From the NCBI RefSeq assembly GCF_004362245.1, contig NZ_SNWM01000001.1, forward strand, positions 248,001-312,000: a stretch of DNA of 64,000 nt, in the 5' to 3' direction. The DNA is from Pedobacter duraquae (GTDB taxonomy: Bacteria > Bacteroidota > Bacteroidia > Sphingobacteriales > Sphingobacteriaceae). The notes under the pieces are model-generated. The model had not been told where the DNA came from. It made no database searches and worked only from the letters and a program-made list of their open reading frames with translations. Below, piece after piece: positions 1 to 64,000 of the stretch. Position 1 is the first letter of the stretch. Each line of letters begins with the position of its first letter. The translations under genes and the position numbers were made by a program.

Positions 1-1322
1 ATATCATGGGTGTCGCCTGTTGCTGGCACCCGAAAAAAGCGATCAAATACCTTATCCTGATAAATTGAAGCTATTCCTCCCCCATAATCCTCAAAACTGA
101 TTACGATATGTTCCTGATTTGAATTACAATTAATAGCTAGAACTGGAGCCGGACCGGCATACTTAAGCGCATTATCCATCAGGTTATAAAATACATGACT
201 TAACTCAACAGGATCGCCTTCCAAAAAGCATGGTTCAGCTGATGGGGCAAAATTAATCTTCCCACCGTTTGCCGTAAACTGCAGATCCATTACCGCAATT
301 ACCTCCCTCAATGTCTGCTGTACATCGAATAATTCTACATGTCGAACTAAGGGGGCATCATTTTCGGCTTCCAGACTGAGCACCTTTTCAATCATCAGAT
401 TCAACCGCTGTAGTTCATGCCTGCTTATTTTTAGATAGTTTTTCAGTTTCTCAGGATCATTGATCAAGCCATATTTCTCTATAGATTCCAGGGCCACAGA
501 TACCGTTGCAACTGGTGTTTTCAACTCATGTGTCATATTGCTCGTAAAAGCTTGTCGTGCACCTGCATACAGCCGTTGATTACGCATCATGCGGAGCAAC
601 GCATAAAAGGCCCCTATTGTTAACAACAACATCATCACTGAAGAGATCAGGTAATATCGCATGCTATACAACACAGTATATCCAATATCAGGAACCAATA
701 ACTGGTATTTGTGCAGGTGTTTGAGATTATAGGAATAAGCCTTACTCACAAAATCTTTCTTGATCTTATTCGGTTTCGGCCCGTAAACAAGACTATTATC
801 TGTGTAATCATAGATCCTGAAACTCGAAGAGTTCTTCAGTGGAATGGCCTCCAGTGCAGAATCTAAATCCTTATTGATTGCCAAAATCGATGTTTCCTCT
901 ATTATTTTAAGTTCCTTCTTACTTTCTTTGTTAAATGCACCTCTGGCCGGTTTCGGTGGCTTTTTTCCGGGATTTACAGGAAAAGAAAAACTTAGGCTAA
1001 GCTTCACGCTATCCTCCATAAAACCGTAACGGAAGTCACTATGCAGGCCTTGAACCTTCATATCATCAAACGACTGTCTCAATTGTATCCACTCAACCGA
1101 ACTGAAAAAGCGCTTAAAACTTGCTGTAGGATGTATATTCTTTTGAACGCTCAGATACATATGTCGCTGTGCGGCATTTCTGACCGTGATTTCTAACTGT
1201 TCCTTTACCCTAACCTTCTGCGCCTGATAAAGTTGCTGCAGCCAGGCAAGTTGCAGCAATACCGTCACCAATACTGAGAAGATCACAAAAGGATAAATTA
1301 GCGGCTGTAGACTTTTTCTCAT
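1..1322 (-). CDS. Sensor histidine kinase, C-terminus beyond left edge
   Basis: My own reading of the minus strand from the ATG at 1322 stays open for about 440 codons to the window edge. It begins with a membrane segment at about residues 8-27, followed by an extracytoplasmic sensor region of some 190 residues and a second membrane segment at about 215-240. The dimerisation/phosphoacceptor helix reads NMTHELKTP with His265 as the expected phosphorylated residue. The HATPase domain shows an N box (DNALKYAG) and a G1 box (EDYGGGI), then VFDRFFRV close to the edge. This is a classical membrane histidine kinase; only the last part of the ATPase domain is missing. A response regulator would be expected further left but is not in the window. 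It is divergent from the outer-membrane receptor at 1465, a common Bacteroidota pairing. The signal is unknown. Confidence 0.93.
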   Translation of the reverse strand, partial: MRKSLQPLIYPFVIFSVLVTVLLQLAWLQQLYQAQKVRVKEQLEITVRNAAQRHMYLSVQKNIHPTASFKRFFSSVEWIQLRQSFDDMKVQGLHSDFRYGFMEDSVKLSLSFSFPVNPGKKPPKPARGAFNKESKKELKIIEETSILAINKDLDSALEAIPLKNSSSFRIYDYTDNSLVYGPKPNKIKKDFVSKAYSYNLKHLHKYQLLVPDIGYTVLYSMRYYLISSVMMLLLTIGAFYALLRMMRNQRLYAGARQAFTSNMTHELKTPVATVSVALESIEKYGLINDPEKLKNYLKISRHELQRLNLMIEKVLSLEAENDAPLVRHVELFDVQQTLREVIAVMDLQFTANGGKINFAPSAEPCFLEGDPVELSHVFYNLMDNALKYAGPAPVLAINCNSNQEHIVISFEDYGGGIASIYQDKVFDRFFRVPATGDTHD

Positions 1323-1452
1323 AAACAAACTTCAATCCTTACAATTGATTTCTTGTTACTAAGATGCTATTATTTATGTGGAAATAACCTTATTTAAAAT
1401 GCGATTTAACTCTATTTAACTTTCCTTAACTCCCCTTTAGAAAGCAGGAATC

Positions 1453-1460
1453 TATGTTTG
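1453..1460 (+). promoter_or_regulatory. Bacteroidota -7 element of the receptor gene
   Basis: TATGTTTG matches the Bacteroidota sigma-ABfr -7 consensus TAnnTTTG. It ends four bases before the ATG at 1465, so transcription would start at or next to the start codon. No clear -33 TTTG is visible. Confidence 0.4.
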
Positions 1461-1464
1461 CTTC

Positions 1465-3639
1465 ATGAAAACTTACACCCTCCTTATTATGATGTGCCTG
1501 CCTTTCCTGGCGCTTGCACAAAAGAAAAAAACAGATACAACGGAAGTAAAAAAACTTGATGAAGTTGCCATTAATGGTGTTAAGCCATTAATTGTCAGGA
1601 AAGCAGATCGACTGATTTTTAATCTGGAAAATAGTATTTCTTCTAGCGGAGGGAACGTATGGGACGCACTCACCAAAGTACCAAGTGTCCAGACTAATTT
1701 TGATGGTGGAATTACTGCCGGCAATAAGAGTGTGGTTGTTTATATGGATGGAAAACCTCTGCGACTATCCGGCGAAAACCTGGCCACTTATCTGCGTAGT
1801 CTTCCTGCTGATCAGATAGCCAGGATCGAACTGATCAGTAACCCGCCAGCCAGCTTCGACGCCGATGGCGGTGCTGTACTGCAACTGATCTCCAAGAAAA
1901 ATAAAACGGATGGCCTCAACGTCACACTTAACGGCGCTTATACACAGGCCACTTATGGTAGCTCTACAGCCAGTACTATATTTAACTACCGCAAGGATAA
2001 GCTAAATATCTATGGAAATTACGGCTATAGTCGAAGGAAAAAGAAAGCAGGTGAAACAGAGTATATCATCTACGAAAGTCCAGACAACTATTCTTATTGG
2101 GACAACATTAAGGATGGCATTAGGTCTGGATCAGCAAATTCCTACAGAATGGGACTGGATTACGACCTTGATAAAAAACAGGTACTTGGTTTGTTGATCA
2201 ACGGCTATAATGGTGACAATGAACGTACCAACAACGTAAGTACATCAATTTACAATGCGCATAGAAGCACTGCTGACTCCTTGTTAAAAACTAATAATAA
2301 CTCTGGCGGAACCACAGATCAATATACTTTCAATGTTAATTATAAGCTGAAAACAGATACTATGACCGGTGGCCTAAACATTGACCTGGATTATGTACCA
2401 TACCGTAGTCCAAGATTCCAGTCAGTAAACAACCTGTCCCTCCTTTCAGACGGAACACAAGCATCAAATCCCTACCGGATTAACACAACTTCAAATCAGA
2501 AAATAGATATCTGGTCGGTCAAAGCAGACTACGCATGGAAAATTAAGTCATTAAACATAGAGTCGGGTATCAAATACAGCGGTATCAGCACTAACAACAG
2601 CAACAAATATTACAATAATTCAAGTTCAACTCCTGTTTTTGTAGCAAATCGTAGCGACGATTTTATCTATGATGAAAACACCTCGGCAGCTTATTCCAGC
2701 ATGGCTGGAAGTTCTGCAAAATGGGAATATCAGGTAGGTCTGCGTGCAGAATACACCCGCACCAAAGGGCATTCACTAACCTTAAATAGCATCCAGAAAA
2801 ATAGTTATGTGAAACTATTTCCCACTTTATTTGCCGTCTATAAGTTAACTGATAATCATGACTTGAATTTCAGTTATGGCTACCGGATTTCTCGACCTGA
2901 CTACGGCCGGTTAAATCCATTTAAATATTACACAAGTCCATATAGTTATATGGTTGGTAATCCAACGCTACAACCAGCTTTTATTCACAGCGCAGAGCTC
3001 GGATATACCTATAGAAAAGAGTATAACTTCAGTTTATTTTATCGCAATACCAGCGGTTATTTTAGTAATATAACTGTTCAAGACAACGAGAATAAGCTTT
3101 TTTATGATACGCAACAGAATTTAGAACTCAGCCTCACTACCGGATTTGCTATTTCAGCAGTTGTACGAATAGCAAAATGGTGGGAGATTAATAATTTTGT
3201 CCAGGGCACCTATAAACGAGAAAAATCAGGATACTTACAAGGAACTTATGATTATGATGTGGCAAGTATCTATGCGAATATGAATAATTCATTTAACATT
3301 CATAGCAAATCCGGACTTAAGGCTGAATTAAGTGGTTGGTATTCCTCTCCAACTATACAGGGAATCTATAAGTTGAATAGCACCTTCGATTTAAGCGCCG
3401 GGATCAGGCGGAATATCGCTAAAGGGAAAGGTACCATTCGTTTGGCTGCGACAGACTTGTTTAATGGAAATCCATACCGGATTGATGTCGACTATTTAAA
3501 TCAACGTAACGGATTCAGAGAACAGACGGACACCAGAAGTGTAACCCTAAGCATGTCCTGGAAACTCGGCAACATAGTTGGCGCACCAAGAAAAAGAAAT
3601 ACAGGATCAGAAGATGAGAAAAAAAGAGCAGGCTATTAA
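1465..3639 (+). CDS. Outer-membrane beta-barrel receptor, TonB-dependent family
   Basis: A protein of 724 residues with a signal peptide (about 1-18, ending LALAQ). A plug-type domain follows at about 35-145: the segments VWDALTKVPSVQ, VVVYMDGKPL and QIARIELISNPPASFDADGGAVLQL (shown in parts) fit the plug fold. The remaining 570 residues are rich in Tyr, Asn and Ser with alternating beta-strand patterns typical of the outer_membrane_beta-barrel_4 group. Many relatives carry an N-terminal carboxypeptidase-like domain before the plug; here the mature protein goes almost directly into the plug. It probably sits in the outer membrane. Its substrate cannot be read from sequence. It is divergent from the kinase at 1322, which may control it. 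The stop codon abuts the stop of the next gene on the other strand. Confidence 0.9.
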   Translation: MKTYTLLIMMCLPFLALAQKKKTDTTEVKKLDEVAINGVKPLIVRKADRLIFNLENSISSSGGNVWDALTKVPSVQTNFDGGITAGNKSVVVYMDGKPLRLSGENLATYLRSLPADQIARIELISNPPASFDADGGAVLQLISKKNKTDGLNVTLNGAYTQATYGSSTASTIFNYRKDKLNIYGNYGYSRRKKKAGETEYIIYESPDNYSYWDNIKDGIRSGSANSYRMGLDYDLDKKQVLGLLINGYNGDNERTNNVSTSIYNAHRSTADSLLKTNNNSGGTTDQYTFNVNYKLKTDTMTGGLNIDLDYVPYRSPRFQSVNNLSLLSDGTQASNPYRINTTSNQKIDIWSVKADYAWKIKSLNIESGIKYSGISTNNSNKYYNNSSSTPVFVANRSDDFIYDENTSAAYSSMAGSSAKWEYQVGLRAEYTRTKGHSLTLNSIQKNSYVKLFPTLFAVYKLTDNHDLNFSYGYRISRPDYGRLNPFKYYTSPYSYMVGNPTLQPAFIHSAELGYTYRKEYNFSLFYRNTSGYFSNITVQDNENKLFYDTQQNLELSLTTGFAISAVVRIAKWWEINNFVQGTYKREKSGYLQGTYDYDVASIYANMNNSFNIHSKSGLKAELSGWYSSPTIQGIYKLNSTFDLSAGIRRNIAKGKGTIRLAATDLFNGNPYRIDVDYLNQRNGFREQTDTRSVTLSMSWKLGNIVGAPRKRNTGSEDEKKRAGY

Positions 3640-4110
3640 TTATTCTATGATTCTGCCGTCTTTTTCAGCTTTGCGTTTCATACCGGCTCCCAGAGCAACG
3701 CCAATGGCCACACCCAACGCGAGACCTAGCGCCAGGTTCTTAAAAAGCAAACCAAATGAAACACCCAATGCGATTCCGATTGGTAAAAATAATTGTCCGT
3801 AATGACGTGCAGGTACCAGTTGATATTTGCGCCCTACAAAACTTTTGAATTCAGCAAGCTCCTTACTATAAAGACCATAAGCCAACATTCCATCTTCACC
3901 ACGAATTGGTATCCAGGTGATCAGCTGATCCAGCTTTTCACCAAACTCATCCAACTCCGTTTGCGTTTGGTGCTTGTCGGCAACCAGGTTAGTCACGTGT
4001 TTCAAATAAGGCAAATCAAGCTTAAATTTTTCGGCATCGGTCCAATCAAGAGTGCGGGCATTGATCTTTTCAGTAATTCTGGCTTTCCAAAGGTCTATAG
4101 TGTCATTCAT
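3640..4110 (-). CDS. Hypothetical protein with C-terminal membrane hairpin
   Basis: I do not recognise this 156-residue protein. The first 110 residues are hydrophilic with Trp and charged residues (LDWTDAEKFKLDLPYLKH) and no signal peptide. Residues about 106-145 form one or two Gly/Ala/Leu-rich membrane segments with GxxxG spacing, followed by a short basic tail (MKRKAEKDGR). It is probably an inner-membrane protein with a cytoplasmic N-terminal domain. The gene ends one base after the receptor gene on the opposite strand. It lies just downstream of pepD, but a strong hairpin at 4129-4168 separates the two, so it likely has its own promoter. Confidence 0.7.
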   Translation of the reverse strand: MNDTIDLWKARITEKINARTLDWTDAEKFKLDLPYLKHVTNLVADKHQTQTELDEFGEKLDQLITWIPIRGEDGMLAYGLYSKELAEFKSFVGRKYQLVPARHYGQLFLPIGIALGVSFGLLFKNLALGLALGVAIGVALGAGMKRKAEKDGRIIE

Positions 4111-4128
4111 AGGTTAACAGCAAATAAA

Positions 4129-4168
4129 AAGGCATTGTACGTGCGATTCCTCGCAAATACAATGCCTT
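4129..4168 (-). terminator. Terminator of pepD
   Basis: An 11-bp perfect stem (4129-4139 pairs with 4158-4168) with an 18-nt loop, followed on the minus strand by a T-rich run. It lies 15 nt after the pepD stop and before the start of the 156-residue gene. Confidence 0.8.
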
Positions 4169-4182
4169 CCTAAGCTTTACCC

Positions 4183-5640
4183 TTAATTTTTCTCAGGAAT
4201 CTGTTCCAGTACCGCCAATAAATAACCCCAGAATTTCTTTACTGAAGAAATCTGAACCCGCTCATCAGGCGAATGTGCACCATGGATCGTTGGTCCAAAG
4301 GAAATCATATCCATACCTGGCAAATGCCCACCAATAATTCCGCATTCCAGTCCTGCGTGACAAGCCTCTACCTTGGGTTCAGCAGAAAAACACTCGGCGT
4401 ATAACTTCACCATCAAGCGCAGAATATCAGAATCTGCATTGGGTTTCCAGCCCGGGTAATCTCCACCCTGCTGTACCGTAGCACCCATATTTTCAAATGC
4501 AGCACGAATGGAATTGGAAACATCAGTCTTAGTACTCTCCACGCTGCTACGCTGTAAAGACTGTGTCGTAAATAAACCCTCCTTGATCACTACCCTGGCC
4601 AAATTTGAAGACGCTTCTACCAGGTTAGCAATATCAGGACTCATGCGGAAAACACCGTTTGGCAATGCATAAATTGTATTAAGTACTTTAATCAGGTCTT
4701 CATGCGCCATCACGCTTAATGCAGCAGGAATAGCGAGAACAGAAATTTGCAAACCAGCTTCGATGGCCCGATATTCGGTTTTGATGATTTCAATAAACTC
4801 TGCCAGACTGCTTTGAAAATGTGCATCCTGATCAAGGGGGATAACAACTACCGCATTGGATTCTCTGGGAATAGCATTGCGCAAGCTTCCACCATCCAAA
4901 CTACTTAATTGCAGGTTAACCTTTTGCACTAAACTATACAACAACCTGTTCATTAATTTATTGGCATTTGCCCTACCCTTATGAATATCCATCCCGGAAT
5001 GACCTCCCATCAGTCCTTTGATCGTGATCTGGTAGCTTGTGCTCACCGTGTTGGCCGGCTGTGCATCGTAATTGTAACTGGTATTGGTATCAATACCACC
5101 AGCACACCCAATAGTCAGTTCGTCATCTTCTTCAGTATCAAGGTTCAACAAGATTTTCCCGGAAAAATTGGCTGGATCAAGTTCCTTCGCCCCTGTCATA
5201 CCTGTTTCTTCGTCTATCGTAAACATTGCTTCCAATGCCGGATGAGCGATATCGGATGAAGCAAGTATGGCCATAATTGTTGCTACACCAATACCATTAT
5301 CGGCGCCCAATGTTGTGCCTCTCGCCTTAACCCAATCTTCATCAACAAACATCTCGATGCCTTGAGTAGCGAAATCAAATTCTTTGTCCCCATTTTTCTG
5401 GTGCACCATATCTAAGTGAGATTGCAGAACTACCGTCTGACGATTTTCCATGCCTTTGGTTGCCGACTTTTTGATCACCACATTGCCGATCGCATCTTGT
5501 ACAGTCTGAAGGCCAAGCTTTTTGCCAAAAGCAACCATAAATGCGATAACCTCGGCTTCTTTTTTAGAAGCCCGGGGAACAGCGTTTAAATCCGCAAAAT
5601 TGTTCCAAAGTGATGATGGTTCTAAATTTCTGACTTCCAT
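4183..5640 (-). CDS. pepD: Aminoacyl-histidine dipeptidase PepD (M20C)
   Basis: A cytosolic zinc dipeptidase of 485 residues, the usual length for the M20C family (Xaa-His dipeptidase, also called peptidase D or carnosinase). Metal-site motifs are clear: HLDMV with His75 and Asp77, the bridging Asp114 in LGADNGIG, and the catalytic and ligand Glu144-Glu145 in DEETGMTG. A further motif, GHSGMDIHKGRANAN, marks the lid domain, and a C-terminal histidine occurs in GPTIHGAHSPDE. There is no signal peptide. It would break down histidine-containing dipeptides from peptide uptake or protein turnover. It is a single gene with its own terminator and belongs with the three other peptidases of this window only by general function. 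Confidence 0.95.
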   Translation of the reverse strand: MEVRNLEPSSLWNNFADLNAVPRASKKEAEVIAFMVAFGKKLGLQTVQDAIGNVVIKKSATKGMENRQTVVLQSHLDMVHQKNGDKEFDFATQGIEMFVDEDWVKARGTTLGADNGIGVATIMAILASSDIAHPALEAMFTIDEETGMTGAKELDPANFSGKILLNLDTEEDDELTIGCAGGIDTNTSYNYDAQPANTVSTSYQITIKGLMGGHSGMDIHKGRANANKLMNRLLYSLVQKVNLQLSSLDGGSLRNAIPRESNAVVVIPLDQDAHFQSSLAEFIEIIKTEYRAIEAGLQISVLAIPAALSVMAHEDLIKVLNTIYALPNGVFRMSPDIANLVEASSNLARVVIKEGLFTTQSLQRSSVESTKTDVSNSIRAAFENMGATVQQGGDYPGWKPNADSDILRLMVKLYAECFSAEPKVEACHAGLECGIIGGHLPGMDMISFGPTIHGAHSPDERVQISSVKKFWGYLLAVLEQIPEKN

Positions 5641-5720
5641 ATCTGGTATAAATTAAGCCCGCTAACAATAGCAGGTAATTGTTTAAATTAATAATGGTCG
5701 CAAATTAAGGATTATCTGCC

Positions 5721-6341
5721 TTATATCTTGGCAATAGTTTTCCCAAGGTACCAGAACAGGTAACTGAAAACCGGTGCAGCAAAAACATCCATGGTATAAT
5801 GGATATGCTGAATCAATAACAGCACGCCGAGTACAGCAGTGCCGACGAAGACAATGCGTTTTTGAACTTTATTTTCCAAACACAGTCCAATCAAACATAG
5901 TGTCGCTGTATGGCCAGAGAAGAATAAATCTTTCGTGATCACACTGGATCCATAAAAAAGAATGGAAAAAGGATCAGACATATGCATAAGTCCAACCGGT
6001 TCGCTCAGCGGAATTAAAGAGATCGTGATCATCCTGGCTAAGCACATAAATATGTAGCCCCAGAGTGCGGTTACACACATTTCAGTATGCCCAATCAACT
6101 GCCAGATGAAAAAGCCAATTGCGGGATAAAGCACCAGAAAAATCCAGTTTGATACATCCTCAGTTGGGATCGAACGCAAAACATAGTCGTTTACTACAAA
6201 ACCGTCCCGACCCTGGATATAAAGAAAAAAATCAGGCAGTAAAAATAAGATCAGCCCCATAAAGAACAGTCCCAGAAGGAGTTTCACACGGAAGGCCGGT
6301 ACATCCCAGGCAATTTGCCAGGATAAAATCTTTGACTGCAT
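5721..6341 (-). CDS. PAP2-like membrane phosphatase, sphingomyelin-synthase-like type
   Basis: An integral membrane protein of 206 residues with about six hydrophobic segments. Two active-site blocks are visible near the C-terminus: FFSGHTATL, and QHIHYTMDVFAAP about 40 residues later. These give the His, His and Asp triad of the PAP2 C-terminal family (PF14360), which contains sphingomyelin and ceramide phosphotransferases as well as lipid phosphatases. The first phosphatase motif (KxxxxxxRP) of ordinary PAP2 enzymes is not visible, as expected for this subgroup. The reaction could be hydrolysis of a lipid phosphate or transfer of a headgroup; Sphingobacteria make sphingolipids, so the second is plausible but is inference. 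It is a single gene with a divergent upstream neighbour. Confidence 0.82.
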   Translation of the reverse strand: MQSKILSWQIAWDVPAFRVKLLLGLFFMGLILFLLPDFFLYIQGRDGFVVNDYVLRSIPTEDVSNWIFLVLYPAIGFFIWQLIGHTEMCVTALWGYIFMCLARMITISLIPLSEPVGLMHMSDPFSILFYGSSVITKDLFFSGHTATLCLIGLCLENKVQKRIVFVGTAVLGVLLLIQHIHYTMDVFAAPVFSYLFWYLGKTIAKI

Positions 6342-6376
6342 TACAATAATCTCAGCTTTAGCTTATATTTAGGTTA

Positions 6377-6384
6377 CAAATATA
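6377..6384 (-). promoter_or_regulatory. -7 element of the PAP2-like gene
   Basis: The minus strand reads TATATTTG, an exact TAnnTTTG match, 35 nt upstream of the ATG at 6341. Confidence 0.4.
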
Positions 6385-6483
6385 AACACTGAATTAACAA
6401 TCGCTTAACATTATGGGTTAAAATGAGATTAAAATTATGAATGTTTTAAAAATCGTTACCTTCAATTAAAGATTACAAAACCT

Positions 6484-8094
6484 ATGACTAAATTCAGCCC
6501 TCAGATAGCCCGATACGCAGTAATATTGTTATTTCCACTCGCCTTCAGTCAGTGTAAACCGAAACCGCCAAAGGTGGAACGCGACCAAACCATTACACCA
6601 AAAAATGCCGTTACCAAGCTCTATGTGGATAGTGTACAAATGGAACAGTTCATTACTGAAGGTAAACTTGATGACAGTGCTGCTGTCAGGCTTCGCAACT
6701 TTTATAACAGCAGGAATTTCCAGTTCGCCTGGATCTCGGAACACGGACTTGCAGAACAAGCAAGATCATTTTCAGAATTGGACAAGCAATATATTAGCAC
6801 TTCGCGTGACAGTACTGCTTTTGATCAGCAGCTGCACAAGCGTCTGGATAACCTGATTGATAAAGACACTACCATCCTTAAAGTTAGCCCGGCATTAGCG
6901 CAACTGGAGCTGCAGCTGACCGAACATTTCTTCAACTTCGTAACCAACGCATATGGTGGAAAGCTTAATCCAGCAGCATTACAATGGTTCATTCCGCGTA
7001 AGAAGGTCGATGCCGTCGCTTTACTGGATTCCCTTGTTGCTAAAAAAGGAAAAGATATCGACTCATGGGAACCTGTCAATGAATACTATAAAACATTAAA
7101 TGCAGCTTTACTTAAATGGAACGGTCTGCAGAAACAAGGTAACTGGGAACCTATTCTGGCAGCAAAATCAAAATATAAGTTAAATGATTCAGATACTATA
7201 GTCCGAGCTATCAAATTGCGATTGGTACAATACGGCAATCTTGCTGCAACAGACACCTCAGGTTTATACAATGATTCTACTGTTATCGCTGTTAAGAGAG
7301 CACAGAAGCAGTTTGGTCTGGTGCAAACGGGCACTGCGGATAAGGTTTTAATTAAAGCTTTAAATGTACCAATTCAGCAACGTATTGAACAAATGCTCGT
7401 CAATCTTGAACGCATGCGCTGGATCCCGCTTTTTCCTGAAGATAAAGTGATCCTGGTAAATATCCCCGAATATAAACTCCATGTCTTTGAAGCGAAAAAA
7501 GAAGTAATCAATATGGGCATAGTAGTTGGGAAGTCTGCACACCAGACTGTCATCTTCAGCAATACCTTAAAAAACATTGTTTTTAGTCCCTACTGGAATG
7601 TGCCACCAAGTATTGTCAAAGCAGAGATCTTACCCAACATCCGACGCAATAGAAACTACCTGGCACAGAGCAATATGGAACAAAATGGAACGGCGGATGG
7701 TTTACCTGTCATCAGACAAAAACCAGGAAATAACAATTCTCTGGGCCGTGTTAAATTCCTCTTCCCTAACGTATATAACATCTATCTGCACGATACCCCG
7801 GCAAAATCTTTATTCCAGGAAAACGCAAGGGCATTTAGTCATGGTTGCATCCGTCTGGCGGCACCAAAACAACTGGCTAATTATTTGCTTACCGATCGTC
7901 CCGACTGGACCTCTGATAAAATTAATAAGGCGATGACCCTCAACAAAGAAACCTGGGTTACCTTAAAAAAACCTGTTCCAGTATTCATAACCTATTTTAC
8001 CAGCTGGGTCAGCAAGGATGGGTCACTGAACTTCAGGGATGATATTTATGGACACGATGCAAAGATTCGTGCACAGTTATTCAAAACTAACTAA
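6484..8094 (+). CDS. L,D-transpeptidase (YkuD family) lipoprotein
   Basis: A protein of 536 residues that cross-links or trims peptidoglycan. The N-terminus is a lipoprotein-type signal ending FSQC with Cys24, so it is probably tethered in the periplasm. An N-terminal region of about 200 residues matches the scaffold of long YcbB/LdtD-type enzymes. A peptidoglycan-binding segment lies at about 235-300 (IKLRLVQYG, VKRAQKQFGLVQTGTAD). The YkuD catalytic domain is at about 315-490 with the motif HDTP and then SHGCIRL, whose Cys455 is the nucleophile. The length agrees with the LdtD class. The gene overlaps the last four bases of the convergent MFS gene. It is monocistronic. Confidence 0.94.
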   Translation: MTKFSPQIARYAVILLFPLAFSQCKPKPPKVERDQTITPKNAVTKLYVDSVQMEQFITEGKLDDSAAVRLRNFYNSRNFQFAWISEHGLAEQARSFSELDKQYISTSRDSTAFDQQLHKRLDNLIDKDTTILKVSPALAQLELQLTEHFFNFVTNAYGGKLNPAALQWFIPRKKVDAVALLDSLVAKKGKDIDSWEPVNEYYKTLNAALLKWNGLQKQGNWEPILAAKSKYKLNDSDTIVRAIKLRLVQYGNLAATDTSGLYNDSTVIAVKRAQKQFGLVQTGTADKVLIKALNVPIQQRIEQMLVNLERMRWIPLFPEDKVILVNIPEYKLHVFEAKKEVINMGIVVGKSAHQTVIFSNTLKNIVFSPYWNVPPSIVKAEILPNIRRNRNYLAQSNMEQNGTADGLPVIRQKPGNNNSLGRVKFLFPNVYNIYLHDTPAKSLFQENARAFSHGCIRLAAPKQLANYLLTDRPDWTSDKINKAMTLNKETWVTLKKPVPVFITYFTSWVSKDGSLNFRDDIYGHDAKIRAQLFKTN

Positions 8095-9254
8095 GCTGCA
8101 ACTAATACCTGTTTTCTGGTACGGGCAATTAATGTCCAAGCAATAACGCCACCCGCAAAAGCAAGGAGACTACCCACCCAAACAGGTGAAGTATAATCGT
8201 AGCCAGCGATCAGGGGAAGACCACCGAGAAAAGCGCCCAAAGCATTGCCAATGTTAAAGCTGGCCTGACTCACCGCCCCCGCTATCATCTCAGATCCTTT
8301 CGCTGTATTGATCATCAGCATCTGGATTGGCGCAGCTACTGCGAAAGCTAAGGCGCCGGCAATAAAGGTCATAACCAAAGTAAACACTTGGTTAGTAGAA
8401 GTATAATGCATAATAAACAATGCAACAGACATTGCGAAAAGTAACACAAGACTTGCCTTTGCGGGAGAAATCTTATCGGCCATGATACCGCCAATGAAAT
8501 TTCCGACAAACATCCCCAAACCGGCCAGTACCAGTATATAGGTGATGGTCTCAGATTTGAAGCCCGATACGTCGGTTAATAAAGGAGCGATGTAGCTGAA
8601 CCAGGAGAATAGACCTCCCGTGCCAATCGCAATCATTGCAATAATCAGCCAGGCTTCAGGAAGTTTAAAGAAACTAAGTTCTTTTTTCAGATCTCTGTCC
8701 TTGGTTGCTGGCATAGCCGGCATCCACAGTTTAAGACTGAGTAATGTAATCAAACCAACGGCCACAATGATCACAAATGTATATCTCCAGCTGTAAGCAT
8801 GGCCGATGTACGTGCCCAATGGCACCCCAATGATATTCGCTATGGTTAACCCGGCAAACATCATCGAAACTGACTGTGCTTCTTTCCCTTTTTCGGCAAG
8901 TCTGCTGGCTACTACTGATCCGACACCAAAAAATGCACCATGTGGTAATCCGGCAAGTAGTCGTGCCACTAACATGGAAATGTAATCGGGAGCAAAAGCA
9001 GAAAATGCATTAAAAGCTGTGAACATGATCATCAAAGCCAATAATATTTTTTTCGGAGGAAAGCTTCCCGCTATGGCAACCAACAGTGGCGCCCCGATCA
9101 CAACACCTAAGGCATAGGCAGAAATCAAGTGCCCTGCCTGTGGGATACTGATATGTAAGTCGGCAGCAATATCAGGTAATAAACCCATCATTACAAATTC
9201 TGTGATGCCGATACCAAGACCGCCAAGTGTGAGCGCGAGCAAACTTTTCTTCAT
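8091..9254 (-). CDS. MFS transporter, DHA1 (AraJ-like) family
   Basis: A 12-helix membrane exporter of 387 residues. It begins LALTLGGLGIGITEFVMMGLLP, typical of the AraJ/YdhP branch of drug:H+ antiporters (shown here only in part as the family signature). The A-loop signature lies around ARLLAGLPHGAFFGVGSV. The family exports sugars, arabinose-like compounds or drugs; the substrate here is unknown. The stop overlaps the L,D-transpeptidase stop by four bases on the opposite strand. Upstream, a TAATTTTG -7 element and a perfect inverted repeat at 9271-9285 suggest local repression; no regulator gene is adjacent. Confidence 0.9.
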   Translation of the reverse strand: MKKSLLALTLGGLGIGITEFVMMGLLPDIAADLHISIPQAGHLISAYALGVVIGAPLLVAIAGSFPPKKILLALMIMFTAFNAFSAFAPDYISMLVARLLAGLPHGAFFGVGSVVASRLAEKGKEAQSVSMMFAGLTIANIIGVPLGTYIGHAYSWRYTFVIIVAVGLITLLSLKLWMPAMPATKDRDLKKELSFFKLPEAWLIIAMIAIGTGGLFSWFSYIAPLLTDVSGFKSETITYILVLAGLGMFVGNFIGGIMADKISPAKASLVLLFAMSVALFIMHYTSTNQVFTLVMTFIAGALAFAVAAPIQMLMINTAKGSEMIAGAVSQASFNIGNALGAFLGGLPLIAGYDYTSPVWVGSLLAFAGGVIAWTLIARTRKQVLVAA

Positions 9255-9270
9255 GGGAACAATTTAGATA

Positions 9271-9285
9271 GTGTAATATTTACAC
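9271..9285. promoter_or_regulatory. Operator-like inverted repeat upstream of the MFS gene
   Basis: GTGTAA-TAT-TTACAC is a perfect 6-bp inverted repeat with a 3-nt spacer. It lies between the putative -7 element (9290-9297) and the MFS start at 9254, the place where a dimeric repressor would block transcription. Confidence 0.5.
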
Positions 9286-9289
9286 AATG

Positions 9290-9297
9290 CAAAATTA
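9290..9297 (-). promoter_or_regulatory. -7 element of the MFS gene
   Basis: The minus strand reads TAATTTTG, an exact TAnnTTTG match, 35 nt upstream of the ATG and just upstream of the inverted repeat. Confidence 0.4.
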
Positions 9298-9377
9298 GGC
9301 TTTATAAATAACTAAAAGTCGGATTTAAGTCAAATCACGCAGTTTTAATCTTTATCTTCGCCGATTCAATTTTTCCC

Positions 9378-10244
9378 ATGGAACCGAACACCACGCGCAA
9401 ACCCATTTTGGCCCCTATACCGGCTGTAATTCTGGCTATCATTAGCGTTCAGGGTGGTGCGGCTATTGCCAAAGGTTTGTTTCCTGTAATAGGTCCTGCC
9501 AGCACGGCGTCGCTCAGGATCGGTATTTCGGCCTTGATATTATTGGCCGTAAACCGGCCAAATTTACGAATATTGACTGGTAAGCAATGGAAGGCCGTTA
9601 TTCCCTACGGACTGATGCTTGGCGCCATGAATTTTGTATTTTACCTTGCTGCAGAACGCATTCCATTAGGACTGGCTGTTGCCTTAGAATTTGTAGGCCC
9701 CCTTCTTGTCGCAGTTCTGGGTTCTAAACGTAAAACCGATTACCTCTGGGTAGTACTTGCCGCAGGAGGAATTGCCTTGATTGCACCGTGGACGGCTAAA
9801 GGCCTGGACCCGATGGGCGTAGGCCTTGCATTACTTGCCGGCGCCTTCTGGGCAGGTTATATTATCATGGGATCTGCTGTGTCTAAAGTAATATCCGGGG
9901 GGACTGCTGTAACGGTCGGCATGCTCGTTGCTTCTATCATCATCGTTCCTTTTGGTGTGGCAAGTGGTGGCTTCGAAAAGCTTACCCTTGGCCTTTCGCT
10001 CTCTGGCATTGCCCTGGCATTACTTTCAAGTGCCATCCCATTCAGCCTGGAGATGAGCGCATTGCATAAACTACCAAAGAAAACATTCGGTATCCTGATG
10101 AGTCTGGAGCCGGCAGCAGCAGCGATCTGTGGCTTGATATTTATTCACGAGGTGCTGTCTTTAAAAGAGTGGATCGCCGTAATGCTGATTGTACTGGCAA
10201 GTTTGGGCGCCGCACTCACCGCAAAGACTCAAAAAGATCAGTAA
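9378..10244 (+). CDS. rhtA: EamA/DMT exporter, RhtA-like
   Basis: A ten-helix drug/metabolite transporter of 288 residues with two EamA repeats (about 12-140 and 150-283). The motifs QGGAAIAKGLFP, PLGLAVALEFVGPL, SSAIPFSLEM and FGILMSLEPAAAA line up well with my memory of the E. coli threonine/homoserine exporter RhtA, more closely than with generic EamA proteins. The expected job is export of small amino acids or related compounds across the inner membrane. It is divergent from the MFS exporter. A near-consensus -7 element (TATCTTCG, 9353-9360) precedes it. The small acidic gene at 10293 follows after 48 bp and may be cotranscribed. The substrate is inferred. Confidence 0.85.
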   Translation: MEPNTTRKPILAPIPAVILAIISVQGGAAIAKGLFPVIGPASTASLRIGISALILLAVNRPNLRILTGKQWKAVIPYGLMLGAMNFVFYLAAERIPLGLAVALEFVGPLLVAVLGSKRKTDYLWVVLAAGGIALIAPWTAKGLDPMGVGLALLAGAFWAGYIIMGSAVSKVISGGTAVTVGMLVASIIIVPFGVASGGFEKLTLGLSLSGIALALLSSAIPFSLEMSALHKLPKKTFGILMSLEPAAAAICGLIFIHEVLSLKEWIAVMLIVLASLGAALTAKTQKDQ

Positions 10245-10292
10245 ACAAAACCTTTCCGGAAGCTGTTGTTTAGGGAACATAACTCTATCGAC

Positions 10293-10514
10293 ATGAATTA
10301 CGACGAAACTACAGATCCGCAAAAAGACCCTAAAGCGCAAATTCCAGAAGAAGACCGTGAATATTTACGTAAAGCAGAGGACGAATTGCCTGACGCGAAT
10401 GTATCGGCAGACAATGACGAAAATCAAGTTGAAGATCATATAACAGGCGATATGCATCCAACTTCCAGGACAGAAACGTCTCAGGAAGAAAAAAACGCTG
10501 AACAGGAAGATTAG
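10293..10514 (+). CDS. Small acidic hypothetical protein
   Basis: A 73-residue very acidic, hydrophilic protein (MNYDETTDPQKDPKAQIPEE at the start, ending in an Glu/Asp-rich tail). I chose the ATG at 10293; a longer reading from a TTG at 10266 adds nine residues without support. No signal peptide or hydrophobic stretch is present and the composition suggests disorder. Small proteins of this kind are common in Sphingobacteriaceae, but I know no function. It lies 48 bp after the RhtA-like exporter and abuts the stop of the convergent PhoH gene. Confidence 0.6.
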   Translation: MNYDETTDPQKDPKAQIPEEDREYLRKAEDELPDANVSADNDENQVEDHITGDMHPTSRTETSQEEKNAEQED

Positions 10515-11864
10515 CTATAAAAGGTCATTCGCTAAATTCGCAAGTTCGCTGCGCTCTCCTTTTTCCAGCGTGATGTGCGCATAAAGGGGATGATCTTTTG
10601 CATGCTCAATCAAATAAGAAAGCCCGTTGCTCTCTGCGTCAAGATATGGCGTGTCTATTTGGTAAATGTCTCCCGTAAAAACAATCTTGGTACCCTCTCC
10701 CGCCCTGGAAATTATCGTTTTAATTTCGTGTGGCGTCAGGTTTTGTGCCTCATCCACGATAAAAAAGATCCGGCTAAGGGTTCTGCCCCTGATATAGGCT
10801 AACGGAGCAACAACAATCTTTTCTGTATTGACAAACTCATCAATACGGGCTTGCGACTTCATATCTGCGTGTTGTTCCTTAATAAAACGGAGATTATCCC
10901 ATATCGGCGCCATATAAGGATCCATCTTTGATTTAATGTCACCAGGCAAAAAGCCCAGATCCTTATTGCTCAGCGGCACCACAGGCCGGGTAATGTATAT
11001 TTGCCTATACAGCTTGCGTTGTTCAAGGGCCGCAGCTATAGCAAGCAACGTCTTCCCTGTACCCGCTTTACCCTGTATGGTGATCAATTTTAAGTCGGGA
11101 TTTAGCAAAGCATGAATGGCAAAAGACTGCTCGAAGTTTCTTGGAGTGATGTGAAATACCGGCTGCGATTTAACTGCATCCAGCTGTTCTTTTGCGGCAT
11201 TGTAATATGCCATAGCTGTTTTGCGACCGTGTTTTAATAAAATAAACTTATTACTTGCTGATGCCGACATGTCCAATGTTTCTGTGCTAATGGAGCCGGC
11301 AGACCTCAGTTCCAGAAATAGTTCTTCAGGCAGCTTAGCCATAGTAGTCTGCCCGGTATACAACTCATTCAGGTTTTTCACTTTTCCCGTTTCGTAATCC
11401 TCCGCAAAAAGATCCAATGATTTTGCTTTTAGGCGCAGGCAGATATCTTTTGAAACAAGCACAACCTGCTTATCCGGAAATTCTTGTTTCAAGCCTAGTG
11501 CGGAGTTCAATATTCGGTGATCGATCTTTCCTGCCCCAAAAACCTGCTCTGCATTTACCTGCCCTGGATGGTTGTCCATAACAACTTTGAACCGCCCCTC
11601 ATTGGTTCCCGCAATTGGGTTCCACTGATTCATAATCTGATTGCCCGATGCCTGATCAATCAAGCGTATAAAACTGCGCGCTTCTGCATTACGCGTCTCG
11701 TTGCCAGTCTTCATATTGTCTAATTCTTCCAATACCTGAATTGGAATGGCAACATCATGTTCCTGAAAGTTACTAAAAGCAGTATGATCATATAAGATCA
11801 CTGAAGTATCCAGGACAAAGATTTTTTTTTGCGTGGATGGACGCCGGGCAGAGGTTTTACGCAT
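10515..11864 (-). CDS. PIN-PhoH family ATPase/ribonuclease (YlaK/PhoH2-like)
   Basis: A cytosolic protein of 449 residues with two domains. The N-terminal PIN nuclease domain (about 14-150) starts FVLDTSVILYD, where Asp19 is the first metal-binding acid, followed by VLEELDNMK. The C-terminal PhoH ATPase domain (about 235-449) has a Walker A motif GKAGTGKT at 265-272 and a Walker B with VDEAQN near 370. This architecture is that of PhoH2 proteins, for which RNA helicase and RNase activity was shown in mycobacteria; the role here is inferred. It is a single gene, with 249 bp of quiet sequence downstream of the FISUMP gene. Confidence 0.92.
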   Translation of the reverse strand: MRKTSARRPSTQKKIFVLDTSVILYDHTAFSNFQEHDVAIPIQVLEELDNMKTGNETRNAEARSFIRLIDQASGNQIMNQWNPIAGTNEGRFKVVMDNHPGQVNAEQVFGAGKIDHRILNSALGLKQEFPDKQVVLVSKDICLRLKAKSLDLFAEDYETGKVKNLNELYTGQTTMAKLPEELFLELRSAGSISTETLDMSASASNKFILLKHGRKTAMAYYNAAKEQLDAVKSQPVFHITPRNFEQSFAIHALLNPDLKLITIQGKAGTGKTLLAIAAALEQRKLYRQIYITRPVVPLSNKDLGFLPGDIKSKMDPYMAPIWDNLRFIKEQHADMKSQARIDEFVNTEKIVVAPLAYIRGRTLSRIFFIVDEAQNLTPHEIKTIISRAGEGTKIVFTGDIYQIDTPYLDAESNGLSYLIEHAKDHPLYAHITLEKGERSELANLANDLL

Positions 11865-12113
11865 AACATTTAAAATTAATGAAAATATGCGTTTGTTGAT
11901 GATATATGATCAATAATGCTGTTGCTTTATAAATATAAGCAGTTAATAAACTGATAATCTGAATGTATTAGTTCCTAATATCCTTTCAATATTAACTGAT
12001 ACTTGCTCTTGTCTGAAGAAAAAGATGAAACTATTAAAACCAAATGATTATGTCGGCTCTTATCATGGTGATTCTTGTTATTTGAATAATTTCGAAATTT
12101 AAAATCCGTTGTA

Positions 12114-12842
12114 CTAGTCTTTAATACAACGAACGGAATAGCCTTTTGAAAAACGCTGCACAGAACCAAAAATACCACTAGAACTGGCGCTAATCCCCTT
12201 CCAACCAGCCAACTTACTGTCTTTGTAAACTGTGGACGTCCAGAAAAAAGCCTCATCATTAAGATATGCAAAATATCCTTTTGTGCCCGCACGGGGATTG
12301 CCCGAAGTTCTAAATCCCCCTGGCAATGCTGAAAAACCAGCCACGTTGGCAGCCGGCTGTTTCCATCCGGTGCTTTTAATTAATTTATGCTCAGCACCTG
12401 CTTTATTTAACACCACGAATTTTGACTGATCGGTAGCGATCTCCAAGAAATTCTCTAACACTTTCCATTCCTGCTCAGAAGGAAGATGCCAGCCCGGTGG
12501 ACAAGCAGTTTTGGCGGCAAGGAAACTATACAGTACTCCATACGTTTCATAAGTCAACATTTCTTTTGCTTCTGAAACATTAGTACCGTCATACCCATAT
12601 ACATAAAAAGCAGGCTTAGTTTCTCCGTCAATGTCCGTTTGATCATCGGGTCCAACCACTGAGGGAAGATATGCCAGATTTTCGGACATCCAGGTCTGAT
12701 CACCAATTTTTATGGTTTTATAGACATGGCCATCTCTTGGATCTGTGAAGGTCGACTCCCGTTCAGCTGTGGCAACGTAACCAGGAAACAGCAAAAACAA
12801 AACAGGCAAGGTGATGATGACGTTAAATCCTTTTAATTTCAT
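12114..12842 (-). CDS. FISUMP domain secreted protein
   Basis: A 242-residue protein with an N-terminal membrane or signal segment (FNVIITLPVLFLLFPGYVA). The rest matches the Fibrobacter succinogenes major paralogous domain: GDQTWMSENLAYLP near the start, YGVLYSFLAAKTACPPGWHLPS in the middle, FWTSTVYKDS and a C-terminal SVRCIKD. These proteins are exported or surface-attached; their function is not established. I use the ATG at 12842 rather than a TTG nine bases upstream. The C-terminal cysteine in VRCIKD and the Cys in TACPPGWH are typical of the family. It lies 124 bp downstream of the polysaccharide deacetylase on the same strand, with small hairpins between them. Confidence 0.85.
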   Translation of the reverse strand: MKLKGFNVIITLPVLFLLFPGYVATAERESTFTDPRDGHVYKTIKIGDQTWMSENLAYLPSVVGPDDQTDIDGETKPAFYVYGYDGTNVSEAKEMLTYETYGVLYSFLAAKTACPPGWHLPSEQEWKVLENFLEIATDQSKFVVLNKAGAEHKLIKSTGWKQPAANVAGFSALPGGFRTSGNPRAGTKGYFAYLNDEAFFWTSTVYKDSKLAGWKGISASSSGIFGSVQRFSKGYSVRCIKD

Positions 12843-12919
12843 ATAGAGCAAATTAGCTTGGCTAAAATATACAAAAAAAACACAGAACTACGAATGTTTC
12901 GTAAATAATTAACTAAAAC

Positions 12920-12937
12920 AGCTAGCATAAGCTAGCT
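12920..12937 (-). terminator. Weak hairpin after the deacetylase gene
   Basis: AGCTAGC-ATAA-GCTAGCT is a perfect 7-bp stem with a 4-nt loop, followed on the minus strand by TGTTTTAGTT. It lies 30 nt after the deacetylase stop. The T-run is imperfect, so termination may be partial. Confidence 0.4.
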
Positions 12938-12966
12938 CCATCTAGAGGATCATAGCAAGCTTTGCT

Positions 12967-14202
12967 CTATTTACAGTGTATATTGATTAAATTGAGTCCA
13001 TTATTCTCTTGTGCTAATCCTGTGGCTACTGCTCCTATGGATTCGACAACAAAAGCAGATTTGATATGAACATTTAATGAAAGTGCTAAATGCCTAAGGT
13101 CTGTGGCTCCCGCGGGCAACTTCAGTGTGACAATGACATCCTTCCCGCGCTGTTGATATGATATCATTGTGCGATCCCTCAACCACAGGTATTCATAAAC
13201 CTCCTGCCACGGAGCCATCCAGATTTGATCTGAACCGGCCCGGCCATATTTTTTTTCTATGGAAGTCATATAATATTTGAATTCTGGATAAAGCATACTG
13301 ATTCCCCAAAGATTTCCGTTCCCAACGCTGTGCGTAAACTCATTATACCAAATGGCTTTAGGGTCCTTCATCAGAGAATCCAGCCGTTTTAAACTTCGAT
13401 CTACTGCTGCCAGGTTAACATTTCCTTGATCACTTTGAACAAAATTGCGCGCATAAATCATGTTATTAAGATTTACAGGCTTGTCAACTAGGATTATTGG
13501 TCCTTTACCAATATAAGATGCCACAGATACTGCGCCAGTCACAAAAGCATCTTTTTCATATTCATGCTCATACCCAGCATCATGTTCCCCACCTGGCACC
13601 ACGAAATGCGTCATGGCAAAACCAAGTTTTTCCGTTATGAACGCTTTGTTCTGGAACACCTCTTCATAAAAATCCGTGCCATGCTTAGTACGGTGGTAAT
13701 ACCCATGATTTAAAAGATCCCATCCCGATTCAAACATTTCTTTAACTTCAGCCAGGGATAGCCGTCCACGATTTTTTAATGTGTCCTGCAGCAACCCGGC
13801 GTTAACAGCAACAGCCAGTTTGAATGGAACCTGATTGCCGCAACCATCTGAAAAATGCAGGCCTGGACCATGCAATCCGTCTCCACCCTGGTCACTGTGA
13901 TATACGTCTGGCAGCGATGAGCTTACTTCACCCCCGTTCAGCAGCTTAAATGCCGTAGCATACGCAGATCGGTACCCATCGTCGAGTGTAAAACTAAAAG
14001 CCAGATGTTTGTTATATTTCAACGGAGCTAAGCTAATTTTAAAGGGCTCTGCAGATTTGAGCCTTATTTTGATCCGTATCGTCTTATGATCGTCAGGGTT
14101 CGACCCTACAGCTAATTCGTTTGCATATAGTGGTTGAATGCTGCCACCGATTAACAATGAACAAACCATCATCCTGATTATCGTCAACACACCTATTTTC
14201 AT
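12967..14202 (-). CDS. Secreted polysaccharide deacetylase-like protein
   Basis: A protein of 411 residues with a signal peptide (about 1-27, ending LYANE). A NodB-type catalytic core begins at AFSFTLDDGYRSA with Asp74-Asp75, and the metal-binding histidine block appears as LLNHGYYHRTKH further on. A later segment, HFVVPGGEHDAGYEHEY, replaces the usual downstream motif. The protein is longer than a bare NodB domain; the last 130 residues (MAPWQEVYEYLWLRDRTMISY onward, given here only as a marker) look like the C-terminal beta extension of secreted relatives. It would remove acetyl groups from a glycan in the periplasm or outside. The substrate is unknown. No sugar genes are adjacent. Confidence 0.8.
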   Translation of the reverse strand: MKIGVLTIIRMMVCSLLIGGSIQPLYANELAVGSNPDDHKTIRIKIRLKSAEPFKISLAPLKYNKHLAFSFTLDDGYRSAYATAFKLLNGGEVSSSLPDVYHSDQGGDGLHGPGLHFSDGCGNQVPFKLAVAVNAGLLQDTLKNRGRLSLAEVKEMFESGWDLLNHGYYHRTKHGTDFYEEVFQNKAFITEKLGFAMTHFVVPGGEHDAGYEHEYEKDAFVTGAVSVASYIGKGPIILVDKPVNLNNMIYARNFVQSDQGNVNLAAVDRSLKRLDSLMKDPKAIWYNEFTHSVGNGNLWGISMLYPEFKYYMTSIEKKYGRAGSDQIWMAPWQEVYEYLWLRDRTMISYQQRGKDVIVTLKLPAGATDLRHLALSLNVHIKSAFVVESIGAVATGLAQENNGLNLINIHCK

Positions 14203-14346
14203 ACTTGATTTTTAACTCGTTAATTACTGTTTAAAGCGTGGTCAATTATCAACATTTTATTTGATATTTGAAGCCAATTTCATGTGTAAAGGTGTTCCGA
14301 ACACATGGAATGTACACTATACCATGAACAAAAACTTAATTAGCAA

Positions 14347-15135
14347 TTGAAATTAGACCTATATCAAATCGACGCATTTACTGATACGATTTTTAAGGGC
14401 AACCCTGCATGTGTGGTTCCCTTAAAAGAGTGGCTTCCTGATGAAGTTTTATTCAACATAACTAAAGAAAATGCCGTAGCGGAAACTGCTTTTTTTGTAG
14501 ATCATGGAAGTCACATCCATCTCCGCTGGTTTACACCTGATATAGAAATGGACTTATGCGGACACGCAACGCTGGCAACCGCGCACGTCCTGCACACGAT
14601 CATGAACTACGGTAAAAATACGATCACGTTTAAAACAGCAAGCGGCTTGTTAACTGTTACTATTGAAAATGATCGCTATTCGTTAAATTTCCCAGCAAGG
14701 AAGCCTGTTCCAGCAGAGCTCCCAGAAAATATCAGTAAAGCATTGAACATACAACCCAGGTTAACCTTAAAGTCCAGGGATTATGTCCTTATTTACGAAA
14801 GCGAACAGGAAATTAAAGACATTAAAATCGACAGAAACATTTTCGACCTTGTAAATCTGGATCCTGGTGGCTTAATTGTTACTGCGAAGGGCGATGATTC
14901 TGATTTTGTCTCAAGATACTTTACACCGCAGTCAACCATCCTCGAAGATCCTGTAACCGGCTCAGCACATTGTTCGCTAATTCCTTACTGGAAAGAACAA
15001 CTTGGCAAGCGGAACATGGTTGCCATACAGGTTTCTAAACGCTCAGGCACGCTGTATTGTTCAGATCAGGATGAAAGGGTGTTAATTAGTGGTTATGCGA
15101 GAACTTATGCTATCGGTTCAATCTGGATCGCTTAA
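14347..15135 (+). CDS. PhzF family isomerase
   Basis: A 262-residue protein with the two-lobed diaminopimelate-epimerase-like fold of PhzF. The signature DAFTDTIFKGNPA opens the protein, the catalytic Glu46 lies in AVAETAFF, and DLCGHATLATAH and EDPVTGSAHCSL follow. Members isomerise small metabolites; only those in phenazine operons are known to act on DHHA, and no phenazine genes are here. It starts with TTG at 14347: there is no in-frame ATG nearby. An ATG at 14324 opens an eight-codon ORF whose TGA stop overlaps the TTG start, which could couple translation. Downstream lies the first 11-bp-unit array (15155-15220). Confidence 0.88.
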   Translation: MKLDLYQIDAFTDTIFKGNPACVVPLKEWLPDEVLFNITKENAVAETAFFVDHGSHIHLRWFTPDIEMDLCGHATLATAHVLHTIMNYGKNTITFKTASGLLTVTIENDRYSLNFPARKPVPAELPENISKALNIQPRLTLKSRDYVLIYESEQEIKDIKIDRNIFDLVNLDPGGLIVTAKGDDSDFVSRYFTPQSTILEDPVTGSAHCSLIPYWKEQLGKRNMVAIQVSKRSGTLYCSDQDERVLISGYARTYAIGSIWIA

Positions 15136-15154
15136 CCATAGTCTAACAAAGAAG

Positions 15155-15220
15155 ACACAACTAACTTATAAACAGGTTAATCACATGATATGCACACGTT
15201 ACTAACAGCTTATCAACATC
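15155..15220. repeat. 66-nt array of five 11-bp units, copy 1 (DnaA-box-like)
   Basis: From 15166 the sequence reads as five successive 11-mers: TTATAAACAGG, TTAATCACATG, ATATGCACACG, TTACTAACAGC, TTATCAACATC. The TTA and ACA positions recur, resembling the DnaA box TTATNCACA. The 66-nt block is about 85% identical to 18199-18264 in the same orientation. It sits between phzF and the mscS start. Confidence 0.75.
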
Positions 15221-15335
15221 AAAAAGTTCAAAAACTGAGATTTATAAACCTACCATATCTGCCAGCGATGTTTTGCAGAGTTGTTTTGATATCAGTATAT
15301 TATATCCTAATTTTAACAAAATCTACCCTAATCCC

Positions 15336-17810
15336 ATGATAAAATCAGCGCTCCGCTCCTTTTTGTTGTTCACATTTTTTTTTGTCGCACACATTTCGCT
15401 GTCGGCACAAACTAAGGATGCTCTTCCTGGCTCCAAAAAGGCGGATACCGTAAAAACTAGCTTTGTTGCCAGAATGCAGGAATTTGCGCGCAAAGAAGCA
15501 AAAGAAAGCGCTCGGGATTTTGAGAATGATAAAGCAATCCTTGCGCAACACAAAATCCTGGACGAAGTCAAAAAGACAATGCAAGTCGCAAAAAGCTACC
15601 TCCGAACCGGTGTAGATACCACAGGTGCCCGGGCGCAACTTATTGAAATCGAAGAAAATTATAAAACTGCAGTAGATGGGGTCCTTACAAATAAAGGAAC
15701 GGCACAAACCTTTAGAAACGTTACTGCAACATCAAAAATCTTAAAGGAATTACTCGGCAAAGCACAACAACGCAAAGTGCGACTGGATATGCATCAGCAG
15801 CAGTTAAATACATTTCGTTATCAGCTCGACTCCCTGCTCAATGCACCTTCGCTATTTAAATTCTCAACAGACTCTGCTGTACTTATCAAATATCTGCAAC
15901 AACTTGGCGTCGTTGCTTATGAAGTACATCCGATAGATAGCGCATTAAAACGTGCCAGCAATAATGTGCAAGGCCTCCTTAACCAGGTCAATATGCAGGT
16001 GTTTAAGTTGCAAACAAGTTCAGATGAGATTGCACAATACCAATTGGCAATGGCGAACAATACTTTTAAACGGGAATTTGGAAATATCTGGGAGCCTGCA
16101 TCAAACTATCGCCCATTTGATGAAATCATAGATCAGGCAAGCAAAAAAGGTATGCTCACCCTCTATTTCTATGCTGAAAACAATCTGGGTAAACTCGCTA
16201 TTCTTTGCGTACTCATCCTAACTTCTTTCATTTATCTACGCTCATTGAAACAAATCTATATAGAAAAGGAACTGCTTAATGCCGACATGGAGGGGCAGTT
16301 GGTATTGCGATACCCGCTGTTTTCTGCGCTGCTGATCGTGATCAACATGTTTCAGTTCATGTTTCCTGCAGCGCCCTTCATCCTGAATGTTATTTTCTGG
16401 CTGATCGCCTGTGTTAGCCTCACCATTCTATTCTATAAATTCATTACCCGTTATTGGATGAACATTTGGCTGATCATGGTCGGACTGTTCCTGATAACGG
16501 CATTCGACAACCTGATTCTGCAGGCTTCAAGAGCCGAAAGATGGTTTATGCTGCTTGTGTCAATCACCGGTTTCATTGTTGGTACTACAGTACTATTCCG
16601 GGGTAAAAAAGAAGAACTCAGAGAGAAGCTGATCCTTATTTCTATCGGATTTATGGCTTTTCTTGAACTTGCCTCTACCCTGGCCAACCTATACGGTAGA
16701 TATAATCTTTCCAAAACACTACTGATCAGCGGCTTCCTAAATGTCGTCATTGCAATATTATTTCTGTGGACAATCAGATTGATCAACGAAGGGCTCTTTC
16801 TTGCCTTCAGTGTATACACACGACAAGATAAAAAGCTGTTTTACTTAAATTTCGACAGGGTTGGAACAAAGGTTCCTCCTTTATTTTATTTTCTGCTCAT
16901 TGCCGGATGGATTGTCTTGTTTGGTCGCAACTTTGCCGGGTTCGACTATATCGCCGAACCTCTGAGAGACTTTTTCAGTCGTTCCCGCACCATTGGTGAT
17001 TATACGTTCAGTATCAATAATTTATTGTTATTTATCGTGATCATGGCAATATCTGTCATTATCTCTAAGGTTGTTTCTTTTTTTGCATCCGACAAAAGCC
17101 TGACAACGACAAAAAGTAACAAACAAGAAAAACAGGGACTTGGTAGTTGGCTCCTATTGATTCGCATCTCCATCTTAGCAATAGGTCTTTTTCTTGCTGT
17201 TGCAGCCGCCGGAATCCCGGTAGACCGCATCACCATCGTTCTTGGCGCCCTTGGAGTCGGAATAGGTTTCGGTCTACAAACGCTGGTCAACAATCTCGTA
17301 AGCGGACTGATCATTGCTTTTGAAAAACCTGTCAATGTAGGAGATGTTGTTGATGTAAGCGGACAAGGCGGTATTATGAAGTCCATCGGCTTTAGAAGCA
17401 GTATTATTTCCACCTGGGAAGGTGCAGATATGGTAATGCCTAACGGCGACCTCCTCAACTCGCACCTCATGAACTGGTCGCTAGCCGGCAACCGCAAAAG
17501 AATGTCTATAGCCATAGGCATCTCTTACGATGCAGATCTGGAAAAATGCAGACAGCTCCTCAATGGAATTCTTGACGCAGAAGAACGGGTTAGCAAATAC
17601 CCGGCAGCAGTAGTGCAATATGAACAATTTGGAAGCAGTGCCATCGACGTAAAAATTCATTTCTGGACCAAGCATATCGCTGAGGCCTATGCGACAAAAA
17701 GCGATCTTATTATCGTGATCAACACCACACTGAAAGAAAATGGAATAACAATCCCTTTCCCAAGGCAGGATGTGCATTACCAGCCAATTGATCCACCAAA
17801 TAGCATTTAA
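15336..17810 (+). CDS. Large MscS-family mechanosensitive channel
   Basis: An inner-membrane channel of 824 residues. I start at the ATG at 15336, which opens a clean signal peptide (IKSALRSFLLFTFF ... LSAQ); an upstream TTG at 15273 would bury it. Residues about 25-270 form a periplasmic, helix-rich domain rich in Gln, Lys and Ala. Then about nine to eleven membrane segments follow. The MscS core (about 620-810) shows the pore helix ALGVGIGFGLQTLVNNLVSG and the beta-domain start EKPVNVGDVVDV. It opens under membrane tension to release solutes, as in the MscK/YbdG-type long homologues. It is flanked by the two 66-nt arrays and followed by a strong terminator. Confidence 0.93.
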   Translation: MIKSALRSFLLFTFFFVAHISLSAQTKDALPGSKKADTVKTSFVARMQEFARKEAKESARDFENDKAILAQHKILDEVKKTMQVAKSYLRTGVDTTGARAQLIEIEENYKTAVDGVLTNKGTAQTFRNVTATSKILKELLGKAQQRKVRLDMHQQQLNTFRYQLDSLLNAPSLFKFSTDSAVLIKYLQQLGVVAYEVHPIDSALKRASNNVQGLLNQVNMQVFKLQTSSDEIAQYQLAMANNTFKREFGNIWEPASNYRPFDEIIDQASKKGMLTLYFYAENNLGKLAILCVLILTSFIYLRSLKQIYIEKELLNADMEGQLVLRYPLFSALLIVINMFQFMFPAAPFILNVIFWLIACVSLTILFYKFITRYWMNIWLIMVGLFLITAFDNLILQASRAERWFMLLVSITGFIVGTTVLFRGKKEELREKLILISIGFMAFLELASTLANLYGRYNLSKTLLISGFLNVVIAILFLWTIRLINEGLFLAFSVYTRQDKKLFYLNFDRVGTKVPPLFYFLLIAGWIVLFGRNFAGFDYIAEPLRDFFSRSRTIGDYTFSINNLLLFIVIMAISVIISKVVSFFASDKSLTTTKSNKQEKQGLGSWLLLIRISILAIGLFLAVAAAGIPVDRITIVLGALGVGIGFGLQTLVNNLVSGLIIAFEKPVNVGDVVDVSGQGGIMKSIGFRSSIISTWEGADMVMPNGDLLNSHLMNWSLAGNRKRMSIAIGISYDADLEKCRQLLNGILDAEERVSKYPAAVVQYEQFGSSAIDVKIHFWTKHIAEAYATKSDLIIVINTTLKENGITIPFPRQDVHYQPIDPPNSI

Positions 17811-17813
17811 CAA

Positions 17814-17864
17814 GAAAACGGAGCCCGTCACTTTCGATCTGGTACTCCGTTTTCGTTTCATTTA
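17814..17864 (+). terminator. Terminator of the mscS-type gene
   Basis: GAAAACGGAG (17814-17823) pairs perfectly with CTCCGTTTTC (17855-17864), with a 31-nt loop. It begins three bases after the stop. The flanks are A-rich and T-rich, so it may also work for the opposite strand. Confidence 0.7.
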
Positions 17865-17952
17865 AAGCCTTAGCTCTATATAAAACATCAATATTCTGTA
17901 TTTAACTTTCCGGTATTGCTTGCGCAAGCTCCTTCTGCTTTACTCATGATCC

Positions 17953-18129
17953 CTATTCCATAGAATATTGATCCGATTTAAGGTCTGTCTCAGATTCAGC
18001 CCGGTGCACCTTTCTCAAGGTAACCAATACCATTTCTCTGTTGCCAATGAAGCTGATATATACTGATCCGTCGATATCTCCAGAAACCTTTTTGCCCTGA
18101 GGCAAGTATTTCTTTTTGGATGATTTCAT
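17953..18129 (-). CDS. Possible small protein of 58 residues
   Basis: A short ORF that I read by hand on the minus strand: it begins MKSSKKKYLPQGKKVSG and continues DIDGSVYISFIGNREMVLV, ending SDQYSME. The start is strongly basic, the middle has alternating hydrophobic residues compatible with two or three beta strands, and the end is acidic. Composition is like a real protein rather than a chance reading, but a competing longer frame (17996-18217) exists in the same DNA. I recognise no family. It would be transcribed toward the mscS terminator, from the region that holds the second 11-bp-unit array. It could instead be a fragment of a decayed gene. Confidence 0.35.
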   Translation of the reverse strand: MKSSKKKYLPQGKKVSGDIDGSVYISFIGNREMVLVTLRKVHRAESETDLKSDQYSME

Positions 18130-18198
18130 TCAGACTGTCAAAGTACTTCCTAATTGATAAACCTAAGTTACGTATTGAACCGTTTCCAACCAAATAAA

Positions 18199-18264
18199 AC
18201 ACAAGTAACTTATACACAAGTTAATCACATGATATTAACACGTTACCAACAGGTTATCAACAGT
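18199..18264. repeat. 66-nt array of five 11-bp units, copy 2 (DnaA-box-like)
   Basis: From 18210 five successive 11-mers read TTATACACAAG, TTAATCACATG, ATATTAACACG, TTACCAACAGG, TTATCAACAGT. The first contains TTATACACA, an exact DnaA-box consensus match. Differences from copy 1 fall mostly in the variable positions while TTA and ACA are kept. It lies between the small ORF at 18129 and the oxalate decarboxylase gene. Confidence 0.75.
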
Positions 18265-18456
18265 GTTTTCAGCGCACTAAAAGCTTAATATAATGCGGTC
18301 AATACATCTTTAGAACATCAGCAGAGCCAATTCATTAACCATAAAACCGGCCCGGATCTTAACGATTCATTTCGCCTGTTCATCGAACACTCTTTCCACT
18401 TTCCTAATGATCACGGTAGTTTTAAGCAACGAATCAAAAATATAAATCAACAGGTT

Positions 18457-19494
18457 ATGGAAAATCAGACATTAAGTTTCAGATATGAACTAGAGAAAAA
18501 AGAACCAAGATTAGGTGATGGCGGTATAACCAGAGGTGCGTCAGTAAAAGAATTTCCGGCATCAACAGGTATTGCCGGCGTCAGCATGCGTTTGCAACCG
18601 GGTGGTATGCGCGAACTGCACTGGCATGCAAATGCTGCTGAATGGGCGTATGTTATTTCAGGCACGCTACGCACCACTATCATCCATCCAGACGGCCAGA
18701 CTTATATCGATAATTTCGGACCCGGTGATGTCTGGTATTTCCCAAAAGGATATGGCCACTCTATCCAGGCAACCGGATCTACTGAAGCACACTTTATCCT
18801 GATTTTCGACAACGGTAATTTTTCAGAGGATCATACCTTTAGTATTACCGACTTCATGGCCAGCGTTCCAAAAGAAATCCTCGCTCAAAATCTGGGCATC
18901 TCTACAGCAGATGTTGATCAACTGCCTAAAAAGGAAGCCTATTTTGCTTTAGGGCCAAACCCCGATGAAAGTAAGTCTTTTGCCGTTGCTCGTCCAGATG
19001 TCCAGCTTACCAGCATGCACAGATATCCACTCGAAGCCCAACAACCAAAAGTCGTTCCTGGTGGCGGCACTCAGCGACTGGTTTCTATGGAGCAATTTCC
19101 GATCAGTACCAGCATGACTGGCTCTATCATCGAACTTCAGCCAGGTGCCCTTCGCGAGATGCACTGGCATCCCAATGCTGATGAATGGCAATACTATATA
19201 TCCGGAACTGCAGAGATGACCGTATTTCTGGCAGAAGCAACCGCAGTAACCGAACAGTTTAATGCCGGAGATGTAGGCTATGTACCTATGGGCGCCGGCC
19301 ATTACATTAAGAATAATGGTGACGATGTGTGCAGGATTCTTATTGGCTTCAACAGTGGACACTATGAGTCTATTGATTTAAGCGCCTGGCTTGCCGGAAA
19401 TCCAAAAGATGTGGTAAGCACGAATTTATTTATTGATGATGCATTAACAGATAAATTGCCAGAAGGCAAATTATTTATTGTACCTGAAAAGTAG
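18457..19494 (+). CDS. Bicupin oxalate decarboxylase (OxdC-like)
   Basis: A cytosolic manganese enzyme of 345 residues that would convert oxalate to formate and CO2. It has two cupin domains (about 40-135 and 215-310). Both metal sites are complete: His55, His57, Glu62, His101 in the first, and His236, His238, Glu243, His282 in the second. Arg52 and Arg233 precede each HWH, as in OxdC. The lid over the N-terminal site reads SEDHT (123-127); Glu124 matches the proton-donor Glu162 of the Bacillus enzyme, whose loss converts it to an oxidase. Secretion signals are absent. No formate dehydrogenase or oxalate transporter is next to it. It ends with a strong terminator. Confidence 0.9.
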   Translation: MENQTLSFRYELEKKEPRLGDGGITRGASVKEFPASTGIAGVSMRLQPGGMRELHWHANAAEWAYVISGTLRTTIIHPDGQTYIDNFGPGDVWYFPKGYGHSIQATGSTEAHFILIFDNGNFSEDHTFSITDFMASVPKEILAQNLGISTADVDQLPKKEAYFALGPNPDESKSFAVARPDVQLTSMHRYPLEAQQPKVVPGGGTQRLVSMEQFPISTSMTGSIIELQPGALREMHWHPNADEWQYYISGTAEMTVFLAEATAVTEQFNAGDVGYVPMGAGHYIKNNGDDVCRILIGFNSGHYESIDLSAWLAGNPKDVVSTNLFIDDALTDKLPEGKLFIVPEK

Positions 19495-19615
19495 ACTAAG
19501 AAAGACATTAACCCTTTATTTTGCCATATTAAAGTCATAACGAAATGTAATAATATATCCATAACAATATTAGGCGGATTCAGTCGTCTTATATCCGAGA
19601 GCGTTAATTTAGATG

Positions 19616-19648
19616 AAGCGGGACAGGTCGGTATGATCAGTCCCGCTT
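19616..19648 (+). terminator. Terminator after the oxalate decarboxylase gene
   Basis: AAGCGGGAC (19616-19624) pairs with GTCCCGCTT (19640-19648), then a run of eight T. It is a textbook intrinsic terminator, about 120 nt after the stop. Confidence 0.85.
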
Positions 19649-19825
19649 TTTTTTATCTATTAGCGGTTCATTCTTAAAGGTCTTTGCTTACCAAACATTT
19701 TTTACATTTCAGATCGCTAAGTATTTTCCAATAAGCCTATAAAACCAAGTTCAGAATGCATAAGAAATTGCTTCGAAAACAAGACGTATAGGCATGGTAT
19801 TTAACGAGGCATTAGGGCGGCATTG

Positions 19826-19877
19826 CCCCGGGGTTGACGCCCCCTTAACCTACCCCCTGGGGGCGTCAACCCCGGGG
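19826..19877. repeat. GC-rich 19-bp perfect inverted repeat
   Basis: Arms 19826-19844 and 19859-19877 are perfect complements (CCCCGGGGTTGACGCCCCC on the left) with a 14-nt loop; a G-T wobble and two more pairs extend it. It is strikingly GC-rich beside AT-rich surroundings. It has no T-run, and lies 128 nt before the first DUF6266 gene. The rest of 19495-20004 contains the terminator and nothing else I can identify. It could be a REP-type palindrome or a strong RNA hairpin. Confidence 0.8.
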
Positions 19878-20004
19878 TAAAGCACTGAGAAAGACCCGGA
19901 TTCCATATGTCAGAATCAAGTCATTATGCATCGTATCTATTTGTTTTTCAGATGCTTATTTGTACATTGATTTTATTATATTAAATCATCTTAAACTTCA
20001 GATT

Positions 20005-20640
20005 ATGGCATTTGCACCAAACGGACTAGGGGGACCGATTTATGGTCGACTAGGGAATTACGTATATTACTTGCTTAACGGCGAACCGGTAGTACGCAAA
20101 ATCGGACGAAGAATTGGACCACGAACTCCACAGGAAATAAGATCATCGAATAGACAGAGTTTACTGGTCCATTTTTTCAACCCTATGAAGGCTTTTATTA
20201 AGAAAGGCTTTGGAGCCGCGGCTGAACACACTACTTCAAACTATCATAATCTGGCAATGTCTTACAACAACCCTAAAGCTATCGCTGTAGACACTGATCA
20301 TCCAACTATTTTGTACGACAAGATATTATTAGCTAAAGGCGAGCTGCTGGAACCTGCAGCTCCAAATGCGGTTATCGATGGGGATAATATACTGTTTACC
20401 TGGGAATACGACGAAGATTTACACTGGAACTTTTCTGAAGACCGGGTGATGATGCTTATTCATTTCCCTGAAAAAGGCGCCTCTATATTTAAGATGACTG
20501 GTGCTGAACGTGCGCAGGGTTATGACACATTCCATTTGCTACCAGGTATGACGACTGAAAAAATGCATATTTACGTTGCTTTCTGTTCAAGCTATTCGGA
20601 AGAAGTGTCCAATAGCATATATATCCGGGAGATCAATTAG
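20005..20640 (+). CDS. DUF6266 family protein, first of a tandem pair
   Basis: A 211-residue protein; I use the ATG at 20005 and reject a TTG at 19960. The N-terminus has the family pattern of a Gly-rich start and an aromatic/Arg block (LGGPIYGRLGNYVYY, then RRIGPRTPQEIRSSNRQS). The C-terminal part (about 115-211) looks like an immunoglobulin-type beta domain: FTWEYDEDLHWN, DRVMMLIHFPEKG, GAERAQGYDTFHL and the closing EEVSNSIYIREIN. These are features I associate with DUF6266, a Bacteroidota family of unknown function often found in several copies. No signal peptide is visible. It is followed 37 bp later by a second member. Confidence 0.75.
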   Translation: MAFAPNGLGGPIYGRLGNYVYYLLNGEPVVRKIGRRIGPRTPQEIRSSNRQSLLVHFFNPMKAFIKKGFGAAAEHTTSNYHNLAMSYNNPKAIAVDTDHPTILYDKILLAKGELLEPAAPNAVIDGDNILFTWEYDEDLHWNFSEDRVMMLIHFPEKGASIFKMTGAERAQGYDTFHLLPGMTTEKMHIYVAFCSSYSEEVSNSIYIREIN

Positions 20641-20677
20641 GCGAAATTGTTAATCAACAGAGTAAAATCAAATTGTT

Positions 20678-21304
20678 ATGGCATCATATACAGAAGGCAT
20701 TAACGGACCATTCACAGGAAAAGTTGCTTCAGTAATCGGCACATCAAACCGAGGAAAAGCTGTTATGAAAGGCGTAGGGGACATAAGGATAGACAATCCT
20801 ACAGAAGCCCAATTGTTATCACGAGACCGGCTTTCGACGATGACAAGTTTCCTTACCCGTATATCGACAGTACTACAAATTGGCTTTCCGGCGAAACGGA
20901 CGGGCCTGACGTCCGTTAATCAGGCGATAAAGATTAATATGAGAAATGCGCTTGATTTCTCTGCGCCCACCGCCGAAATAAACTACCCTAAGCTGCAAAT
21001 TGGCAAGGGAAGTCTTCCAGCTTCTTACAAACCAGGGATACAAGTAGCGGGGAATTTTCAAGTGAGGTTTTTCTGGGATCATTTTCCGATGAGTAATCCA
21101 AATGATCTCGTCACAATTCTCTGCTACTGCCCTGCTCTTAATAACGCTCATCGTTTCATTAACACTGCAAAACGTTCGGCCCTAGAGTTTTCAGCTAACT
21201 TAGGAGATGCGTTTCTAGATAAAGAAATCCATAGTTGGATCCTATTCTCGAATGGAACAATCGCCAGCAATAGCATGTACCTTGGTAAACTTATAGTAAC
21301 GTAA
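20678..21304 (+). CDS. DUF6266 family protein, second of a tandem pair
   Basis: A 208-residue protein with the typical DUF6266 opening GINGPFTGKVASVIGTSNRGKAV and an N-terminal helical block DNPTEAQLLSRDRLSTMTSF (split here as markers). The C-terminal beta domain shows FQVRFFWDHFPMSNPNDLV and ends SNSMYLGKLIVT, matching the VSxSxYxG ending of the family. It is clearly diverged from the first copy, so the pair is old. Function is unknown; the two probably share one transcript. No signal peptide is present. The next 135 bases hold no obvious signal. Confidence 0.8.
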   Translation: MASYTEGINGPFTGKVASVIGTSNRGKAVMKGVGDIRIDNPTEAQLLSRDRLSTMTSFLTRISTVLQIGFPAKRTGLTSVNQAIKINMRNALDFSAPTAEINYPKLQIGKGSLPASYKPGIQVAGNFQVRFFWDHFPMSNPNDLVTILCYCPALNNAHRFINTAKRSALEFSANLGDAFLDKEIHSWILFSNGTIASNSMYLGKLIVT

Positions 21305-21439
21305 CATAAGCAGTTACAGATAGAATTTATGCTCCGCCGACTGTGATAAAGACCTAATAGCCAATATTTTTAATCTATCTGATCGAACAATATATTCTTA
21401 TCTGTTGTTATAAATAGCGATCACCCTTAAAAGAACGCT

Positions 21440-21952
21440 ATGAAATCTTACTTAACGCATGCACTCGTTATTTTTACCATTTGTGCCGCAATGGTTAACA
21501 CTGCACATAGTCAGACAACAAACCACCTGGAAAAAGTCCCACCGTCTCGGATCAACAAGTTTATTGACAGTTTGAAAATAAAGATTGCCCGTGATACACT
21601 TAAATTTAATCAGTTAGACTTGATTGGCAATGGAAAAGATGTGACAAACGTCGCCAATTACAGCAAACTATTTATCATCAATAACAAACTCAGCTATAAA
21701 TTAGATGTTTTAACTGCAGCAGATGTAGCCTTTTTTGTTAGAGAGTTCCTTACCCCATCAAAAATTGAAGAGATAGGTGTTCTGAAAGCACCCTACTCAA
21801 ACATGGCATATGGTGCACGTGGAGTAAACGGAGTAGTCAACATTCAGTTAAAAAGCACTGCAAAAATTGATCCCGCGGTAGCACAACTCTCGCTTAGCGG
21901 AGAGCAGGATGCCGGCGCTAGCAATTCGGACAAATTGAATATCAGACAATAG
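21440..21952 (+). CDS. Secreted protein with only a TonB-plug-like segment
   Basis: A 170-residue protein with a signal peptide (about 1-25, ending TAHSQ). Residues 105-140 read FLTPSKIEEIGVLKAPYSN and then MAYGARGVNGVVNIQLK, which match the end of a TonB-receptor plug (xxIexIevLKgpxxxxYGxxGxNGVixI). There is no beta-barrel: the protein stops 30 residues later, and the next gene is a different protein in its own frame. It could be a free plug-like partner of the surface or a shortened receptor remnant. I cannot assign a function. It precedes the peptidase gene by 76 bp and may share its transcript. Confidence 0.7.
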   Translation: MKSYLTHALVIFTICAAMVNTAHSQTTNHLEKVPPSRINKFIDSLKIKIARDTLKFNQLDLIGNGKDVTNVANYSKLFIINNKLSYKLDVLTAADVAFFVREFLTPSKIEEIGVLKAPYSNMAYGARGVNGVVNIQLKSTAKIDPAVAQLSLSGEQDAGASNSDKLNIRQ

Positions 21953-22028
21953 CTTTTAACCATATAGTTGATGCAACATTTGATCGGTAATTTCGACTTG
22001 TTGATGGTTGGCACTCCAATCCTGCAAC

Positions 22029-23849
22029 ATGAAACAACTAACTTACGTACCGCTCGTCCTTTTCGCCCTTTTTTCACCGATAGTAAATTTAGCACAAGAG
22101 AAAAATGCTGACCGACTGTTAAATGAATATATTATCAGTATAGACTCCGCTTTTCAGCGTGCTGACACGGTTGATTTTAATAAACTTATCCCTTTAGCAG
22201 AACTCCAAAGCTTCTATCAAGCTACTGTCAACAAAAAGTTTGAGCGAAAAGCAGGACTACACCGCATTATCAAAGTGCAGGGTGATAGTGCTTTTGCATT
22301 GATTACCGGCGCGGTATTGTATGGTAACTCCGGAGATGAGACAAACACATCGGTGATTTACAGTGGTATTTACAAATTCAAAAAAATAAATGGATCCTGG
22401 ATAATTGCCGAAAAGTTGGCTATAGACCGGCTTAATAAAATCAAAAGGCAGAGCTTAAATCTGAAAGTAACACCGGGAGCCGGCATAATTGTTTCTGACA
22501 CCTTAACTATTGATGTAAGCGACCCATTGGGTTTTGCTGTAAGATTTAACCATCATGCTTTGATATCCGGGCTAACAAGCAATGGACAGAAATTAAACTA
22601 TCTGGCTGGCGGCGGATTACTCTGGGTCAACACACAGCTGCGCGGCATACAAAAAATTGTACTTAATTACAGTCTAGCAATCGAGAAAGACGACAATAAC
22701 AGGAACTCAGGTTATTTCGGTGACATTTTCGGACATGTGCGCAATCAATATTGCTGGCATCCCTTTTTCAGTTTCTCTAGCGCAAATGACCGGGCTGATT
22801 TTTCTGTTCATGCTGAAATTCCTGCGACATATGGGATATCCACCACCCTACCGCAGCAAGAGGCAGTTGAAGGTCAGCATAAAATCGTCAGCGCTAAATC
22901 TGACGGCCCTATTTTTGCCCTCGGCCTATATTATGACAAGGAATGGGAAACGACAATCTCTAAAAAGGATGATATTGCACTTGTAGTTTACGCTACAAAA
23001 GATTTTCGGCCTGACCACGAGCTGCTGTATCAGCAATTCTCTAAGGTCTATGACACCCTGCAACGAAATTTTGGAAAACCACAAGGCAATTACTTCGGAA
23101 TTTTGCAGGATCGCTCCAGCGGAGGCAATGGCTGGAAAAACAGAAGTAACAGCGTGATTATCGCTGCAGAGACCGGTGGGTATATCATTACCGACAAACC
23201 AAGTCCGAGAGCAATTTTTGGACATGAAATCGCCCATCAGTGGACAAATCCAAACGGCGCAGCAACGAATTTCCTAACCGAGGGTTGGGCAACATATGCA
23301 GAATCAATACTTTTGAAAGAAACCTATGGCGACACAATTGTACGGACATTCTTTAAATCCCAGAAGCTAAATTATATCAATGGCAAATTTGACGGACACG
23401 CTGATTTATTGAACGATTATGGAAATAGCGGTGTTTCGTATAGCAAGGGCTCCTGGTTGTTCTATCTGCTACAGCAATACGTTGGCGAACAAAAGTTAGC
23501 TGCAACAATGTCAGCGTTCAGTAAGTTAACAAACCAATCAGTAAAGACATTTATTGCTCAGCTAAACATCAATACGGGAAAGGATTTGGAATTATTTGTC
23601 AATTCCTGGCTGCATAGCAAGGTGATACCGACCTTAAGTGTAGAGCAAGCAAAAAACACTTTAACAATCATTCAGGAATCTGACGTTTTCATCTTTCCAT
23701 TAACGGTTCAGGCAACACTCAAGAACGGTAAAACGCTAAAAAAGAAAATAGTATTGAGTAGCAGAACACAGACGGTGCATTTTGATGGAGGAACGATATT
23801 GAGTTATAAATTAGATCCGGATGATGCGGCTTTATTTTTCTCGAAATAA
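22029..23849 (+). CDS. Secreted M1-like metallopeptidase with unusual zinc-site spacing
   Basis: A 606-residue protein, starting at the ATG at 22029 (a TTG seven codons upstream is rejected because the signal peptide begins at MKQLTYVPLVLFALF). Residues about 28-135 resemble an NTF2/SnoaL-like domain (VIYSGIYKFKKINGSWIIA). A beta-sandwich region and the peptidase core follow. The zinc motif HEIAH is at 399-403, and the next acidic residue in the expected place is Glu418 in TEGWATY, 14 residues later instead of the 18 of ordinary M1 enzymes; Glu425 is an alternative. It probably cleaves peptides outside the inner membrane. The first repeat copy starts 22 nt after its stop. Confidence 0.78.
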   Translation: MKQLTYVPLVLFALFSPIVNLAQEKNADRLLNEYIISIDSAFQRADTVDFNKLIPLAELQSFYQATVNKKFERKAGLHRIIKVQGDSAFALITGAVLYGNSGDETNTSVIYSGIYKFKKINGSWIIAEKLAIDRLNKIKRQSLNLKVTPGAGIIVSDTLTIDVSDPLGFAVRFNHHALISGLTSNGQKLNYLAGGGLLWVNTQLRGIQKIVLNYSLAIEKDDNNRNSGYFGDIFGHVRNQYCWHPFFSFSSANDRADFSVHAEIPATYGISTTLPQQEAVEGQHKIVSAKSDGPIFALGLYYDKEWETTISKKDDIALVVYATKDFRPDHELLYQQFSKVYDTLQRNFGKPQGNYFGILQDRSSGGNGWKNRSNSVIIAAETGGYIITDKPSPRAIFGHEIAHQWTNPNGAATNFLTEGWATYAESILLKETYGDTIVRTFFKSQKLNYINGKFDGHADLLNDYGNSGVSYSKGSWLFYLLQQYVGEQKLAATMSAFSKLTNQSVKTFIAQLNINTGKDLELFVNSWLHSKVIPTLSVEQAKNTLTIIQESDVFIFPLTVQATLKNGKTLKKKIVLSSRTQTVHFDGGTILSYKLDPDDAALFFSK

Positions 23850-23870
23850 GCATGAAGATTTACATTAAAA

Positions 23871-24115
23871 AAAGGCTGTAAAAAAAGAAAGGGTTGTTCC
23901 ATCCAGACACATCCCTATTCTAACCAAATATAAACCTGTATGAACGGGTTTTCCTTTATATCTTCAAGTCACAGTTTTGACTGCTGGTTAACAGACTTGA
24001 AAATGATATGTCAATTTTAAATGTTCGATGATCCGCTGATCATCTACTTGCTGATACAAATATAAGAACTATTTCTTAGTGTACAAAATACACTATTATT
24101 TTTTTTTATAAAAAA
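23871..24115. repeat. Structured direct repeat, copy 1
   Basis: About 226 nt (23871-24096) repeat at 24365-24589 with five substitutions and one deletion. Inside are four stem-loops: AAACCTGT/ACGGGTTT (8 bp, one wobble), TTCAAGTC/GACTTGAA (8 bp, 23963-24001), GATGATC/GATCATC with loop CGCT (24027-24044), and TAGTGTA/TACACTA with loop CAAAA near 24078-24096, followed here by a T-run. No coding frame is convincing. A structured RNA or a mobile palindromic element are both possible. Confidence 0.8.
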
Positions 24116-24296
24116 CACGAGAACTACAGAAGAAATCGAAGTTCTAATCCGATTTTCTGTTAAAAAACCTCTTTAAAGCAGTATTTTGACAAGAGGACAC
24201 CATAAATTGGATCAAAAATTCAAATTTAGTCAATTACAAATGACATTAATATGATAATACCGTTTTGGTTTTCGGTATAAAAAATCAAAAAAATAC

Positions 24297-24338
24297 GAAG
24301 TGATAAAGATTATGAAAGAAGTGATAAAGATTATGAAA
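24297..24338. repeat. Two tandem copies of a 21-bp unit
   Basis: The unit GAAGTGATAAAGATTATGAAA occurs twice in direct succession between the two large repeat copies. It is too short to say more; slippage is the simplest origin. Confidence 0.8.
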
Positions 24339-24364
24339 AGTAAATGGAAGATAGAGAGAAGAGA

Positions 24365-24607
24365 AAAGGCTATAAAAAAAGAAAGGGTTGTTCCATCCAG
24401 ACACATCCCTATTCTAACCAAATATAAACCTGTATGAACGGGTTTTCCTTTATATCTTCAAGTCGCAGTTTTGACTGCTGGTTAACAGACTTGAAAATGA
24501 TATGTCAATTTTAATGTTCGATGATCCGCTGATCATCTACTTGCTGATACAAATGTAAGAACTTTTTGTTAGTGTACAAAATACACTATGAATATTTTTA
24601 TAAAAAA
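24365..24607. repeat. Structured direct repeat, copy 2
   Basis: Same orientation as copy 1, starting 494 nt later. All four stem-loops are kept exactly: the observed substitutions fall outside the paired arms or in loops as far as I can align by eye. The T-run after the last hairpin is weaker here. Confidence 0.8.
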
Positions 24608-25472
24608 GTTATTAGCATTAATTCATGTATCCAAATATCATGCCGTTTGGCTAACAGTGTTGCATCCGCAATACTTAACTTCTGTAAAAAAACGAATTAT
24701 TTCTGACATTTGATGTAAAAAATTAAATAAAAATATTTTTTTAACCTTATAATTCGGAATTTGATTATCTCATCCCCTATTTAATTGGCGTTATCCTTCA
24801 TTAGCAAGAATTTTTAGCGCTTTCAACCCCAATATTGAGCAATAAAAAATTGAAATCCGACAAAAAGACGAATTCAGACAAAATAACTAATCAACAAAAC
24901 AATAAATAACCTTACATAATAGGATACACAATACACTTTACCGAACTCAATGTTAAGTTAAACACCATAAATCAAAATTATACCAACAAAAACTCATAAA
25001 ATGATCAATAAACACTCAATAAAATCATATTTTTCGGTCAAAATTTAAAAAATAACAATAATTTGAACTTATTTCAAGAAATAACACCACTAAAAAACCT
25101 ATATGATCCAAAAAACAAAATTGGTCAACCAAATAAATACTATTTATTTCGATTTAGTCAGTTTTCAGAGCTACACAGATATGTATATTTATAAGAACAC
25201 TGTCTTTTAGACACAATCACGCTTTTATACAAATTTAATTTTCAGTTATCTATTAAAGGTTCAAATCCAATTTTTATTACATCCTGAATTTGATTTTAAC
25301 TTTTTTTAACGTATAGTGTGTTAAAATAATGAACCAATTGTTATTGTTATTCCTGATATTTGCGGCGTTAGGTCACAGGTTTAATTCATATGTAGCACCA
25401 GGATGACTTTATCCGTTTAGCAAGGGATAGATAACGCTAACAGCTTAGACTTAAAATCAACTATTCGTATTT
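24608..25472. other. AT-rich gene-free stretch upstream of the DUF4397 gene
   Basis: About 865 bp with very high A/T content, frequent stops in all frames and no recognisable RNA gene, repeat or terminator. It may contain the promoter and a long leader of the lipoprotein gene at 25473. I see nothing else in it. Confidence 0.6.
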
Positions 25473-26192
25473 ATGAAAATTTCTACAAACTTCAGTCACA
25501 ACAAAACCTCTCGTTTATTGATGCTGATCGGAATGACTGCAGGAGCGCTGCTTTTCAATTCATGTAAAAAAGAAGATGCTACTGTAACTGTAGCAAACGG
25601 AATTGCGCTGATCAATGCATCACCTACCCCAGCTACCTATAATGTATATCTCAATACCGATACACGTCTCAATAGTGCTGCTCTACCATTCGGCGGCACG
25701 GTATCATACAGGACGATTGCCTCTGGAAGTAATACGTTGAAATTTACTTCTGCCAGCTCCATCGAAAGCCTTCTTACAAAAACGGTGACAGTGTCTGATA
25801 ACAGCGCGTATTCGTATTTTTTAATTGGCAGCACAACTAGTACACTAGATGGTTTATTAGTGAATGATGATTTGTCTGCAACCTCTTCAGATAAAGCCTT
25901 TGTGCGTTTCATCAATTTATCTCCTGATGCGGGATCGCTTGACCTCGCTGTCACAGGTGCTACAACCAATTTAATTTCAGATAAAACTTACAAGACAGCG
26001 AGTTCATTTGTCCAGGTTGATCCAAAAACATATTCATTTGACATCAAGGACAAGGCAACTGGAGCCGTTAAAACAACATTAACTGGCGTTGTATTCGCCG
26101 CAGGATACCATTACACAGTTTTTGCTAAAGGAATGAACACACCAACCAGCCAGCAAATTGGTTTTGGTGGTCAGACTATGACCAATCAATAA
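25473..26192 (+). CDS. DUF4397 domain lipoprotein
   Basis: A 239-residue lipoprotein with a signal ending LFNSC, Cys31 being the lipidated residue, followed by KKEDA. Two beta-rich repeats of the DUF4397 type follow: ANGIALINASPTPATYNVYL at about 42 and KAFVRFINLSPDAGSLDLAV at about 141 (the marker is xRxINxSPDA). Function is unknown; members are anchored in the outer or inner membrane. It ends with a hairpin shared with the convergent prolyl oligopeptidase gene. It is preceded by 1.6 kb without genes. Confidence 0.85.
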   Translation: MKISTNFSHNKTSRLLMLIGMTAGALLFNSCKKEDATVTVANGIALINASPTPATYNVYLNTDTRLNSAALPFGGTVSYRTIASGSNTLKFTSASSIESLLTKTVTVSDNSAYSYFLIGSTTSTLDGLLVNDDLSATSSDKAFVRFINLSPDAGSLDLAVTGATTNLISDKTYKTASSFVQVDPKTYSFDIKDKATGAVKTTLTGVVFAAGYHYTVFAKGMNTPTSQQIGFGGQTMTNQ

Positions 26193-26202
26193 TTTTTTTC
26201 AG

Positions 26203-26232
26203 ATGGGATTAGCTATTGTAAGCTAATCCCAT
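26203..26232. terminator. Bidirectional terminator overlapping a stop codon
   Basis: ATGGGATTAGCT (26203-26214) pairs perfectly with AGCTAATCCCAT (26221-26232), loop ATTGTA. It stands 10 nt after the DUF4397 stop and contains the last codons and stop of the oppositely read peptidase gene. T-rich sequence flanks it on both sides, so it can end both transcripts. Confidence 0.75.
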
Positions 26233-28257
26233 TTGATTTAATAAAAAGGCCCACTTATCAGCAATCTCAGCAATAACTTTATCAGTAGGCTTTCCTGAAC
26301 CATGCCCTGCATTGGTTTCAATTCTGATCAGTACCGGTGCCTCCCCTCCTTGTTTTTCCTGGATCGTTGCAGCAAATTTAAATGAATGTGCAGGCACTAC
26401 CCTGTCGTCGTGATCAGCTGTAGTAATCAACATTGCCGGGTAGCGCGCAGCCGCTTTGATAGCTTGTACAGGGGAATATGCTAACAGATACTCAAACATC
26501 TCTTTCGAATCTTCTGAAGTCCCATAGTCGAAGCTCCAACCGGCACCCGCAGTAAACTTATGATACCTGAGCATGTCAAGTACGCCGACAGCGGGAAATC
26601 CTACTTTAAATAAATCCGGTCGTTGGATCAGCGTTGCCGCTACAAGGAGTCCGCCGTTAGAGCCACCCATTGCAGCAAGGTAACGGGATGAAGTATATTT
26701 TTCAGTAATCAGGAATTCCGCAGCTGCGATAAAATCGTCAAACACATTTTGTTTCTGCATCTGGGTTCCGGCTACATGCCATGCTTCGCCATACTCGCCA
26801 CCGCCTCTTAAATTTGCTACAGCATAAACCCCACCCTGCTCAATCAGCGCTACCACAGCCGTGCTGAATCCGGGCGTTAGGCTCACGTTGAAGCCACCAT
26901 AGCCATACAACACCGTTGGATTTTGCCCATTCTGCACCAGACCTTTCTGGTGTGTAATAATCATTGGCACCCGTGTGCCATCTTTGGAATTGTAGAATAC
27001 CTGCGTAGACGTATACAAAGAAGGGTCAAATTGTACGCCTGATGTTTTATAAATCTCCGAACTCCCGTTCGCAATAGTATATTTAAATATCGTGGGCGGA
27101 TAGATATAAGAAGTAAATGTATAATAAAGTTCTTGTTGATCTATTTTTCCACTAAATCCTGTTGCCGTACCTAAGCCCGGCAGGTCGATAGTTTGTTCGA
27201 GCGCACCAGAAATCGCGTATTGCTTTACCATTGAAACAGCATCTTTGATATAATTAGCAAAGATTTTACCTCCACCTGTTGAGGGGCTCAGCACATTTTC
27301 TGTTTCTGGAATCAGGTCCTTCCAGCTTTCCGGCTTCGCGGCGGCCACATGGGCCGTCACGATACGTCCATTGGGTGCGGCAAGATTAGTATATATGTAT
27401 AAAGTAGCGTCGACGTTGCAAAGCACATCATGGTTCTGTTCAAAATTATCCACCAAACATTGCAACCCGGCATCGCCTCCATCATTGAAGTCTTTGATGT
27501 AGAGCTCATTTCCGGACGTTGAGTTTGCTGCCGTTATTACCAGAAAACGCTCGTCTTCGGTCAACTCGGCACCTACATATCTGCGTGGTTGTGCGGCCCC
27601 TCCAAAAACCAACTGGTCTTCAGACTGGCCTGTACCCAGAGTATGGTAATAAAGACAATGCTGATCGGTTATGCCTGACAGTTGACTTCCCTCTTTAGGC
27701 TGGGTGTAGGTACTGTAATAAAAACCTGTATTGCCTTTCCAGGCTACGCCCGAGAACTTAACGTTAGTGATCGTTTCAGCAACAAGTTGCTTTGTCGCGG
27801 CATCCAGCACGTATATATCGGTCCAGTCAGCCCCACCTTCCGACACCTGATAGGCAAGCATACTGCCATCTTTGCTAAAGCTAATCCCAGCCAGGGCCGA
27901 TGTTCCTGATTCAGAAAAGGTGTTGGGATCTAAAAAAACTTCGGGAGTTCCGTCCTCCAGCTGCCGGTATAATACGCTTTGATTTTGGAGTCCGCTATTT
28001 TTATAAAAATAAGTATATACTCCCCTTTTAAAAGGTTGAGAAAATTTCTCGTAGTCCATCAATTTCTTCAGTCTTTCCTGGATAGCACTGCGGAAGGGTA
28101 TATGGTTTAGAAAATCCTGTGTAACAGCATTCTGTGCCTCAACCCATTCGGCGGTTTCGGCAGACTTGTCATCTTCCAGCCAGCGGTATGGATCTTGCAC
28201 CTGGATTCCAAAATAGTTATCAATTATCGTATCTTTTCGGGTAACTGGATATTTCAT
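26209..28257 (-). CDS. Prolyl oligopeptidase (S9A)
   Basis: A 682-residue serine peptidase that cuts short peptides after proline. The N-terminus (YPVTRKDTIIDNYFGIQVQDPYRWLEDD, shown only as a marker across parts) is the family signature. A seven-bladed beta-propeller spans about 75-400, and the alpha/beta-hydrolase domain follows with the nucleophile Ser533 in GGSNGG, Asp in TADHDDRV and His in NAGHGSG. The length is normal. No signal peptide is seen, so it should be cytoplasmic, unlike many Bacteroidota relatives that are exported. It is divergent from the M1 aminopeptidase at 28342, which points to a shared peptide-degrading role. Confidence 0.93.
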   Translation of the reverse strand: MKYPVTRKDTIIDNYFGIQVQDPYRWLEDDKSAETAEWVEAQNAVTQDFLNHIPFRSAIQERLKKLMDYEKFSQPFKRGVYTYFYKNSGLQNQSVLYRQLEDGTPEVFLDPNTFSESGTSALAGISFSKDGSMLAYQVSEGGADWTDIYVLDAATKQLVAETITNVKFSGVAWKGNTGFYYSTYTQPKEGSQLSGITDQHCLYYHTLGTGQSEDQLVFGGAAQPRRYVGAELTEDERFLVITAANSTSGNELYIKDFNDGGDAGLQCLVDNFEQNHDVLCNVDATLYIYTNLAAPNGRIVTAHVAAAKPESWKDLIPETENVLSPSTGGGKIFANYIKDAVSMVKQYAISGALEQTIDLPGLGTATGFSGKIDQQELYYTFTSYIYPPTIFKYTIANGSSEIYKTSGVQFDPSLYTSTQVFYNSKDGTRVPMIITHQKGLVQNGQNPTVLYGYGGFNVSLTPGFSTAVVALIEQGGVYAVANLRGGGEYGEAWHVAGTQMQKQNVFDDFIAAAEFLITEKYTSSRYLAAMGGSNGGLLVAATLIQRPDLFKVGFPAVGVLDMLRYHKFTAGAGWSFDYGTSEDSKEMFEYLLAYSPVQAIKAAARYPAMLITTADHDDRVVPAHSFKFAATIQEKQGGEAPVLIRIETNAGHGSGKPTDKVIAEIADKWAFLLNQMGLAYNS

Positions 28258-28341
28258 GCCTGCAATATAAGCTTAAATGTAAATTGGCGTTAATTACTTT
28301 GTGAATCTATAACTACATTCGCCCTTTAATATTTTCTTTAT

Positions 28342-30801
28342 ATGAGTAAAATCTCCCTGATGGCTAGCCTTGCACTTATAGCAGGTAGCTATAGTGCAAT
28401 GGCGCAGGCACCAGCAGCCCAAGTGGCTATTCAGCCTTATCGCGCTTCTGCCACAAAAGTAAACGCTTTGGTACATACTAAACTGGATGTACGATTTGAT
28501 TATGCTAAACGGTATTTGTACGGCAAAGAGTGGGCAACCTTTAAACCCTACGCCTATGCAACAGACAGCCTGACGCTTGATGCACAGGGCATGGACATTA
28601 AAACTGTCGCGTTGGTAAATGGTAAAACATTGCAGCCCTTAAAATTCAGCTATGACAAACAGGAAATTAAGATTCAGCTGGGTAAGAAATTTTTACCAGG
28701 CCAGGCTTATACTATATATATTGCTTATACGGCAAAACCTGACGAGTTAACTGTTAAGGGATCAACAGCCATTACCGATGCTAAAGGTTTGTACTTTATC
28801 AATCCTGACAGTGCTGTAAAAGGTAAACCCGTTCAGATTTGGACACAGGGAGAAACACAATCTTCTTCAGCATGGTTCCCAACATTGGATCGACCAAACC
28901 AGAAAACCACGTCGGAGATCAGCATGACTGTACCTGCAAAATACGTTACACTGTCTAATGGACAGCTGACTACGCAGGTAAAAAACACTGATGGCACGCG
29001 TACCGATACCTGGAAGATGGATCTTCCCCACTCTACCTACCTATTTATGATGGCAGTTGGCAATTTCAAGGTATATCATGACAAGTGGAAAACGAAAGAG
29101 GTAAATTATTACCTGGAGCCAGCCTATGCGCCTTATGCAAAACAAATTTTTGGCTTAACACCAGAAATGATAGATTTCTATTCTAAAACTTTGGGTGTAG
29201 ATTATCCATGGAATAAGTATAGCCAAATTGTGGCCAGGGACTATGTTAGTGGTGCAATGGAAAATACTACCGCCACATTACATGGCGAATATGTACAGCG
29301 TACGCCCAGACAAATGCTGGACGAAAACTACGATAATCCAGAAAGCACCATTGCTCATGAACTTTTCCATCAATGGTTTGGCGATTATGTGACTGCAGAA
29401 AGCTGGAGTAATATTACAGTAAATGAGTCGTTTGCTAATTATAGTGAGGTATTGTGGGCACAACACAAATACGGAAAGGATGTTGCAGATGACCACAATT
29501 ACAGAGATCAGCTGAGCTACCTGAGTCGCACTTCAAATTACACAAAACCACTCGTTCGTTTTAATTATGATGACAAGGAAGAGGTTTTTGACTTGGTTTC
29601 TTACCAAAAAGGCGGGCGAATCCTGAATATGATGCGGAACTATCTTGGTGATGCGGTATTTTTCAAGGGACTTAATATTTACCTGAAACAAAATGCCTTC
29701 AAAAATGGTGAGGCTCATTTGTTGCGCCTGGCAATGGAAGAAGCAAGCGGACAGGATATGAACTGGTTTTTTAACCAATGGTATTTTAATGCTGGCCACC
29801 CTGTTGTGAATATCAGCTATGCCTGGGATGCTGAAAATAAAAGAACCACGGTGACGATGAGCCAAACTCAAAAAGGAGCGCCGTTTATCATTCCTATGGC
29901 TGTTGACGTTTATTTAGGTGGCACCAAACAACGCCACCAGATCACGTTGAAAGATGCCGTACAATCTTTTACATTTCTAAGTCCAACCGAACCGGATCTA
30001 ATTAATGTTGATGCAGATAAGGTTGTACTTTGGGAAAAAGCAGACCAGAAAAGCCTGCACGCGTTCAACTTTCAGTTTGCGCATGCTCCTCTTTACGTAG
30101 ATCGTTTGGAAGCTATGTTGGTTGCGGCTAAGAACATTCAGGACCCGGAGAGCTTCTCGACGTTGATTACCGCCCTGAAAGACCCTTATTATAATATTCG
30201 TTTAACTACACTGAAGGTTCTCGATTTGAAAGATCCTGCTATTTCAAGGAAACTGATGCCTGAAATCCAGCGGTTGGCAGAAACCGACCCTAACAATTCG
30301 GTAAAAGCAGAAGCGATTAATATGCTGGGTACAGTTGTGAGCTCTGCTTACTTACCTATTTTCCAGAACGGCTTAAAAAGTCAGTCGTACAATGTGCAGG
30401 CTGCTTCATTAACTGCCCTGGCGAAACAAGAGCCCGCTAATGCTGTTCAAGCAGCCAAATCATTAGAGAAAGACAATAAGGGCTTGCTCACACGCGCCAT
30501 TAGACTGGTATATGCAAATAATGGCACATTGTCTGAACTACCCTATTTTTCTGAAGGTTTTGCTCAAAAAAGCAGAGCTGAGCAACAGGCTGCTTTACCA
30601 CTTTATTTAATTTTGGTAGGGAAACTGAATAATACTGCCGCGCTGGAGCTTGCCGTAGACGATGCGAAGGCATTCGGTCTGGGCAATAGAGCTCAGGGCA
30701 TGAACAGATATGCAAGCACATTGCTAAACAAACTCAAGGAAACGCCAATTGGCAAAGCCAATGTAGCTTATATTGATGCCGCTATCGCTGAATTAAAATA
30801 A
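28342..30801 (+). CDS. Secreted M1 aminopeptidase with C-terminal helical repeats
   Basis: An 819-residue zinc aminopeptidase. Signal peptide about 1-21 (ending SAMAQ). An N-terminal beta domain precedes the substrate-binding GAMEN motif (in SGAMENTTATL), and the zinc site HELFH at 339-343 is followed by Glu362 with the canonical 18-residue spacing. After the catalytic domain (to about 540), residues 590-800 carry HEAT-like helical repeats (LKDPYYNIRLTTLKVLDLKD, AEAINMLGTVVSS). It would release N-terminal residues from peptides in the periplasm. It is divergent from prolyl oligopeptidase with an 84-bp gap and ends in a hairpin terminator. Confidence 0.94.
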   Translation: MSKISLMASLALIAGSYSAMAQAPAAQVAIQPYRASATKVNALVHTKLDVRFDYAKRYLYGKEWATFKPYAYATDSLTLDAQGMDIKTVALVNGKTLQPLKFSYDKQEIKIQLGKKFLPGQAYTIYIAYTAKPDELTVKGSTAITDAKGLYFINPDSAVKGKPVQIWTQGETQSSSAWFPTLDRPNQKTTSEISMTVPAKYVTLSNGQLTTQVKNTDGTRTDTWKMDLPHSTYLFMMAVGNFKVYHDKWKTKEVNYYLEPAYAPYAKQIFGLTPEMIDFYSKTLGVDYPWNKYSQIVARDYVSGAMENTTATLHGEYVQRTPRQMLDENYDNPESTIAHELFHQWFGDYVTAESWSNITVNESFANYSEVLWAQHKYGKDVADDHNYRDQLSYLSRTSNYTKPLVRFNYDDKEEVFDLVSYQKGGRILNMMRNYLGDAVFFKGLNIYLKQNAFKNGEAHLLRLAMEEASGQDMNWFFNQWYFNAGHPVVNISYAWDAENKRTTVTMSQTQKGAPFIIPMAVDVYLGGTKQRHQITLKDAVQSFTFLSPTEPDLINVDADKVVLWEKADQKSLHAFNFQFAHAPLYVDRLEAMLVAAKNIQDPESFSTLITALKDPYYNIRLTTLKVLDLKDPAISRKLMPEIQRLAETDPNNSVKAEAINMLGTVVSSAYLPIFQNGLKSQSYNVQAASLTALAKQEPANAVQAAKSLEKDNKGLLTRAIRLVYANNGTLSELPYFSEGFAQKSRAEQQAALPLYLILVGKLNNTAALELAVDDAKAFGLGNRAQGMNRYASTLLNKLKETPIGKANVAYIDAAIAELK

Positions 30802-30829
30802 TGCAGCAACCGGCCTGTTAAACTTTTTT

Positions 30830-30863
30830 AAGAATGAGTATCATGTAGGATACTCGTTCTTTT
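30830..30863 (+). terminator. Terminator of the M1 aminopeptidase gene
   Basis: AAGAATGAGTATC (30830-30842) pairs with GATACTCGTTCTT, one G-T wobble, followed by T residues. It starts about 28 nt after the stop. Confidence 0.75.
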
Positions 30864-30944
30864 ACATAGGTAATAAATGCCATTTCCGTTAGCTTTAAGG
30901 TCTAATTTGTATGGCATAAAGGTAAATAGCAATTGGGATGGTAG

Positions 30945-30966
30945 AAATACCTACAATTAGGTATTT
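30945..30966. promoter_or_regulatory. Inverted repeat in a 433-bp gene-free stretch
   Basis: AAATACCT-ACAATT-AGGTATTT is a perfect 8-bp inverted repeat. It may be a regulator site for the dehydrogenase gene at 31235, or a hairpin in its leader. The rest of 30864-31234 has a candidate -7 element (TAATTTTG, 31215-31222) and nothing else I can support. Confidence 0.35.
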
Positions 30967-31234
30967 ACATAAAACAAAAAAGGGCGGGGTTAGTATCAAC
31001 CAACCCACACCCCATTAACGCTCTCAAGGGCTAAGTTATAAAATAGTATACTAGCAGACAAGGGGATGGCTGTTCATTTTTTTTATTGTTTTCATAAAAT
31101 TCTGTGAAAGGCTCTCGTAAACCCGGCATTTTCAACACAGTATTAGGACGTGTACCTAAACGGAACAAAAATAAAAAAGACAGTGTTTTTACATAAATAT
31201 TGAAGTTGGGCAACTAATTTTGATTTCAAAATAA

Positions 31235-32107
31235 ATGATCATGGTAACAATTAAAAATATAGGGTTTATTGGTTTGGGTAATATGGGTGTTCCCATGGCA
31301 ACAAATCTGGTGAACGCAGGTTTTTCAGTACAGGTATACAACAGGAACGCTCAGAAGGCAAAAGACTTTCAACAGACTGTTGATATCCAGGTTGCTGACA
31401 CTGTTGCTTCGTTGGTATCGACATCAGACGTGATTATTACCATGCTGAGCAATGATGCGGCTGTGCAGGAAGTTTATGGCAATCTGTTTGCTGCTGGTGC
31501 AGGAAAGGCTTCTATTTATATTGACATGAGCACTGTATCTCCCGAAACAACGCGGCAACTCGCTGCTACAGCAGCAGAGAAGGGAATTTCGTACCTTGAT
31601 GCTCCTGTATCCGGAAGTGTAAAACCCGCAACAGAACGACAACTGATCATCATGGTTGGCGGGGATGCTGCTGCGTTTGATCAGGTACAACCGGTTTTCG
31701 CCGCTCTTGGCAAATCGTCTACACTTTTAGGTGCCTCTGGTGCTGGTAACATTGCTAAACTCGCTATTAACCTGTTTTTGGGAATTACCATTCAGGGCTT
31801 ATCGGAAGCAGTTGTGTTTGCAGCAAAGAATGGAATCAGTGCCGAGGATCTGCTACCATTAATTAATAACGGACCGATAGGCAGCGGAATTACTAAGTTG
31901 AAGACCAGCAACATTGTAAATGAAGACTACACGCCAGCTTTCGCGCTTAAGTTATTAAAAAAAGATATCGGCCTCGCCGAAGCAATGGGAATGGACACCC
32001 CTACGGGAAAAGCTTTGTCGGCAACCTTGATTGACGCCGTGGAAAAAGGTCTTGGTGATGACGATATGGTAGCCATACACCGTTACTTAACAAAATTTAT
32101 TAGCTAA
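31235..32107 (+). CDS. 3-hydroxyisobutyrate dehydrogenase-like oxidoreductase
   Basis: A 290-residue beta-hydroxyacid dehydrogenase. The Rossmann motif GFIGLGNMGVPMA is at about 10-22, the substrate loop DAPVSGSVKPATERQ follows near 128, and the catalytic lysine is expected in AGNIAKLAIN. The C-terminal helical domain is complete. Members use NAD(P) to oxidise 3-hydroxyisobutyrate, tartronate semialdehyde, succinate semialdehyde and similar acids; the substrate here cannot be chosen from sequence. Start codons at 31235 and 31241 are both possible. The next gene follows after 29 bp but has its own promoter-like element. Confidence 0.9.
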   Translation: MIMVTIKNIGFIGLGNMGVPMATNLVNAGFSVQVYNRNAQKAKDFQQTVDIQVADTVASLVSTSDVIITMLSNDAAVQEVYGNLFAAGAGKASIYIDMSTVSPETTRQLAATAAEKGISYLDAPVSGSVKPATERQLIIMVGGDAAAFDQVQPVFAALGKSSTLLGASGAGNIAKLAINLFLGITIQGLSEAVVFAAKNGISAEDLLPLINNGPIGSGITKLKTSNIVNEDYTPAFALKLLKKDIGLAEAMGMDTPTGKALSATLIDAVEKGLGDDDMVAIHRYLTKFIS

Positions 32108-32124
32108 CAAAGGTTCCCTTATGT

Positions 32125-32132
32125 TATCTTTG
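32125..32132 (+). promoter_or_regulatory. -7 element of the CvfB-like gene
   Basis: TATCTTTG, an exact TAnnTTTG match, ends four bases before the ATG at 32137, which predicts a transcript with almost no leader. Confidence 0.5.
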
Positions 32133-32136
32133 CAGC

Positions 32137-32982
32137 ATGATAGCTATTGGACAATACAATGATTTAAAAGTCGCACAGAAAACTGAAAAAGGACTGATCC
32201 TTACTGACGGGGATAAAGAAGTGCTTTTACCTTATCACCTGGTACCTGCAACACTGGAAATTGGGGGCGACTTAAACGCATTTGTGTATATCCATAAGGA
32301 CGGGACTTTACTTGCTACAACCCAAAGACCTTTAGCCTGCGTAGGTGATTTTGCTTATTTAACGGTAATTGATTCGACCGAAGATGGGGTCTATATGGAT
32401 CTGGGCATCGATAAAGATATCTACGTGCCTACCCGGGAACAGAAGCGTCCGATGTTTAAGGGTGATAAGCACGTTGTCTATGTGTTTCTTGATGACAGCA
32501 ATGACCGTATGGTAGCTTCATCACGTTTAACGAATTTTGTTGAGGAAGATGATATCGACCTCGAAGAAGGCGATGAAGTAAGTTTGCTGATTGTAGACAG
32601 ATCTGATCTTGGTTTCAATGCGATCATCGATAATAAATATATCGGTTTGTTATATACCAACGAATTGTTTGACGAATTGCATTCCGGGGAAGTTAGAAGA
32701 GGCTGGGTTAAAAAGATTCGTGTAGAAGGAAAGATTGATTTAAGTCTGCAACCTATGGGTTATGGTCATATTTTGGACAGCAAAGAAGTTATTTTCCAAG
32801 AATTAAAAGCCAGTGGTGGTGTTATTGCCCTTGGAGATAAAAGCTCACCTGAAGATATCTACCACAGGTTCAAAATTAGCAAAAGTGCATTTAAAAAGAC
32901 GATCGGTTCTTTATATAAAGAACGTTTAATTGTGATTTCTGACCATGAAATCAAGATTAACGTTGATGAAGAAGCAGAATAA
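32137..32982 (+). CDS. CvfB-like S1 RNA-binding protein
   Basis: A 281-residue cytosolic protein of the CvfB/YitL family. It contains consecutive S1-type beta-barrels (about 5-60, 68-130 with VGDFAYLTVIDSTEDGVYMDLG as the clearest, and 140-200) and a C-terminal winged-helix-like segment (about 215-275, EDIYHRFKISKSAFKKTIGSL). CvfB binds RNA and affects virulence gene expression in Staphylococcus; the role in Bacteroidota is not established. It lies 29 bp after the dehydrogenase and 61 bp before the YtxH gene. Confidence 0.88.
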   Translation: MIAIGQYNDLKVAQKTEKGLILTDGDKEVLLPYHLVPATLEIGGDLNAFVYIHKDGTLLATTQRPLACVGDFAYLTVIDSTEDGVYMDLGIDKDIYVPTREQKRPMFKGDKHVVYVFLDDSNDRMVASSRLTNFVEEDDIDLEEGDEVSLLIVDRSDLGFNAIIDNKYIGLLYTNELFDELHSGEVRRGWVKKIRVEGKIDLSLQPMGYGHILDSKEVIFQELKASGGVIALGDKSSPEDIYHRFKISKSAFKKTIGSLYKERLIVISDHEIKINVDEEAE

Positions 32983-33043
32983 TTCGTTTTTTTAAAAACA
33001 CAATTGATGATAAGCTGTTACACTATACAAAAACACGTTTATC

Positions 33044-33424
33044 ATGAAATACAAAAAATTATTATCCAACTGCACATCCAGCGGATCTGATTCTTCTAAA
33101 GCGATTGTAGCACTTTTAGCCGGTTTAGCCGTTGGTGCTGTATTAGGTGTTTTATTTGCGCCTTCAAGTGGAGAAGAAACCAGGGGCCTTATTGCCGACA
33201 AAGCTGATGATCTTAAAGAAGATCTAAAAGATAAATATCAAGCTGTTAAAGACAGGGTAGCTTCTGGAAAGAACGACCTTGTTGACCTTAAAGACAGTGT
33301 TGTAGACAAGGTTAAGAGCAAAGCGCAAGGCCTGTCTGATGAATTTAAAGCGTACAAAGAAGACTCTTTAAATGCGGTAAAAGATGCATCTGATGATGCA
33401 AACGACGCCGTTCAGAACGCCTAA
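33044..33424 (+). CDS. YtxH domain protein
   Basis: A 126-residue protein with one membrane helix at about 22-42 (AIVALLAGLAVGAVLGVLFA) directly followed by APSSGEETR, the YtxH signature. The rest is a charged coiled-coil-like helix of Lys, Asp and Ala repeats. Members are small membrane-anchored stress proteins in many bacteria, with no fixed biochemical role. It ends at a strong terminator. Confidence 0.85.
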   Translation: MKYKKLLSNCTSSGSDSSKAIVALLAGLAVGAVLGVLFAPSSGEETRGLIADKADDLKEDLKDKYQAVKDRVASGKNDLVDLKDSVVDKVKSKAQGLSDEFKAYKEDSLNAVKDASDDANDAVQNA

Positions 33425-33461
33425 TTCTGATTTTATTTAAAAATCCCCCTAATTTGCACTG

Positions 33462-33500
33462 CCCCCAAAAAGTTAGATACTATTTGGGGGTATTTTTTTT
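33462..33500. terminator. Terminator after the YtxH gene
   Basis: CCCCCAAA (33462-33469) pairs with TTTGGGGG (33483-33490), followed by a run of T. It lies 38 nt after the YtxH stop and just before the stop of the convergent MG2/plug gene. Confidence 0.85.
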
Positions 33501-33502
33501 TG

Positions 33503-35980
33503 TTAATTCCTCTGACCTAATTGTAAATCACCATTACGGATTGTTTTACGAACGAGGTTACCTCTTGCCCCTACTCCCTCAATAATGACGGTGCAATCCT
33601 TAAGATTAGGAAAATTGTTGAAGCTAATTTTCGCCCGTCCTTGTTGATCTGTGATCAGATCGGGTTTCCAAAACATGGTTTTGACCACCTGGTTACTTTG
33701 CACTTCATGCGCAAAGGCTTCCTGGTAAAATTTATGCTGTAAGGCAAATATGCCAGGGATAAAGAGCGAATTGGCAGCCTGCTTTTGATGTTTATAAGAA
33801 TCGCCCTTCTTTGTAGTGATCAAAAGTACCCCACCCGAACCTCTTATACCATAAATAGCTGTTGTCAGCACATTTTTCATAAATTCTATACTTTCGACAT
33901 CCCTGGGAGATATTTCCCGAACGGATATCAATCCAGGTACACCATCAACTAAAACCAACATGTCGGGTGTGTGACTGCCGTCGGGTATCGCCGATCTTAA
34001 TCTGAAGCCACCGGGTACATTGACGATAGGCAATATCCCATCTAAGTTTGTCAGGTCTGGCAATTTCTCCACTACATCAGGAAGCAGAACTCTATCTGCG
34101 TTTCCAGGACCATTTAGATTTGTGGAGTGCGAATCTGCAAGCTTTATTTTCCGGTTATAATTTACTATATTGACATCTTTCAATTGATTAAGCCCCTTAA
34201 AATTAAACTTACTTTCGCCCCTAGTCTTCAGTTGGGCAACATAATTTCCATAATCCTTTGTTGTTTTAAATGCATCGACTATCCCCTTTAGGTTTTTATT
34301 ACCACTGGTATTTTCGGCTATATTCGGCCGTTGTTCATGATTGATAGTTACCGTATATGCTACACCCTGCCTGGCTTTAGCCTGAATCCTTAAGGGCAAA
34401 TATCCCAGAGAATCTGACAGATAAAAAGTGAATTGTCCATCTCGATTAGTTAACGTATCCAATAACATCCCCTTATCCAGTTCGCCGGCCAGCAAGGTAA
34501 TAGGGATGTTTGCTATGGGTGAGCCTTTGGAAACTCCTGTGATCTGTCCGCTAATTTTTATCCTCCGTTCGGCGGCAAAGACCGGATCTGATAATTGAGT
34601 GCCAGAAACTTGCTGCCATATAAACCTGCTCCAGCCCTGGGTAAGCATCAGGCCGTCCAGTTCTTCATCTTTTTTTTCCGAAGGGCTATTGAAGTAGTAG
34701 TTAGGCTGCTTTATGCTACCTTTCAAATCAGAATTGAGGAGGAGGTTGCTATAGATTGTTTGTTCATCGTCTTCATTGGCACTTAAATCACCGGAGCTGA
34801 CTATTGCCATCGAAAAACTACCAATTATTGGTTTTCCGGTTACGCTTGTAGCCTGCAATTCCAACTCCACCTTTTCATCTTTTTGGTAGGCTGGTTTAAA
34901 TCCCGAAAGCGCAAGATTTATCTTTTCCTGATAACTATTAAAAATTAATCGTTCAGATATTGGTTGATTCAAGTCATTGAGCAGGCTCAGCTGCAGGATA
35001 CCACCTGGTAGTTTACTTTTCGGTATGGTAATAGAAATTTGCTGGTCAGGAAGTTGTGTATCCATGTAAAACAAGGGAATACCATTTGACAACGGAATGA
35101 AAGTAAACGTTTTTTTGTTAAGGAGATCTTCAGTCGACTGAATTTTAACAAAAAGGCTATCTGGGTTGCTATTATTTGCTGTAAGAATGGTTCCGCTATT
35201 TAATGCAATTGGAAGTTGGACTTCCTGCTTTGATCCATCTGGAAAGTTAAAAACGGCCGTATACTGTTTTAACGATGATGGTGTAAACAGAAAACTGCCT
35301 ATTCCCGCATGTCCGGAACCGAACTCAAGGATGCTTTTACCGGCCTCATCAAGTAATAATCCTGATGCGATTACACCATTACCCCGCCAATTAACGATTT
35401 TAAAACCGACACGAGCAGTCAACCCGTTAATCAATTGCCCTCCCTCCGGAAAAAAACTGACCTTATATTTTTTTGCGTTATCAGCAATGCTTCCCTCTTT
35501 TTCAGCAGATTCAACGGAACCATTATAGGGGTTGATGATGTTGATGTATTTAGTAAAGAAAAATTCCGGACTGAAATTACGCATCCAATTGGTATATGCA
35601 CGAACATGATACATCCCTTGAGGAAGACTGTCGGACAGTGCTAAATCACCTGCGCTGAAGCCCGCTATTGTCTGTAAAATTAAAGTTTTTATGATTTTGT
35701 TTTGGTCATTTATCAGTTCAACATGCAAAATTCGGCTCAAATCACTGGGGACGTTTTTGACAGCATTGACGAGGTACCCGGCAAATCTGGCGGTATCTCC
35801 GGCAGCATAAAAAGACCTGTCAAAATGCAGATGTATTTTTTCCTGGGGATAATTTTTGCCCTGGCTATTCAGCTTGTCAATGATCATGCGCTCAGTGTTT
35901 TGCTGTGCAGAGGCTGAGCAAAAACATAAGATAAATGCAACGCAAAGAGCCATTATCGGATTTTTCATACAGGGAGACAT
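33503..35980 (-). CDS. MG2-type surface protein with TonB plug domain and no barrel
   Basis: An 825-residue exported protein (signal about 5-26, ending SASAQ; starts at 35980 or 35968). The opening block KIHLHFDRSFYAAGDTARF is the family hallmark, resembling macroglobulin MG2 domains. Beta-sandwich repeats follow, with the conserved LDGLMLTQGWSRFIWQ near 440-460. At about 640-725 a plug-like domain ends DVESIEFMKNVLTTAIYG and GSGGVLLITTKKG. There is no beta-barrel after it, only a further short beta region. Such proteins are common in Bacteroidota and probably sit at the outer membrane. A strong terminator upstream (36041-36081) separates it from GH97, so it may not belong to the PUL operon. 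Confidence 0.82.
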   Translation of the reverse strand: MSPCMKNPIMALCVAFILCFCSASAQQNTERMIIDKLNSQGKNYPQEKIHLHFDRSFYAAGDTARFAGYLVNAVKNVPSDLSRILHVELINDQNKIIKTLILQTIAGFSAGDLALSDSLPQGMYHVRAYTNWMRNFSPEFFFTKYINIINPYNGSVESAEKEGSIADNAKKYKVSFFPEGGQLINGLTARVGFKIVNWRGNGVIASGLLLDEAGKSILEFGSGHAGIGSFLFTPSSLKQYTAVFNFPDGSKQEVQLPIALNSGTILTANNSNPDSLFVKIQSTEDLLNKKTFTFIPLSNGIPLFYMDTQLPDQQISITIPKSKLPGGILQLSLLNDLNQPISERLIFNSYQEKINLALSGFKPAYQKDEKVELELQATSVTGKPIIGSFSMAIVSSGDLSANEDDEQTIYSNLLLNSDLKGSIKQPNYYFNSPSEKKDEELDGLMLTQGWSRFIWQQVSGTQLSDPVFAAERRIKISGQITGVSKGSPIANIPITLLAGELDKGMLLDTLTNRDGQFTFYLSDSLGYLPLRIQAKARQGVAYTVTINHEQRPNIAENTSGNKNLKGIVDAFKTTKDYGNYVAQLKTRGESKFNFKGLNQLKDVNIVNYNRKIKLADSHSTNLNGPGNADRVLLPDVVEKLPDLTNLDGILPIVNVPGGFRLRSAIPDGSHTPDMLVLVDGVPGLISVREISPRDVESIEFMKNVLTTAIYGIRGSGGVLLITTKKGDSYKHQKQAANSLFIPGIFALQHKFYQEAFAHEVQSNQVVKTMFWKPDLITDQQGRAKISFNNFPNLKDCTVIIEGVGARGNLVRKTIRNGDLQLGQRN

Positions 35981-36040
35981 ATATTTGGCTGCCAGAGCTA
36001 AGCGCTGACATTAACAATATAGTCAGTATTTATTACAAAA

Positions 36041-36081
36041 GAGAAAAGGCTACATCATATAGTACGATATAGCCTTTTCTC
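36041..36081 (-). terminator. Terminator after the GH97 gene
   Basis: GAGAAAAGGCTA (36041-36052) pairs perfectly with TAGCCTTTTCTC (36070-36081), 28 nt after the GH97 stop, with T-rich sequence after it on the minus strand. It marks the likely end of the PUL transcript. Confidence 0.85.
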
Positions 36082-36109
36082 CTATTTAAAGGGTATAAAG
36101 AAGATCTAC

Positions 36110-38260
36110 TTATTTTTTATAGGCTTTATATTTTGAAGCCTCAGCCGCAGTTGCCGGATAAACGCTTACTGCTGCTCCCCCGCCACTGGCAAGTTTAAGA
36201 TTCAGTACAGTTGCCTGCGTAACCACGACTTTAGTGATAACATAGGCCTCAGGATTTTTCTGCCAGTCTGTTGTAGCCGCATCGCCGTAAATCGTAGCAA
36301 TGTATTTCTTTCCTTTATCCAGGAAGGTTAAAGGAATATTTGTTACTCTGCTATTTTCGTCGGTAATCGCACCGATAAACCAGTTGCTTGTACCTTTCGC
36401 TTTTCTTGCAGTAGAGATATAATCGCCCGGCTCAGCCTCTACCACCTTGGTATCATCCCAATCTGTGGCTACATCCTTGATAAATTGAAAGGCATCCTGG
36501 TGCGCATCGTAGTTTTCAGGAAGGTCGGCTGCCATTTGCAGTGGACTATAAAGGGTAACATATAGCGCCAGTTGTTTAGCCAGTGTAGTATGTACTTGCC
36601 TATCTGGTGCCGCAGCGGCATAACCTTTCAGTTTAAATATACCCGGCGTGTAGTCCATTGGGCCCCCCATAAACCGGGTAAAAGGCATAATCGTTTCATG
36701 ATCTGGCGGGTTTCCATCACTGAAGGCATTGTATTCGTTACCGCGACCAGCTTCAGAAGCCATCCAGTTTGGAAAAGTACGGTGTAATCCTGTTGGACGG
36801 TTAGACTCATGCGAATCCAGCATCACGTGATGATCGGCAGCTTTTTGCGCTACACGTTGGTAATGGTTAATCATCCATTGCCCGTCGTGGTGCTCCCCTC
36901 TAGGAATTATCTTACCAACATAACCCGTTTTAACTGCAGGATAGTTGTAGGTATTCATAAACTTAAATGCTGTATCCAGATAACGTTCATAAGTTGTTGC
37001 AGCGCCAGATGTTTCGTTATGCATAATCATGCTTACACCTTTAGACTTGGCATAGTCAGAAATCGCTTTAACATCGAAGTCAGGATATGGTGTGGTAAAG
37101 TCAAACACATTTTCTTTCCAGCTGCCAAACCAATCTTCCCAGCCTACGTTCCAGCCTTCTACCAATAGGCCCTGAATACCATTTTTAGCTGCAAAGTCGA
37201 TATAATGCTTTACGTTGGCGGTATTACCACCATGTTTGCCGTTTGGAATGAGCTGACCTTTTGCATCCAGTGTATCCTGACTGTCGGCATAGTTCCATCC
37301 GCTTTTACCGATTTGCAGTTCCCACCAAACACCCATAAATTTCATTGGTTTGATCCAATCAGTTGTAGCTAGTTTTGACGGCTCGTTTAAGTTTAGGATC
37401 ATTTTAGAACTCAGGATGTCTGTAGCTTTATCGCTGACAATAATTGTTCTCCATGGAGTACTGAACGGTGCATATAAATACGCTTTATTACCTGTAGCAT
37501 CTGGTACCAGGCTTGCCGACATACCGAAATTCTTGGTATCAACATGCAATTGCATCGCTGGATAATTGACCAGTGCGGCTTCGTGGATATTGATATATAA
37601 ACCATCGGAAGTCTTTAACATGAGTGGCGTTGCTACTGAATGTTGATCCGGAACAACGCGTACTACGATGTCTGTAGCCTTATCTTTTACTACCCATGCG
37701 TCAACAGCACTTAAGGTCGAGGTTGTATATTTATATTCATTGGTATCGTAATCACCAGGGATCCAGAATGCTTTATGATCGCCAGTCTGATTAAATTCTG
37801 TCAGTTCTTTGCTCACAACAAAGTGTTTCAGATCCTTTTGTTTTGGGAAGGTATATCTAAAACCTACACCGTCCTCGAATACACGGAAAACGATATCAAG
37901 TAATCTGAAGGGTGCATTTTTTTGCTTTAAGTGAACAGTTAATTGCTCATAATGATCTCTAATAGAACTCACCTCACCCCAAACTGGTTTCCAACTATCG
38001 TCGTGTGCCGACTTCTGACTGCTTGTAATTACAAAATCTTTAGCGAAGGCTGCATCGTTAGCAAGTTCAAAGCCCATTACCGAGGGCTTGATGGCTTTCT
38101 TCCCTGCGTAATCTACCTGATAAACCGGTCGTCCGGCTTCGTCAAGTTTAAACTCCAGTTTTACTTTATTCAATTGCGCGCTCAGCGGCTGGCTTTCCTG
38201 TGCAAACAGGCCGGTGCTCAGCAGCAGTAAGCTCAAAAAACAGGTACTCATCTTTCTCAT
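36110..38260 (-). CDS. GH97 alpha-glucosidase (SusB-like)
   Basis: A 716-residue secreted or periplasmic glycosidase, signal peptide about 1-20 (ending TGLFAQ). The N-terminal beta-sandwich (about 25-290) leads into the (beta/alpha)8 barrel. The glutamates that define inverting SusB-type enzymes are all present: Glu416 in HNETS, Glu485 in SHESNRPTG, Glu503 in ASEAG and Glu509 in GNEY. In retaining GH97 alpha-galactosidases the base is replaced by an Asp, which is not the case here. It should release glucose from non-reducing ends of alpha-glucans. It is the last gene of the SusCD operon, 19 bp after GH71. Confidence 0.94.
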   Translation of the reverse strand: MRKMSTCFLSLLLLSTGLFAQESQPLSAQLNKVKLEFKLDEAGRPVYQVDYAGKKAIKPSVMGFELANDAAFAKDFVITSSQKSAHDDSWKPVWGEVSSIRDHYEQLTVHLKQKNAPFRLLDIVFRVFEDGVGFRYTFPKQKDLKHFVVSKELTEFNQTGDHKAFWIPGDYDTNEYKYTTSTLSAVDAWVVKDKATDIVVRVVPDQHSVATPLMLKTSDGLYINIHEAALVNYPAMQLHVDTKNFGMSASLVPDATGNKAYLYAPFSTPWRTIIVSDKATDILSSKMILNLNEPSKLATTDWIKPMKFMGVWWELQIGKSGWNYADSQDTLDAKGQLIPNGKHGGNTANVKHYIDFAAKNGIQGLLVEGWNVGWEDWFGSWKENVFDFTTPYPDFDVKAISDYAKSKGVSMIMHNETSGAATTYERYLDTAFKFMNTYNYPAVKTGYVGKIIPRGEHHDGQWMINHYQRVAQKAADHHVMLDSHESNRPTGLHRTFPNWMASEAGRGNEYNAFSDGNPPDHETIMPFTRFMGGPMDYTPGIFKLKGYAAAAPDRQVHTTLAKQLALYVTLYSPLQMAADLPENYDAHQDAFQFIKDVATDWDDTKVVEAEPGDYISTARKAKGTSNWFIGAITDENSRVTNIPLTFLDKGKKYIATIYGDAATTDWQKNPEAYVITKVVVTQATVLNLKLASGGGAAVSVYPATAAEASKYKAYKK

Positions 38261-38279
38261 GTCGTATCTTAATTATATG

Positions 38280-39893
38280 TTATTGTTTTCGTGTGTTATA
38301 TTCTGTGGAAAATGAAGGTGTAAATCCCGGATAAAGATCTTTATAAAACCGTTCAAATTCACTGCTAAAGGTATAGGTAATCCGGTCTGAACGGTAAGGA
38401 AAGGCCGTAATTCCTTCAGGAGTGACGAATTTTACAGTGCGCTGATTGTTTCGTGTAACATTTACACTAACTACACCCGTTTTCATTGGAAATTTTGAAA
38501 TGGAAAGCCCGGCAGCAGCATGTTTTTTGCTACCATTGACGTTGATATCTGCCGGAGCCCTGAGCAGAGTAACCAGCTCTATCGAGTCTTCCCACACTGC
38601 GGGTATTACCTCCTTTTGAAAAGCTTTTACCGGGATGTTAAATGGTGCAGGAACAACATCATGTTTATATTTCTTAAAAAATGCAATCGCTACATCCCTG
38701 TCGGCATATGGCGATGGTTCGTTCTTCCATTTGCTTTTGTAATAGTTTAACAGAATAGAAAATCCTTCATTATGGTTTATTTCTGGTGCCAGGTGATGTC
38801 CTTCGGGATAATCGTTCCAGGTTATCACATTAATAATAGCAGCATTTTTTGCTATGCCAAATTCCAGCAGTTTTCTAAAATTGTAGGATAGCCCCGTAGT
38901 AATATACTTACGTTCCACCTGCCCTATTCCAGCCTGAACGGCATCAGATACCTGGTGGTACATATCCCATGTTCCTTTTTTTAACAATTTTGAAGTATAG
39001 AAATCATTAAAAACAGAAGCTGTAAAAGTTCGTTTTCTGGTTGAGCAGATTTGAGAGATACGTTCCCCAACGTAGTTCTTATCGTTGTAAGGTAGCGTCC
39101 AGATCCACGTTGCGGGGAAATAATCCAGGAAATCGTTGAGGTCTCTATTAGTAATTTCTTTGTTTATGGTAAATATGCAAGCAAAACGTTCGTGTGTCTT
39201 ATCGGCAAGTCGCTGATACGCTCTCGCAATATAATAAGGAACTGGTAATCCATTACGGTCGGCCGGAATATCTGCCAGCCCTTCCCCATCCCATTGGTAA
39301 ATGACGAGTCTGCCGTCCGGTGTGCGGAGCCAGTGTTTATTATCGCGTCCAACTTCATCAAGTATCCCATTCATCCTGGCTGCGTATTCCTCAATCTTTA
39401 GGTCTTCTGTTTTTCCATTGGGATGAGAGATACAAAAAGTAAATTTAAATTTGAGCTTTTGTTGTTCGGCTACACGGAAGTAGGCTTTGATAATATTGTC
39501 CCAGTCTTTGGCTCCCAGAATGTAGTAAAATTGAAAGCCATCGATACCTGAGCGAATGGCGGCACGCATCTCAAATTCTACCGCTTCATCCAGGGAACGG
39601 CTGGACATCATACTGTCGACCATTACTTTCACCTGTGTCAGGCCTCCAAGTGGGGCTGATATGTTTCCAGTTGGCGCGTAGTACCGGCTATTGCCACTAT
39701 CTTCTAACGGATGTCCTTTAAAACTAATAATGTTGGTCATGCAATGCGCAATAACCAACTTTTCTGATGTTAACGGGAGACTGTATTCGGGGAGATTTTT
39801 CAAGCTATCCTGCGCATGGAGTATAGGCTCCTGCACCAGCCAGCACAGTAGGAACAGCGCTACAAAAGAATGGAATTTCGGTAATCTGTGCAT
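38280..39893 (-). CDS. GH71-family endo-alpha-1,3-glucanase-like protein
   Basis: A 537-residue exported protein (signal about 1-27, ending ILHAQ). It matches the GH71 pattern: LVIAHCMTNI near residue 48 (family VxAHxM), a barrel strand RSGIDGFQFYYI, TWIWTLPYNDKNYVGERI in the middle, and INVITWNDYPEGHHLAPE near 350, where the family has ITWNDYxESHY. The last 100 residues form a beta domain. GH71 enzymes cut alpha-1,3-glucan (mutan, fungal wall pseudonigeran). I did not verify catalytic acids by alignment. The gene lies between susD and GH97 and would feed oligomers to the latter. Confidence 0.85.
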   Translation of the reverse strand: MHRLPKFHSFVALFLLCWLVQEPILHAQDSLKNLPEYSLPLTSEKLVIAHCMTNIISFKGHPLEDSGNSRYYAPTGNISAPLGGLTQVKVMVDSMMSSRSLDEAVEFEMRAAIRSGIDGFQFYYILGAKDWDNIIKAYFRVAEQQKLKFKFTFCISHPNGKTEDLKIEEYAARMNGILDEVGRDNKHWLRTPDGRLVIYQWDGEGLADIPADRNGLPVPYYIARAYQRLADKTHERFACIFTINKEITNRDLNDFLDYFPATWIWTLPYNDKNYVGERISQICSTRKRTFTASVFNDFYTSKLLKKGTWDMYHQVSDAVQAGIGQVERKYITTGLSYNFRKLLEFGIAKNAAIINVITWNDYPEGHHLAPEINHNEGFSILLNYYKSKWKNEPSPYADRDVAIAFFKKYKHDVVPAPFNIPVKAFQKEVIPAVWEDSIELVTLLRAPADINVNGSKKHAAAGLSISKFPMKTGVVSVNVTRNNQRTVKFVTPEGITAFPYRSDRITYTFSSEFERFYKDLYPGFTPSFSTEYNTRKQ

Positions 39894-39911
39894 GCGGGTA
39901 TTTTATAATAA

Positions 39912-39942
39912 AGTGTAAGGCACCTTGCGGCGGCCTTACACT
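39912..39942 (-). terminator. Intercistronic hairpin between susD and GH71
   Basis: AGTGTAAGGC (39912-39921) pairs perfectly with GCCTTACACT (39933-39942), loop 11 nt. It falls in the 76-bp gap after susD. No T-run follows, so it more likely protects or attenuates the susCD message than ends it. Confidence 0.55.
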
Positions 39943-39969
39943 GTCAACTAACCAAATTGACTGAATGAA

Positions 39970-41769
39970 TTAATAACCTGGATTTTGTTGTCCGGCGATC
40001 TTCGCATTAGAGTTGAACTCATCTTGCGGAATTGGCCATGAGTAGGCTTTATTTTCGTTAAACTGCAATGCACTAACTGTCAATGTAGAACCGAAATAAG
40101 CCGCTTCAGATTTCCCGAGTTTCCATCTGCAGATATCGAACCACCACTGACCTTCATTGAACAGCTCTGCCCAACGTTCATAGTATAATGGGTTGTTACC
40201 GAGAACAGGGTCGTTAATGGCTTTAGTTTGTCCAGTTAAGCTGGTATAATCTATTGCAGATGGCGAATTGATCGGCAAGCTATAGGCACGACGTTTTACC
40301 TTATTGAGGTATTCCAGTGCAGTTCCCTGATCGCCAGCACCTTTGGAAGCTTCGGCATATAATAAATAGATATCAGCCATTCTGAGGAAGTACCAGTTCC
40401 ATGCATCTGCCTGTACAGTTTCAATACGGTAATCCAGTGCTGCATATTTACGGTATCCCCATCCGTAAGTATTTACATTTGAGGCAAGATACGGTGGTTT
40501 TGATACCGGAGCCCAGTTTGCACCATCAAATTTCAAGGAATCTAACCAAGGCTGTACGGTATTCACAAACAAACGTGGATCGGCTAATTTGTTAGCACGT
40601 ACTGCCAACGCCTGAGCTTTATATGCAGGATCCATTACTTTGGCGGGGTTGCTGTAGCTTGCCGACTTGGCAGTGTTAAAGTTTGGATTGTTTACCAGGG
40701 TATAGTAACCTAAAGGATAACCGAAGCGTTTGATATTTTGATCATGGATATCACCATTACCCGTATAACCCAGGCCATGGGCAGCGATTTCAGTTCCATC
40801 AGCACCTAAAACGTTTGGAGACCAGATCATGCCATTCAGCGTAGTTGCATTTGGTGTACTTCCGTAGATACCATAATCACCCATAGGGTCTTTATCTACG
40901 TTCAACTCAAATAATGATTCTTCGTTGAATTCATTAGCAGAGTTACCATTAAAGGCATCCCTATATTTATCATAAGCCATTAACGTTTTACCACTGTTCT
41001 GAATCACATCCAGCAATACAGGACGAGCGTTTGTCCAGTCTTCAGTAAATACATAAGATTTTCCCAGCAGCCCTTTGGCTGCCCACTCAGATACACGTCC
41101 CAGATCATTTCCTGTCCATACTTTACCCTTAAGCAATACTGCTGATTGTTTTAAATCTTTTTGGATAAAATCCCATACCTCTCTTGCTTTTGCTCTCGGC
41201 TTTTGTGCTGCCTCAAGATTAGCCGGCAGGGTTTCATAAATAGGAACGCCCATTTTATCGCCTCCGGTGGTGCCTTTGATATAGCTTTCGCCATAGAAAC
41301 ACTCCAGCTGAAAATAATAGAAAGCGCGCAAGAATAACGCCTGACCCCGGATATAATCAATATTCTGCTTATCTCCTGCTGTAGCATAGTTTTTCTCAAA
41401 GAAGTCTGCCGCCTGAAGGGTAACGTTGCAGTTTTTGACACCTGTGTACAGGGCACTCCATGCATTTGCAGAGAACGTATTATTTACGCTTAGGTTATTT
41501 GACATCCACTCTGTCCAAACAAGGTCTCCGTAAGCGCCATTCGACGTATGGGTGGAGTTTGCCATTGCCTTAGGCATCAATTCAAAACCGTAGAGGGCCA
41601 AGCTGCGCAAGTTAGAATATCCCGGAGAAAGGATGCTCTGTAAATCGTTGATTGTTTTTGGATAATTTGAAGTGGAATAGGCATCTGTAGGGCCTACATT
41701 ATCAGGATCCTTTTTGCAGCTACTTAGCACAGCGAGCATCAGGATGGCTATATATATTTTTTTGTACAT
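39970..41769 (-). CDS. SusD/RagB family glycan-binding lipoprotein
   Basis: A 599-residue surface lipoprotein. The signal ends LAVLSSC with the lipidated Cys18, followed by KKDPDN. The helical TPR scaffold of SusD spans the protein; markers are GQALFLRAFYYFQLECFYGE near 143, LLYAEASKGAGDQGTALEYLNKVKRRA near 470 (given as position markers), ERWAELFNEGQWWFDICRW near 530 and the closing WPIPQDEFNSNAKI. It would hold glycan chains over the SusC channel. The gap to susC is only 17 bp, so they are cotranscribed. Confidence 0.96.
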   Translation of the reverse strand: MYKKIYIAILMLAVLSSCKKDPDNVGPTDAYSTSNYPKTINDLQSILSPGYSNLRSLALYGFELMPKAMANSTHTSNGAYGDLVWTEWMSNNLSVNNTFSANAWSALYTGVKNCNVTLQAADFFEKNYATAGDKQNIDYIRGQALFLRAFYYFQLECFYGESYIKGTTGGDKMGVPIYETLPANLEAAQKPRAKAREVWDFIQKDLKQSAVLLKGKVWTGNDLGRVSEWAAKGLLGKSYVFTEDWTNARPVLLDVIQNSGKTLMAYDKYRDAFNGNSANEFNEESLFELNVDKDPMGDYGIYGSTPNATTLNGMIWSPNVLGADGTEIAAHGLGYTGNGDIHDQNIKRFGYPLGYYTLVNNPNFNTAKSASYSNPAKVMDPAYKAQALAVRANKLADPRLFVNTVQPWLDSLKFDGANWAPVSKPPYLASNVNTYGWGYRKYAALDYRIETVQADAWNWYFLRMADIYLLYAEASKGAGDQGTALEYLNKVKRRAYSLPINSPSAIDYTSLTGQTKAINDPVLGNNPLYYERWAELFNEGQWWFDICRWKLGKSEAAYFGSTLTVSALQFNENKAYSWPIPQDEFNSNAKIAGQQNPGY

Positions 41770-41786
41770 GACTTAAGTTTTATAGG

Positions 41787-44700
41787 TTAGAAATTAACAT
41801 CGACACCGAATGAATAAATGCGTGTTTGTGGATACTGTGAAACAGCATCAATTCCACGTGTTGTAGGACCGGCATAACCTGCCTGTGAGAATGCACTTCC
41901 TAACTCAGGATCCAGACCAGAATATTTAGTGATTGTGAACAGGTTGTTACCCATCACAAAGATCCTTGCACTTTTAATTTTAGCCTTACTTAACAGGTTG
42001 GTAGAGAAAGTATAACCAATCTGCAGATTTTTGAGTTTCAGGTAATCTCCTTTTTCTACGAAATAGCTGTTTACCGACGAGTAGTTAGAGTTGGGATCCA
42101 GCGTGAAGTTTGTACCGTTCTGAATGCCTATTCGAGGTTGTGACGTTACGCCATTGGCACCAAGAAAAGAAGCTCCGAACACTTTAGGAGATGTATTTCC
42201 GTCAGCAAAAGGGAACATTTCATAAGCTTTAGTACCATTAAAGATATCAACGCCAGCAACACCGTTGAATAAAAATGCAGCGTCAAAACCTTTGTAGTTG
42301 AAGCGCAGGTTAATACCATATACCAATTTAGGGTTTGGATTTCCTATAACCTGTCTGTCGGCCGAGGTAATCTCCGGATTTCCATCTACGTTTTCGAAAA
42401 TCAAGTCACCTGCATGTGCAGTATTACCATTTACTTTTTGACCCGCCGCTTCGGCATCCGTTTGGAAGATACCTTTTACTTTATAGCCATAGAAAGAGCC
42501 GAAAGGCAGGCCGGCCTGACTAATAGTAATTCTTTGATTCGGCATGATGTTGAATCCGGCATCCCCATTGTTGTAAAAATTATAACCATCGTATAGCGCA
42601 TCTGTAGTTATACCAGAAAGACTCAATACTTTGTTTTTATTGAAACCAGCAGTAACACTTACGTCATAACCGAAATCGCCGGCTTTATCCTGATAACCTA
42701 ACAAGAAATCAAAACCTTTACTGTTTACTGAACCGATATTAGTTAAATAAGGACTGGTAATACCAGAGCTTAGCGAAACTGGTAAAGCATACAATAAGTC
42801 TTTAGTCGTTTTGTTGTAATATTCTGCAGTGAAGTAAAGTTTGCTATTTAATAATGCAACATCAATACCTACGTTAGATTCGCGTACAGTTTCCCAGTGC
42901 AGATCAGGGTTAGGAATTGCTCCATAGCTGCTACCCAATATAAGTGGTGTTCCAGGTGCAAAATTTTGTCCACCAGCAGAACCCTGTCCGAATGCAGTAA
43001 AAGGGCTGTAAAGAGCGAGATAGCTGTAAGGAGCGATGTTACTGTTACCAAGTTCACCGTAACTACCTCTTAATTTTAACGTATTGATGATTGGTAACGC
43101 TTTTTTAAGAAACGGTTCTTCAGAGATATTCCATCCGGCGGAAGCCGCAGGAAAAACACCTTTTTGTTTGTTTGGACCAAAAACTGTGAAGTTAGCATCC
43201 TGTCTGATCGACCCAGAAGCGTAGTACTTGCCTTTATAATTATAGTTTAAACGACCGAAGTATGATTTGATCAAGCCATTATTGTCAGTTTTACCTGTTA
43301 CCGCATATCCCGTTGATGTTGTCGGGATGAACGAGTAGCCTGGTAAACCGATACTGCTTTCGCGAACACTGGAGCTGAAGTAGTTACTGCTGATCTGTTC
43401 AAAACCTGCCACTGCATTAATTGTGTGGCCACCAAAAGTCTGGTCGTATGACAACACATAGTTGCTCAGTAATTGGCGACTGTCTATAGCAAGTTTTGTT
43501 AAAGAGTTGTTTGCATTGGCACCATTACCAGAAAACACATCCTGGAAGTAATCCTGTGTTTCATGATAGTAAGAATAGCCAAAAGTTGTTCTGAAGTTTA
43601 AATGTAATGGCAGGATGATGTTTGCGTAAACGTTACCCTGCAGGTTATTTTTGAAGTTCTGCACACTTGCGGCATTTGCCGTAGAAAGTGGGTTTGGTCC
43701 GCCAAAAGTGAACCCATTATATCCGCCGGGAACAGATCCGTAAGAGCCATCCTTGTTGTATTCGCCGATGATTGGCAAAGTACGAAAGGGTGCATTATGT
43801 AGCTGTGCTTCAACACCAATTGGAGGAGCGGTTTCTCTTTGCGAAAGCGCTAACTGCTCTCCTATTTTAATACGCTTGCTCAGGTTAAGGTCTGTATTGA
43901 TCCTGGCTCCAGCGATATTACTGAAGTTTCTGATGTACACCCCTTCCTGCCTGTTGTAAAACCCAGAAACCAAGTAATTTACAGTTGGCGTGGCACCACT
44001 GATTGAGACGTTATAGTTCTGTTCGCTTGCATCACGGTACAATACTTTAGTCCAGTCTGTATTCGCCAGGGTATCTGTTCTTGTTGCAGTGGAGAAATAT
44101 TGTGGACGGATGTAGTTTTGCAACTGGATAAACTGATCACGATCCAACAGTTTCACCAATTTAGGCTGTGTGATGCCATAACGGGCGTTGAAATTTACTG
44201 CAGGCTCTGCAGTTGTACCTTTTTTAGTCGTGATTACAATAACACCACCTGCTGCCGCTGATCCGTAGATTGCTGCTGCACTTGCATCTTTCAATACATC
44301 AATGGTAGCAATATCCTGTACGTTCAGGTTGTTACCATCGGGCGAGCGTACACCATCAATAATATATAAAGGTGCAGGCTGACTTAAAGACGTTAGTCCG
44401 CGGATAATGATGTTTGGTGTTGCATCAGGCGCTCCTGAGTTTTTCACCACATCAATACCAGCAACCCTGCCTTGCAGTGCCTCTGTAGGGTTTGTTATCG
44501 GCTGGTTTTTGAAAGCATCGCCTTTAATAGATGCGATGGATCCCGTGACATCCTTACGGCGTTGCGTACCATAACCTACCACGACCACCTCATTAAGTTC
44601 AGTATTATCATCCGCAAGCTGTACGTTAATCGTGCTGGATACCGATGCGCGGATTTCTTTTTTTGCGTAACCAACCATAGAAAACACAAGAATATCAGTA

Positions 44701-44912
44701 CTCTGGTTGTTAACCTGAATAGTAAAGTTTCCTGTACTGCTGGCGGTTTGTCCGGTTGTTGTTCCCTTGATTAGGATGTTTGCTCCCGGTAAGGGTAGGC
44801 CTTGTGCATCTGTTACCTTTCCGCTGATGGTGGCTTTTTGCGCCATTGCTGCGTAGGACAAGAACAGAAAAATACCACAAAGCTGGAGTGCTCTAAGTAA
44901 TTGTTTTTTCAT
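41787..44912 (-). CDS. SusC/RagA TonB-dependent outer-membrane transporter
   Basis: A 1041-residue outer-membrane protein with a signal peptide (about 1-24), a carboxypeptidase-regulatory-like domain (about 26-110: ISGKVTDAQGLPLPGANILI), the SusC box ELNEVVVVGYGTQRRKDVTGSI near 105-127 and a plug ending IDVLKDASAAAIYGSAAAGGVIVI. A 22-strand barrel follows. It imports oligosaccharides using TonB energy, in complex with the SusD downstream. The 211-bp region upstream should hold the promoter controlled by the SusR-like regulator next to it; I see no clear -7 element there. Confidence 0.97.
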   Translation of the reverse strand: MKKQLLRALQLCGIFLFLSYAAMAQKATISGKVTDAQGLPLPGANILIKGTTTGQTASSTGNFTIQVNNQSTDILVFSMVGYAKKEIRASVSSTINVQLADDNTELNEVVVVGYGTQRRKDVTGSIASIKGDAFKNQPITNPTEALQGRVAGIDVVKNSGAPDATPNIIIRGLTSLSQPAPLYIIDGVRSPDGNNLNVQDIATIDVLKDASAAAIYGSAAAGGVIVITTKKGTTAEPAVNFNARYGITQPKLVKLLDRDQFIQLQNYIRPQYFSTATRTDTLANTDWTKVLYRDASEQNYNVSISGATPTVNYLVSGFYNRQEGVYIRNFSNIAGARINTDLNLSKRIKIGEQLALSQRETAPPIGVEAQLHNAPFRTLPIIGEYNKDGSYGSVPGGYNGFTFGGPNPLSTANAASVQNFKNNLQGNVYANIILPLHLNFRTTFGYSYYHETQDYFQDVFSGNGANANNSLTKLAIDSRQLLSNYVLSYDQTFGGHTINAVAGFEQISSNYFSSSVRESSIGLPGYSFIPTTSTGYAVTGKTDNNGLIKSYFGRLNYNYKGKYYASGSIRQDANFTVFGPNKQKGVFPAASAGWNISEEPFLKKALPIINTLKLRGSYGELGNSNIAPYSYLALYSPFTAFGQGSAGGQNFAPGTPLILGSSYGAIPNPDLHWETVRESNVGIDVALLNSKLYFTAEYYNKTTKDLLYALPVSLSSGITSPYLTNIGSVNSKGFDFLLGYQDKAGDFGYDVSVTAGFNKNKVLSLSGITTDALYDGYNFYNNGDAGFNIMPNQRITISQAGLPFGSFYGYKVKGIFQTDAEAAGQKVNGNTAHAGDLIFENVDGNPEITSADRQVIGNPNPKLVYGINLRFNYKGFDAAFLFNGVAGVDIFNGTKAYEMFPFADGNTSPKVFGASFLGANGVTSQPRIGIQNGTNFTLDPNSNYSSVNSYFVEKGDYLKLKNLQIGYTFSTNLLSKAKIKSARIFVMGNNLFTITKYSGLDPELGSAFSQAGYAGPTTRGIDAVSQYPQTRIYSFGVDVNF

Positions 44913-45123
44913 CGTTACAATGTTTATATATGGTTATCATTCCTTTGCTCCAGGCTTTCGCCTTTTGCATTTCAAAGAGATAACAATATTTACTCAGTAA
45001 CAATTTTCAAAATCAAAATATAAACCAATAAAGCGATTTTAAAATTCAAATAATTGTTTTTCAGTTTGTTGAAAACAAAACAGCGTAATAGAATATAAAC
45101 GAAATATAACAGCAAATGATCAG

Positions 45124-46725
45124 TTAAACAGCTTTTATGGCCAGAATAGCTGCTTCGAAATCATCGTTTGCTACAAGAGACCGACCTTTAATCCGAGCTT
45201 TGTAGTTGTAGATGGTATTGATGGAATATTCCAGGATAGAGGCAATTTTCTCAGTATCGTGGATACCCAGGCGGATGAGGGCAAAAATACGCAGATCGGT
45301 ATTTAGTAGTTGATCGGCGGCAGGTTTTGTTTGATGCTCTGCTGCGAATAGTGCATTGAATGCTTCAACAAAATTTGGAAATAGGGTGAGAAAAGCCTTA
45401 TCGAAGTTTAGGAAAAGCTCATCGCGCTCTTTCTTCAGGTTGATATTATTCACCAGCATCTGCATATCATCAAACTTCCGGGTTACAATCTTATTGTTCA
45501 CGGCACGCTTAAACTGATCGAGCTTGGCAATATACTCTGAGATCAGGTTGAAATAATATCCTATATATTCTTCCTTAATTTTCTCTGCCTCATTGAGTTT
45601 ATTGATTGTTTCCTGCAACGAAGTATTGGTTTGAACGATGATCTTATCGGCTTTCCGCAGCTTTTTAAGTTGTCTGGAAATGATAAAGGCGAACAAAATC
45701 ACCATTGCCGCCAGCAGTGTAAGCAATGCGGCATAGATAAACAGGATACGGCGTTGTTCTTCTACGGAATTGACTTTTTCTCCAGCTATAACCATTAATA
45801 TAGCACTAACCTGCAGTTTACGTTGCCGCGCGCCATAATAGGTTGCATCACGCATGGCTTCATTAATAAACACAAAGGCATTTTTGATATCTCCTTTTTT
45901 ATGGAGCAATTGTGCAAGATTAAGCATCGCTGCCGCTTCTTTCGTTGAAGACTTTATATCAGCTTCCGCGGCTGTAAACAACAGTCTGATAGCCTCGTCA
46001 ATGTTGTTGTTTTGAATATATATATCACTGAGGGTTGATGTTGTTACGGCCATCTGATGGTTGCTGATGGTATGGCTGTTCAACAATTTCATCAACCTCT
46101 TTTCTGCCTGATCATTTTTACCCATTTTCAGGTCCTTGAGCCCAAGATAATATTGGTATTCATAGGCTGAGGGATTAGAAAGGGAAAGTGCGGAGTCTAT
46201 ATACAGCGATGCTTTGCTGATGTAGACTGGCGTATAGTATTTATCTTTATCAAAGTCGGCCAGATCATAATAAGTCCGTGCATTTAGAAAATAATATTCT
46301 TTTTTAATGCTATCTGGAAGAATACGAACATTTACCGTATTGAGGGAATCGAAAGTCTCCTTGAACATCCCGGAAGAAAGGAGGATAAAGCCCATTGTTA
46401 TCTTTCCTTTAGCAATTTTAACGGGATCTTTGAGTTTACGGCCATACTCCTGCATACGCTGTGCATAAAAAAATGCCTTGTCGTAATTAAAGGACTTATA
46501 TTCTTCATATAGTCTGGTGTAGAGTTCGTATTTTTTTGCTGCAGAGGCATTTTCTGGTAGCTCGAGTGCGTTCTGCAATTTATTAATGCGTGTATTTTTT
46601 TCCTGGTCGTACTGGTCTTTTTCTGCAATACGTTCATTGAGCTGGCGCAATGAGGCATCGAAACCAGATTGGGCATACGTGCTCAACGAGGTAATTAACA
46701 ATACCAACAGCCATTTAAAACGCAT
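45124..46725 (-). CDS. SusR-like regulator (DUF6377)
   Basis: A 533-residue membrane regulator. I start at the ATG at 46725, which gives a clean signal peptide (RFKWLLVLLITSLSTYAQ); a frame extension to 46758 adds 11 residues. TPR-like helices fill about 60-320 on the periplasmic side. A transmembrane helix (ILFIYAALLTLLAAMVILFA) is at about 330-352, followed by a coiled coil (KADKIIVQTNTSLQETINKL) and a cytoplasmic C-terminal LuxR-type HTH (TDLRIFALIRLGIHDTEKIA, NTIYNYKARIKGRS). This is the layout I recall for SusR, the maltose-sensing activator of the Bacteroides starch locus. Its place beside susC fits control of this PUL. Confidence 0.88.
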   Translation of the reverse strand: MRFKWLLVLLITSLSTYAQSGFDASLRQLNERIAEKDQYDQEKNTRINKLQNALELPENASAAKKYELYTRLYEEYKSFNYDKAFFYAQRMQEYGRKLKDPVKIAKGKITMGFILLSSGMFKETFDSLNTVNVRILPDSIKKEYYFLNARTYYDLADFDKDKYYTPVYISKASLYIDSALSLSNPSAYEYQYYLGLKDLKMGKNDQAEKRLMKLLNSHTISNHQMAVTTSTLSDIYIQNNNIDEAIRLLFTAAEADIKSSTKEAAAMLNLAQLLHKKGDIKNAFVFINEAMRDATYYGARQRKLQVSAILMVIAGEKVNSVEEQRRILFIYAALLTLLAAMVILFAFIISRQLKKLRKADKIIVQTNTSLQETINKLNEAEKIKEEYIGYYFNLISEYIAKLDQFKRAVNNKIVTRKFDDMQMLVNNINLKKERDELFLNFDKAFLTLFPNFVEAFNALFAAEHQTKPAADQLLNTDLRIFALIRLGIHDTEKIASILEYSINTIYNYKARIKGRSLVANDDFEAAILAIKAV

Positions 46726-46800
46726 AGAAATTAAGGTCCTGAAAACGCGGGGATACATTAGATAGTAGGATATCTGGTTTATTTCGCGATAAAGTTATCA

Positions 46801-49275
46801 TTATTTCTGCGCTGCCCAAAATATTGAATTGCGAAACAGGCGAACATAATTGGCATTATCAAAAAGACCTGGGTCATGCCCCATAAAGATGTAGACGTTT
46901 TTCGCTTTTTTTCCTGGATTTGACCAGATGACAGGATGATCACCCATTTTTATTTTAGAATCCGGATGATAGGTAGATTCCAAAACACTTGCCAGCACCT
47001 TTACATGGAGTCTTGGACTTTTATTGTAGGTATACCACTCCTCTTTGGCGACTAAAAATTCTGGTTTAACGCCCAGCAAGACCGGATGGTTACCGTTTTC
47101 AAGCTTCACTGTTGCCGATGCAAAGTCAGGTATATAATTAAGGAAACGAATATCACCCATAAAATCGGAAAACCAGGTCCACATGGGGAAACCGTCAAAT
47201 TCGCCCAGTAAAGTAGCATGGTGGAAGCCGATCCAGCCACCTGTTCCGCGATCAATATATTGCTCGAAAGCTTTGCTTGCGGCAGGCTTCCAGGCATATG
47301 GGGCATAATCCAATTGAATAATTAGCTGGTAGTTTTTAAGGGTATTCGAATCTATGCCATCTGTATTAGTTACATAGTCTATTACAAAATTGCTGTCTGT
47401 AGCCAATGAATTTAGCCACACTTTGGCGCGTTTACTATATTCGATGTGGTGGCCACCATTTTCTGCCAATGCCAGCGCTTTAAATCTCGGTTTGCTAAGT
47501 AAAACCAAACCCTCTGGTTTTTCTTCAGCCATGGCTGTAAGGGCTTGCAAAAACCAGGCAGCATGTGGCAACCATTGCTCAGTCCATCGCCACTCATTTC
47601 CTTTATCTTCGATTTTAAAATCGATTCCCGATCCGTCACCTCTACCCTCTTTTCCTGTAATTCCGTTAGAGATCCCGCCACGCTGAGAACCGTGGCCGAA
47701 TAACGCCGCCATATAAGGAACCTGTTTACCACCCATGCCGTACATAAAACACATGTTGTAGGGATTTGTACCGAGAATCCACGACAACTGCGTGTTAGCA
47801 TAGTCGTTTAAAGCTTTAGCGCGACCAGGGCTTGCTGAAGAGCTATGCAACTTGCTACTGAGCAGTGCTGCCGTAGCCAGGGAGCCGAGTCTGGCATTTT
47901 CCCCTTGCCACCACCAGCCCGATTCGTTTTCGTGAGGAATAAAAAACCCTTCCTTAATGGTATTCTTATAGTTAAAAGTTTGCCTTGCGTAACCAAAAGG
48001 ATTTGTGGTATGGTTAGTTACACGCAAGTTATAGTTTGCCGACTGATCAATTACTTTAATCACCCTGGCACGAAATTCCTGATCTGTTTCGACTTTAAGA
48101 TATCGTATCAGTGACACCACCGGGAGTCCGGCATCGGAAGCATGCCAGAAAGGTCTTCCCTGATCATTCGCCATAAAATACCCTGCAGGCGTTATGCGTA
48201 AACAAAGATTATTGCTTCGTTTTCTAGCTTCAGTACGATATAGTTCCTTACCGGTAGCTTTCCATAATTCTGTTGCCGCAAGAAGTGCACAGTAGTCGTC
48301 AATAATATTTTCCTTATGATCATCGTCGTACCTCAAATTATTGATTAATAAATGTGCAAAAGCGCGCTCTGCTGCAGCCAGGTAAGTACCAGAAGTATAT
48401 GCACCATGTTTGTTCCATTTTGATATCCTTGCCAGGGCTGCTATGGCCACTCCCGCTCCTTCCCGAAACGCAGATTGGTAATCTGATGTGGTTACGCTAT
48501 TTGCTTCGAGTCCTACAATTCTGCGGGCACTTGCATCGGGTTTAAAATAACTGAACACCGTCATATAGAAATAGTCGGCTTTAGACAAAGAACGGATGAG
48601 ATAATCTGCGCCCCAGAGGGCTTCATCCTGCAAGGAGTCTTTCAGATGGAGCTCATCTAACAACTTAGGCATAGCCTCATCAGCCTGGATAAGGCTCCAG
48701 GTAACTAAGGGAATCTGCTGTGGCGACATCAGGTTTGTGTAAGCCAGGTGGGAAAAGTATTTGCTGATATCTCCGGACGCATCCGCCCAGCCACCCCTGA
48801 TATCCACGCGCTGATCGCTCCCGTATAACAACATATTTTGATCGGCCGAGAGCTCCTGAGGTGTGTTTGCACGCTGTTTCCTAAAATAGTTAAGCAGCGC
48901 CGGCAAAGTAGTTTTGATCAGTGCGTTGGGGCCGATGTTGAAGTTTGCGGAGCGATAGACCTTACTCCCCACTTTTATTTGAAGGTGATAAGTTCCTGAA
49001 GTTTGAAAGGCGCTGAAATCAGCTTTACAAAACCAGGATTTTGCATCCCAGTCTTTTACCTGTGTGGCTTTAGATAACTTGCCGCTATAAACGGATTGCT
49101 GCCTGGCATTGAGCAAGCTAAAACTTGCCGTCTGATTGGGTAGATCAAGCTTTACGACTGCCAGTTTAATATTATTACTATCGTAAGCGACTTGATTGAC
49201 AAAAATTGCTGGCGCTGCTCCTGCCTTAAAAGCAATTGAAAAGATCAGCATGCAAATCCAGCTTATTTTCATCAT
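46801..49275 (-). CDS. GH9 glycosidase fused to a ThuA-like domain
   Basis: An 824-residue exported protein (signal about 1-21). Residues 22-115 are the cellulase N-terminal Ig-like domain (IFVNQVAYDSNN). The GH9 (alpha/alpha)6 barrel spans about 120-585, with the acid pair Asp165/Asp169 in GGWADASGD and the general acid Glu561 or Glu566 in GNEWRWTEQW. Residues about 596-822 are a ThuA-type domain (FKALALAENGGHHIEY, EQYIDRGTGGWIGFHHA). GH9 enzymes usually hydrolyse beta-glucans or cello-oligosaccharides, so the substrate may differ from the alpha-glucan PUL downstream. Its ATG overlaps the stop of the queuosine transporter gene (ATGA), and a second ATG follows directly. Confidence 0.9.
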   Translation of the reverse strand: MMKISWICMLIFSIAFKAGAAPAIFVNQVAYDSNNIKLAVVKLDLPNQTASFSLLNARQQSVYSGKLSKATQVKDWDAKSWFCKADFSAFQTSGTYHLQIKVGSKVYRSANFNIGPNALIKTTLPALLNYFRKQRANTPQELSADQNMLLYGSDQRVDIRGGWADASGDISKYFSHLAYTNLMSPQQIPLVTWSLIQADEAMPKLLDELHLKDSLQDEALWGADYLIRSLSKADYFYMTVFSYFKPDASARRIVGLEANSVTTSDYQSAFREGAGVAIAALARISKWNKHGAYTSGTYLAAAERAFAHLLINNLRYDDDHKENIIDDYCALLAATELWKATGKELYRTEARKRSNNLCLRITPAGYFMANDQGRPFWHASDAGLPVVSLIRYLKVETDQEFRARVIKVIDQSANYNLRVTNHTTNPFGYARQTFNYKNTIKEGFFIPHENESGWWWQGENARLGSLATAALLSSKLHSSSASPGRAKALNDYANTQLSWILGTNPYNMCFMYGMGGKQVPYMAALFGHGSQRGGISNGITGKEGRGDGSGIDFKIEDKGNEWRWTEQWLPHAAWFLQALTAMAEEKPEGLVLLSKPRFKALALAENGGHHIEYSKRAKVWLNSLATDSNFVIDYVTNTDGIDSNTLKNYQLIIQLDYAPYAWKPAASKAFEQYIDRGTGGWIGFHHATLLGEFDGFPMWTWFSDFMGDIRFLNYIPDFASATVKLENGNHPVLLGVKPEFLVAKEEWYTYNKSPRLHVKVLASVLESTYHPDSKIKMGDHPVIWSNPGKKAKNVYIFMGHDPGLFDNANYVRLFRNSIFWAAQK

Positions 49276-50042
49276 CCCCGTGCTGCCATTTTGATTAATC
49301 TTCCCGACAAGTCCTTGCCCAGGTAGCCATCAATTATGGCGTGGACAACATATAAAATTGGTGTCATTAAAATGGCAACAAGAAATTTGTAGGTGTAGTT
49401 AACAAGTCCGATGGCCGCTACCATCTGCCAGCTCCAATGGTACTGTGGGTTAAGATAAAATGCAATAAAGATGACAACAAAGCTGTCTATGAGTTGGGAA
49501 ACCAATGTGGATCCGGTAGCGCGCAGCCAAAGGGCACGTTCGCCGGTAATCTTTTTAATCCGGTGAAATATGAGTACATCGGCAACCTGACCGATGATAA
49601 AGGCAACGATAGATCCAACGATGATCCACATGCCCTGCCCAAAAATTCCTGCAAAGGCGTTATTCATGTTTAGATTTTGTCCATTAATATTTTGGTTCAC
49701 CCAAAAGTCTGATGCATTAAGTTTCATGGCGAGGCCAACAACAATAAAGGCGAAGGCGATTAAAATGGAAGTCAACACAGATAGAAACCGCACCTGTTTT
49801 ACGCCAAAATATTCATTGATGATATCGGTCATGATGAAAATAATGGGCCAGGTAAGTACGCCTGCCGACATATTGAAGCTTAGGTTAGGCACGCCAAGCA
49901 TATTGATATTGAACTTTGGAATGCCGAGGGTGCCTTCGACACTAAATATTTTCACCCCAATAAACTCTGAAAGAATGGCATTGGCGACAAAAAATGTAGC
50001 TAATACAAGTAGTAATTTACTTTCCTTGGTTTTGAATGTCAT
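49272..50042 (-). CDS. Queuosine precursor transporter (YhhQ family)
   Basis: A 256-residue inner-membrane protein of six to seven helices from the VUT_1/YhhQ family, which imports queuosine precursors such as preQ0 or preQ1. Markers: FFVANAILSEFIGVKIF, a conserved IIFIMTDIINEYFG, GQVADVLIFHRIKK and LVSQLIDSFVVIFIAF. I start at the ATG at 50042; a TTG 18 bases upstream is rejected. It overlaps the GH9-ThuA start by four bases, so the two are probably translated together, an odd partnership. queE, a gene for making the same precursor, lies 5 kb away. Confidence 0.9.
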   Translation of the reverse strand: MTFKTKESKLLLVLATFFVANAILSEFIGVKIFSVEGTLGIPKFNINMLGVPNLSFNMSAGVLTWPIIFIMTDIINEYFGVKQVRFLSVLTSILIAFAFIVVGLAMKLNASDFWVNQNINGQNLNMNNAFAGIFGQGMWIIVGSIVAFIIGQVADVLIFHRIKKITGERALWLRATGSTLVSQLIDSFVVIFIAFYLNPQYHWSWQMVAAIGLVNYTYKFLVAILMTPILYVVHAIIDGYLGKDLSGRLIKMAARG

Positions 50043-50146
50043 AGCAGATGAAATTATCAAATTATTTTGATAAGTAGCTGCTATTGGTATAATTTTTCAG
50101 GGGCTTAAAATGGGCATCTATTAAATTATGTCTATTTTCGCTGTAC

Positions 50147-51292
50147 ATGATAGCTATAAACTCAAAATTGCCAGGAGTCGGAACCACTATTTTTTCGGTG
50201 ATGTCAAAATTGGCTGAAGAACACAATGCGATTAACCTTTCTCAGGGATTTCCAGACTACCCATGCGATCCTTTATTAATTGAAAAGGTAAATAAGGCCA
50301 TGTTAAATGGCTACAATCAATATGCCCCGATGCCGGGACTGATGTCTTTGCGTGCGCTTGTTGCTGATAAGACAAACGGGTTATACCATTCAGATTATCA
50401 TCCTGATACTGATGTTACGATTACTGCCGGCGGAACGCAGGCTATATTTACTGCACTTACGGCAACGATTCAACAGGGTGATGAGGTAATTATTTTTGAG
50501 CCGGCATATGATTGTTACGGACCAACTGTTAAGATGCTTGGCGGACAGGTTAAGTCGTATGAGATGGCCCCTCCAGATTATGAGATTGATTGGGATATGG
50601 TTAAGCGCTTGTTTAGTGTAAACACAAAAATGATTATCCTGAATAGTCCGCATAATCCTACTGGACGCACCTTGTCTGCGCATGATATGGAATGCCTGAT
50701 TAAACTGACGAAGGGTACCGATGTGTTGATTTTAAGTGATGAGGTTTACGAGCATTTGATTTATGATGGTGCAGAGCACCAAAGTGTTGCCCGCTACCCG
50801 GAACTTCGGGAGCGTGCTTTTATTGTCGCATCTTTTGGCAAACTGTTACATACTACGGGATGGAAAATGGGTTATTGCCTGGCTCCCGAAAATCTGACCA
50901 AGGAGTTTCGGAAGATCCACCAGTTTAATGTTTTCAGTGTGAATACGCCGATGCAATTTGGAATAGCAGATTATTTGCAGGATGCTGGGAGTTACCTGGG
51001 ACTTCCTGATTTTTTTCAGGAGAAACGAGACTATTTCCGCAAGTTACTGGCACAGACGAAGTTTAATTTATTACCTTGTCATGGATCTTATTTTCAATGC
51101 GTTAGTTACGCGCATCTGAACGAGGATCCCGATGTGGATATGGCAATGCGGTTGATCACCGAATATGGCGTGGCCAGTATCCCTGTTTCTGCCTTTTATA
51201 CACGCAATACCGACCACAAGGTCTTACGATTTTGCTTTGCAAAGAAGCAAGAAACACTTGAAAAAGCCGTTGAGAGATTAATAAAATTATAA
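50147..51292 (+). CDS. Methionine/glutamine aminotransferase (YbdL-like)
   Basis: A 381-residue PLP enzyme of class I aminotransferases, cytosolic. Family markers are INLSQGFPDYPC near 29, YAPMPGLMSLRALVA near 59, NSPHNPTGR near 166, SDEVYEHLIYD and the PLP-binding Lys232 in SFGKLLHTTGWKMGY. It resembles E. coli YbdL and glutamine transaminase K, which use methionine or glutamine with a range of keto acids. The omega-amidase gene lies only 19 bp downstream. Together they would recycle the methionine keto acid with glutamine as donor. It opens the run aminotransferase, amidase, lepA, folD. Confidence 0.93.
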   Translation: MIAINSKLPGVGTTIFSVMSKLAEEHNAINLSQGFPDYPCDPLLIEKVNKAMLNGYNQYAPMPGLMSLRALVADKTNGLYHSDYHPDTDVTITAGGTQAIFTALTATIQQGDEVIIFEPAYDCYGPTVKMLGGQVKSYEMAPPDYEIDWDMVKRLFSVNTKMIILNSPHNPTGRTLSAHDMECLIKLTKGTDVLILSDEVYEHLIYDGAEHQSVARYPELRERAFIVASFGKLLHTTGWKMGYCLAPENLTKEFRKIHQFNVFSVNTPMQFGIADYLQDAGSYLGLPDFFQEKRDYFRKLLAQTKFNLLPCHGSYFQCVSYAHLNEDPDVDMAMRLITEYGVASIPVSAFYTRNTDHKVLRFCFAKKQETLEKAVERLIKL

Positions 51293-51311
51293 TGTTCATC
51301 CCGAATCAATT

Positions 51312-52115
51312 ATGGAAAATCCCAACTATCTCACTATACCGAATTTAAAGGTTACTGTTTTTCAGGCCTATTTATTTTGGGAAAATACAACCAAAAATTT
51401 ACAGAATCTGGCTTTACGCTTGTCGATGGGCGTCAAAGAAAATACAGATCTGATCGTGTTACCAGAGATGTTCAATACTGGCTTTAGCATGAACGCCGAG
51501 AATTTAGCTGAAGCTGAAGACGGACCAACGATGGTCTGGATGGCAGATATGGCACGGAAATATGAAGCTGTGATAACCGGAAGTCTGATTATTAAGGACG
51601 GTGGAAAATATTACAACCGGATGGTATGGATGCTTCCCGACGGCAGCTATGAAAAATATGATAAACACCACCTTTTTGGACTTGGTGAGGAAGACCAGAA
51701 TTATACTGCAGGACAGGAGCAGGTAATTGTTGAACTAAAAGGCTGGAAAATTAGGCTGGCGATCTGCTACGACCTGCGTTTTCCGGTCTGGCTGCGCAAC
51801 AGACACGATGATTATGACATTCTGCTGGTTATTGCGAGCTGGCCTGATAAGCGTGTAATGCACTGGAAACAACTGATTCCGGCGCGTGCTATTGAAAATC
51901 AGTGTTATGTAATTGCGGTAAATCGTGTAGGACATGATGGTAATGAGGTGTATCACAGCGGGCATTCGATGTGCATCGATCCATCGGGAAACACGATCTA
52001 TTATAAACCAGAAGATGAGGATTTATATACTTTTAGTATCAACTACCCTGACCTGGTTAAAATAAGGCGGTCTTTCCCCTTCCTCAAGGACGGTGATGAA
52101 TTTACATTAAATTAA
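51312..52115 (+). CDS. Omega-amidase, nitrilase family (YafV-like)
   Basis: A 267-residue cytosolic amidase of the nitrilase superfamily. The catalytic triad is visible: Glu52 in LPEMFNTGF, Lys118 in YDKHHLF and Cys152 in AICYDLRFP. YafV-type enzymes hydrolyse 2-oxoglutaramate (or 2-oxosuccinamate), the product of glutamine transamination, making that step irreversible. The direct link to the aminotransferase gene supports this reading over a general nitrilase. The gap to lepA is 29 bp but contains a promoter-like element. Confidence 0.92.
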
Positions 52116-52129
52116 TCACGGCAAAATCC

Positions 52130-52137
52130 TATCTTTG
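52130..52137 (+). promoter_or_regulatory. -7 element of lepA
   Basis: TATCTTTG, an exact TAnnTTTG match, seven bases before the ATG at 52145. It sits directly after the omega-amidase stop, so lepA may be read from its own promoter as well. Confidence 0.45.
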
Positions 52138-52144
52138 CGCAAAG

Positions 52145-53932
52145 ATGAAGCACATACGTAATTTCTGCATAATAGCACACATTGATCACGGGAAGAGCAC
52201 TTTAGCCGACCGTTTATTAGAATTCACTAAAACCATCACGCAAAGGGAGTCTCAGGCACAGTTGCTTGATAACATGGATCTGGAACGTGAACGCGGTATA
52301 ACTATTAAAAGTCACGCCATCCAGATGAACTACATTCTTGATGGTCAGGAGTATGTGCTCAATCTAATTGATACTCCCGGACACGTGGATTTCTCTTATG
52401 AGGTATCCCGTTCCATTGCCGCTTGTGAAGGCGCCTTGCTTATTGTAGATGCTTCGCAGGGTATCCAGGCGCAAACGATATCCAATTTATATCTGGCATT
52501 GGAGCATGATCTGGAAATTATCCCTATTCTGAATAAAATGGACCTGCCAGGTGCTATGCCTGAAGAAGTGAAAGATCAGATTATTGATCTTATTGGCTGC
52601 AAACGTGAAGAAATCATTCCAGCTTCTGGTAAAACCGGATTGGGTATTGAAGCGATTCTTCAGGCGATCATTGATCGTGTTCCTGCACCTGTGGGTGATC
52701 CTGAAGCGCCACTTCAGGCATTGATTTTCGACTCTGTATTTAATTCATTTAGAGGAATTATCGCCTATTATAAAGTAGTAAACGGAGAAATCAAAAAAGG
52801 TGATAAAGTAAAGTTTATCAATACAGAAAAGGAATACTTAGCTGATGAAGTAGGTGTTCTGAAACTGAATATGTTTCCTAAAACCGTGGTAAAAACCGGT
52901 GATGTGGGTTATATTATCTCCGGTATTAAAGAGGCCAGAGAAGTAAAGGTTGGTGATACGATTACCAATGTTGCGCGTCCATCGATGGATGCTATCCAGG
53001 GCTTTGAGGAAGTAAAGCCAATGGTTTTTGCCGGTATCTACCCCGTAGACACAGATGAATTTGAAGAATTACGTGAGGCGATGCACAAGTTGCAACTGAA
53101 CGATGCTTCTATTGTATTTGAGCCTGAGAGTTCGGCTGCGCTGGGCTTTGGTTTCCGTTGCGGATTCCTGGGTATGCTGCACATGGAGATTATCCAGGAA
53201 CGTCTGGAACGCGAATTCGATATGACAGTAATCACGACTGTACCCAATGTATCTTATGTCGCTATGACTACACGCGGTGAAGAGATTATTGTAAATAATC
53301 CTTCAGATCTTCCGGATCCCAGTAAAATGGAATATGTGGAAGAGCCTTTCATCAAAGCAAATATCATTACCAAGGCAGAATTTGTTGGCCCGGTAATGTC
53401 ACTTTGTATTCAGAAACGTGGTATCATTGTGAATCAGTCTTATTTAACGGCTGACCGTGTAGAACTCGTTTTTGAAATTCCTATGGGTGAAATTGTATTC
53501 GATTTCTATGATAAGCTAAAAACTATTTCTAAAGGATATGCTTCATTTGATTACCATCAAATTGGGTATCGGAAATCAGATCTTGTACGTCTGGACATTT
53601 TGTTAAATGGTGAGCATGTTGACGCACTGTCGTCATTGATTCACCGCGCCAACTCTTATGATTTCGGTAAACGTATTTGTGAAAAATTGAGAGAACTAAT
53701 TCCAAGACAACAGTTTGAGATCGCTATCCAGGCATCTATTGGCGCCAAAGTAATTGCGCGTGAGAACGTACGTGCATTACGTAAAGATGTTACAGCCAAG
53801 TGTTATGGTGGTGATATTTCACGTAAGCGTAAATTACTTGAAAAACAAAAAAAGGGTAAAAAACGGATGCGCCAAGTAGGAAATGTGGAGATTCCACAGA
53901 CTGCATTTATGGCTGTTCTTAAACTTGACTAA
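52145..53932 (+). CDS. lepA: Elongation factor 4 (LepA)
   Basis: A 595-residue ribosomal GTPase, the standard length. G1 is AHIDHGKST (about 11-19), G2 includes the RGITIK segment, G3 is DTPGH, G4 is NKMD near 131. The C-terminal domain that identifies LepA ends [20 protein letters not shown] (last 25 residues). LepA acts on stalled or early-assembled ribosomes and is widespread in bacteria. It is followed by folD 23 bp later. Confidence 0.98.
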
Positions 53933-53955
53933 TTCCTAGACCATTTTATACGAAT

Positions 53956-54837
53956 ATGCAATTACTAGACGGGAAATTTGCTTCTGAACATATTAAAACA
54001 CAGATTGCTGAAGAAGCTGCTGACTTTTTAGAAAGCAGCGGCAGAAAGCCACACCTGATCGCTATCCTTGTTGGTAACGACGGCGGTAGCGAGACCTATG
54101 TAGCGAGCAAAATGAAGAACTGTGAGAAGGTTGGTTTTAAATCTTCTTTGGTACGGTATGATACTTCTGTAACAGAGGCAGAATTGCTGGAGAAAATCCG
54201 TGAGATCAATGCTGATGCTGAAGTTGACGGATTAATTGTTCAACTCCCGTTGCCTAAACATATTGATCCTGAAAAAGTAACCGAAACTATCGACCACCGC
54301 AAGGATGTTGATGGTTTTCACCCGGTAAATCTGGGGAGGATGATGCGTAACTTACCTTGTTTTATTCCTGCTACACCTTACGGAATCCTGCTGATGCTGG
54401 AGGCTTATCAAATTGATACTGCTGGCAAGCACTGTGTTGTAGTTGGCAGAAGTAATATTGTAGGTAGTCCAATGAGTATCCTGATGGCAAGAAATGCTAA
54501 TCCTGGAAACTGTACGGTAACACTTACGCACAGCAGAACCAAGGATCTTAAGGAAATAGTACTTCAGGCAGATATTATTGTTGCTGCCATTGGCAAAAAG
54601 AATTTTGTTACAGCTGATATGGTTAAACCAGGTGCTATCATCATTGATGTGGGTATCAACAGAGAAACCTCTACGCTTACCAAGTCGGGATATAAATTAT
54701 ATGGTGATGTTGATTTTGAAAATGTAGCTCCTAAAGCATCATGGATTACTCCGGTACCTGGTGGTGTTGGGCTGATGACGATCGTAGGTCTGTTGAAAAA
54801 CACCCTGGCTTCTGCCAAGAAAGAGATCTACCCTTAA
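53956..54837 (+). CDS. folD: Methylenetetrahydrofolate dehydrogenase/cyclohydrolase FolD
   Basis: A 293-residue bifunctional cytosolic enzyme that interconverts 5,10-methylene-, methenyl- and 10-formyl-tetrahydrofolate. The catalytic lysine lies in [14 protein letters not shown], the signature [10 protein letters not shown] and [13 protein letters not shown] follow, then the dinucleotide site [11 protein letters not shown] and PGGVGLMT. The length is normal. It is the last gene of the rightward run from 50147 and ends back to back with the Rieske gene, with no hairpin between them. Confidence 0.97.
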
Positions 54838-55170
54838 TCAGCTGAACAGACTTTTAAACCAGCTTTCAGCGAGCTCTACATAAATCCCATCTACGCGTTG
54901 TTCTACAGCATAGGTGCGGATAGCGTCTCCCTGACCTGCTGCTCCTCTCCCATTTTGAAGGTTGTAAGTGTATCGGTGGATGGGGCAAACAATTTGCCCA
55001 TGCTTACACCAACCTCCTGAAAGTATGCCTCCAGCATGTGGGCACGTGTTCTGAACGGCGAATAAACGGTTTTCATCCCTTATGAGGCAAAGTTTTTTTC
55101 CTGCTGCTACTACCTGCATTACAAAATCTGTGTCTGGGACTTGCGTTTCCACTTTCTGCCACTTCTTCAT
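54838..55170 (-). CDS. Rieske [2Fe-2S] ferredoxin-like protein
   Basis: A 110-residue protein, taking the ATG at 55170 (an extension to 55263 overlaps the queE start and is rejected). Both iron ligand boxes are present: Cys43-x-His45 in CPHAGG and Cys62-x2-His65 in CPIHRY. Such small Rieske proteins are electron carriers like the NirD or dioxygenase ferredoxin type; the partner is unknown. It has no signal peptide. It is divergent from queE with an 81-bp gap. Confidence 0.9.
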   Translation of the reverse strand: MKKWQKVETQVPDTDFVMQVVAAGKKLCLIRDENRLFAVQNTCPHAGGILSGGWCKHGQIVCPIHRYTYNLQNGRGAAGQGDAIRTYAVEQRVDGIYVELAESWFKSLFS

Positions 55171-55230
55171 AGATTGGTCATTAAACAAACCTAAGGTACA
55201 GAATATCCCATTTAGGGATGATATTTTATT

Positions 55231-55238
55231 TAACTTTG
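55231..55238 (+). promoter_or_regulatory. -7 element of queE
   Basis: TAACTTTG, an exact TAnnTTTG match, 13 bases before the ATG at 55252. Confidence 0.45.
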
Positions 55239-55251
55239 CCCGCTTAATACT

Positions 55252-55875
55252 ATGGCACATCAAATACCAACAGACGGAACGTTACTTCCCTTAATGGAAG
55301 AATTTTATACCATTCAGGGAGAGGGTTACAACACCGGTAAGGCAGCATATTTTATCAGGCTGGGTGGATGTGACGTGGGCTGCCATTGGTGCGATGTTAA
55401 GGAGAGCTGGGATGCCGATTTACATCCATTAACACTTTCTGATGATATTGCCGCCAAGGCCGATACCTTTCCTGGTAAAGCTGTGGTAATCACGGGTGGC
55501 GAGCCTTTGATCTACAATCTGGATTATCTAACTGCGCGGTTGAAAGAGAGAAATATTCTGACATTTATTGAAACGTCTGGTGCATATCCCCTTTCAGGAA
55601 GCTGGGACTGGATCTGTTTGTCGCCAAAGAAATTTAAAGCGCCAAGGCCAGATATCACTCCATTTGCAAATGAATTGAAGGTAATTGTATTCAATAAAAG
55701 TGATTTTGCCTGGGCTGAGCAATATGCCGCTACGGTTTCAGACACCTGCAAATTGTATTTACAACCTGAATGGTCTAAGTCAAAAGAGATTACCCCGCTG
55801 ATCATCGATTACGTAATGGCCAATCCAAAATGGGAGATTTCGCTGCAAACACATAAATATCTTAACATTCCTTAA
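55252..55875 (+). CDS. queE: 7-carboxy-7-deazaguanine synthase QueE
   Basis: A 207-residue radical SAM enzyme that forms CDG from 6-carboxytetrahydropterin in queuosine/preQ0 synthesis. It starts with the substrate-binding EEFYTIQGEGYNTGKAAYFI segment. The cluster ligands are Cys40, Cys44 and Cys47 in GGCDVGCHWCD, the CxxxCxxC pattern. ITGGEPL follows as the SAM-binding GGE motif. The length agrees with compact QueE enzymes. queC, queD and queF are not in the window. The OmpA-type gene follows after 43 bp. Confidence 0.96.
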   Translation: MAHQIPTDGTLLPLMEEFYTIQGEGYNTGKAAYFIRLGGCDVGCHWCDVKESWDADLHPLTLSDDIAAKADTFPGKAVVITGGEPLIYNLDYLTARLKERNILTFIETSGAYPLSGSWDWICLSPKKFKAPRPDITPFANELKVIVFNKSDFAWAEQYAATVSDTCKLYLQPEWSKSKEITPLIIDYVMANPKWEISLQTHKYLNIP

Positions 55876-55918
55876 TATTCCTTGCTTCTCGCTATATTTA
55901 CGTATAACCGAATAGCGA

Positions 55919-57814
55919 ATGTGCAAATCTGTATTTTTTATTTGCTTCCTTGTCATCTTTGGCGCTGCAAGTTATGCGCAGGAGAAATCAACCATATCGG
56001 GTGCTCAGAAGCAGTTTGATAAGGCACAAGAAAGTTTAAAAAACCAGTCGTATGACACGGCACTGCAATTATTGCAGTCGGCAGTGGATGCCGATCCTAA
56101 ATTCCAGTCTGCATACATTCAGATTGGAGATGTTTACCGCAGACTGCGGAAATTCGACAGTGCAAAACAGGCGTACCTCAAAGTACTCGCTATTACGTCG
56201 AGCCCTGATCCGAGAGTATATTATTTTTTAGCGGATGTAGAATTACATACCGGAGATTATGCTAACGCTAAAACACATTACCAGCAATTTATTGTCTCTG
56301 GCGCCAATCCTGAGCTATTGGTAAAGGCAAAGAAATATCTCATCGACTGCAATTTTGCTATTCAGGCAAAGCAGCATCCTCAAAAATACGAGCCTTTAAA
56401 TATGGGAGCCGAGATCAATTCCAGTTATCGGGATTATTTTCCTGCACTTACCGCTGACGGAAGTACGCTAATTTTCAGCCGTGTTATCGACGGTAATGAA
56501 GATTTTTTTCTATCGGAGAAGAACAGCAGTGGTAGCTGGACTACCGCTAAGCCAATGAGTACGGTTATTAATACCAAAAAATACAATGAAGGAGCACAAT
56601 CTATTTCTCCTGACGGCATGTACCTTTATTTTACTGGCTGTAACCGACCTGATGGTGCGGGAAGCTGTGATATTTACGTTAGTCATAAAAAAGGAAAAGA
56701 CTGGGATACGCCATTTAACTTAGGTGAAACAGTAAACAGCCCACACTGGGATTCCCAACCTGCAATTAGTCCAGATGGAAACACCCTATATTTTGTAAGC
56801 AACCGCCCGGGTGGACTTGGCGGGTATGATATCTGGAAAAGCATGCTCAGTGCTGAGGGCACCTGGAGTAAAGCGGTCAACCTCGGGCCAGAAGTCAATA
56901 CACCTTACGACGAAAATACACCCTTTATTCATCCTGATGGTAAAACGTTATACTTTGCTTCCGATGGCTGGCCGGGTTTTGGTGATAAAGATATATTTCT
57001 GAGTCACAGGGACGGTGATCATTGGAGTACGCCGATTAACCTGGGTTATCCAATAAACACATTTAATGAAGAGAATGGCCTGATAGTAAGTGCAGATGGT
57101 AAACTCGGCTTCTTTTCGTCCAATTTAGTTGGCGGATTTGGGGATATGGATATCTACAAGTTCAACATGCCCGACGCTGCGAAACCGGGTAAGGTTACTT
57201 ATGTGAAAGGCACCGTCAAGGATAAAATAACAAAGGAAACTTTGGAATCATTGGTTCTTGTGGTAGATACCAAGACTAAAGAAACAAAATTCAATGATTT
57301 TACATCAGAAGAGACAGGAACATTTCTTGCGGTGATGCCATTGGGCAGCAATTATGTATTTAATGTATCATCTGACGGATACATCTTTTATTCGGACAAT
57401 TTTGAATTGAAGGACGCAACATTTGATAAGCCGTATGAGTTGGAGATAAACCTGGAAAGGATTAAAGTTGGAACTAATCTGACGCTGAAAAATATCTTTT
57501 TTGACGTCAATAAGTTTGATTTATTGCCTACATCAATTACTGAATTGAACACACTGATAGATTTATTAAAAGTAAATCCGACAGTATGCATCGAAATCCA
57601 GGGTCATACAGACAATACGGGTGTAGCAGATCAAAACAGTCAATTATCGGATAACAGAGCTAAGGCGGTTTACGACTATTTGATCAGTCAGCAGATAGAT
57701 CCGGAAAGACTTAGTCATACTGGTTTTGGCGCCTCAAAACCTATTGCAGACAACGGTACGGAAGCAGGGCGAAAGCAGAACAGGAGAACGAGCTTTTTAA
57801 TTACAAAAATATAG
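55919..57814 (+). CDS. TPR-PD40-CRD-OmpA envelope protein (PorE-like)
   Basis: A 631-residue exported protein (signal about 1-20, ending ASYAQ). Domains in order: TPR repeats about 28-150, a six-bladed PD40 beta-propeller about 165-415 (repeats with SPDGxxLYFxS), a carboxypeptidase-regulatory-like domain about 425-505 and an OmpA C-terminal domain about 515-631. The peptidoglycan-binding Asp and Arg appear in GHTDNTG and LSDNRAKAVYDYL. The order equals that of PorE of the type IX secretion system, but the same order is widespread, and no other T9SS gene is nearby. I call it PorE-like only by architecture. Confidence 0.9.
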   Translation: MCKSVFFICFLVIFGAASYAQEKSTISGAQKQFDKAQESLKNQSYDTALQLLQSAVDADPKFQSAYIQIGDVYRRLRKFDSAKQAYLKVLAITSSPDPRVYYFLADVELHTGDYANAKTHYQQFIVSGANPELLVKAKKYLIDCNFAIQAKQHPQKYEPLNMGAEINSSYRDYFPALTADGSTLIFSRVIDGNEDFFLSEKNSSGSWTTAKPMSTVINTKKYNEGAQSISPDGMYLYFTGCNRPDGAGSCDIYVSHKKGKDWDTPFNLGETVNSPHWDSQPAISPDGNTLYFVSNRPGGLGGYDIWKSMLSAEGTWSKAVNLGPEVNTPYDENTPFIHPDGKTLYFASDGWPGFGDKDIFLSHRDGDHWSTPINLGYPINTFNEENGLIVSADGKLGFFSSNLVGGFGDMDIYKFNMPDAAKPGKVTYVKGTVKDKITKETLESLVLVVDTKTKETKFNDFTSEETGTFLAVMPLGSNYVFNVSSDGYIFYSDNFELKDATFDKPYELEINLERIKVGTNLTLKNIFFDVNKFDLLPTSITELNTLIDLLKVNPTVCIEIQGHTDNTGVADQNSQLSDNRAKAVYDYLISQQIDPERLSHTGFGASKPIADNGTEAGRKQNRRTSFLITKI

Positions 57815-57816
57815 AG

Positions 57817-57850
57817 ATCAGAAAAGCCATTAGCTAATGGCTTTTCTGAT
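57817..57850. terminator. Perfect 34-bp palindrome, bidirectional terminator
   Basis: ATCAGAAAAGCCATTA (57817-57832) pairs perfectly with TAATGGCTTTTCTGAT (57835-57850) around GC; the effective loop is AGCT. It begins three bases after the OmpA stop and contains the stop codon and last codons of kdsA. T-rich sequence flanks both sides. Confidence 0.85.
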
Positions 57851-58645
57851 TTTTATTAGTTGTACCAATAACTCTTCAAGGTTATCGAGATGCAACATGT
57901 TAGCGCCGTCTGATTTGGCATGTGCAGGATCGGGATGCGTTTCGATAAAAAGACCATCAGCACCAACGGCAATCGCTGCTTTAGCAATTGTACCTATCAG
58001 TGCAGGTTTTCCGCCTGTTACTCCAGAACTTTGGTTGGGCTGCTGCAGGGAGTGTGTACAATCCATTACTACGGGAACACCAAATTCTTGCATTTCAGGA
58101 AGACCACGATAGTCAACAATTAGATCCTGATAGCCGAAGGTATTACCCCTATCCGTTAAGATAACACGGTTATTTCCGGCTTCAACAACTTTATCCACAG
58201 CAAATTTCATAGATCCTGCCGACAGGAATTGTCCTTTCTTAACATTAACGACTTTACCTGTTTCTGCCGCAGCAATTAACAAATCTGTTTGTCTGCATAA
58301 GAAAGCAGGGATCTGTAAAACATCTACATAGGCCGCCGCCATTGCTGCCTCAGCACTTTCGTGGATATCTGTAACTGTAGGAACACCAAATTCGCGTCCT
58401 ACTTTCTCTAATATCTTTAGTGCCTTTTCATCACCAATGCCGGTAAATGAACTGCCTTTAGATCTATTGGCTTTACGGTACGAGCCTTTAAAGATATAGG
58501 GAATGTTCAGTTTGTCAGTAATCGTGACGATGCGTTCAGCAATGCGAAGGGCAATTTCTTCACCTTCAATTGCACAGGGCCCCGCCATCAGGAAGAAATT
58601 TCCCGACTGGGTATATTTTAGTTTTTCTAATTCAAAATTGATCAT
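57830..58645 (-). CDS. kdsA: 3-deoxy-8-phosphooctulonate synthase KdsA
   Basis: A 271-residue cytosolic enzyme that condenses phosphoenolpyruvate and arabinose 5-phosphate to Kdo 8-phosphate for lipid A-core synthesis. It has the expected (beta/alpha)8 markers: FFLMAGPCAIEGEE near 17, IFKGSYRKANRSKGSSFTG near 52 (Lys and Arg for substrate), DVLQIPAFLCRQTDLL and VMDCTHSLQQPNQ. It ends in the shared palindromic terminator. It lies nine bases after recQ on the same strand, so they are probably one operon. kdsD is 2.3 kb away on the other strand. Confidence 0.97.
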   Translation of the reverse strand: MINFELEKLKYTQSGNFFLMAGPCAIEGEEIALRIAERIVTITDKLNIPYIFKGSYRKANRSKGSSFTGIGDEKALKILEKVGREFGVPTVTDIHESAEAAMAAAYVDVLQIPAFLCRQTDLLIAAAETGKVVNVKKGQFLSAGSMKFAVDKVVEAGNNRVILTDRGNTFGYQDLIVDYRGLPEMQEFGVPVVMDCTHSLQQPNQSSGVTGGKPALIGTIAKAAIAVGADGLFIETHPDPAHAKSDGANMLHLDNLEELLVQLIKIRKAIS

Positions 58646-58654
58646 AGGGTGTGT

Positions 58655-60844
58655 TTAGTTACCAAGTTCAGACATGAACTTGATTCTCATTAACTGAATT
58701 TCTTCGCGTGTATAGTCTGTTTCCCCTAAGTCTTTCAGCGCTTCATCTATTGAGTCATTCTCAGCTGAACGGAAGTAATCGAAAACCTCATCCTGCCTGT
58801 CGTCGTCCAACACCTCATCTACAAAATAATTAAGATTCAATTTGGTGCCTGAATTGACAATAGCTTCAATTTCCTTGAGGATTTCGAAATATGTAATACC
58901 TTTTGATTTAGCGATATCTTCCAGTCCAATCTGCCTGTCAACATTCTGAATGATGGACACCTTAAGTTGAGATTTATTGGCCTGCGTTTTAATGATGAGG
59001 TCTACTGGTCTTTCGATGTCATTATCCTCTACATATTTCTTGATAAGCTCAATAAAAGGACCACCAAATTTAAATGCTTTACCATGCCCTACTCCTGAAA
59101 TCTGTTTCAATTCGTCAAGCACAACCGGGTAATGCGTGCACATTTCTTCGAGTGATGGATCCTGGAATACAACAAATGGAGGTACATTTTTTTGTCGTGC
59201 AATCTTTTTACGAAGATCTTTAAGCAATTGAAGTAACTGGGTGTCCAGTACACCTGAACCATGTTTTACATCATCTTCATCATCACTTGCGGCACTTTCG
59301 ATTGGTTCGTTCAGGATAAATTTAAGGCTGTATGGATTTTCTATGAAATTGCGCCCGGAATTTGTCAGGCCCAGCAGACCATAGTTATCTATATCTTTCG
59401 ACAAGAAGTTGTTTAGCACTGCCTGGCGGATCAACGATTTCCAGAGGTTCTCTCCTTCTATTTTACCAAGGCCGAATTCTTTAAGCTTACTGTGTTCGTA
59501 CGCGATGGTTTGTGCTGTTTCAGATCCCATAAGGATATTGAGGATATGCGTATCATCAAACTTCTCACCTATATTCTTGATCAGCACCAACAGCTCTCTC
59601 AGATGCGTTTCGGCTTCAAAATGCGTTTTCGGCTTTTTGCAGTTATCACACATACAATTACAGCCTGTTTCGTTGAAGTTCTCACCAAAGTAATGAAGGA
59701 TTTGTTTTCTGCGGCAGACACCAGATTCAGCGTAGTCGATCACCTCCTTAAGGATCTGTGTTCCTATTTCACGTTCAGAAACAGGCTTATCTTTCATAAA
59801 TTTAGCCAGCTTGTCTACATCTTTCTGCGCATAAAAGGCAATGCATACCCCTTCTCCACCATCACGGCCGGCACGACCAGTTTCCTGGTAGTATCCTTCC
59901 ATACTTTTAGGAATATCATGGTGGATTACAAATCGCACATCGGGTTTATCGATACCCATTCCAAAAGCAATCGTTGCTACAATAACTTCTACATCTTCCA
60001 TTAGGAATTTATCCTGTGTATCTGCACGAACCTTTGGCTCCAGACCGGCATGATATGGCAGTGCCTTGATACCATTTAGGTTAAGTGCCTCTGCAACTTC
60101 TTCAACTTTTTTGCGGCTAAGGCAATAAATAATTCCTGATTTCCCCGTATTCTGTTTAATGTAGCGAATGATTTCTTTAAGAACGTCCCTTTTAGGACGG
60201 ATTTCATAAAAGAGGTTTGGCCTGTTAAATGATGACTTGAAGAGTGTAGCATCACTCATCTGAAGATTTTTGATAATATCCTGCTGCACCTTGGGTGTAG
60301 CTGTTGCTGTTAGCGCAATGATTGGGATATCATCGCCAAGGCCACTGATTACCTGACGTATCTTTCGATATTCAGGCCTGAAATCGTGTCCCCATTCAGA
60401 GATACAATGTGCTTCATCTACTGCAACAAAGGAAATCTTTATTAAACGGAGAAACTCAATATTATCCGGTTTAGAAAGGGATTCTGGTGCTACGTATAAT
60501 AATTTGGTCTGCCCACTTAAAAGGTCTGTTTTAACCTGTGTGATTTCAGTTTTATTAAGCGAAGAATTAAGAAAATGTGCTATGCTATCACTGCCGCCAA
60601 ATGCGCGCAGTTGATCGACCTGATTTTTCATCAGGGCAATCAAGGGTGAGATGACGATGGCGGTACCCTCGTTCATTAAGGCTGGTAGCTGGTAACATAT
60701 CGACTTGCCACCACCAGTAGGCATGATGACAAAGGTGTTCTTCCTTTCAAGAACATTGGTGATGATCGGCTCCTGATCACCTTTAAAATTATCAAACCCA
60801 AAAAAGGTCTGTAAGTTGTCAAACAACGACTTTTTCACGTCCAT
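58655..60844 (-). CDS. recQ: ATP-dependent DNA helicase RecQ
   Basis: A 729-residue 3'-5' helicase. Walker A TGGGKS is at 43-48 and the DEAH box at 143-146 in [18 protein letters not shown]. The helicase C domain has the motif VI arginine finger region TGRAGRDG. The zinc site ([12 protein letters not shown], then CNCMCDNC) and winged-helix domain follow, and an HRDC domain is at about 515-600 ([18 protein letters not shown]). An additional C-terminal stretch of about 110 residues is typical of Bacteroidota RecQ. It acts in recombination repair. It is the first gene of a recQ-kdsA pair. Confidence 0.97.
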
Positions 60845-60889
60845 TTTGTGTACTAAAATATTCAGTGCTATTTTTGATTCAAAATAACA

Positions 60890-60897
60890 TAATTTTG
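60890..60897 (+). promoter_or_regulatory. -7 element of kdsD
   Basis: TAATTTTG, an exact TAnnTTTG match, 36 nt before the TTG start at 60934. A second match (TATTTTTG, 60869-60876) lies just upstream. Confidence 0.4.
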
Positions 60898-60933
60898 CAG
60901 TAATTAAAGCATTAAGATACTAAATAATTCTCT

Positions 60934-61899
60934 TTGAAAAGTAAAAAATCGATTTTAGAAGTTGGGGTCAACACTTTACAACTCGAAGCTGAGGCAATTT
61001 TAAACTTAATCCCCAATATAAACGCTGATTTTCATAAGGCAGTACTTGCTATTTTGGAGAGTGCGGGTCGTGTGATCGTTACCGGAGTTGGCAAAAGCGC
61101 TATCATTGCGCAAAAAATCGTAGCGACATTTAACTCCACGGGCACTCCCGCTATCTTTATGCATGCTGGCGATGCTGTACATGGTGACCTGGGCATGATT
61201 CAGAAAAACGACATCATCATATGTATTTCCAAGAGCGGCAATACGCCGGAGATAAAAGTACTTGCACCTTATCTTAAACAAGCCGGCAATTTATTGATCG
61301 GAATGGTCGGAGTTATGGAGTCTGACCTGGCGAAACAGGCAGACCTGGTACTGAATACCTATGTTGCTAAGGAAGCATGTCCAAATAACCTTGCACCTAC
61401 TACGAGTACCACGGCACAACTCGCTATGGGTGATGCGCTGGCGGTATGCCTGCTGCATAGCAGAGCTTTTAATGAAGATGATTTTGCAAAATTTCATCCC
61501 GGAGGTTCGCTGGGAAAAAAGTTATACCTCAAAGTGGGTGAATTGGCACTTAAAAATCAGAAACCGAGCATTTTGCCCGAAGCATCGATTAAGGATGTAA
61601 TCATCGAGATCAGCCAAAACAGACTTGGCGCTGTTGTGGTAATTGAGCATAAATCGATCCTGGGGATAATTACTGACGGAGACATACGTAGAATGTTAGA
61701 AAAACATAGTAATTTGCTCGACCTCAAGGCAAGGGATATCATGAGTGTAAATCCAAAGCAGATTGATAAAGATGTACTGGCAACAACGGCATTAGCGTTG
61801 ATCAGGGAGAAAAACATCACACAATTGCTGATCACAGAACAGGACGCCTACTATGGATTGGTGCATGTACATGATCTATTGCAGGAGGGAATTATTTAG
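60934..61899 (+). CDS. kdsD: Arabinose-5-phosphate isomerase KdsD (KpsF/GutQ family)
   Basis: A 321-residue cytosolic enzyme that converts ribulose 5-phosphate to arabinose 5-phosphate, the first step to Kdo. The SIS domain (about 40-175) shows GVGKSAIIAQKIVATFNSTG, HAGDAVHGDLGM and CISKSGNTPE; two CBS domains lie at about 205-321. The start must be TTG at 60934, since no in-frame ATG occurs before the SIS domain. It is divergent from recQ-kdsA, and manC follows 25 bp later, so these sugar-activation genes likely share a transcript. Confidence 0.95.
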   Translation: MKSKKSILEVGVNTLQLEAEAILNLIPNINADFHKAVLAILESAGRVIVTGVGKSAIIAQKIVATFNSTGTPAIFMHAGDAVHGDLGMIQKNDIIICISKSGNTPEIKVLAPYLKQAGNLLIGMVGVMESDLAKQADLVLNTYVAKEACPNNLAPTTSTTAQLAMGDALAVCLLHSRAFNEDDFAKFHPGGSLGKKLYLKVGELALKNQKPSILPEASIKDVIIEISQNRLGAVVVIEHKSILGIITDGDIRRMLEKHSNLLDLKARDIMSVNPKQIDKDVLATTALALIREKNITQLLITEQDAYYGLVHVHDLLQEGII

Positions 61900-61924
61900 A
61901 AAGAATTATTTCGATAAGTTAAAC

Positions 61925-63016
61925 ATGAATAAAGACAACTTTGCGCTAATTATGGCCGGCGGTGTCGGCAGCCGTTTTTGGCCGGTAAGCAGAACAGAAC
62001 ACCCGAAGCAGTTCATCGACTTTTTTGGCGTCGGCAAAACACTGATACAAAGCACTTACGAACGTTTTCTTAGAATTTGTCCACCAGAGAACATTTTTAT
62101 CGTAACCAATGAAATTTATATAGAGCTCATTAAAAAACAACTACCTGAATTGAGTGATAATCAGATTCTGGCTGAGCCTATTATGAGAAATACAGCACCC
62201 TGCATCGCCTATGGCTCAATGAAAATTGCGGAACTGAATCCCAATGCGACAATTGTTGTTGCGCCTTCTGATCACACAATTGCAGATCAGGATGGATTTG
62301 TTGCTGCGATTGATGAGGCACTAGCTGCTGCTTCTTCGAATGATTGTTTGATTACACTAGGCATAAAGCCGAGCAGACCCGATACCGGATACGGCTATAT
62401 TCAATATGTAGATAATACCCTTGCTTCCGACCCTAAGATTCATAAAGTAAAGCTTTTTACGGAGAAGCCAAATCTTGACCTGGCGAAATCTTTTATACAA
62501 AGCGGTGATTTCCTTTGGAATGCCGGGATTTTTATCTGGTCGGCAAAATCCATCAATAACGCTTTCCGGAAACACCTTCCTGATATGTTTGATATTTTCC
62601 AGGCGGGTCAATCCGTATACAATACGATTGACGAAGGCGGGTTTATAGGCGATGCGTATCAACAATGCACCAATATCTCCATAGATTTCGCTATCATGGA
62701 GAAAGCGGACAATGTATACGTATTACCTACTGATTTTGGCTGGTCTGACCTGGGCACCTGGGCTTCTATCTATGACATGGCGGAGAAAGACTACGTGGGC
62801 AATGCGGTAATACCATCAGAACAGGTGATCATGTTTGACTCATCGAACTGCATGGTTAACGTCCCTCACGAGAAACTGGTAATCCTTCAAGGCCTTCACG
62901 ACTATATCGTTGTTGAGTCCAATAACACTCTGCTCATCTGTCCAAGAGCTGAAGAACAGAGTGTAAAAAAAATCGTTGCCGATGTAAAATCCAGATTTGG
63001 AACAAAGTTTATTTAA
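61925..63016 (+). CDS. manC: Mannose-1-phosphate guanylyltransferase ManC
   Basis: A 363-residue cytosolic enzyme that makes GDP-mannose from GTP and mannose 1-phosphate. I use the ATG at 61925; an open extension into kdsD (61853) is rejected because the nucleotide-binding start NFALIMAGGVGSRFWPVSR follows directly after 61925. VVAPSDHTI, TGYGYIQY, EKPNLDLA and NAGIFIW, then SDLGTWASIYD complete the family pattern. It lacks the C-terminal isomerase domain of two-domain ManC proteins. The last four bases overlap the convergent rlmB stop. Confidence 0.95.
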   Translation: MNKDNFALIMAGGVGSRFWPVSRTEHPKQFIDFFGVGKTLIQSTYERFLRICPPENIFIVTNEIYIELIKKQLPELSDNQILAEPIMRNTAPCIAYGSMKIAELNPNATIVVAPSDHTIADQDGFVAAIDEALAAASSNDCLITLGIKPSRPDTGYGYIQYVDNTLASDPKIHKVKLFTEKPNLDLAKSFIQSGDFLWNAGIFIWSAKSINNAFRKHLPDMFDIFQAGQSVYNTIDEGGFIGDAYQQCTNISIDFAIMEKADNVYVLPTDFGWSDLGTWASIYDMAEKDYVGNAVIPSEQVIMFDSSNCMVNVPHEKLVILQGLHDYIVVESNNTLLICPRAEEQSVKKIVADVKSRFGTKFI

Positions 63017-63783
63017 GCAGGATTACGTTGCCTTATTGCTTCGTATAATATAATACCAGTAGACACTGAAACGTTTAAAGAGCCAATTTCTCCAAACATG
63101 GGGATTTTGGCCAAATGATTCGCCATCCGCATGATTTCGTGTGATATACCTTCGTCTTCCGCTCCCATCACAATTGCTGTTGGCGCTGTATAGTCAGGAA
63201 CATAAATCAAATCGCTTGTTTTTTCTGTACAAGCAACAATCTGTAACCCGCATTCCTGAAGATATTGCGCTGTTTTGTGCAAGTTGGCATGTCTGCAAAC
63301 GGGAATGGAGAATAATGCCCCGGCACTGGTTTTAATAGCATCCGCGTTTATTTGAGCCGAGTTTTTAGTAGGTAAAACGATGGCATGCACACCTGCACAA
63401 GCTGCAGTCCGCGCGATAGCCCCCATATTCCTAACGTCTGTGATGCCGTCTAATATTAAGATTAATGGCGTTTCGCCTTTTTCGTAGATCGTTGGGATGA
63501 TATCTTCAATTTTCTGAAAAGTAATTGCTGAAACAACGGCAATTACACCCTGATGATTTTTAGTTGTCATTCTGTTCAGCTTCTCTACAGGCACGTGATG
63601 CACCGGTGCATCTACCTCTCTCAACACACCTTTAAGTTCAGCAATCAGCTCACCATTGATACTCCGTTGCAGGTATATGCTCTCAATTTCTTTTCCGGCT
63701 CTGATGGCCTCGATTACAGCTCTGATGCCAAATATAAATTCGTTATTTTCTTTTGGCCTCTGCGGCCTCCTCGGGTTATCCAT
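63013..63783 (-). CDS. rlmB: 23S rRNA 2'-O-methyltransferase RlmB (TrmH family)
   Basis: A 256-residue SPOUT methyltransferase that would methylate guanosine 2251 of 23S rRNA. The N-terminal substrate-binding domain starts FIFGIRAVIEAI near 17. The three SPOUT motifs are present: TDVRNMGAIARTAACAG, AIVMGAEDEGIS and SLNVSVSTGIILYEA, which form the knotted SAM site. An Arg/Pro-rich stretch of 12 residues precedes the domain. The length and motifs favour RlmB over other TrmH enzymes, but the exact target is inferred. Confidence 0.92.
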   Translation of the reverse strand: MDNPRRPQRPKENNEFIFGIRAVIEAIRAGKEIESIYLQRSINGELIAELKGVLREVDAPVHHVPVEKLNRMTTKNHQGVIAVVSAITFQKIEDIIPTIYEKGETPLILILDGITDVRNMGAIARTAACAGVHAIVLPTKNSAQINADAIKTSAGALFSIPVCRHANLHKTAQYLQECGLQIVACTEKTSDLIYVPDYTAPTAIVMGAEDEGISHEIMRMANHLAKIPMFGEIGSLNVSVSTGIILYEAIRQRNPA

Positions 63784-63801
63784 TCGCTACTTATTATTTT
63801 G

Positions 63802-63809
63802 CAAAAATA
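63802..63809 (-). promoter_or_regulatory. -7 element of rlmB
   Basis: The minus strand reads TATTTTTG, an exact TAnnTTTG match, 18 nt upstream of the ATG at 63783. The remaining 190 bases to the right edge show no supported gene. Confidence 0.4.
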
Positions 63810-64000
63810 CTTGAATTTAAAGTATTTCAGGTATACTATTGAATTTAGTTGGTATTGTAGATCGATGACATATTTTTTTTAAGAGTACATCGGGTAGTAG
63901 CGTGTTGTCATGAATCGTACCACCTTGTTTATCAACATCAAACTGTTAAGAAATAAGCAATATTACCCCAAACAGGAACGGAGTTACACTATTTAAACAT

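Follow-up and report, generated by a model that had tools for sequence, protein, structure and literature searches.

A conserved row of DnaA-box-like sites as the putative control region of a structured RNA gene in Pedobacter duraquae and its relatives

We analysed a 64,000-nucleotide stretch of the Pedobacter duraquae genome (the window) and found two phased arrays of DnaA-box-like units (Table 1), one of which, array 2, is a conserved series of sites that probably bind the replication initiator DnaA. We consider it fairly probable that array 2 serves as the upstream regulatory region for a minus-strand RNA gene, and that DnaA controls this RNA and so couples it to the replication state. The argument is built from features of the DNA: the arrays, the promoter elements, the conservation and covariation of the RNA, the fixed geometry of the boxes, and the same family of boxes upstream of dnaA.

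Table 1. Features of the window discussed in the text (positions counted from the first letter of the window).
Feature	Position	Strand	Remarks
phoH (PIN + PhoH domains)	10515..11864	-	in relatives often found near the RNA gene; about 6 kb from it in the window
-33 element copy, TTTG	15147..15150	-	left of array 1; from flank comparison and sequence
Array 1	15166..15218	+	orphan array copy between phzF and mscS; no adjoining -7 element or RNA
mscS-like gene (Pfam MS_channel)	15273..17810	+	between the arrays; probable bystander
Putative intrinsic terminator of the RNA	17814..17854	-	terminator-like hairpin; 10-bp stem GAAAACGGAG
Putative structured RNA gene, about 346 nt	17814..18159	-	unannotated; from conservation, covariation and fold z; start approximate
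-7 element, TAACTTAG	18163..18170	-	TAnnTTnG type; read from sequence
-33 element of the RNA promoter, TTTG	18191..18194	-	20 bp upstream of -7; read from sequence
Array 2	18210..18262	+	five DnaA-box-like units of 11 bp, TTATNNACA type; located upstream of the promoter of the RNA; position kept in relatives

Both arrays consist of five consecutive 11-bp units on the plus strand and flank the mscS-like gene, as the first-pass annotation of the window had described. The single mismatch among the 30 core positions of each array is in unit 3, which has ATAnnnACA; of 30 Markov shuffles of the window, none came below 8 mismatches. A search of the whole genome with the pattern (5,288,263 bases, at most 3 mismatches) returned exactly arrays 1 and 2, and the controls returned none. 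The arrays share 88% identity over 67 bp (BLAST) and differ at 7 of 64 aligned bases. The TTA/ACA cores hold none of these differences, and the earlier observation that they fall mostly outside the cores was borne out, since all six within the 53-bp array do so (chance 0.004). Motif, conservation and geometry likewise support the proposal that the units are phased, DnaA-box-like, putative protein-binding sites.

The TTTG element beside array 2 and the -7 element TAACTTAG, with 20 bp between them, form what we take to be a promoter of the Bacteroidota type, which reads leftwards, away from the boxes. The unit of boxes and promoter was found in 210 of 399 family genomes, belonging to 10 of the 25 genera and often near phoH; the remaining 189 genomes gave no match. 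We examined 58 RNA loci further; counts of boxes and promoters are over 56 loci and exclude L129 (too little upstream DNA) and the near-duplicates L199 and L204, while L124 and second copies in L230 and L235 fell to a filter on the 5′ core. A -7 element of the form TAnnTTAG is present in 54 of the 56 loci, as is a TTG 19-21 nt upstream of it, and 56 of 58 loci have a terminator-like hairpin. Most loci were retrieved with search models that include the promoter, the boxes of the proximal group and about 47 bases at the start of the RNA, so the evidence for these parts is partly circular; this does not apply to a distal pair of boxes, to the body of the RNA, or to the 17 of 30 phoH loci that the motif AAGTACTT retrieved independently of the boxes.

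The gene beside array 2 appears to encode a structured non-coding RNA with conserved sequence and covarying pairs. Its covariation score is 0.369, compared with 0.211 (sd 0.009) in shuffled alignments and 0.06-0.14 when the structure was slid along the alignment, a control biased towards the true position, because the alignment (A5, from which two of 28 representatives, L227 and L230, were omitted for odd length) had also supplied the structure. Changes on both sides are seen in 33 of 54 base pairs, versus 22.9 in shuffles. The RNA of the window has a fold z of -4.8. When this sequence is folded singly, the closing helix and three hairpins appear, the second helix appears in part, and the third is missing. 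A small coding ORF was rejected as the explanation of the conservation because the frame, common to close relatives, is broken by indels and stops in others. Comparison with Rfam 15 (4227 families) gave no match at the gathering score in the window, and a search of the RNA locus at E up to 5 gave one chance-level match (E 3.4), far below its gathering score; five loci searched at E up to 0.5 gave none, and 18 loci gave only two tRNAs, both in L232. Plasmid copies were sought and gave no match at E 1e-5.

The boxes are placed regularly with respect to the promoter. Exact TGTNNATAA sites number 99 in the region from -130 to -35 of the 56 loci, all on a single strand, compared with 1, 7 and 0 in three other regions of the same length, of which the one with 7 adjoins the distal pair; shuffles gave 3 on average and 8 at most. 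The distances between the sites cluster at 11-12, 21-22 and 32-33 bp. Boxes matching at 6 of 7 positions or better lie at -62..-58 in 53 of the 56 loci and at -96..-91 in 52, and the two boxes of the distal pair, which is outside the search model, are present at the same threshold in 40 and 40. Neighbouring boxes point in the same direction, 11 bp apart in the window and 11-12 bp apart in relatives. DnaA of Thermotoga is described as pairing best where the boxes share a direction and are separated by 2 bp (PMC10316083), and the head-to-tail, 2-bp spacing of the array boxes would thus fit DnaA oligomers.

Sequence variation among the boxes leaves room for a different protein. DnaA-bound sites would be expected to follow TTA[T/A]NCACA; of 167 boxes, only 28 agree with the E. 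coli form TTATNCACA and 139 deviate from it, most reading TTATTAACA, TTATAAACA or TTATCAACA. The boxes might therefore be targets of a different transcription factor whose motif is similar, in which case the RNA would be unrelated to replication. We consider this unlikely: the exact TTATCCACA is among the boxes (12 of 167), spacing and direction match sites described for DnaA oligomers (PMC10316083), and the same variants occur upstream of dnaA in the genus, where 2-4 exact TTATNNACA boxes lie at -204..-85 in 10 of 10 loci that have upstream DNA (L178 has none). These boxes upstream of dnaA differ from the array in lying in both directions and lacking the 11-bp phasing. In the sampled DNA of one closed relative (G008) the densest box cluster is the region upstream of the RNA, with five boxes, while its dnaA region, with three, ties with two other places; in another (G027) the two regions tie for most boxes, with four each. 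In G000 each array has two exact boxes, no more than several other places.

In the mechanism that we favour, DnaA or a DnaA-like oligomerising protein would bind the same-strand boxes of array 2 head to tail and act on the -33/-7 promoter, whose start is 15 bp from the boxes. As the boxes are placed ahead of the core promoter, without overlap, DnaA would most likely be an activator. The product would be a structured RNA, about 350 nt long and ending at a terminator of its own, and with its promoter under DnaA control its level would track DnaA activity, hence the replication state. DnaA binding, activation, RNA production and a role of the RNA in replication control are what we infer from the arrangement. 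No signal of pairing between the RNA and the translation start of dnaA was detected in seven genomes (z -1.25 to 0.77).

DnaA-box clusters outside the origin are familiar from E. coli, in which datA, DARS1 and DARS2 are described as non-coding DNA elements away from oriC, datA and DARS2 carrying IHF (and Fis) sites (PMC5742627). The array could likewise be a site that titrates DnaA, as the first-pass annotation had also allowed, or one that switches its activity, the boxes acting as DNA and the RNA promoter being secondary or serving to tune occupancy; multiple boxes in two groups (a distal pair and a proximal cluster) with conserved spacing would suit this, as would the reported dislodging of IHF from datA by read-through transcription (PMC10950094). 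Unlike datA and DARS as described, however, the box cluster of this family is coupled to a promoter and to a structured RNA; the constant distance to the promoter and the covariation of the RNA, needless for a site acting only as DNA, make such a function improbable. So does the chromosomal position, which varies: one group of relatives has the locus 3-9 kb from dif, and in others, the genome analysed here among them, the distance is hundreds of kb or the two are on different contigs.

Control of the RNA by DnaA, which we prefer, has a partial parallel in CcnA of Caulobacter, the only comparable case recognised in our literature search, likewise a bacterial gene for a non-coding RNA with links to DnaA boxes and to control of the cell cycle. 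CcnA is described as 182 nt long and lying within the origin, with three weak DnaA boxes inside the gene and presumed activation by CtrA (PMC8959179); compared by that description, the RNA of the window is longer (about 350 nt), its boxes are upstream of the promoter, and its locus is away from the origin. Same-direction boxes about 2 bp apart are also described in oriC (the left and right halves in E. coli, and Thermotoga; PMC10316083), but array 2 is off the skew minimum and leads into a promoter and an RNA gene. Should a dedicated, conserved RNA prove to be driven by DnaA, the replication initiator of Bacteroidota would have an RNA as one of its outputs, and an RNA without an Rfam 15 match, with its promoter unit in 10 of 25 sampled genera, would offer a concrete locus for the coupling of replication and gene expression in these bacteria.

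A wider and more tentative proposal, which we hold to be possible but rather doubtful, is that a structured RNA, Bacteroidia-wide and frequently next to phoH, acts as the effector of a circuit that controls replication. DnaA oligomers on a dedicated array would switch this RNA on, and it would in turn, perhaps together with the PIN-PhoH protein, regulate initiation by feedback or link growth with replication. Apparent distant homologues of the RNA are present at six loci in five other families; the densest 300 bp of each contain 3, 3, 2, 1, 0 and 0 exact boxes (in both directions in L297), and the closing helix P1, with an exact 7/7 partner followed by the ACGG hairpin, is present in one of the six only. 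We rejected phoH as a general, class-wide partner: the R2 search model matches just two of 18 phoH loci outside the family (L283 and L288, the latter without the shared 5′ motif), and L284 ends at the start of phoH.

The first-pass annotation had also suggested that the arrays are a bipartite chromosomal origin flanking mscS. The arrays are phased, same-strand and DnaA-box-like, by motif they form a box cluster, and inverted pairs of similar 11-bp arrays occur at origin-looking places in other bacteria (L028, L029, L047, L048, L061 and L062). The skew speaks against an origin here: 18 of 19 stretches along the contig of the window (C1, in a draft of 13 contigs) are negative, with no switch at the arrays, and the equivalent locus of G008 and G027 is a skew maximum, from plus to minus; the broad skew minimum of G008, at about 4.1-4.3 Mb, is opposite the locus at 1.69 Mb. 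Moreover, all ten 16S genes of the closed relatives G008, G009 and G027 are directed towards the equivalent locus, which is only 8-9 kb from dif in all three, and array 1 has no counterpart in 59 relatives (pattern search). We thus regard an origin at the arrays as very improbable. The change in gene orientation cited in its favour was found in part: 7 of 10 ORFs of at least 150 aa left of 14.3 kb are on the minus strand and the plus strand dominates up to 33 kb, but from 33.5 to 50 kb most are minus again. The oriC of the relatives was not located by a triple-box pattern (one match in 12 genomes, and one control match), and the only three-box group in G008 between 3.95 and 4.35 Mb is inside a coding frame.

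The nearness of the conserved block beside the array to the skew maximum in G008 and G027 raised the converse reading, a dif/XerCD terminus site, to which we attach next to no probability: those relatives have a separate classical dif 8-9 kb away, and in the genome analysed here the dif-like site is on contig C4 and the arrays are on C1. A dif site should be a palindromic 28-mer close to the bacterial dif consensus; such a site lies elsewhere, and the block was dropped as a dif candidate.

Array 1 is, by its sequence, a stray duplicate of the module of boxes and -33 element, so far known from this genome alone. Its similarity to array 2 reaches to about the -33 copy (flank comparison), and it matches the R1 search model at model positions 68-144 only. 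Of the functions first offered, an operator array for the flanking genes came closest, except that the gene concerned is the unannotated RNA on the minus strand. The suggested link with mscS did not hold in relatives: the 29 mscS-family loci searched, of which 14 have 49-69% identity, show no array within 1.5 kb, so the association is probably coincidental. Regulation of mscS by array 1 likewise finds no support from relatives; a strain-specific role is possible. The terminator of the RNA may also serve mscS on the plus strand.

The two arrays of phased DnaA-box-like 11-bp units flanking the mscS-like gene are present as the first-pass annotation described them. They are far outside chance expectation: their cores hold one mismatch in 30, against a best of eight among 30 shuffled windows, and a genome-wide pattern scan (5.29 Mb, up to three mismatches) matched the two arrays only. 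All seven differences between the copies fall outside the TTA and ACA cores, where the first pass had placed most of them outside. The suggested association with mscS was not borne out in the relatives checked, none of whose 29 mscS-family loci (14 of them 49-69% identical) has an array within 1.5 kb. Similar phased arrays occur in 3 of 59 relatives, 0.4 to 1.6 kb from phoH, which encodes a protein with PIN and PhoH domains.

A motif outside the array, AAGTACTT, was found in 17 of the 30 phoH loci scanned, and box clusters adjoin it in those of the 17 that were aligned; on sequence evidence, a predicted transcribed unit begins with it. Outward from the array, the order is a -33 TTG, a spacer of 19-21 nt, a -7 TAnnTTAG, a conserved RNA and a terminator-like hairpin. 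The -33/-7 pair, which we take to be the Bacteroidota promoter type, is present in 54 of 56 loci (spacer of 20 nt in 48), and the hairpin in 56 of 58 RNA loci. By neighbourhood only, phoH is a candidate partner of the RNA.

Coordinates of the arrays and of the predicted RNA unit in the window
Feature	Position	Strand	Basis
Array 1, five 11-bp units	15166-15218	+	pattern reading of window
Array 2, five 11-bp units	18210-18262	+	pattern reading of window
-33 element TTTG	18191-18194	minus	window sequence
-7 element TAACTTAG	18163-18170	minus	window sequence
Predicted RNA	from about 18159 to 17814	minus	conservation, covariation
RNA terminator	17814-17854	minus	terminator-like hairpin

Rfam 15 gave no above-threshold match for the RNA. 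Of 28 representative sequences 26 were aligned, and the structure predicted from them comprises a closing helix, a second long-range helix, a third helix (counted here with one more pair, added by hand), hairpins and the terminator. In this alignment 86.9% of cells are able to pair, and changes on both sides occur in 33 of 54 pairs (22.9 expected from shuffles); the covariation score is 0.369, compared with 0.211 (sd 0.009) for shuffled and 0.06-0.14 for slid controls, the latter leaning towards the structure because it came from these same sequences. The window RNA alone has a fold z of -4.8, and its single-sequence fold recovers five of six pairs of the closing helix, three of five of the second helix, and the complete hairpins at columns 310, 509 and 517 (3/3, 5/5 and 6/6); it misses the third helix (0/5) and the hairpin at column 407 (0/4), and the terminator is mostly in a different register from the alignment columns (2/14).

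A strictly filtered search with a sequence-only model of the array, promoter and RNA start, built from 17 sequences, matched 210 of 399 Sphingobacteriaceae genomes, in 10 of 25 genera, and left 189 without a match; reading of the RNA body was limited to 58 loci. The unit lies within 1.7 kb of phoH in 15 of 18 genus genomes with places for both (P. duraquae included in the 18, at about 6 kb), and in two of the 18 they are on different contigs. By reading, a phoH frame is present in 11 of 20 loci fetched for variety. Some genomes have second or tandem copies of the unit, which in L229, L230, L231 and L235 are about 0.5 to 1.4 kb apart.

Across Bacteroidia, a broader model matched 24 of 395 genomes, 12 within the family and 12, weakly (E-values 3e-6 to 9e-4), outside it; two matches, L272 and L276, look like coding DNA. 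Five of the 12 outside genomes (G727, G532, G731, G544 and G456), and G036, found separately, share the RNA 5′ motif CAA[AG]N(1-2)[GA]AG[AG]GATAA. Scanning 2.68 Mb for it returned eight rows, that is, these six distinct loci and none elsewhere, a description rather than a blind test, since the motif was read off those same loci. All six have a terminator-like hairpin, with a stem resembling the family's in five; exact boxes number 3, 3, 2, 1, 0 and 0, with near-boxes visible in all. phoH adjoins the RNA in two, being divergent in L277 and on the same strand, ending shortly before the RNA, in L283. To judge from these sequences, the six are probable homologues.

The 240-bp regions preceding 56 RNAs hold 167 exact TGTNNATAA boxes in total, most commonly TGTTAATAA, TGTTTATAA and TGTTGATAA; 28 of the 167 fit the E. 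coli DnaA-box form. Their position is fixed, at -62 to -58 in 53 of 56 loci and -96 to -91 in 52, with the distal box pair in 40 and 40. Because the proximal boxes are part of the search model, the independent evidence comes from the distal pair and from those loci that AAGTACTT identified. Each of the 10 dnaA loci that include upstream DNA carries two to four boxes of the same kind at -204 to -85 (box words read out for six), which fits putative DnaA autoregulation in the genus. Box density was ranked in stretches chosen to include these loci: in 424 kb of P. duraquae the dnaA region is first with three boxes, each array holding two exact ones, a number also reached at several other places; in 800 kb of the closed relative G008 the RNA region is first with five, dnaA's three tying with two other places; in 400 kb of the closed relative G027 the two share first place with four each. 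For Thermotoga DnaA pairs, same-direction boxes with a 2-bp gap are reported to be the best arrangement (PMC10316083). P. duraquae has a single DnaA; G019 and G013 each have three paralogues, and G006, G026, G012 and G029 two each, with frames of about 480-520 aa. Six identical-scoring weak DnaA-domain matches (253-aa frame) spread round the G008 chromosome are perhaps a transposon ATPase.

DnaA oligomers on the array would most likely activate the RNA promoter, given that even the closest box stops short of -33 on its upstream side. In that case the RNA would signal replication state or influence it. A simple pairing test of the RNA with the dnaA start gave no signal. The nearest precedent recognised is CcnA, the Caulobacter cell-cycle ncRNA (PMC8959179). 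The portions of the open-licence literature covered contain no report we recognised of this RNA, or of an ncRNA under the control of a DnaA-box array, in Bacteroidota.

The arrays had also been proposed as a bipartite replication origin, a reading that skew and, in closed relatives, 16S direction and a nearby dif speak strongly against. Along their contig (C1), GC skew is negative in 18 of the 19 stretches measured, which lie to either side of the arrays, and dnaA is on another contig. At the equivalent locus skew turns from plus to minus in G008 and G027, a maximum; in G008 the broad minimum spans about 4.1-4.3 Mb, across the chromosome from the locus (1.69 Mb). In G008, G027 and a third closed relative, G009, all ten 16S genes are oriented towards the locus, and a classical dif lies 8-9 kb from it. 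The dif-like site of P. duraquae is on C4, and as far as the draft assembly shows, its arrays lie away from both origin and terminus. The dif-like sequence (CTTAACATAATATTAATTATAAGA type) is well conserved: of 59 genomes searched, 46 have it, generally as a single site (C4:51116-51139 in P. duraquae). At L028 3814-4021 and L062 7264-7482 (from Porphyromonadaceae and Bacteroides MAGs), 11-bp phased boxes (TTATCTACA, TTATTGACA) face each other in pairs across an AT-rich spacer; these places look like Bacteroidales origins.

Array 1 directly follows the phzF stop. It duplicates the boxes and the -33 element, with similarity to array 2 extending to about 15147, and lacks the -7 element and the RNA. 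It could be left over from a tandem copy, or from the rearrangement that placed mscS here, and may have a role for mscS. Elsewhere in the window, two DUF6266 genes are adjacent (19960-21304), and G+C falls locally to 0.314 at 24001-26000, a stretch containing a perfect 21-bp tandem duplication (24297-24338).
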